A DNA stretch of 24,118 bases from a virus. Below the pieces are notes generated by a model. The model did no database searches and had not been told where the DNA came from. It worked only from the letters and a program-made list of their open reading frames with translations. Below are positions 1 to 24,118 of this stretch, one piece after another. The position numbers and the translations under genes are program-made. The stretch's first letter is position 1, and the number at the start of each line of letters is the position of its first letter. The stretch spans positions 1 through 24,118 of IMG/VR virus record IMGVR_UViG_3300009103_000151. One strand, given 5' to 3'.

Positions 1-116
1 TCAATTACTTCACCAATTTGGTCTGCGAACGGTCTATCCTCAAATATTACCTTGCACAACTTTTCTTGGAATGACTTTCCGAAATGGGAGAATGAAATAC
101 CCTGCTCATGACTCAT
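1..116 (-). CDS. DnaB-like replicative helicase, N-terminal fragment (partial)
   Basis: Only the first 38 codons are present; the gene runs off the left edge of the window. The translation begins MSHEQGISFSHFGKSFQEKL and continues through CKVIFEDRPFADQIGEVI. This FGKSFQEK / FADQ pattern recalls the N-terminus of the T4 gp41-type (DnaB family) helicase of marine T4-like phages, where it lies beside recombination and nuclease genes as here. The ATG (116-114) is preceded by a strong GGGAGG ribosome binding site that lies inside the end of the RNase H gene. The two genes overlap by 11 bp, suggesting translational coupling. The Walker motifs would lie outside the window, so the helicase call is an inference from the N-terminus and context. 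Confidence 0.5.
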   Translation of the reverse strand, partial: MSHEQGISFSHFGKSFQEKLCKVIFEDRPFADQIGEVI

Positions 117-1074
117 TTTTCCTCCCTATTCTGATTCGGTTAAAGAACGTAAAAAGATCGTTCCATGTAACAACATTTATACCATCTTCTATCATCATTT
201 TTAAGATTTTTGTTTTGTTTACCGTTTTAGGATAGTTTTCAATAGAGTATGAGATTTTCTGAATTGTCTGATGAGATATATTCGGAGAATATAGTTGCAT
301 CATGCGATAATTCTTGCTCAGAACTTCAGAGTGATCCCTAATTTTGTCATAAAATGCCACTCCTTCGTTTTTCCAACAATACTCCAAAATCTCAGAAATT
401 GAGGAAGATTTTTCTTCGGCAAGGAAGGCAAATCGTTTTGCAATTGTTTTTATGCCCACGCCAGGGATGCCAGCTAGGTTATCCGACTTGTCACCCGCCA
501 TTGCTCTTGCTATAGCAAAGTTGTTGGGGTGGATCTTGTGGTCTTCCAAAATAGCATTGGTGTTTACATACACCTTCTTCATCGGTTGATAAATTACAGT
601 CTTGTCATTGCAGCACTGTAAGAAATCTCTATCAGATGATATGATTATCTTCTGGTGTTCTTCGAACTCCGGCATTTGCGTCAAGTATGCAATGATGTCA
701 TCTGCCTCCACTTGCTCAACAAGGAATTGGCACACGGGCATTTCGTTTAGATACTGTATCAACCTCGTTTGTTGCCATATTTTGTTCACCATTTCCTGCT
801 TCTCATCCAGGAGTCGCACGTTGCGATTTAAACGCACTGGTTTTCTGCCCTCCTTGTACCCTCGGTCGAGTCTTTTCTTCTTTGTAGACCCGCCTGGTCC
901 GTCCCAGACCACAAATACATGGGAGGGGTTCATCTCACGGCAATACTTCTGCATTGACATAAGAAATCCCTTGGTGCCACCGATGGGATCACCATTGTCT
1001 GTGAGACTAGGGTTCATCACATAGTTTCTGAGATATGTGTTTAGTGCGTCGATGATTATAATGCGTTTTTTCAT
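106..1074 (-). CDS. rnh: RNase H / 5'-3' exonuclease (T4 Rnh, flap-endonuclease family)
   Basis: 322 aa, close to T4 RNase H (305 aa). This family removes RNA primers and 5' flaps from lagging-strand fragments. The metal-binding acidic residues of the family are visible: D9 in IIIIDALN, D58 in VVWDGPGG, the E123/D125/D126 cluster in VEADDII, D148/D150 in SSDRDF, and D195/D198 in GDKSDN. They are followed by a helix-3-turn-helix segment (AGIPGVGIKTIAKR, about 201-214). The basic stretch KKKRLDRGYKEGRK (about 65-78) is the expected arch or DNA-binding region. The frame is open to 1128, but the start at 1074 is chosen because AAAGGA lies 7-8 nt upstream and the homologous region begins there. 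The start overlaps the previous stop (ATGA). This nuclease is encoded separately from the polymerase, which lacks a 5' nuclease domain. Confidence 0.9.
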   Translation of the reverse strand: MKKRIIIIDALNTYLRNYVMNPSLTDNGDPIGGTKGFLMSMQKYCREMNPSHVFVVWDGPGGSTKKKRLDRGYKEGRKPVRLNRNVRLLDEKQEMVNKIWQQTRLIQYLNEMPVCQFLVEQVEADDIIAYLTQMPEFEEHQKIIISSDRDFLQCCNDKTVIYQPMKKVYVNTNAILEDHKIHPNNFAIARAMAGDKSDNLAGIPGVGIKTIAKRFAFLAEEKSSSISEILEYCWKNEGVAFYDKIRDHSEVLSKNYRMMQLYSPNISHQTIQKISYSIENYPKTVNKTKILKMMIEDGINVVTWNDLFTFFNRIRIGRKNES

Positions 1075-1340
1075 GAACAATCCTTTAATATGAATGTCCA
1101 CTCGCATCCAGACTCGTGATAAGTGCAATAATCATATCTACAAACTCCTCCGTCGGAAGAATCAATATCCCAAGAGCAACAAGTGCCAAAAGAATCACTC
1201 TCACAAGTATCCGGCGGCGTTTCAAATGGATAATTCTCACCATCACATACCTCCGGTTCCGGATCTGGTGCTACGACGTATTCCGGCATTGGTTCTAGGC
1301 ACCCTGTGCCAATAAATGCTGCTAATAAAATTGCTTTCAT
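1071..1340 (-). CDS. Small cysteine-rich putative lipoprotein
   Basis: 89 aa, not recognised as a named family. Residues 1-14 (MKAILLAAFIGTGC) form a short signal peptide ending at a lipobox-like Cys14, although the -3 position is Gly rather than the usual Leu/Val/Ile. After a Pro/Glu-rich linker (APDPEPEV) come eight more cysteines, including CC and closely spaced C-x(4)-C pairs. This suggests a compact disulfide-bonded domain made outside the cytoplasm. AGGAGT lies about 5 nt upstream of the ATG, and the stop overlaps the RNase H start (ATGA), so the gene is certainly part of this operon. Phage lipoproteins of this size often act in superinfection exclusion or receptor blocking, but nothing in the sequence proves that here. 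Confidence 0.6.
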   Translation of the reverse strand: MKAILLAAFIGTGCLEPMPEYVVAPDPEPEVCDGENYPFETPPDTCESDSFGTCCSWDIDSSDGGVCRYDYCTYHESGCEWTFILKDCS

Positions 1341-1343
1341 ATT

Positions 1344-1598
1344 CTACTCCTGTAACATGAGTCTATTATATCTGTCGTCTTTCTTTAACTCTTCAATATG
1401 TTTCTTTAATCCCTTGAGATTTCCATCGGACAAGGTGAGCCATGCTCTTTTATAATAAATTCTTTCCCAACACTCCTCCAAGAGTGCTGCTTGTTTTTCG
1501 ATCTGTTTTTTGTTTTGGGAAATTAACTCTTTGAGTTCTTTGTTCTTCTTCTTTAGTTTCTCGTATCTTTCTTTATACGTTTGTTGGTTATTTTCCAT
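1344..1598 (-). CDS. Small coiled-coil protein, unknown function
   Basis: 84 aa. Residues about 8-45 are a highly charged, Lys/Glu-rich heptad-like helix (YKERYEKLKKKNKELKEL onward) that should form a coiled coil. A middle segment with aromatics (CWERIYYKRAWLTL) and a second charged helix (GLKKHIEELKKDD) follow. There is no signal peptide and no catalytic motif. The start has an excellent TAAGGAGG site 4-5 nt upstream. It sits between Hsp20 and the lipoprotein, with only 3 bp to the lipoprotein start. I do not recognise the family. Confidence 0.65.
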   Translation of the reverse strand: MENNQQTYKERYEKLKKKNKELKELISQNKKQIEKQAALLEECWERIYYKRAWLTLSDGNLKGLKKHIEELKKDDRYNRLMLQE

Positions 1599-1615
1599 AG
1601 TTCCTCCTTAGAGGT

Positions 1616-1637
1616 GCAGCCCCAAGATCGAGGCTGC
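1616..1637 (-). promoter_or_regulatory. Intercistronic hairpin, loop ending AUCUUGG (copy 1)
   Basis: On the transcribed strand a perfect 6-bp stem GCAGCC/GGCTGC closes a 10-nt loop, TCGATCTTGG. It lies after the Hsp20 stop and about 9 nt before the AAGGAGG of the next gene. There is no U-tract, so it is not a standard terminator. The loop closely matches that of a hairpin in the Hsp20 leader at 2129-2152, while the stems differ. Confidence 0.5.
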
Positions 1638-1650
1638 CCTGATTTGTCAA

Positions 1651-2088
1651 TTATTTAATGTCGATAATCGTTGGTTTCTTTTCCGCAATAGACGGAATGA
1701 TAACCTTCAACAATCCATTCTCAAAAGAAGCAGTTGCTTTCTTGAGGTCAAGTCTGTTATCGTAATCGACGAAGGACTTCTGAAAGGATCGTTTTGCAAT
1801 CCTTCGGTAGTTCTCTCCTTCTGCCCACTCACCATTTGAGTTACATGAGATAAAAATAGAGTTATCTTTCACCTCAATGTTGAGATCGTCTTTCGAAAAA
1901 CCCGCAAGGGCCATTTCGATGATCTGCTCGTCATCCTGTGATTTGTAGATGTCGGTTAGTGGATACCCTTCGGTTGATCGACGAACAATGTTCTTTGGTT
2001 CTTCAAAAAACTGATCGAAGATCTGATCGAATACGGTTCGTCCCATGATCGAAGGGAAGTGTGGTGTTTTAATAATTGCGTTTGTCAT
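1651..2088 (-). CDS. Small heat-shock protein (Hsp20 / alpha-crystallin family)
   Basis: 145 aa. This ATP-independent holdase binds partly unfolded proteins. The N-terminal arm (MTNAIIKTPHFPS to FEEP) contains the FDQIFDQFFE helix. The alpha-crystallin domain covers about residues 40-130, with family landmarks DIYKSQDDEQIIEMALAGFS, KDDLNIEV, the AKRSFQKSF beta strand and the LENGL-like FENGLLKVIIP. The tail PTIIDIK supplies the I-x-I-type motif used for oligomer assembly. The frame is open upstream to 2139, but ATG 2088 has AAGGAG about 9 nt upstream and fits the family N-terminus. It is served by a consensus promoter at 2157-2184. Hsp20 genes are recurrent in T4-like cyanophages and other marine myoviruses, where a role in capsid or host protein folding is supposed. 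Confidence 0.93.
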   Translation of the reverse strand: MTNAIIKTPHFPSIMGRTVFDQIFDQFFEEPKNIVRRSTEGYPLTDIYKSQDDEQIIEMALAGFSKDDLNIEVKDNSIFISCNSNGEWAEGENYRRIAKRSFQKSFVDYDNRLDLKKATASFENGLLKVIIPSIAEKKPTIIDIK

Positions 2089-2128
2089 AATAAAGTTCTC
2101 CTTATAAAGCAAGTTTATGACTTGGTTA

Positions 2129-2152
2129 ATGTACCCCAAGATGGCGGCACAT
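2129..2152 (-). promoter_or_regulatory. 5'-leader hairpin of the Hsp20 transcript, loop ending AUCUUGG (copy 2)
   Basis: On the transcribed strand ATGTGCC pairs with GGTACAT (7 bp, one G-U) around the 10-nt loop GCCATCTTGG. The loop shares its last seven bases and the closing C-G pairs with the hairpin at 1616-1637. The promoter -10 box ends at 2157, so the hairpin would begin at or within a few bases of the mRNA 5' end. In that position it could protect the transcript from 5' decay. Confidence 0.5.
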
Positions 2153-2156
2153 CCCT

Positions 2157-2184
2157 ATTATACACATATGGTTTTCTATGTCAA
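2157..2184 (-). promoter_or_regulatory. Consensus sigma-70-type promoter for hsp20
   Basis: TTGACA (2184-2179) and TATAAT (2162-2157) both match the consensus in all six positions, with a 16-bp spacer. The element lies entirely between the stop of the 55-aa ORF (2189) and the hsp20 start, and points at hsp20. The expected start site is about 2150-2152, leaving a leader of about 60 nt. Confidence 0.8.
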
Positions 2185-2188
2185 GTGT

Positions 2189-2356
2189 TTATTCGAAAAA
2201 CTTTAAAGTATTTGTTTCATCTGATAAAGTTTTTTGGCAATCTTCGACCTCAGTAGCATCGTCGTCGATGATAGTATCTTCGGGGTTGCCGAAGTCTCCG
2301 TTCATTTCTCTACGGAACAGTTCTTCGAAGAAGAATTTTGGGATCTTGTTGCTCAT
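2189..2356 (-). CDS. Small acidic protein, unknown function (55 aa)
   Basis: 55 codons from ATG 2356 to TAA 2189. The N-terminus is MSNKIPKFFFEELFRREMNG; the rest is strongly acidic (PEDTIIDDDATEVEDC) and ends LKFFE. There is no signal peptide or membrane segment. It fills an otherwise unexplained gap between tRNA-Arg and the hsp20 promoter, which starts 5 nt after its stop. No Shine-Dalgarno sequence is visible. A TATAAT box at 2368-2363 lies only 6 nt before the ATG, so initiation may be leaderless, or the gene may be weakly translated. I recognise no family. Confidence 0.55.
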   Translation of the reverse strand: MSNKIPKFFFEELFRREMNGDFGNPEDTIIDDDATEVEDCQKTLSDETNTLKFFE

Positions 2357-2407
2357 ACAATAATTATAACATAAAAATATTATTCCTCTGTGTCATTGGT
2401 GTGAAAT

Positions 2408-2484
2408 TGGCACACTCGGCAGGACTCGAACCTGCAACCCTCTGCTTAGAAGGCAGATGCTCTATCCGGTTGAGCTACGAATGC
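2408..2484 (-). tRNA. tRNA-Arg (anticodon UCU)
   Basis: A full 77-nt cloverleaf folds on the minus strand. The acceptor stem is GCATTCG/CGAGTGT (one G-U at each of two positions); the D arm is GCTC/GAGC. The anticodon arm is TCTGC-CTTCTAA-GCAGA with anticodon TCT (2450-2448). The variable loop is GGGTT. The T arm is GCAGG-TTCGAGT-CCTGC, and discriminator G and the CCA end are encoded. It reads AGA codons. It is the only tRNA seen, and is probably matured from the operon transcript, since no separate promoter is evident. Confidence 0.95.
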
Positions 2485-2567
2485 ACATATGTACTCATCG
2501 ATAGTAAAAACATTCCTCCAATAAAGAGGAACGACACTATCATAATGATGTAATCCAAAAGACACAA
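2475..2567 (-). CDS. Possible 30-aa membrane peptide overlapping the tRNA gene
   Basis: A 31-codon frame starts at TTG (2567), one nucleotide after the stop of the 45-aa membrane ORF, and stops at TAG 2475 inside the first 10 nt of tRNA-Arg. Translation CLLDYIIMIVSFLFIGGMFL continues to LLSMSTYVHS and is one hydrophobic transmembrane helix. An internal ATG at 2543 would give a 22-aa version. The weak ribosome site (AAGGGC), the non-ATG start and the overlap with a tRNA keep confidence low. Its pairing with another one-helix peptide resembles small holin-type or membrane-effector genes. Confidence 0.3.
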   Translation of the reverse strand: MCLLDYIIMIVSFLFIGGMFLLSMSTYVHS

Positions 2568-2568
2568 T

Positions 2569-2706
2569 TTACTTGCCCTTATCATCTTTGCCGAACTTCT
2601 CTTTTACCTTATCGATTGTATAAAGTATACCAATCGTTGTCGAAAAAACAACGACAAAATTTATAATGGTGATTACTCCCAAATCTTGTAGAAATGCAAA
2701 ACTCAT
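2569..2706 (-). CDS. Small single-span membrane protein (45 aa)
   Basis: 45 codons, ATG 2706 to TAA 2569. The start overlaps the stop of the MazG-like gene (ATGA), and GGAGAGG lies 5 nt upstream, so translation is well supported. Residues about 8-31 (LGVITIINFVVVFSTTIGIL) form one transmembrane helix. The remainder, YTIDKVKEKFGKDDKGK, is a short basic tail likely to face the cytoplasm. It lies two genes downstream of the lytic transglycosylase. A holin or pinholin-like role is possible but unproven; many phage one-helix peptides have other roles. Confidence 0.65.
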   Translation of the reverse strand: MSFAFLQDLGVITIINFVVVFSTTIGILYTIDKVKEKFGKDDKGK

Positions 2707-3023
2707 TTTTCCTCTCCTTGCTGGACTTCTTCCAAAATCCATCGGTCGTTAAACGAACCTCTTTCCTCAATCTTTGATGATCTAGCCATCCTCAAGTCGG
2801 GTTGTGTGTGACCCATCTCTTTAAGAAGAAAGTTCATGACTTCTTGAACATCTGCCATCTCCTTGAGGGATGGCTCTTCCATGAACTCCCTCACCTCTTC
2901 AACGAGTTTCTTCTTTAGGTAAAAGAAGTACTCTTCATCCGTCGCTTGCCGATAAGAAAACTCCTTACCCTTTTTGTGAATGATTTCTGGAATTCTGTCT
3001 CTAACTAATTTGTCGTACCGCAT
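2703..3023 (-). CDS. MazG-like nucleoside triphosphate pyrophosphohydrolase
   Basis: 106 aa. The opening YDKLVRDRIPEII is the hallmark of the 'KLVRDKIPEII' family of small all-alpha NTP pyrophosphohydrolases (COG4997, related to MazG). The metal-binding pattern EExxE...ExxD is present as E42, E43, E46 (EEVREF) and E55, D58 (EMADVQEVM). Such enzymes hydrolyse (d)NTPs or related nucleotides to the monophosphate and PPi. In phages they are thought to clean the nucleotide pool or alter alarmone signalling during infection. The gene abuts the previous stop codon and overlaps the following 45-aa ORF by ATGA. Confidence 0.85.
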   Translation of the reverse strand: MRYDKLVRDRIPEIIHKKGKEFSYRQATDEEYFFYLKKKLVEEVREFMEEPSLKEMADVQEVMNFLLKEMGHTQPDLRMARSSKIEERGSFNDRWILEEVQQGEEK

Positions 3024-3248
3024 CTATTCTTCCTTTTCAAAATGATCTTGCAATGCTTTTAATCCATCTTTTGCTTCAGCAAGTTTTGCTGTCAGACCCT
3101 TCATGTCTTCCATCAAATTTGTGTGATCGGCCACTGCCGTGGGCTTCTTTAGATATAAACTCAGTGTTGCTAAGTTCTTCTCTATCTCTGCCTGATAATG
3201 CATCTCCAAAGCATCAAGAAAATCTGATTTTATTTTTCTCTTTATCAT
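3024..3248 (-). CDS. Small helical protein, unknown function
   Basis: 74 aa, mostly alpha-helical and charged: MIKRKIKSDFLDALEMHYQ..., then KGLTAKLAEAKDGLKALQDH with a coiled-coil-like heptad pattern. No signal peptide or catalytic motif is seen. AGGAGA lies 6-7 nt before the ATG. It ends directly at the start codon of the MazG-like gene and follows the transglycosylase after 9 bp. Not recognised. Confidence 0.65.
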   Translation of the reverse strand: MIKRKIKSDFLDALEMHYQAEIEKNLATLSLYLKKPTAVADHTNLMEDMKGLTAKLAEAKDGLKALQDHFEKEE

Positions 3249-3257
3249 CTTAGTCTC

Positions 3258-3737
3258 CTATCTATTCATTGGCAACAATGCAACGAGTGTATAAAAAACT
3301 GACTCCACTTTGTGGAGGTATGTTGTTCTTATTCTTTTAAAACAAATGTTGCCTGCGTTATAAGCACAGATGGCGGTTGGTGTATCTCCACCCGATCTCT
3401 TGCTCCAACGTTTCAAAGCTTTTGCCCCGACTCTTATGTTGAGTTCGGGGTTCTTTAGTTCATCGCATGTATATTTTGTTCCGTCTTTTTTTGGATTCCA
3501 CTTTGGTATTACCTGCATCAATCCGCAAGCACCTTTGTTGCTAACTGCCTTTGGGTTCCACGAACTTTCAACCTGAATGATCGAAACGATCAGCAGGGGG
3601 TTTACTTCTTCTTTCGTAGAAATCTCTACGATTTTTGGCATGAGTTTACATGCCCTCTTCACTTGGTAATCTGGTAATCCAGTATTGATTATTGCTAAAC
3701 ATATTGCAAGTGCATATCCGGTGCTGGTCAATAACAT
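3258..3737 (-). CDS. Lytic transglycosylase, SLT/goose-lysozyme-like fold (probable endolysin)
   Basis: 159 aa. Residues about 4-20 (TSTGYALAICLAIINTG) form a hydrophobic signal or signal-anchor segment, so the enzyme may be exported by the Sec route. The SLT domain follows, with catalytic E57 in VESSWNPKAVS, the family motif GLMQV (72-76), and AYNAGN (125-130). It should cleave the MurNAc-GlcNAc bond of peptidoglycan, leaving 1,6-anhydroMurNAc. Five cysteines (30, 71, 91, 124, 132) suggest disulfides in the periplasm. GAGGAT lies just before the ATG. Position among small membrane ORFs, away from the baseplate genes, favours a lysis role over a virion-entry role, but both remain possible. Confidence 0.88.
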   Translation of the reverse strand: MLLTSTGYALAICLAIINTGLPDYQVKRACKLMPKIVEISTKEEVNPLLIVSIIQVESSWNPKAVSNKGACGLMQVIPKWNPKKDGTKYTCDELKNPELNIRVGAKALKRWSKRSGGDTPTAICAYNAGNICFKRIRTTYLHKVESVFYTLVALLPMNR

Positions 3738-3744
3738 GTCATCC

Positions 3745-3957
3745 TCAATTTACAGCGTACTGTGTGTCGCCTCTTGTCTGGAGATATTCCAGAATGTCAA
3801 ACACACCATTGTATGTGACAATTACATCATACTCGTTTAGATCAAACTTGTCAAGCATTCTTTGCCTTATTTTTTCTATCTCGTACATGTCTCTTGCAGA
3901 TGCCCGCTCAACTACTCGCATCTTTCTGGTGTGGATGACAACTACTGAGTTGACCAT
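3745..3957 (-). CDS. Conserved-looking small protein, unknown function
   Basis: 70 aa: MVNSVVVIHTRKMRVVERAS..., a basic helix (ARDMYEIEKIRQRMLDKF), then DLNEYDVIVTYNGVFDILEYL. It overlaps the end of the Dam-type methylase gene by 16 bp, with a GGAAAC ribosome site inside that gene, and stops 7 bp before the transglycosylase. The pattern suggests a small alpha/beta protein. No family recognised, and no signal for secretion. Confidence 0.6.
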   Translation of the reverse strand: MVNSVVVIHTRKMRVVERASARDMYEIEKIRQRMLDKFDLNEYDVIVTYNGVFDILEYLQTRGDTQYAVN

Positions 3958-4946
3958 TCATAGTTTCCAATCAACAGCTCTTTCTTCATGGTCATTTCTC
4001 TCTGACCTTCTTCGTTAGTTTTGAAACTCATTCCATAACGAATATCCCAAACTTCTTGGTTGTAATTTTGGTATCTCTTGACAAGAGTGTCTGAGTTGTT
4101 GTATGTCATATTCCACTTTACTTCTGTAGTATCGAGATACTTTACAAGCTTCTCGTGGTCAAATCCAATGTGCATGTTTCCATCTTGACCGTACAAGGCA
4201 TTCGTTGCTTCGTTTGGTTTTGACTTCTTCTTTTTCAAAATGTCATATGGTGGATCAAGAAAAACATAAACATCCTCATCGGGTGTTTCACTCTGATCTT
4301 CTTTCAAAAGATAAGAGTAATCTATGTTTGTTATTTTTGTTCCCTGAATAAGTTCAGAGACTGCCATCAACTTTGTGATACTCAAGTCGGTGAAGTTTTG
4401 TATCGATGCTTGTGGGGAGAAAGAGCTGTCTAACTTCTTCTTAGTGTTCTTTGTTTTTCCACTGCGACCGACCTCGGAGATACCTGAGTATGAACATTTG
4501 TTGATGATGTAGAAGTAGTGTGCAATCTCCAACTCTGTCTTTGCATCTGCAATGTTTGCGATTGCTTCCTTGAATAATTCTCTTGCCTTCATCGTGCCCT
4601 CCTTGATCAGATCTGATCTGTTGGGGTACTTCTTTTTTTTCTTATCCTTCATTGCGGCATTTGCAATCTCAGTTTCTCTTGATTTGTTTTTTGATTTCTG
4701 TATCATCTCCTGCAATGGTTTTGGTTCATCTCGTAGAACCTTCCAAAAACAATAGAGGTGATAATATTTGTCATTGATCCAAAACTTTGCATCTGGATGT
4801 TTCTGCTTCATGTCGATGAAGAATGAACCGCCTCCAAGAAATGGTTCACGAAACTCTTTGAAACCTTCTGGTGCTCTTGGTGCTAGAAATTTTAATGCTC
4901 TGCTTTTTCCGCCCGGATAACGGAGTGGGCTTTTGATTGATGCCAT
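3942..4946 (-). CDS. dam: DNA adenine-N6 methyltransferase (D12/Dam class)
   Basis: 334 aa. The N-terminus SPLRYPGGKSRAL with PFLGGGSF (35-42) forms the AdoMet-binding motifs X and I of alpha-class (Dam/D12) enzymes. The catalytic motif IV is DPPYD (231-235), preceded by VYVFL. A long Lys-rich insert (about 84-125) lies between the halves, where the target recognition domain is expected. Most enzymes with this layout methylate GATC, but the target here cannot be read from sequence. No restriction endonuclease partner is adjacent, so it is probably an orphan phage methylase used for protection from host restriction or for regulating replication or packaging. The gene starts 1 bp after uvsX. 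Confidence 0.92.
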   Translation of the reverse strand: MASIKSPLRYPGGKSRALKFLAPRAPEGFKEFREPFLGGGSFFIDMKQKHPDAKFWINDKYYHLYCFWKVLRDEPKPLQEMIQKSKNKSRETEIANAAMKDKKKKKYPNRSDLIKEGTMKARELFKEAIANIADAKTELEIAHYFYIINKCSYSGISEVGRSGKTKNTKKKLDSSFSPQASIQNFTDLSITKLMAVSELIQGTKITNIDYSYLLKEDQSETPDEDVYVFLDPPYDILKKKKSKPNEATNALYGQDGNMHIGFDHEKLVKYLDTTEVKWNMTYNNSDTLVKRYQNYNQEVWDIRYGMSFKTNEEGQREMTMKKELLIGNYEWSTQ

Positions 4947-4947
4947 A

Positions 4948-6096
4948 CTAACCTACCTTTTCTTCGTCGAGTTTGTCACCGTCGATGTCATAGAACTTTG
5001 ATGCATCACCTTCTCGTTTTTCAAACTTGAGAATAACCTCTTCGTCGATGATGTCTTTTGCTGTTGCTCGGAACTCTTCGTTAGTCAAATAAAGTTCTTG
5101 AAAATCTGCTTTATAAAACTTCTTCGATTCTTTACCGTCTTTGTCGATCAGGCAATAGAACGCGCCGCGATTGCGAACTCGGTCACTATCTTTAATTGCC
5201 AAGAAGATACTTTCTTCATCGAGGATGCGAACTTCTTCTCCTCCCCATAGGATTCTGAAAATGCACTCTCTGCCATCGGTGCCAAAACGTGACTTCTTCA
5301 ACTTTGCTTTCACTTCTGATCCTGCACGAAAACCTTTGTCATCATAGAAGTATGATGCCTTTGCTTTACGACCTGTCAAGTAGATGCGAAGTGATGAGGC
5401 ATAGTGCATTGACTTGCCACCCGGTGTTACATACGGATCAATCATTGCTGCTGCAACATCTCTTGTGATGTTCGTCTTCAGTTGGTTTAACACCAAGAAG
5501 GTGCTGTTGGTTTGCGACAATGGAACTGTTAGTTTCATCATTGCCTTTGATAAAATTCTTGCTTTCAACCCAATGGTTTCTTGGGGATTAAATGTGCCCT
5601 CGACATCGGTTGAAGTTGGAGTGTTGGCAAGGGAATCCCAAATGAATAACTTGCGAGTGCCCCCACTATTCATAACTGTCTCAACTGCTTCTAAAACCTG
5701 CTCAACACTATATGCTGTAATGTATAGAAACTTCCCCTCAGTGCATCCCATGCGAACCAAGAAGTCCTCATCGATGGCTGCCTCGGAATCAAAGTAAATT
5801 ACTTCCATGCCCATAGCATTTGCATTAGCAGCAATCTGTGCTGCCATATATGATTTGCCCGAACCTTCTAGTCCAGCAATCTCCGTAATCTTTCCAATGG
5901 GAATACCTGCTGTTTTGCCTCGACAAATGATGCTGTCCAACCAAGTGCTTCCTGTGGGAATCCACTCTTTTACATTGGATGGATTCTCCCCACTATTGAG
6001 GTGACGAGCTACGGTCATTCCCGCACTCTTGTTGAGTAAATCTTTGATATTATCGAGAGATATTTTTCCCGGTGTTTCATTCTTTTTCTTTGCCAT
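4948..6096 (-). CDS. uvsX: UvsX-like RecA family recombinase
   Basis: 382 aa, matching T4 UvsX in size. It has Walker A GLEGSGKS (75-82), the catalytic-Glu region YFDSEAA (E105), Walker B KLFIWDSLA (D154), and VLNQLKTNI like RecA motif 4. It contains IPTGSTWLDSIIC near the N-terminus and a disordered C-terminal half rich in Lys and Glu. It forms filaments on ssDNA and drives strand exchange, recombination-dependent replication and repair, with gp32-type SSB (encoded two genes upstream) and helicases as partners. AGGAGT lies about 6 nt upstream of the ATG. The leader contains the conserved hairpin at 6117-6139, which could limit or terminate read-through into this gene. Confidence 0.93.
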   Translation of the reverse strand: MAKKKNETPGKISLDNIKDLLNKSAGMTVARHLNSGENPSNVKEWIPTGSTWLDSIICRGKTAGIPIGKITEIAGLEGSGKSYMAAQIAANANAMGMEVIYFDSEAAIDEDFLVRMGCTEGKFLYITAYSVEQVLEAVETVMNSGGTRKLFIWDSLANTPTSTDVEGTFNPQETIGLKARILSKAMMKLTVPLSQTNSTFLVLNQLKTNITRDVAAAMIDPYVTPGGKSMHYASSLRIYLTGRKAKASYFYDDKGFRAGSEVKAKLKKSRFGTDGRECIFRILWGGEEVRILDEESIFLAIKDSDRVRNRGAFYCLIDKDGKESKKFYKADFQELYLTNEEFRATAKDIIDEEVILKFEKREGDASKFYDIDGDKLDEEKVG

Positions 6097-6111
6097 TAAT
6101 GACTCCTATAA

Positions 6112-6146
6112 AAAATGGGGCATCTGTATCCCATGCCCCCCTGCGG
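6112..6146 (-). promoter_or_regulatory. Conserved intercistronic hairpin, loop GGGATACAG (copy 1)
   Basis: Transcribed strand: CCGCAGGG leads into a 7-bp stem GGGGCAT/ATGCCCC closing the loop GGGATACAG, followed by ATTTTTTA. It starts exactly 8 nt after the stop codon of the 67-aa ORF and ends about 16 nt before the uvsX ATG. The U6 tail makes it resemble an intrinsic terminator. The second copy at 6388-6422 is identical apart from one compensatory pair. Confidence 0.75.
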
Positions 6147-6154
6147 ATTACAAT

Positions 6155-6358
6155 CTACTTGCTTTGAACAAAAGAATAGAGTTTGGTTGCTTCAGCAATT
6201 ACATCCTCTGTCGAGTAGGGTTGAACAGGGTTTCTTTGACCCTCTGGTTTAAGATGTTCATTCTCAAACTGTCGGTGCAATCTGTTCTCTACGATACCAA
6301 TTGCCATTCCAAGCAAGTCGGTTCTCAGTTCATATGCGTTTTTATTGTTATCACTCAT
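6155..6358 (-). CDS. Small protein between ssb and uvsX, unknown function
   Basis: 67 aa: MSDNNKNAYELRTDLLGMAIGIVENRLHRQFENEHLK..., then a Pro-rich link (PEGQRNPVQPY) and STEDVIAEATKLYSFVQSK. Short proteins with an 'AYELRTDLLGMA ... EDVIAEAxKLYxFVxxK' pattern occur beside recombination genes in T4-like cyanophages and marine phages; their role is not known to me. AGGAGT is placed well before the ATG. Both its upstream and downstream borders carry the same conserved hairpin, so its mRNA segment may be processed or regulated as a unit. Confidence 0.75.
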   Translation of the reverse strand: MSDNNKNAYELRTDLLGMAIGIVENRLHRQFENEHLKPEGQRNPVQPYSTEDVIAEATKLYSFVQSK

Positions 6359-6387
6359 AATATACTCCTGTGTATGTGTGTGTTATT

Positions 6388-6422
6388 AAAATGAGGCATC
6401 TGTATCCCATGCCTCCCTGCGG
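6388..6422 (-). promoter_or_regulatory. Conserved intercistronic hairpin, loop GGGATACAG (copy 2)
   Basis: Transcribed strand: CCGCAGGG, then stem GAGGCAT/ATGCCTC around loop GGGATACAG, then ATTTTAATAA. It starts exactly 8 nt after the gp32-like stop codon, the same spacing as copy 1. Over the 35-nt block only two bases differ from copy 1, and they pair with each other (A-T here, G-C there). The weaker U-run makes efficient termination less likely here than at copy 1. Confidence 0.75.
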
Positions 6423-6430
6423 AATTCATT

Positions 6431-7177
6431 TTATGCTGACAGCAAATCATCAAAGGCAGCATCAACACTACTCTTTGCCTGATCTCCCGTAACTCTCGTT
6501 TCGGAAGATGACTCTTCGGCAGAAGAATCAGAAGATAGGTGTTCGTCTAAAATAGTCTTCACCTCTCCTGTTGACTTTGCCTCGAACAATTTATCAAAAT
6601 CAGGAACTTTTGAAAGAACTTGATCGCATTCTTCGGAAGTCAGATCAATACACATAGTGGAGGTTTTCCGTTTAGGTGTAAGTGATGTTTGGGGAAAGGA
6701 TGCTCCAGCAGGTTTGCCATATTGCAAATCCAAATCGGTGCCAGCATCTGGATCAGTGATGTCTCCGTATTCCGGATTCAACACTAATGTCAACAGGGTT
6801 TCATAAACCTTCTTGCCATATCCCCAGACCTTTGGCCCTTCGGTTTCCTCTCCTCGGACAAGAACAGGGGAAAAGAATCGTTGACGTGCTGTCAAATCCT
6901 TTGCCATCTTAACACTTCCCTCGTCACCCTCTTTGTAAAGGGACTTTGCGAAGTTGCAGACAGCACATTCTTCTCCATAGTTTCTGTTGGGACAAAGGAA
7001 TCCTGAATTCTGTCCGACATTATAGTGGAAGAAATAAGATTTGAAAGGATCTCCATCTTCCGTCGGTAGAATTCGAATTGTTTGTGTACCATCCTGCGGT
7101 TTCCAGAAAGAGTTGTTCCCACCCTTGCTCTGCAAATTCGTCAGTTTACTTTTCATTTTATTTAAATCAATAGCCAT
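6431..7177 (-). CDS. Single-stranded DNA-binding protein, T4 gp32-like
   Basis: 248 aa. It has the three-part plan of gp32. The N-terminus is short and basic (MAIDLNKMKSKLTNLQSK), like the LAST-type cooperativity region. The OB-fold core carries a zinc site with H51, C62, C71 and C74 (spacing as in T4 H64/C77/C87/C90). The C-terminal tail is acidic, Ser-rich (HLSSDSSAEESSSE), and ends AAFDDLLSA, the usual tail for docking partner proteins. It coats ssDNA and recruits UvsX, polymerase and helicase. The AAGGAA ribosome site is 9-10 nt before the ATG, a long spacing. A conserved hairpin follows 8 nt after the stop. Confidence 0.92.
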   Translation of the reverse strand: MAIDLNKMKSKLTNLQSKGGNNSFWKPQDGTQTIRILPTEDGDPFKSYFFHYNVGQNSGFLCPNRNYGEECAVCNFAKSLYKEGDEGSVKMAKDLTARQRFFSPVLVRGEETEGPKVWGYGKKVYETLLTLVLNPEYGDITDPDAGTDLDLQYGKPAGASFPQTSLTPKRKTSTMCIDLTSEECDQVLSKVPDFDKLFEAKSTGEVKTILDEHLSSDSSAEESSSETRVTGDQAKSSVDAAFDDLLSA

Positions 7178-7219
7178 TGTTTATTTTCCTTATTGGTTAA
7201 GTACGTTACAGCAAATGTC

Positions 7220-7486
7220 CTATAACGCCAATTGTTGTTGTTTGTCTTTGGTGCTCTCAAGGTTTCCGATGTGAGTTACTTTACCGACAACAGTATTGTG
7301 ATTGAACACTCTAAAGTTATCGCTCTGTAGATCCCACACCAACTCGTATCCCTCTTTGAGCGGGGTATTACCATTGCCTTTTAGTTTTGACTCTAAAAAG
7401 GTTTTGGGTAAATCGTTTGTTTTCACATAATTCATAGTTCGTTTTGTTCCGTCTTTCTTGACGAAGGTTCCTTTATAAACTTTCAT
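7220..7486 (-). CDS. Small Sm-like SH3 beta-barrel (WYL_2/DUF2693-like) protein
   Basis: 88 aa. The frame is open to 7573, but ATG 7486 follows ACAGGAGAG at good spacing and begins the conserved sequence MKVYKGTFVKKDGTKRTMNYV. The pattern 'FxKKDGxxRxMxFVxxxDLP ... LxEGYELVWDLxxxxFRVFNxxTVVG' matches short beta-barrel proteins common in T4-like cyanophages and marine phages, which I associate with the WYL_2 (PF10902) family. WYL-type domains can bind nucleic acid or small ligands; the phage role is unknown. It overlaps the upstream gene by 14 bp and precedes ssb, so it belongs to the replication cluster. The family assignment is from memory. Confidence 0.7.
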   Translation of the reverse strand: MKVYKGTFVKKDGTKRTMNYVKTNDLPKTFLESKLKGNGNTPLKEGYELVWDLQSDNFRVFNHNTVVGKVTHIGNLESTKDKQQQLAL

Positions 7487-8318
7487 TGTTTCTCTCCTGT
7501 ATAATGGAAGTTTTGGCCACGACAATAACCTGCGGTTTTTCGTAAGTTGTTTCGTGAACACTGTATGTTGCAATTGTATCTTTTCCCTTCAAAGATTTTA
7601 CTTGCTCTCGGATTCTCTTTACGAGTGAACCATCACTCCTAAGTTCCTCCCTGTTAATACCATAATAATAATGCTTCCGCATTATATTGTCAAGAGGAAA
7701 GAATAAACTTTCTGATCCCTTGTCAAAATCTATTATACCATAAGTGCCTATCTTTGTCAAGTCCGATTCTTCTCCCCTCGTCTCAATTACTGGTTTAGTA
7801 TTTTGAAAGAAGTCAACCATCTGAATTGTCGATGAAATTGTTTGCCTTATTATGTCATAATAGTTGATCAAAGAGACTTCCCCTAGTGCTTTCTCGATCT
7901 GATCCACCTTCATTATGTAGATACTTTTTAACAAATTTGATCTCGCATATTCCTGAAGAACATGGTATGCAACATTCTCGTTCTTTCCTGTACTTCCTTG
8001 CAGATCTATTTCTTCCGGATGAATGTAGAACAGGTTCACGTCTCTGTGATTTGTTGATTCAAGAACCTTTAAGCTTGCGGCCGAAGAGGGATCTCTCCCC
8101 TCGACAAACATGTGAGTCTGCCCCGTCAGTCCCTTAAAGAAATAATTCATAGAGGGGCACTTCTCTTCAATCTTTTCGGGAGACTTATTCATAATTATCC
8201 CCCTTGTTGTCCTAGTTTTATCAAGATCGAAGTCGATCTTATAAGACTTGTATTGCGGAGAGGAGAATAGATCTGCAACTTCGCAAGAAAAAGAACCGAG
8301 TCCAATAATATTAACCAA
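7473..8318 (-). CDS. Putative nucleotide-binding protein with tubulin/FtsZ-like features
   Basis: 281 aa, TTG start with AAGGAG 7 nt upstream. It begins NIIGLGSFSCEVADLF, a beta strand-glycine loop-helix like the first loop of FtsZ and tubulin (IxGxGxxG). A second loop, FVEGRDPSSAASLKVLE (about 71-87), sits where tubulins have the GGGTGSG phosphate loop; here it is degenerate. Later, INYYDIIRQTISSTIQMVDFF resembles the core helix, and IGTYGIIDFDKGSESLFFPLDN the start of a second domain. Marine T4-like phages carry a related protein family, usually left as hypothetical. So a Rossmann-like GTPase/ATPase relative is plausible, polymerisation is not shown, and confidence in the fold is modest. 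It overlaps polA by 8 bp and the next gene by 14 bp. Confidence 0.65.
   Translation of the reverse strand: MVNIIGLGSFSCEVADLFSSPQYKSYKIDFDLDKTRTTRGIIMNKSPEKIEEKCPSMNYFFKGLTGQTHMFVEGRDPSSAASLKVLESTNHRDVNLFYIHPEEIDLQGSTGKNENVAYHVLQEYARSNLLKSIYIMKVDQIEKALGEVSLINYYDIIRQTISSTIQMVDFFQNTKPVIETRGEESDLTKIGTYGIIDFDKGSESLFFPLDNIMRKHYYYGINREELRSDGSLVKRIREQVKSLKGKDTIATYSVHETTYEKPQVIVVAKTSIIQERNNESL
7732..7760 (-). promoter_or_regulatory. Consensus extended -10 promoter inside the 281-aa gene
   Basis: TTGACA (7760-7755), a 17-bp spacer and TATAAT (7737-7732), with TGG directly before the -10 box giving an extended -10. Both hexamers are perfect. It lies within coding sequence (codons for LTKIGTYGII), but points at the small beta-barrel gene, ssb and uvsX about 250 bp downstream. 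An internal early promoter for the recombination genes is the simplest reading. Chance occurrence within a coding region cannot be excluded. Confidence 0.6.
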
Positions 8319-9414
8319 AATTCATCTCCTTCAATTTCCCAAAACTCTTGCCGCCACTTACCTTTGTTGGAAATCTGCCAAAAGGGGTTGTACTAAAAAT
8401 GTCTCTTACCTCACCTAACAGTTCTCTATCTTCGTCAGAAAAGTCTACGACAATTGAATCATGTAAGCAAAATTTTACACTACTTTTGCGATTCTTTAAT
8501 AGCTTGTGGATCTCCAGCATGTTCCTGAAAACAATTTCTGCTGTCGTTGACTGGATGGTGTAGTTTACTGCGTGGAACTCGTCAGACTTTATCTCTCTTC
8601 CGAATAGGTTTTTTACTTGCTCTTTGTCCTGATTGAAATGCTTTTCTTTCACGACGTTGACGTTGTACAATTCTTCTAATTCTCCAATGCCTAAGCTCTT
8701 GCCTCCATACATGTAGGCAATCACAGATCTCTTTGCGTGTTGCCTGTCCGTTTTTAAGAAAGTCGAGTTCCATTTGTGTAAGTCTCCAAGTGGTTGTTCG
8801 TGTCCTGAAAGTCCCAGAAATACCCTCAACTCCGCGGCATTGTAATCGAGTTCGAGTATCCAATCGTTGTCTGGCAGGACAACATCTCTTACATCTTTAT
8901 CTAGTGTCATGATTGGAAAAGATGACGGAGTTACTGTGAGTCTTCCTGTTGTCGTGCCGAACTGTCGATACTTTACAATCGGATCTACCTTCTTTAATTT
9001 CTCCACCAAAGTTCTTACCTTCAATTTGTGCCTATTTTGATTCAAAAAGCCATAATCTAACTTTATCTCCTGTGTAGATATGTCGTGAAGCATCTCATGA
9101 AGAGAACAATCAAAACGAAAATTATCTGTTCTCTCTGTAGTTTCATATATGTGTCTCATTATGCTTTCTCGGACAGAAAAGTAGTCCAACAGGAATTGTT
9201 GTGGCACCATGTCAAAAAAACAGTGATTGTCGAGGTCAACTTTGGAAGTAACAAAGGATTTGTGAAAAGATCTCAATTTAGAATCTACCACCTGCCAGTC
9301 CCTGCTCAATTGTGTGGGGCAGACGTTCCCGATGTTGTCTTCCCTTGCGAGGACAGAACAATAGTCGTAGGCACCCGCACAGAGACTCTCAGAGTGCTTC
9401 CAAGTCACCTTCAT
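8311..9414 (-). CDS. DNA polymerase, family A, polymerase domain only
   Basis: At least 367 aa. It contains TGRLT (156-160), motif A LDYNAAELR with catalytic D190, and motif B RQHAKRSVIAYMYGG (R224, K228, Y236, G237). The Q-helix-like VNYTIQSTTAEI follows, and motif C LHDS (H318, D319). There is no 5' nuclease domain (supplied by the separate RNase H gene) and no DxE exonuclease motif before the palm, so proofreading would have to come from elsewhere. The position of E. coli F762 is Ile232, and the usual HDE is HDS. The ATG at 9414 has no ribosome site. The frame stays open and coding-like (e.g. GYYQDGKLFYKDSPPD) to CTG 9501, which has AGGA 6 nt upstream, so the true product is probably about 396 aa (8311-9501). 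It follows the previous stop by 1 nt. Confidence 0.9.
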   Translation of the reverse strand: MKVTWKHSESLCAGAYDYCSVLAREDNIGNVCPTQLSRDWQVVDSKLRSFHKSFVTSKVDLDNHCFFDMVPQQFLLDYFSVRESIMRHIYETTERTDNFRFDCSLHEMLHDISTQEIKLDYGFLNQNRHKLKVRTLVEKLKKVDPIVKYRQFGTTTGRLTVTPSSFPIMTLDKDVRDVVLPDNDWILELDYNAAELRVFLGLSGHEQPLGDLHKWNSTFLKTDRQHAKRSVIAYMYGGKSLGIGELEELYNVNVVKEKHFNQDKEQVKNLFGREIKSDEFHAVNYTIQSTTAEIVFRNMLEIHKLLKNRKSSVKFCLHDSIVVDFSDEDRELLGEVRDIFSTTPFGRFPTKVSGGKSFGKLKEMNFG

Positions 9415-9502
9415 GTCGGGGGGACTGTCTTTGTAGAATAATTTACCGTCTTGGTAATAACCAAAGCAGTCACTCTTGTTGTCTAAAACGGAAAAATACA
9501 GA

Positions 9503-10687
9503 TTAAATCCTAAAGTCTGGTTTCTGGTCGGAAGATGATCCCTCCGATGTTTTCCTATTAATATACACTATCGCACTGTCCAAGTCAACCTGTTTTTTTA
9601 ATGCAACTGCTTTGGTAACGACAGAATCAAATTGTTGTTGGGTAAAATCCAAATTTCTTTCCCTAATCCGAGTGGAAACATACAGTTTTAGTGTCAGGAA
9701 AACTCCCAATTTCTCCATTATATCTCTCGGACTTCTAAAGTTTACCACTTCTCTCGTCCTGATGGATGTTGAGGAGGCACCAGTTGAGTAATCAAGGACA
9801 ACATACTGTGGATTTTTTAAAATCAAGTTTCCATAGATCCTCTTCAACATCACGAGATACATCTCGAAACACACCATGCTCGGATCTATATAAACTTCTG
9901 AAAAAAGTTCCTGCAAGGATGAGAACCCATGTTCTGACATGCTCTGTTTCATGTATCCTGAGTTTGGATTCACAACCAGTCTCCAGGGAACATGCTTGTC
10001 TACTATGAATCCGTAATATGCTGCCTCTTCTACGAAAGTCGCATAGTTCGGATCATTAAAGAAGTTGTTATACTTCGATTCGTCATTCGATGCATCGGCA
10101 GCTGCCAGTTCGACCATCATTCCAGATGAGAGGGGATCACAAAACCTTGACACCGAAAAGTTTTTTAAAGTAAACACGGTGTAAGGACATTTCTCTGCAA
10201 CAAACCTCTCAAAAAACCTAACGAAAGATACGAAATCAACAACTTTGGTATTATGCTTGCTCTTCTTAAAGTAGTCGTAAAACCCTTCAGAAATTTGAGA
10301 CAAGTGATTAGAGTACTCCTCTTCCCAGAATCGTGTGGATTTTTTTGGTTCCAATCCAATGAAGGAACTTTTCTCAGAAATTCTCCCTTTATCAAAAAGG
10401 TGAGAAAACCTTTGTCTCAAAGCAATAAAGGGTTTCGCAAAAGGAGCAAGCATAAAGTGCTCTCCGGCATTATCAATAGGGAGGAGTAGTCCGGATTGTT
10501 GGAGATATTTTTTTCTTGCTAAAATTATCTGCTGTCCTGTGGTGTCTACTTTGCCGAAAAGTTGCATACTCCTGAGATCGATCTGTTCGACATTGTACCG
10601 GAACCCCAAAAATGATTGAGAGTCATACAAGACTCTCTGTGCGTAAGAGGAGTGCGATCCCATATTATTGTTCCCGTTTGTTTTCAA
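9503..10687 (-). CDS. Conserved phage protein between hub and polymerase genes, unknown function
   Basis: 394 aa from a TTG start that overlaps the previous stop region, with AGAGGA 8 nt upstream; an ATG at 10663 is the alternative. The protein is rich in aromatics and helices. Segments such as VVDFVSFVRFFERFVAEKCP, PLSSGMMVELAAAD, FVEEAAYYGFIVDKHVPWRL and VVNPNSGYMKQSMSEHG recall a recurrent marine-phage protein, usually annotated hypothetical and found near tail or baseplate genes. No enzyme motif is visible. Position right after the putative hub suggests a virion or baseplate protein; its nearness to polA is the alternative clue. It is soluble-looking, with no signal peptide or membrane span. 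Confidence 0.7.
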   Translation of the reverse strand: MKTNGNNNMGSHSSYAQRVLYDSQSFLGFRYNVEQIDLRSMQLFGKVDTTGQQIILARKKYLQQSGLLLPIDNAGEHFMLAPFAKPFIALRQRFSHLFDKGRISEKSSFIGLEPKKSTRFWEEEYSNHLSQISEGFYDYFKKSKHNTKVVDFVSFVRFFERFVAEKCPYTVFTLKNFSVSRFCDPLSSGMMVELAAADASNDESKYNNFFNDPNYATFVEEAAYYGFIVDKHVPWRLVVNPNSGYMKQSMSEHGFSSLQELFSEVYIDPSMVCFEMYLVMLKRIYGNLILKNPQYVVLDYSTGASSTSIRTREVVNFRSPRDIMEKLGVFLTLKLYVSTRIRERNLDFTQQQFDSVVTKAVALKKQVDLDSAIVYINRKTSEGSSSDQKPDFRI

Positions 10688-13648
10688 TTATTTTTTCCTC
10701 TTCTTTTTATCCAAATTCTCTCTTGTTGGCATCTTCTTCATGTGACGGCCGTCGGCAGTGAATCCATTACCAGGACTCAAGAACCTTGCATTCACCTTTG
10801 TTTCGTAAACCCCATTTTGAATATAACTAGAAACCGAAACAACATTATAATACCCCGCAATCTTCAATGCATTGATGGGGGAATCTTTAGAAAAAATGTT
10901 GCCCAACCTTAATGCTGATGGGTTTATACATATAACCGATCCAGGTGTGAAAAATGTATTGCCGAACAAAGTCAGCTCAACATCATACCGTCCCTTGATC
11001 GGGAACCTTGGTTCGTTAAATTTGTCACCATCTCGCAACATAGCATCAGATTCTAGAAGTTTATTTTCTACCAAATTAAAGTTTATGGACTTCATCAATC
11101 CAGAACTTCCCCCAACAAAGAAGTGGGGGATGCCGGTTTTGGAATCCTTCACAAAGTCCATCAAGTGTTCTGGTGGTAGGGATCTGGTTGCGGAATGTAA
11201 AATAAGATAATTCGTGACATCACTATTCCCAACGGTTCCTCTCAACTTTGCTTCTCTAAGAGATTTGCCATTCGAACCTGCGTCTTGCGTCATCTGATCT
11301 TTTGTGGAAGATTGTTTGTTCTTGCCTCGTCTCAACTCATCAAAGAGTACCCTATGTTCGGTGGGTGATCCTGTCGCATTATTAAATTTGAAATAATCCA
11401 CACCACTCGTTGGTTCTCTCGGAATGGAAAAGAGGGTCTTTTGGATCATGGTATCCTGCTTGGGCAAAAGAGCGTACTCATCACCGATGGCAGACAAGGA
11501 CTTGATTGCCATTTTCATCACTCCGTTAATAAAGGCAGTTAATGGCATCTTCACTTTGTTCTTGCTAATGTATTCTTTGTCAAACCAACTCAAGAACGTG
11601 TTTAGTGAGATTGGTATGTCTGCCAAGTTTCTGTAATATCTCTTTGCGGTTCTAGAAAATTGTGCATAGTCTTTATTCGTTATCGAGGCCATGGCAGCAA
11701 CAGTGTCGTCTCCGGCTGTGGTTCTTGTAACCTCAACGACACCATTCTTTAAATTAGTTTCATAAAATCCCTCTGATTGTCCTTCAGTAGAGTATGTTGT
11801 GAACTCAGAAGATCCAACGACAACTCTAATATTTTTCCACGACTCTTTATTTGTTTCTCTTAGTCTACCAACAGCTATTTCCAACAAGTCACCAAGGAAG
11901 AAGTATTTTATACTGTATTTTCCAGTTGATGAATCAAACTCTGGGTTTGAAATTTCTTTCAAGACTTCAGAAAGATTATCCATATCTTCCTCTCCCCGAT
12001 CTTTGTGCGTGGCCTGGACCACCTTCTTGGATGCCTTGTTTATCTCTTCTTGAGACATGTTCTGTGTTGCAATTTTGGAACAAGCAGATGACTTCTCCTC
12101 TGCATTGGCAACTTCACTGTCTATCTCTTCTCCAAAGGCACTGAACGCTCTTTCTTGAAATGGTTCTCCGGAGAAGCCCAGAAGGAGGGCATGTTCTTTC
12201 ATCTTTTGATGTGAAAACAATCCGTTTGATAATTGCCCGTCGATGAAACCCTTGAGCGCTGGTGAGGAGTCAAACTCATGATATGTATAGAATTTCTTCG
12301 AGGGGTCTTTATCCTCCAAGTAAACCTTCAGGTGAGGAGATCCGAACTTTGCACTACCCTCTTCTATAGTTGACGGTATCTCTACTGCCCCAGCAAAAGT
12401 GAACCCACTAATGGGAGTTGCGGAATTTATTATACTACAAGTTTGTTTAAAACTATCCATGTCATCAAATAGTGGATTCTGATAACGGTGGAGTATGTTT
12501 TTTTCGTCAACCTTGTAGATCCTAACCCTTTTTGACTTCAAGAGATCGTCGATGATGCCGGAGTACACCAAGGCTTTGTTGCTCTCCTCCTCAGAAAGCT
12601 TTTGTTTTTCGGCATCTATAATCTCATCAGTGGTTGGTGGGTCTTTCGAAGATCCCTCTTCCTCCAATTTGTCCTTCTCTTCTTTTTGTTTCTTCTCCAG
12701 CTCTTTGATTCTTTTTCTTATTTTTCTCTGACTCTCCAGGTTTTCCTTAGAGAACAAGATATTACTGTGATACGGACTGTTAAACATCGACTCAAGATAG
12801 GACTTATATGTGAGATTAACCACGACAGAACCCTCTTGAGCAAAGTCAAAATCGAAATGCACCAGAGACAAGTCCATAAGGGTCTTTTGCTCTTTCAGTA
12901 ACTTCAGTGCCTCTTGTGCTTCTGGCCCGTATGAACTTGCAAGTTTGTCTGCAATGCTCCAACCTACTTGAAGTTTCAGGGTAAAGTGATCTGGATTTAG
13001 TCTCTTCTTTTCTTCGTCTGAGTCTGCGGAAAGTTGATATTTGGAGGAGAGTGTAAAGAGATCTGAGTATTTCAGATCTGGATCTGGTTGTCCAACCACA
13101 GTGGTGAACAAATCTGCAATTCTTTCTGCGTACAATTGAACCTTCAATATCAAACTTGACTTTTCCATGTGTGCGGTGGCACCTTGAAATGTCCAGTCCA
13201 TGCTTTTTACGCCCATATTGGGGGTCATGCTGATTAGGGAACTAAAAGACTCATGCAAAGATGTCCTATATCTCTCTCCCTGATCCACTCCTGCGTGAGT
13301 CGGGAATACGATTTCTGACAATTTTATCTTGTCATCTCCAGCAGCAGTGGACTGTTGTGCAGTCTTTTTAAAAAACCTCATCTCCGGAACAAGTGAGGAA
13401 AAGTGTTGAGACTTCAATTTCGAGAGATTAAGCATGTTCACTCCCAACATCCTCGTCATCATTACCGAAGGCTGATCGTCTTCCAGACAGACGAATTCCC
13501 TATAAGGCACTCCACCATTGTCTGGGTTTGAGTACACCTCCCTGTTTATGTAAGAGAGATCATAGAGACTCATAAGCAAAAGAGCTTGTTCCGTGAGTCT
13601 CCTCCTGTTATCCAGTTCTTCTTTGCTGATTTCTTCTTCGACAGCCAT
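10688..13648 (-). CDS. Large baseplate protein, probable central hub
   Basis: 986 aa. The frame is open to 13753, but the Cys/His-rich extension is read from the overlapping gp53-like gene. ATG 13648 lies 1 nt after that gene's stop, with GGGAT upstream. The middle (about 300-365) is a charged coiled coil (KRIKELEKKQKEEKDKLEEE). The C-terminal region has the layout of tail hub proteins: GRYDVELTLFGNTFFTPGSV, then AGYYNVVSVSSYIQNGVYET and KVNARFLSPG, the strand pattern that closes hub barrels in contractile tails. The order tape measure, tube initiator, gp53-like, then this protein supports a baseplate hub (gp27/gpD-like) role. No lysozyme motif is seen. It is much larger than T4 gp27 (391 aa). 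Confidence 0.65.
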   Translation of the reverse strand: MAVEEEISKEELDNRRRLTEQALLLMSLYDLSYINREVYSNPDNGGVPYREFVCLEDDQPSVMMTRMLGVNMLNLSKLKSQHFSSLVPEMRFFKKTAQQSTAAGDDKIKLSEIVFPTHAGVDQGERYRTSLHESFSSLISMTPNMGVKSMDWTFQGATAHMEKSSLILKVQLYAERIADLFTTVVGQPDPDLKYSDLFTLSSKYQLSADSDEEKKRLNPDHFTLKLQVGWSIADKLASSYGPEAQEALKLLKEQKTLMDLSLVHFDFDFAQEGSVVVNLTYKSYLESMFNSPYHSNILFSKENLESQRKIRKRIKELEKKQKEEKDKLEEEGSSKDPPTTDEIIDAEKQKLSEEESNKALVYSGIIDDLLKSKRVRIYKVDEKNILHRYQNPLFDDMDSFKQTCSIINSATPISGFTFAGAVEIPSTIEEGSAKFGSPHLKVYLEDKDPSKKFYTYHEFDSSPALKGFIDGQLSNGLFSHQKMKEHALLLGFSGEPFQERAFSAFGEEIDSEVANAEEKSSACSKIATQNMSQEEINKASKKVVQATHKDRGEEDMDNLSEVLKEISNPEFDSSTGKYSIKYFFLGDLLEIAVGRLRETNKESWKNIRVVVGSSEFTTYSTEGQSEGFYETNLKNGVVEVTRTTAGDDTVAAMASITNKDYAQFSRTAKRYYRNLADIPISLNTFLSWFDKEYISKNKVKMPLTAFINGVMKMAIKSLSAIGDEYALLPKQDTMIQKTLFSIPREPTSGVDYFKFNNATGSPTEHRVLFDELRRGKNKQSSTKDQMTQDAGSNGKSLREAKLRGTVGNSDVTNYLILHSATRSLPPEHLMDFVKDSKTGIPHFFVGGSSGLMKSINFNLVENKLLESDAMLRDGDKFNEPRFPIKGRYDVELTLFGNTFFTPGSVICINPSALRLGNIFSKDSPINALKIAGYYNVVSVSSYIQNGVYETKVNARFLSPGNGFTADGRHMKKMPTRENLDKKKRKK

Positions 13649-13649
13649 G

Positions 13650-13994
13650 CTACATCCCGTACAGTGACAGCACCCTTTCCAGTGGCAAAGGTATGTAAAC
13701 CACATCACCGTTGGAAAAGTGTGAGTCTGTTGGTTTCTGATTGAAGAGGGCAATTACCCACCACAACTTAGAATCATTATAGTGCTCATGAGCAAGTTTG
13801 TAAAGCTTTGTGCCCACGGACCACTCAACACTTATAACATCCAGTGTAGAGATCTCTTCTGTTGTTAACTCCTTCAGGTCAGGGGTGCCATAGTGTCTGA
13901 TGGCTTTTGATATGCCTCTTTGCTTACGCAAGTGTTCATATATCTTTTTAGAATTGTGATAAATCTTCCTATTTCCCATTCTATCTGACATCAT
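13650..13994 (-). CDS. LysM-like baseplate protein (gp53-type)
   Basis: 114 aa. GGAGG precedes two consecutive ATGs (13994 and 13991); the second has the better spacing. The C-terminal half, SVEWSVGTKLYKLAHEHYNDSKLWWVIALFNQ... ending GDVVYIPLP, is a LysM-like fold of the type found in T4 gp53 and the small LysM proteins of other contractile tails. In those proteins it fastens the wedge or hub to the tube, rather than binding cell wall. The N-terminus NRKIYHNSKKIYEHLRKQRG is basic. It is shorter than T4 gp53 (196 aa). The start overlaps the upstream stop (ATGA), and the stop is 1 nt from the hub gene, so the three are translated together. Confidence 0.75.
   Translation of the reverse strand: MMSDRMGNRKIYHNSKKIYEHLRKQRGISKAIRHYGTPDLKELTTEEISTLDVISVEWSVGTKLYKLAHEHYNDSKLWWVIALFNQKPTDSHFSNGDVVYIPLPLERVLSLYGM
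13776..13804 (-). promoter_or_regulatory. Possible internal sigma-70-type promoter
   Basis: TTTACA (13804-13799), a 17-bp spacer and TATAAT (13781-13776), one mismatch from consensus, inside the gp53-like gene and pointing at the hub gene. There is no extended -10. It is weaker evidence than the promoters at 2157 and 7732. Confidence 0.35.
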
Positions 13995-14767
13995 TTACCT
14001 CCAGCAATATTCTTAGTTGCCTTGTTGGCCGCCGCGGTTGAGACTTTTTTGTCGGTGGAGCTTTTGTTGCTCGTCTTTGGGGCATCTAGTGTGGTGGAAT
14101 TGTTTGTGCTTCCCAGCCCATAAGGGTAGAATTTATTTGCTTGCTCTCCTGACTCGTCCCAACCTAAATCGTGAGTATGAATAACAGTGAACGTACATGA
14201 CAGAGAAATTGTCTGAGGTATTACCGTGGGTTCTGATCCCATTCCGTTGTCATTTTCTATAAAGAATCCAGAGTCAAAATCCGGGGAGTATGAAAATCCA
14301 CTAATGGTTCCGAATAATCCGTTTTGTTCAACTGATCCGACGGCAGTGCCGGTGGATGTGTTTGCTATTAAGTTAGCAAACTTCATCTTAAAAATTGGTG
14401 GTGCAGAAAGAACCTTTCCGTTGTCGTCTGCGGTTCCCTGACCTGCTTTTGCATAAACTGGATAAAGCATATTCATCAATGTTGAACACTTGGCCATGTG
14501 GGTCTTTCCCTCTACGAGAGTTGACGACGGAACATCCCAAGATAAATTTATCTGTCTAGTTGTACCTCGGTAAGATTGGATCGAGTCCATTCTACCGAAG
14601 ACTTGTTCGTTACTAAACTCTGTTTGATATTGATCATCAAACTGAGTTATGAATGCTTTAAATTTCACAATTGTTTTGCTGGGGACGTGCATAATCTCCA
14701 AAACTAACTTTCGTTGGTTTGCTAACCAGTCGGAGGGGTCTGATATATAGTCTGATTTGAAATCCAT
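13991..14767 (-). CDS. Probable tail tube initiator / baseplate-tube adaptor (gp48/gp54-like)
   Basis: 258 aa, with GGAGAAG before the ATG. The core (about 20-200) is beta-rich with the tube-fold pattern: VKFKAFITQFDDQYQTEFSNEQVFGRMDSIQSYRGTTRQI, then INLSWDVPS and APPIFKMKFANLI, and GFSYSPDFDSGFF with ISLSCTFTVIH. Proteins of this layout start tube polymerisation on the hub (T4 gp48/gp54, Afp7-like). The last 50 residues are a low-complexity Ser/Thr/Lys tail (SSTDKKVSTAAANKATKN). Its place between the tape measure and LysM-like genes is where such adaptors usually lie. Assignment is by pattern and synteny, not by any invariant motif. Confidence 0.6.
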   Translation of the reverse strand: MDFKSDYISDPSDWLANQRKLVLEIMHVPSKTIVKFKAFITQFDDQYQTEFSNEQVFGRMDSIQSYRGTTRQINLSWDVPSSTLVEGKTHMAKCSTLMNMLYPVYAKAGQGTADDNGKVLSAPPIFKMKFANLIANTSTGTAVGSVEQNGLFGTISGFSYSPDFDSGFFIENDNGMGSEPTVIPQTISLSCTFTVIHTHDLGWDESGEQANKFYPYGLGSTNNSTTLDAPKTSNKSSTDKKVSTAAANKATKNIAGGK

Positions 14768-14777
14768 TTTACTTCTC

Positions 14778-17690
14778 CTATGCTATTGAAGACCCGGCCT
14801 TGTTGCCCGTTATTACATCCTCTACGACGACTTCGAAAACTTCTGCCAACTTTCTACTATTAACATTTATTGCGACATTGGTGTCTGATGCCGAAGATGT
14901 TCCTGATCCGGAAGACTGTGCTTGGGGTTGGGGTCGAACCGTTGATGATGCTGGCATATTCGGTGCCTGTTTTGGTCCCCCGCCCTTGATCGGGTTTCTG
15001 CCCACGTCGTATCTCTCGGACGGTATCTTCACTGAGTTCAGTGCCTCTACTTTTGAAGCTTCTTCGGGGGTCAGAGGAACGGGGACGCCATTCTTCTCGA
15101 CCACAATTCCTCCGATCATCGTTGCAGTCATTGCTGATGATTTTTTCGGTGCGGAGGCATTGGCCATGCCGCCGACAACCTGCGAAGCAGTAACTGGTTT
15201 TGGTTTTTTCTTTTCCTCTTCATCGTCACCGAACCAAGAACTAAAAAATGATTCTGTGGCCGGTTTTGTTTTTGTTTGGGGTGCATCGTTGTCATCGTCT
15301 GGTCCTAGTCCTGGAATCCAAGAGACAAGTGCCAGTAGTTTTTCCTTTATCCAGTCGATGCCGGACATGAGTCCGTCCTTTATGGCATTTGGAATTGTTT
15401 CTGCAAAAAACCCAACAATCAAATCTTTCAAGGCAATAAATGGAGACAAAACCCTCTCAGTTATCCTCTTGCTTCCGGATGCCAACGCGTTGCCGAAAGA
15501 ATCAACTCCAGTTTTGATGTATCCCAATAAATCCTTTACCAAATCAAAGGCAAGTTTAAACGGCATCTCTATAATGTCCCGAACCCCTATCCAGGTATCT
15601 CGAATAAATCCAGTAAGTCCTAAAATTGGAGCACCTATAGCCTGCACCACATCATAGGCAAGTTCTCCCACGATAGAGAAAACATCCGATATTAACTCCC
15701 CAACCATTGCCATTTTTTCAAAAGGCCACAGCAAGACATCCAGCACAGCTTCCGCGATGTCGAAAACCACTCCAGTGATTATTCTACCAAGTGCAATAAC
15801 TGGTTTTGCAATGGACCATAAAACTTTAAGAGTAGAACCAAGAATACTAACAAACGGGGTTGCTGCCTTGACCACCATCTTGAGTGCTCTTCTTATAAAT
15901 CCAAATGTTGGTTCCATGAACTCAAAGACATTCTTCATCATGTCCATCATTCCTCCAGAACCTCCACCAAATAAATCTGACATCATTTCTCCAAGTTGAT
16001 CTAACCCCAGTGCCATTGCCAAGTTATCAGCAAATGCCATCACTGCCTTGCCGATGCCGGAGAAGAAATCCAAAGTTTGATTTGCTGTTTCTGCCAATCT
16101 CGTCATAGGATCAACCGCTTCTCCTAGTCCCTCAAGTTGAGATTCATCTATCTCCCCTGTTAGGAACTTAGTCATAGTTGCCTCGTCCATACCAGCTGCC
16201 TCGGCCATGGCCATTCTTTGATGTCTGGACATGTCTTCTATGGATTTTCCAGTGGCATCGAATTGCTCCTTTATCTTAGCAGCAACTCCAGCTGGTCCTT
16301 CTTCGTTTTGGACGGACATCATCTCCATTGTATCCAGGAACTGTCCTCCCATCAAATAATTCAAATCGGCAACAGAACTGGCAGCAGAATCAAAAGTATC
16401 AAACTTCTTGCCCAACTCAACCAAGTCTCCGATCTCCATACCGAGTTGTCGTGCTGTTCCTGCTGTCTTTAAAAATACCTTATCCGCATTTGCACCGAAG
16501 GAAGAGAAATCTTTTTGGGAAGATGCCATCATGGAAGATAATTCTCCAAAAGACATACCCAATTGATTAGAGGCAGTCTGTAATGTACCCATTGTCTCCT
16601 GAGCTTCTGGTCCTGTTTTTCCCATTACCGTCATTTGGTGACTTAGGATAGATGTATAGTCATCTGTCGAAACTCCCAATCTCTCCACTGCTAAACCAAC
16701 TTCGGCAAATTGAGAAACCTGCCCTCTGGACATTCCCTGAAGTCCTGCTAGTGAGTTTTGAAGTTTTCCTGCTTGTTCGACGAGTTCTCCAGTGGAGGCA
16801 ACGACCCCGCGGGTGCCAGCAGACATCTCTATTGTCGCAGCAAAATAGTCCCGGCCTTGGCCTGTTGTAGCAGCAAGTGATGCTGCCATTTTATCAAACT
16901 TTAGTGTTGCGAATACGACAAACTCTCCCAATTTCTGAACAGCAGAAATGGCAAGAGTTTGCCAGTTTAGGAAACGTCCTACTCCTGCGGATAAACCGCT
17001 CATAACTGCTTCAGCAGCATCGCCACCCTTGATCAGTCCACCGACTACAGAGGTGATGCCCCCCTCTTTGGGTTCCTGTATTCCCATCATGCCAGCAAAG
17101 CTGCCGACTAATTCTTCAGCGCCGTCTTTTGCATCTCGGATGGACAAAGTTTCTTTCCTTTGTTTCTCCATCTCCTTTGTTATCTGTTTGTGCTTATCTA
17201 GTGCCTTCTCTAACCAATCATTCTCGTCCTCGGTTAATTGAATACCATCTCTCCTGCTTTTAGTCTGTAGGTCTAGGATTTTTTTCTTCTCTTTTTGGAA
17301 ATCAATATCTTCCTGTAGGGCGACCAATCCTTCTTGGTGTTTCTTGAGGGCATCACCAGTGAGTCCCGTAACAGCTTGTTGGGCTCGCAGTTGTTTGTCA
17401 AGTTGTTCGACTAGATCATCCTGTTTCTTTTTCATCTCCTCCATGTCCTCTTTTCGGAGCAGAGCAATTTCAAGAATATCTTCCGACATCTCTTTTTCGA
17501 TCATCAGTTGTTTTATTTTTTCCTTCTGTAATTCCATTGGGGATACATCGGTGGCAGACCCAACCCTGTCTCTCCCCAGTGAGGAATTAAACCCACTACT
17601 CTCAGAAGATCTCTGGTTTCTGTCTTTCTTGATTTCATCAACCAGATCTTTTAATGCTTTATTTAAATTTCTAATTTCGTCTGGAGACAT
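14778..17690 (-). CDS. Tail length tape measure protein
   Basis: 970 aa, the longest tail gene after the hub. Residues about 50-185 are a long coiled coil (QKEKIKQLMIEKEMSEDILE..., KHKQITKEMEKQRKE). The middle holds helical Gly/Ala/Ser/Met-rich sequence (LAATTGQGRDYFAATIEMSAG). About 600-790 are hydrophobic helices (VKAATPFVSILGSTLKVLW, IIGVVFDIAEAVLDVLLWPF-like) that could insert in the host membrane. The C-terminus is Pro/Lys-rich and disordered. It sets tail length and is ejected with the DNA. At about 0.15 nm per residue it would fit a tail of about 145 nm. GGGGGA lies before the ATG. No peptidase or lysozyme domain is visible. Confidence 0.93.
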   Translation of the reverse strand: MSPDEIRNLNKALKDLVDEIKKDRNQRSSESSGFNSSLGRDRVGSATDVSPMELQKEKIKQLMIEKEMSEDILEIALLRKEDMEEMKKKQDDLVEQLDKQLRAQQAVTGLTGDALKKHQEGLVALQEDIDFQKEKKKILDLQTKSRRDGIQLTEDENDWLEKALDKHKQITKEMEKQRKETLSIRDAKDGAEELVGSFAGMMGIQEPKEGGITSVVGGLIKGGDAAEAVMSGLSAGVGRFLNWQTLAISAVQKLGEFVVFATLKFDKMAASLAATTGQGRDYFAATIEMSAGTRGVVASTGELVEQAGKLQNSLAGLQGMSRGQVSQFAEVGLAVERLGVSTDDYTSILSHQMTVMGKTGPEAQETMGTLQTASNQLGMSFGELSSMMASSQKDFSSFGANADKVFLKTAGTARQLGMEIGDLVELGKKFDTFDSAASSVADLNYLMGGQFLDTMEMMSVQNEEGPAGVAAKIKEQFDATGKSIEDMSRHQRMAMAEAAGMDEATMTKFLTGEIDESQLEGLGEAVDPMTRLAETANQTLDFFSGIGKAVMAFADNLAMALGLDQLGEMMSDLFGGGSGGMMDMMKNVFEFMEPTFGFIRRALKMVVKAATPFVSILGSTLKVLWSIAKPVIALGRIITGVVFDIAEAVLDVLLWPFEKMAMVGELISDVFSIVGELAYDVVQAIGAPILGLTGFIRDTWIGVRDIIEMPFKLAFDLVKDLLGYIKTGVDSFGNALASGSKRITERVLSPFIALKDLIVGFFAETIPNAIKDGLMSGIDWIKEKLLALVSWIPGLGPDDDNDAPQTKTKPATESFFSSWFGDDEEEKKKPKPVTASQVVGGMANASAPKKSSAMTATMIGGIVVEKNGVPVPLTPEEASKVEALNSVKIPSERYDVGRNPIKGGGPKQAPNMPASSTVRPQPQAQSSGSGTSSASDTNVAINVNSRKLAEVFEVVVEDVITGNKAGSSIA

Positions 17691-17701
17691 TACTTATCCC
17701 C

Positions 17702-18028
17702 CTATTTGAAAGGCCACTTAATCTTTGTGCTTCTTTCAAAATTCTTGACGGCAGTATTTAGACCTGCTCTGTTGCGATGAGTGATGGGGTTATCAAGTCC
17801 GTATCTCTGGTATGCGGAAAGGTATCTCTTTTCTTTACCCAATACCTTGGCAAAGTCACCAATCTGCCTTTTGGTTCCCTTTACGTTCACCGGGATCGAT
17901 ACACTATCTCCGAAGACGTACCTCATTGCAACCTTAACGACATTGCCAAACATTTTCAGAAAGCTCTCGTTAAGCTCTCCGTTTGCCGCGGCATTGAGAT
18001 CAATTGTCATTTGTTCTTCTTGTTCCAT
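17702..18028 (-). CDS. Conserved small tail-cluster protein, unknown function
   Basis: 108 aa. The pattern MTIDLNAAANGELNESFLKMFG, then VPVNVKG-like IPVNVKGTKRQIGDFAKVLGKEKRY, AYQRYGLDNP and a C-terminal FERSTKIKWPFK recurs in marine myoviruses directly upstream of the tape measure gene. That is the slot of tape measure chaperones or small baseplate proteins, but its role is unknown to me. AGAGGA precedes the ATG; MTID at residue 7 could be an alternative start. It ends 11 bp before the tape measure start. Confidence 0.72.
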   Translation of the reverse strand: MEQEEQMTIDLNAAANGELNESFLKMFGNVVKVAMRYVFGDSVSIPVNVKGTKRQIGDFAKVLGKEKRYLSAYQRYGLDNPITHRNRAGLNTAVKNFERSTKIKWPFK

Positions 18029-18072
18029 AACCGATTCCTCTAACTAATAAATAGTAGAAATTAAAGAAAGCA

Positions 18073-18300
18073 TCACCTGTTCTTTTTCTGTGCTTTCTCC
18101 ATCTCTGACTTCTCATCTTCGAATTGTTTAATAAGTCTTTTCAGAAACCATCTTCTAATTTGAATAGGTAAGTTGTAAACCTCTATGAAACTCCAACCAC
18201 CATGATGCTTTAAGTTAAAGATCTCTTCGTAGACGGATTCAACATAATCATTGGTCAGGCCAAAAAAACCGAGGAGTGATGGGCACCTCCACGGGCCCAC
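18073..18300 (-). CDS. Overlapping-frame tail protein segment, probably made by frameshift
   Basis: The 75-codon frame overlaps the end of the gp26-like gene by 53 bp, in the +1 frame relative to it. Its nominal GTG (18300) has no ribosome site, and the first 13 residues (MGPWRCPSLLGFF) look like an out-of-frame reading of the upstream gene. Convincing coding sequence starts at GLTNDYVESVYEEIFNLKHH and ends KRLIKQFEDEKSEMEKAQKKNR. That pattern (VYEEIF, GGWSFIEVYNLP, RRWFL) recurs in marine myoviruses directly after the gp26-like gene. No ATG, GTG or TTG exists in this frame after the overlap. Expression as a C-terminal extension through the T7 run at 18262-18268 is therefore likely. The position equals that of G/GT tail assembly chaperones. 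Confidence 0.65.
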   Translation of the reverse strand: MGPWRCPSLLGFFGLTNDYVESVYEEIFNLKHHGGWSFIEVYNLPIQIRRWFLKRLIKQFEDEKSEMEKAQKKNR

Positions 18301-19105
18301 TGTGATCGCAACTTATACAGGTAAACTCCTGCTCCAGTTTCATGGTTGGGTTAATGATCTTATAAACCCCCCTGATATATCTGGAATCCATTGCTGACAT
18401 TGTATCTACAAACTGGGAAATTACTTCCCTGTCTCTGTTTCCTGCTACGGAAAGCACCATCAACTTTAATATGTTTGTTAAAACCGATGATGGCATGTTG
18501 TGTTTCTTTAATTTCTCTTCTGTCTTTGTCATCTCTACCTCATCCTTGGAGGAGAGGAACCTCAATTCGACCTTGTAACCAGATCTTGGCATAGTCAGGA
18601 GGGGATACCCTTCGGAACTAACCTCAATGTCATCGAGCTTATCTACTCCACCTTTTGTCGCACCGGAAAACTTACTTGCTTCCTCTAAATCCACTTCCAC
18701 TTCATTTGGCTTATTGCAGGATGGGCAGTTTATTTTAATTGGGTACTCTGGTCCGTATCCGGAAATGCGAGATGACACAATGAGGGCATTCTTGTCTCCG
18801 ATCAGTAAGTCGGGAACTTTTATGCTCTTGTCCAAAATGATGTTCTGTAGCATCCTATCAACAGCTGTGCCGTTTTTTAATAATGCGGGAGAATTCAATA
18901 TATCCTCTTCTTTTGCTGTCATATATTTTATTTCAATTGTTTCTTGCTTGTACAGGGGGTGCCCTTCGGGGTAATACATTCCACCAGAAGGTAATTCTAC
19001 AAATTCCGTTGGAACTGCAAAATTTAACTGATCCCCAGATACAGAAACAGGGGCAGAAGTATCAGCTTCTCCCCCGATTTTGTCGAGATTATTTCTTTTT
19101 GTCAT
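18248..19105 (-). CDS. T4_baseplate (gp26-like) protein / tail assembly chaperone candidate
   Basis: 285 aa. The opening VELPSGGMYYPEGHPLYKQE, the block MTAKEEDILNSPALLKNGT and IGDKNALIVSSRISGYGPEY match the T4 gp26-type family (PF12322) as I remember it. Two CxxC pairs, C127/C130 (INCPSC) and C263/C266 (FTCISC), may bind zinc. It lies between tube and tape measure genes, where most tailed phages encode their tail assembly chaperones, and its last 13 codons overlap another coding frame at a T7 run. A frameshift product would be about 343-344 aa. The ribosome site is weak (CTAGG). Whether it is a structural hub component or a chaperone cannot be settled here. Confidence 0.78.
   Translation of the reverse strand: MTKRNNLDKIGGEADTSAPVSVSGDQLNFAVPTEFVELPSGGMYYPEGHPLYKQETIEIKYMTAKEEDILNSPALLKNGTAVDRMLQNIILDKSIKVPDLLIGDKNALIVSSRISGYGPEYPIKINCPSCNKPNEVEVDLEEASKFSGATKGGVDKLDDIEVSSEGYPLLTMPRSGYKVELRFLSSKDEVEMTKTEEKLKKHNMPSSVLTNILKLMVLSVAGNRDREVISQFVDTMSAMDSRYIRGVYKIINPTMKLEQEFTCISCDHSGPVEVPITPRFFWPDQ
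18262..18268 (-). promoter_or_regulatory. T7 slippery run (putative recoding or transcript slippage site)
   Basis: On the transcribed strand the gp26-like frame reads CGG TTT TTT TGG CCT GAC CAA TGA. The next coding segment reads GGT TTT TTT GGC CTG ACC. A +1 or -2 shift, or a one-base loss or two-base gain by RNA polymerase, at the seven T residues would join the two frames. A small TTGG/CCAA hairpin lies just after the run. Confidence 0.5.
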
Positions 19106-19119
19106 AAAAACCTAGCTTT

Positions 19120-19728
19120 CTATTCGGTTGGTGATAATTGACCTTCGGCATCAGAAGAGAAGAAAGTATCAGTATCCTTGCCTTTTTGCCCAACAGCACC
19201 CATGCCACCACTTGTTCTAAGTGTGGCCCAATCATATCTTATCGTAAGTGTGATATTTGTTAAGTCATCCGACTCGTAACTCAATTCACCCCAATCGACA
19301 TTGGTAATAAACGCACCGTTAAGAACCCACTCTTCGACCACGTTATTGTCATTGGAATCAAATTGTTTAATTCTTACTTTGCCCAAGGCATTGGTTGCTG
19401 CTTGCTTGGTAATTGAATCCGTTACCGAATCATTTCCTGGAACAACATATCCACTTTCTTTGAGCATGTTTGCCATTAAACCAGCAGCATTGGGAGAAAC
19501 CGGATCAACGAGCGTGCAATTTACCGTATCCCACTCAACTCGACCAGGATAATAGAAGGTGTGATTGAGATACTTGTGACTTACCTCTCCAACAGTTGCC
19601 GATGGTTTCTTTACTTGCGTCACTAACCACGACATCTCCCCACCACCTGCACCCTCGATTGAGAGGAGGAATCTATAACTTCTTTTTGGTTGCGAAGCCT
19701 TACTTGTCCAAAATCTTTTTTCTGCCAT
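19120..19728 (-). CDS. Tail tube protein (T4 gp19-like)
   Basis: 202 aa (T4 gp19 is 163). The beta-rich tube fold is recognisable: SYRFLLSIEGAGGGEMSWLVTQVKKP, the KYLNHTFYYPGRVEWDTVNCTLVDP strand pair, and VEEWVLNGAFITNVDWGELSY. The pattern ends DLTNITLTIRYDWA, the typical last strand of tube proteins. Hexamer rings of this protein form the inner tube driven through the envelope on contraction. AAGGGAG lies 9 nt before the ATG. It directly follows the sheath gene, separated by 44 bp containing an AU-rich hairpin, and is expected to be made in numbers equal to sheath. Confidence 0.93.
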   Translation of the reverse strand: MAEKRFWTSKASQPKRSYRFLLSIEGAGGGEMSWLVTQVKKPSATVGEVSHKYLNHTFYYPGRVEWDTVNCTLVDPVSPNAAGLMANMLKESGYVVPGNDSVTDSITKQAATNALGKVRIKQFDSNDNNVVEEWVLNGAFITNVDWGELSYESDDLTNITLTIRYDWATLRTSGGMGAVGQKGKDTDTFFSSDAEGQLSPTE

Positions 19729-19747
19729 TTTCTATTTCTCCCTTATA

Positions 19748-19767
19748 AGATAAGTATTTCCTTATCT
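19748..19767 (-). promoter_or_regulatory. AU-rich hairpin between sheath and tube genes
   Basis: AGATAAG/CTTATCT (7 bp) closes the loop GAAATA on the transcribed strand, 5 nt after the sheath stop and just before the tube ribosome site AAGGGAG. It lacks a GC-rich stem or U-tract, so it is not a clear terminator. It might be an mRNA processing or stability site. Confidence 0.4.
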
Positions 19768-19772
19768 GATTT

Positions 19773-22631
19773 TTAATCGTCAAAAGATGCTCCACTGCGA
19801 AGAATTGTGAAATCAATCGCAATATACTCAGCAGTTCTAGTTGGTTTAAGCATTACCTTCGCATACATGATATTTCTATCAACTAAGTCTGCGGTTGTTG
19901 TGGTTTCATCAAGGACAACTCTGAAATCTGTGAGTCCGAATTGATTCTTGATGTTATCCAAAAATGGTTCTGCTTGATTGGTGAAATTTTCCCAAGTTGT
20001 TTTAACATTGGGACTGAAAAGCATTGTCGATGCAATTCTTGAGATTCCCTTCTTGACGTGAATCATTAGTCTACGGACATTGATTCTATCAAGTGCCGAA
20101 GGTGTAGTCTGTAGAGTCTTTTGACCGAAGATTACAATTCCTTCTGCTGGAAATTTCGCAATTGGATTAACACTTCTTTCATAAAGTTTGTCCCTGTCTT
20201 TTCTCGAAAGTTGCTCACGGACACCGACGACTGGTATACCTGCGGCACCGTCAGTGAGTCCACCACGAGTGAATCCTGCTGGTGCGAACCAAGGTGCTGC
20301 CTTCTTGTCAGTGCTTGAGAAAGTTCCCATAGCAGCAACAGAAGGTGGCATCCAGATTAAGGAACCTGCTCCAGCTGTGTCCCTAACTTGGACCCAAGGA
20401 TGGAAAGCACAAGCATAACTTGTATTCAATCCTCTGTTCTTTAGGTTGCTAAGAATTTTATCTGTGGAACCTTGTCTCGTTGCGGCAGTAGAAGTTGACT
20501 CATGAAGTGGTTCATATCCACCCGGAAGATCAATGACTGCCAGTGCATCTGCACGAGATTCACATGTCGTAATCAAATGATCAGTGATGCTAGTATTTGT
20601 GATTCCAGGAACACATGCTGCATTCATCTCCACAACCTCTGCATCAGAAACCGAATCAATTGCTCTCTTCAGTGAATGAAACGCATAATTTGTCTCTTCG
20701 GTCGCAGTTGTGAGTCCGGAGTTTCTAAAAGGATCTCTTTCCTTAATGTCCAACCCATCTGCTCCACCAAATAGGGGCATCGTGAAACTATCAAACCCGG
20801 CATCTAACACAGAAGTGTAGGAACCAAAGTTTGTTGAATTGTCCGGTGCTAGAGTTGCACCACAAGAAGTGATTGAGTGACCGGACTTTCTACTTCCCTC
20901 TCTGTATGCGGCATGTTTTTGCACACCCGCGGAACCAGACGCATAGTGTAAGTCATCAAGGGAGAATGTAAATTGTAGTCCTACATTATCCTTTGTTCCA
21001 TCAAAGGAGTCATATGATTTTGGTTTTGCTCTTAGCAAATCAAAATTACTCTTCTCCAACATGTTCGTAGTTCTCTCTGTGCTCTCAAAACCGAAACAGG
21101 CTAAGGCAGGGTCAGTGATTCCACCGTCGGAACTTGAAGTTCTTAACGCAAGCTTCGGGAATTCTGCTCTGAGCAAAAGTAATGGACCTGTCTCAGCTGA
21201 ACCGGAGGTGGTGAGATCTTTGCCGGATTCTCTATTTAGCGTTGGTTCTAAACTATCTGCACCGATAACAGTGTTGCCCGTAATTGTGCCACCGGATACG
21301 GTTATCGCATCAAGTCTGGTTGGTCCTTCGAAACCAAAGGGCAACGAGAGTGGGTTCATCCCACCGTTAGCAACCATCTCTTTTACTTCTACACGAACAA
21401 ACTTAGATTGATTATTATAATCTCCGTATACAGTGTACTTGTTCTTGTCGTTGTCCCACGTTCTATACTTGTCACCAACCTTGGTGGCAATATAGTTCGA
21501 GGAATTTGGATTCAAACTACAACCTGTGAAGGATTCTAGTACCCTCGTTTTCCCGTCATGGTCTGACAATTCTCTGACCTGCACAGTGAACGTGCCGTAG
21601 GGATCGTTATTGGGATCGAGTGATGCCTTAATGTCTGAAATTGTGATCTTGACACTTCTCTGTGCCTCTTCTCCTTCATCAAGTGCAACAAGTCTGAATA
21701 ACTTGTCCATATTTGAAGCAGCATAATTCGCATTATCGCTTGTCAAATCTTGGGCAATGACCCAACCTGATTGTGCGGAAGTCACTGCCCTCTCATGGTT
21801 GTATCCATTGGCAATTGGTAATACAAATCCATATGCTTTTCCAGCAGCAGCATTGGGTGATGTAGACCCGCCACCGATGGTGTCATAAAGACTTCTTTCG
21901 AAAGTTTCTCCCAAAAAGTAATCTGATTGAGCAGTGTTCTTTGGACCCAACATGGTTGGATCGGTGTTGAACACCTTTCTAATATAGAGATCGGAATTAG
22001 GATTAAAGTTGAACGAAGATGTAAGAGTAGCAGATGTACCCTTGCCGATGACTGCCTTAAACTGAAAGTCTCCTCCGTTATTCTTAACAACAGTACCAAC
22101 ACCGTCTTGGCCGGCTGTGCCTTCTGGGGCATTGCCCAGTAACTTCACATATCCAGCATCGAGATACCAGACTGCTGCCAAAGATGCAGTAAGACTGTTG
22201 GAACCAGATGGCATAACGAACAATCCATAGGCACCACCATTCGCAGTTGCGTCAATTCCTTCGGATTTTACGGACCACCCTGCGGCACCGGCTGCGGTCG
22301 CTTGTGGGTGTTGGGCACCTAAAAGTCTAACAACCGTTAGGGCACTTGAATTTCTCAACCATGCTTGAGCAGCATAGGTAGCATACATAGGAGAGGTCTT
22401 ATTTCCATCTCTCCACACATCTCCTGCTTCACCTCCGGCCACGGGACTCCCGAATACTGCCTCAAACTCTGCCATCGAAGTTACTCTAACCGGTTTAAGA
22501 CCTGGCCCTCGTCGAGTTCTTCCGATAACTACAGGACCAATATCCTGTGGTGTTTTTGGGAGTTGGGAGCTATCTATTTCATCGAGGAAAACTCCGGGGG
22601 ATACAAATCTAAATTTTCTTGAATCTGCCAT
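19773..22631 (-). CDS. Contractile tail sheath protein (T4 gp18-like)
   Basis: 952 aa, larger than T4 gp18 (659). The N-terminus KFRFVSPGVFLDEIDSSQLP is the strand that links neighbouring sheath subunits. The sheath core appears as VVIGRTRRGPGLKPVRV... and AAQAWLRNSSALTVVRLLG. The conserved C-terminal domain runs from EGIVIFGQKTLQTTPSALDRINVRRL, through KKGISRIASTMLFSPN and TWENFTNQAEPFLDNIKNQ, to VMLKPTRTAEYIAIDFTI. The extra length lies in the middle (about 130-620), probably as outward-facing inserted domains. The frame opens at TTG 22637, but ATG 22631 gives MADSRKF and is preferred. The AAGGAG spacing is 10 nt for ATG and 4 nt for TTG, so both are imperfect. Confidence 0.95.
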   Translation of the reverse strand: MADSRKFRFVSPGVFLDEIDSSQLPKTPQDIGPVVIGRTRRGPGLKPVRVTSMAEFEAVFGSPVAGGEAGDVWRDGNKTSPMYATYAAQAWLRNSSALTVVRLLGAQHPQATAAGAAGWSVKSEGIDATANGGAYGLFVMPSGSNSLTASLAAVWYLDAGYVKLLGNAPEGTAGQDGVGTVVKNNGGDFQFKAVIGKGTSATLTSSFNFNPNSDLYIRKVFNTDPTMLGPKNTAQSDYFLGETFERSLYDTIGGGSTSPNAAAGKAYGFVLPIANGYNHERAVTSAQSGWVIAQDLTSDNANYAASNMDKLFRLVALDEGEEAQRSVKITISDIKASLDPNNDPYGTFTVQVRELSDHDGKTRVLESFTGCSLNPNSSNYIATKVGDKYRTWDNDKNKYTVYGDYNNQSKFVRVEVKEMVANGGMNPLSLPFGFEGPTRLDAITVSGGTITGNTVIGADSLEPTLNRESGKDLTTSGSAETGPLLLLRAEFPKLALRTSSSDGGITDPALACFGFESTERTTNMLEKSNFDLLRAKPKSYDSFDGTKDNVGLQFTFSLDDLHYASGSAGVQKHAAYREGSRKSGHSITSCGATLAPDNSTNFGSYTSVLDAGFDSFTMPLFGGADGLDIKERDPFRNSGLTTATEETNYAFHSLKRAIDSVSDAEVVEMNAACVPGITNTSITDHLITTCESRADALAVIDLPGGYEPLHESTSTAATRQGSTDKILSNLKNRGLNTSYACAFHPWVQVRDTAGAGSLIWMPPSVAAMGTFSSTDKKAAPWFAPAGFTRGGLTDGAAGIPVVGVREQLSRKDRDKLYERSVNPIAKFPAEGIVIFGQKTLQTTPSALDRINVRRLMIHVKKGISRIASTMLFSPNVKTTWENFTNQAEPFLDNIKNQFGLTDFRVVLDETTTTADLVDRNIMYAKVMLKPTRTAEYIAIDFTILRSGASFDD

Positions 22632-22720
22632 TTTCAACTATCTCCTTGTGTGTGCCTATTCGACAATTGCTTTACTGTCACTTACTAAATAGTGTTTTTC
22701 TTTTCCAAAGGCAAGGTTTA

Positions 22721-23536
22721 TCACACTTTCTTTGTTGTCTTTTCCGATAACATTTCCTTCTCTCCGGTAAATTTCACCCTTGCAACACCTTCTCTTTTCA
22801 GGATCTTTGGTTCATCATCATTGGTGTCTTGACCATATAAGTAACCTAACACATTGATAGTTATAGAAGTTTGATAGATCCTCTCCTCCTGTTCGATGGC
22901 CGATGAATTGTTGGCAAAAGAGTAGTCTGATTGGATGAATGCTTCGTATGTGTGTCCGTCTTTTTCGATGGAGAAGCTGTTTATATTCCCCGTCTTAGTA
23001 ACAAAGGGGTGGAGGAGTTCATTCATTTGCTGTTGGTATTCTGTCCTCAGAGTTATGAGATATGACATGTCAACATAGGTCGGTGTCTTTATGTAGTAGG
23101 ACTCCTCCACAATATTTTGATTTTTAAAACGAAAATTGTCCTGCTTGAAAGTTCTTTTCGAGTTTGTTGAGGCAAAATTTGCAGTCTTATCCTGCTTTAT
23201 TGATCTGTGGGTATAGAGATTAAAATTATTGTACTTATTGATCGGTGGCATGTATGTCTGCATAGATCCCCTCCTTGACGAATCCTTATTCATCGAGGTT
23301 CTTTCTACCGAAATAACTGGAAATATGAGGGAACCTTCCTTGTCTCTTAGTTCCTTTCTATTTTTTATTTGAAACGATCTTTCACCGCTTACCCAAATTA
23401 CTGGGACTTTCTTGAATCCTTTGTTGGTGGTTGCGTGGAGATCCATACCCTTGTCTACCCACTCATATAGTGCGTAGTCAACTGTCTCTATTCTCGATGG
23501 TTCTAGTGCAAGAACACTCTCATTGTTTTTTGCCAT
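22721..23536 (-). CDS. Probable tail/neck completion protein (gp15/gp3 position)
   Basis: 271 aa. The start, PSRIETVDYALYEWVDKGMDLHATTNKGFKKVPVIWVSGERSFQIKN, is a pattern seen in marine myoviruses just upstream of the sheath gene. There T4-like genomes place tail completion and sheath-stabiliser proteins (gp3, gp15). The middle is rich in Asn/Lys/Tyr. The latter half, YVDMSYLITLRTEYQQQMNELLHPF then SITINVLGYLYG, has an alpha/beta pattern like tail terminators. It would cap the tube or sheath and join it to the head neck. The ribosome site is weak (TTAGGTT). An 89-bp gap follows before the sheath gene, holding no ORF and no convincing promoter. The role is from synteny and remembered pattern. 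Confidence 0.6.
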   Translation of the reverse strand: MAKNNESVLALEPSRIETVDYALYEWVDKGMDLHATTNKGFKKVPVIWVSGERSFQIKNRKELRDKEGSLIFPVISVERTSMNKDSSRRGSMQTYMPPINKYNNFNLYTHRSIKQDKTANFASTNSKRTFKQDNFRFKNQNIVEESYYIKTPTYVDMSYLITLRTEYQQQMNELLHPFVTKTGNINSFSIEKDGHTYEAFIQSDYSFANNSSAIEQEERIYQTSITINVLGYLYGQDTNDDEPKILKREGVARVKFTGEKEMLSEKTTKKV

Positions 23537-23548
23537 AACCTAATTAGT

Positions 23549-24118
23549 TCAACCCGTTGTAAAGGGGCTCTTGAACCACACTCCATTTTCATTAAAGTAA
23601 TATTTGTTCTCTTTATCAAATGGTCCGATAGCAGAAGATCCCGTACTAGAGACGTAAATAACCCTCCCAGAATATGAGGAAGAGTTGTTATAAAATCCTG
23701 TTAAAATGGCCCGGTCTTCGGAAGAGGAAGCATTGAGGTGTAGCACATCATGCATATCTGGCATTTCAACGCTTGCTGTGGATGCAACATCGTGACCGTC
23801 GTTGAAGAATGGACTTGGGTGCCAAACTCCGTTTTCATTAAAGTAGAATTTTCTTGGAATCTTGAAAGAATCAACGGGACTCGAACCTGTTGCAGCAAGA
23901 TATATGATCTTGCTCGCATAGCTACTCGCACTCAGATGATACTTGTTGAGAAGTGCCCTATAAGTCCCTCCTGGTCCGTCGTCAGCAATAGTCAGAACAC
24001 CATTTCCAACTGAAACAATCGTGTCTCCTCCTCCACCACCGCCGGTGCCCAGAAGTGCCCATGATCCATTTTGATAAAACTGAAACGCATTGTCTGTCGT
24101 GTTGTAGATCATTGTCCC
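23549..24118 (-). CDS. Glycine-rich repeated virion or fibre-like protein (5' end missing)
   Basis: The frame is open to the right edge (GGG ACA before the first visible Met at 24112), so the start lies outside the window. The segment MIYNTTDNAFQFYQNGSWALL is the common 'xIYNTTTxxFxxYxxGxWxxL' motif of phage fibre and surface proteins, and it normally lies internally, which supports truncation. A hexaglycine hinge (GTGGGGGGD) follows. Two diverged repeats of about 55-60 residues come next, each with RA(L/I)L, SSY, (V/I)IY, TGSS and YFNENGVW..SPF. It may be a fibre, whisker or decoration protein. The final stop is 12 bp before the completion-like gene. Confidence 0.6.
   Translation of the reverse strand, partial: GTMIYNTTDNAFQFYQNGSWALLGTGGGGGGDTIVSVGNGVLTIADDGPGGTYRALLNKYHLSASSYASKIIYLAATGSSPVDSFKIPRKFYFNENGVWHPSPFFNDGHDVASTASVEMPDMHDVLHLNASSSEDRAILTGFYNNSSSYSGRVIYVSSTGSSAIGPFDKENKYYFNENGVWFKSPFTTG

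Follow-up and report, generated by a model that had tools for sequence, protein, structure and literature searches.

A predicted intercistronic pseudoknot family between ssb and uvsX in uncultured T4-like bacteriophages

The gene 32 operators of bacteriophages T4, T2 and RB69 combine an RNA pseudoknot with an A+U-rich unstructured leader (PMC535899, PMC3014915). The T4 pseudoknot is about 28 nt long (PMC535899), and a 2010 review regarded it as possibly the only viral case in translational autoregulation (PMC3014915). The element analyzed here resembles these operators in that it is a predicted H-type pseudoknot of similar size that adjoins a gp32-type ssb gene and is followed by an A/U-rich stretch and a Shine-Dalgarno (SD) sequence. 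However, the T4 pseudoknot precedes gene 32 and represses that same gene, whereas the present element lies behind ssb and behind further genes, differs in its conserved sequence and has a short first stem (S1) of 3 bp; our searches gave no link between the two. Other described elements share its position rather than its fold. Intercistronic stabilizing hairpins, such as the REP sequence in malE-malF and the puf hairpin, lie between cistrons and set the ratio of their products by protecting the upstream RNA. The intercistronic site and a proposed ratio-setting role are common to both, although the present element would be a pseudoknot and appears largely restricted to one phage operon. The promoter/stem-loop (PeSL) cassettes of T4-type phages are likewise structured, lie at gene junctions and are tied to the gain and loss of small genes; in contrast, our element is a pseudoknot found mostly in the ssb-uvsX block, and the roughly 26 nt behind it leave little room for an early promoter.

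The window, by which we mean the whole stretch of DNA analyzed, comprises 24,118 nt of IMG/VR virus record IMGVR_UViG_3300009103_000151. Its minus strand carries ssb (6431..7177), which encodes a 248-aa gp32-like single-strand DNA-binding protein (phrog_1192, E 4.6e-25; Pfam PF08804 gp32, E 1.3e-13), orf67 (6155..6358), a 67-aa ORF that is conserved across related ssb-uvsX blocks and gave no match in Pfam and PHROG searches, and a gene for a 382-aa UvsX-like recombinase (4948..6096; phrog_97, E 2.5e-53). The order on this strand is ssb – TAA AATGAATT CCGCAGGGAGGCATGGGATACAGATGCCTCATTTT – orf67 – TAG ATTGTAAT CCGCAGGGGGGCATGGGATACAGATGCCCCATTTTTT – uvsX, such that one copy of the element follows ssb (copy 1, 6388..6423, minus strand) and a second follows orf67 (copy 2, 6112..6147, minus strand). 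The stop codons of ssb (TAA, 6433-6431) and of orf67 (TAG, 6157-6155) each lie 8 nt before CCGCAGGG, and the uvsX start codon is 20 nt past the copy 2 stem. An initial annotation had described two 35-nt blocks here that differ by one compensatory base pair, share the loop GGGATACAG (on the coding, minus strand) and the flanking CCGCAGGG, begin 8 nt after a stop codon and precede ribosome sites, and for the two window copies all of this is correct, coordinates and sequences included. No direct repeat in the window is stronger than this pair (46 nt, 87%), and a covariance model of the family finds these two places as its sole matches within the window (E = 3e-10; 2.6e-10 for copy 1 and 3.2e-10 for copy 2). 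When each copy is treated as a single hairpin, its folding is about equal to or barely above that of shuffled sequence (z -0.3 to -1.7), and for this reason the two copies alone are no proof of selection and the case rests on homologues. Elsewhere in the window, a tRNA-Arg(tct) gene is present at 2408-2484 (minus strand), a 75%-alike stretch with a T-arm-like motif, without a call from ARAGORN, lies towards the opposite end of the window (23862-23889), and another short direct repeat (23576-23605 and 23822-23851; 30 nt, 87%, about 246 bp apart) lies in a 187-aa ORF at the window end.

Comparison of homologues indicates that the element, of about 36 nt, is an H-type pseudoknot rather than the plain hairpin first described: the 7-bp stem of that hairpin is real, but the NCC on its 5' side pairs with GGN' of the loop. 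The layout consists of S1 (NCC/GGN'), a 5-nt loop L1 (RCRGG), the 7-bp stem S2, a 1-nt L2 and an L3 that ends in CAG. In copy 1 these parts are UCC (S1a, 6423-6421), GCAGG (L1, 6420-6416), GAGGCAU (S2a, 6415-6409), G (L2, 6408), GGA (S1b, 6407-6405), UACAG (L3, 6404-6400) and AUGCCUC (S2b, 6399-6393), followed by the tail AUUUU (6392-6388); S1 and S2 both covary in homologues. The corresponding parts of copy 2 are UCC (S1a, 6147-6145), GCAGG (L1, 6144-6140), GGGGCAU (S2a, 6139-6133), G (L2, 6132), GGA (S1b, 6131-6129), UACAG (L3, 6128-6124) and AUGCCCC (S2b, 6123-6117), and here the tail AUUUU (6116-6112) continues as a U-run to 6110.

The rationale for the second stem is the observation that the base before CCGCAGG changes together with the fourth loop base, giving A-U, U-A, C-G and G-C combinations. 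No pattern of the wider scan constrained either position of this third S1 pair. A non-redundant set of 38 ssb-linked copies, whose SSB proteins are less than 70% identical, holds 29 copies of type 1, the subtype of the window, and nine of a second subtype, type 2. The third pair is Watson-Crick in 27 of the 29 type-1 copies (9 C-G, 9 A-U, 6 U-A and 3 G-C) as compared with a mean of 11.7 and a maximum of 22 in 20,000 shuffles, a figure that is not a strict probability as the 38 copies are still related by descent; it is C-G in all nine type-2 copies. Four pair types at one position require several independent changes. For the complete 10-pair structure, 99.4% of cells are paired and the covariation score is 0.349, against 0.163 for shuffled and at most 0.148 for slid versions, with 14 sequences left out for the covarying S1 pair because MAFFT misplaced its loop base in 9-nt loops; the pair was also counted directly. 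The Hc1-linked clade is an exception, since its third S1 pair is G·G in 30 of 41 copies, and S1 may consist of two pairs there. An additional pairing between a loop GAUA and a 3' tail UAUC, seen by eye in some Hc1-linked copies, was rejected as it is missing in others. Nor is the loop invariant, as had been claimed: its fourth base covaries, its length is 9-11 nt, and in five loci (L162, L184, L322, L337, L350) L3 contains a long hairpin-bearing insert and the remainder of the knot is preserved.

Type 2 came to light in loci fetched by SSB protein alone. It reads CCCACAGG…AGGGUUAUCAG and has the same topology, with the layout CCC ACRGG GRGGCAC A GGG UUAUCAG GUGCCUC. The first base of L1 and the base of L2 switch jointly between the subtypes, GCAGG occurring with G and ACRGG with A, and mixed cases are rare; both subtypes can share one operon. 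The type-1 motif CCGCAGG may be complementary to the 3' strand of 16S helix 45 (CCUGCGG); such complementarity is probably due to chance and is lost in type 2 (CCCACAGG).

Pattern scans place the element in more than 100 uncultured viral contigs. A pattern that fixes CCGCAGGG and GGGATACAG and leaves the stem free matched 53 viral contigs, one with the exact spacing of the window matched 12, and a wider pattern gave at least 120 matches. With the pattern CCGCAGGGRGGCN(2-4)GGNNWACAG, in which the 3' arm is unspecified, all seven stem pairs are present in 152 of 153 distinct viral places, where pairs change between A-U and G-C, A-U and C-G, and C-G and U-A; in cellular genomes the same pattern is accompanied by a full stem in one of 28 places (L279). 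The other 27, in GC-rich cellular genomes, were set aside as chance matches, as were matches of a loose pattern in collagen-like ORFs (L003, L008, L029, L036, L038, L052). Plain duplication is ruled out, as homologues keep the fold with compensatory changes. Read on the coding strand, the stems of the distinct viral matches include G·U pairs in 73 cases and A·C pairs in none, which identifies RNA as the level of selection and, being true of one strand only, rules out a palindrome maintained in DNA. The homologues thus lend strong support to selection acting on both the RNA structure and unpaired bases, as was proposed at first from the two copies for structure and loop identity. Cellular genome bins yielded just two elements, L279 and L398, which lie on contigs C202 and C145 of Flavobacteriales metagenome-assembled genomes; C202 is a small contig that bears orf67 and a cold-shock-like protein, and it is probably a viral contig inside the bin. 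Cultured phages gave no match to the element. Among Rfam 15 families, a tRNA was the sole match in the window, the element region at E up to 10 gave one spurious and partial fluoride-riboswitch match, and ten further loci with both subtypes matched no family; the literature held no relevant description of a matching element. Distant relatives selected by UvsX only (33-37% identity) lack it, so the element is not a general feature of T4-like phages.

Almost every copy is located in the ssb-uvsX interval on the coding strand, where each gene is followed by one copy. In loci that hold ssb, the copies are on the ssb strand with the exception of one Hc1-linked locus, and most are within 1.5 kb of ssb; contigs of 100-290 kb contain 0-3 copies each, nearly all in the ssb-uvsX block. 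The gene orders can be written as ssb-PK-(X-PK)n-uvsX, where PK is the pseudoknot and X is Hc1, orf67, FKBP or a small lipoprotein-like ORF. A histone H1-like Hc1 gene (PF07432, about 62 aa) lies between ssb and uvsX in many related phages (L004-L055 and others), the pseudoknots behind this gene share the conserved leader ACTCTGACAG, and genes for FKBP-type prolyl isomerases occupy the interval in L137, L147, L151, L202, L208 and L311. The genes downstream of the element encode UvsX, Hc1, FKBP, orf67, uncharacterized ORFs or tRNAs and have no metabolic theme in common, such as the targets of a metabolite riboswitch would have. An SD sequence and a start codon follow 233 of 255 copies at a median of 26 nt past the stem and a minimum of 16. 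At four loci the next gene is a tRNA, such that the element stands between an ORF and a tRNA, and the element at G004:152031, outside the ssb block, is also ahead of a tRNA.

The 8-nt spacing of the window, which had been expected to be constant, is a distribution in homologues, with 5-14 nt from stop to NCC in 184 of 194 copies and a mode of 7-9 nt. In gammaretroviral readthrough, a pseudoknot stands about 8 nt behind the stop codon, and one hypothesis is that the element likewise stimulates stop-codon readthrough or frameshifting. The modal spacing agrees with such a role; however, spacers use all three frames (85/45/64), which indicates that no extension is conserved, and the stop behind ssb is mostly UAA and almost never UGA (91 TAA, 43 TAG and 1 TGA), such that we regard this reading as very improbable.

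Phages differ in which genes lie between ssb and uvsX, yet the element is retained at each junction. In L284, whose SSB is 95% identical to that of the window, the order is ssb-PK-uvsX, exactly one orf67-pseudoknot unit fewer. The leader of its only element matches window copy 1 and the body matches copy 2, with the seam falling in CCGCAGGG, as would be the outcome if a cross-over there had removed or added orf67 together with a pseudoknot. These observations would also suit a recombination seam or mobile repeat, conserved by DNA shuffling rather than by RNA function. Such a repeat predicts copies in both orientations or with broken structures, and these were not seen: there is a single orientation, apart from the one Hc1-linked locus, contigs hold few copies, and G·U without A·C together with S1 and S2 covariation points to a selected coding-strand RNA fold. 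It is hard to credit this explanation at all, and cassette shuffling is probably a by-product.

How does the element relate to the terminators that other phages carry at this place? Among 75 assessable ssb loci that were found by protein only, and with three assignments corrected manually, 41 carry the pseudoknot behind ssb and 27 carry an intrinsic terminator, while the remaining 7 fit neither class; in three of these seven (L329, L346, L357) the next gene starts at once and the element stands behind later genes. On the ssb tree the terminator label requires 12 changes, at least six of them forced by well-supported branches. The rho-independent terminators behind ssb in sister phages resemble the element in that they lie a few nucleotides past the ssb stop and just before the next SD sequence, and the element stem is GC-rich as theirs is. 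The element differs from them in being a predicted pseudoknot with a conserved 5' single strand and loop, not a long GC hairpin with a tetraloop, and its U-tract is weak or absent in many copies. The first 12 nt past the stem contain on average 6.4 T in terminators, 5.0 in type-1 copies behind ssb, 4.0 in Hc1-linked copies and 3.1 in type-2 copies behind ssb, the last being equal to background (2.8-3.4), and a run of at least four T is present in 78%, 54%, 17% and 20% of these groups, respectively. The locus L300 has a type-2 pseudoknot behind ssb and, no more than 15 nt on, a separate intrinsic terminator (TGGCAGAC...GTCTGCCATTTTTC), and L301 and L302 are identical at this place.

The element thus shares the terminator's site but not always its U-tract, and since many pseudoknot tails contain few U, it probably does not act as an ordinary terminator. 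An alternative hypothesis is a terminator or attenuator assisted by the pseudoknot, alone or together with a host or phage factor, at which part of the polymerases would stop and expression of orf67 and uvsX would be lowered. The exchange with intrinsic terminators at the same site, the U-enriched type-1 tails and the AUUUUUU directly past the stem of window copy 2 argue for it. However, the fold is the same in type-2 copies, which lack this enrichment, and in Hc1-linked copies, which show it slightly, both subtypes occur in one operon, L300 has its own terminator directly behind the pseudoknot, and the conserved 5' CCGCAGG and loop would be superfluous for an ordinary terminator. We consider an assisted terminator doubtful, if still worth serious attention.

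By analogy with gene 32, SSB could nucleate on the pseudoknot, spread over the unstructured leader and repress the next gene. The pseudoknot followed by an A/U-rich leader and an SD sequence, and the near confinement to the ssb neighborhood, would fit a translational operator of this kind, but no copy with ssb as its downstream gene was found among those surveyed, and the element would therefore not autoregulate SSB. Moreover, some copies precede tRNA genes, terminators take its place at the same site, and there is no Rfam match of any kind. A protein-binding operator, one of the roles raised by the initial annotation, is weakened by the absence of copies upstream of ssb and by the copies ahead of tRNA genes, and we judge the gp32-type version of it unlikely. 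Strong conservation of the unpaired L1 (RCRGG) and L3 (...CAG) over many loci, and the coupled change of L1 G with L2 G to L1 A with L2 A, could instead reflect a site for another trans-acting factor, whether in antitermination, as at lambda nut, or as a phage-coded endonuclease or processing factor. No candidate factor was found, and small pseudoknots also keep loop bases for groove triples, which counts against this reading; it seems distinctly unlikely.

We tentatively favor, at somewhat less than an even chance, an intercistronic insulator that would protect the upstream 3' end and attenuate downstream expression, keeping SSB above the downstream proteins. Of the roles first listed, that of an attenuator or processing site controlling the SSB : 67-aa : UvsX ratio agrees best with the data, since related phages have classical terminators at this very place. 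The element sits in the gap where one ribosome terminates and the next initiates. In this model, RNA polymerase would read past the element, at least partly, given that only about 26 nt separate it from the next start codon, which leaves hardly any space for a promoter. After cleavage in the A/U-rich stretch that follows the knot, or a stop of transcription there, the stable and mechanically strong knot would mark the upstream message's 3' end and shield it from 3'-to-5' exonucleases. The yield of SSB, and likewise of Hc1, FKBP and orf67, would then exceed that of the next gene's product, above all UvsX, and a leaky classical terminator would be the route of related phages to the same outcome. 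The T4 gene 32 mRNA is unusually stable and is processed by RNase E, including near its stop codon (PMC3014915). A 3'-end guard with partial attenuation is favored based on the exchange with terminators, the position behind genes and not before ssb, the tRNAs downstream and the dispensable U-tract; where the element has an ORF on one side and a tRNA on the other, a role on the 3' side is more sensible than a translational one. Four observations stand against such an insulator. L1 and L3 are conserved in sequence beyond the need of a pure barrier, which hints at contact with a protein or the ribosome. Copies are few per contig and lie in the ssb-uvsX block, while a general 3' protector might be commoner. 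The run of at least four T is present in roughly half of the type-1 copies that follow ssb, and some termination at these copies is possible judging by their tails. Finally, the Hc1-linked clade breaks the third S1 pair.

We hypothesize, with slightly less assurance than we attach to the insulator, that the element represents a previously undescribed family of cis-acting RNA pseudoknots in phages that takes the place of intercistronic terminators, a U-tract-free roadblock or 3' guard that would be fitted between ribosomes and would move as gene-pseudoknot cassettes within the ssb-uvsX block. In many uncultured T4-like phages, the ssb region is marked, on the opposite side of the gene, by a widespread pseudoknot family that differs from that of gene 32. 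It provides a simple annotation marker for these viruses and a compact natural element for probing how one operon gives much SSB and less UvsX.
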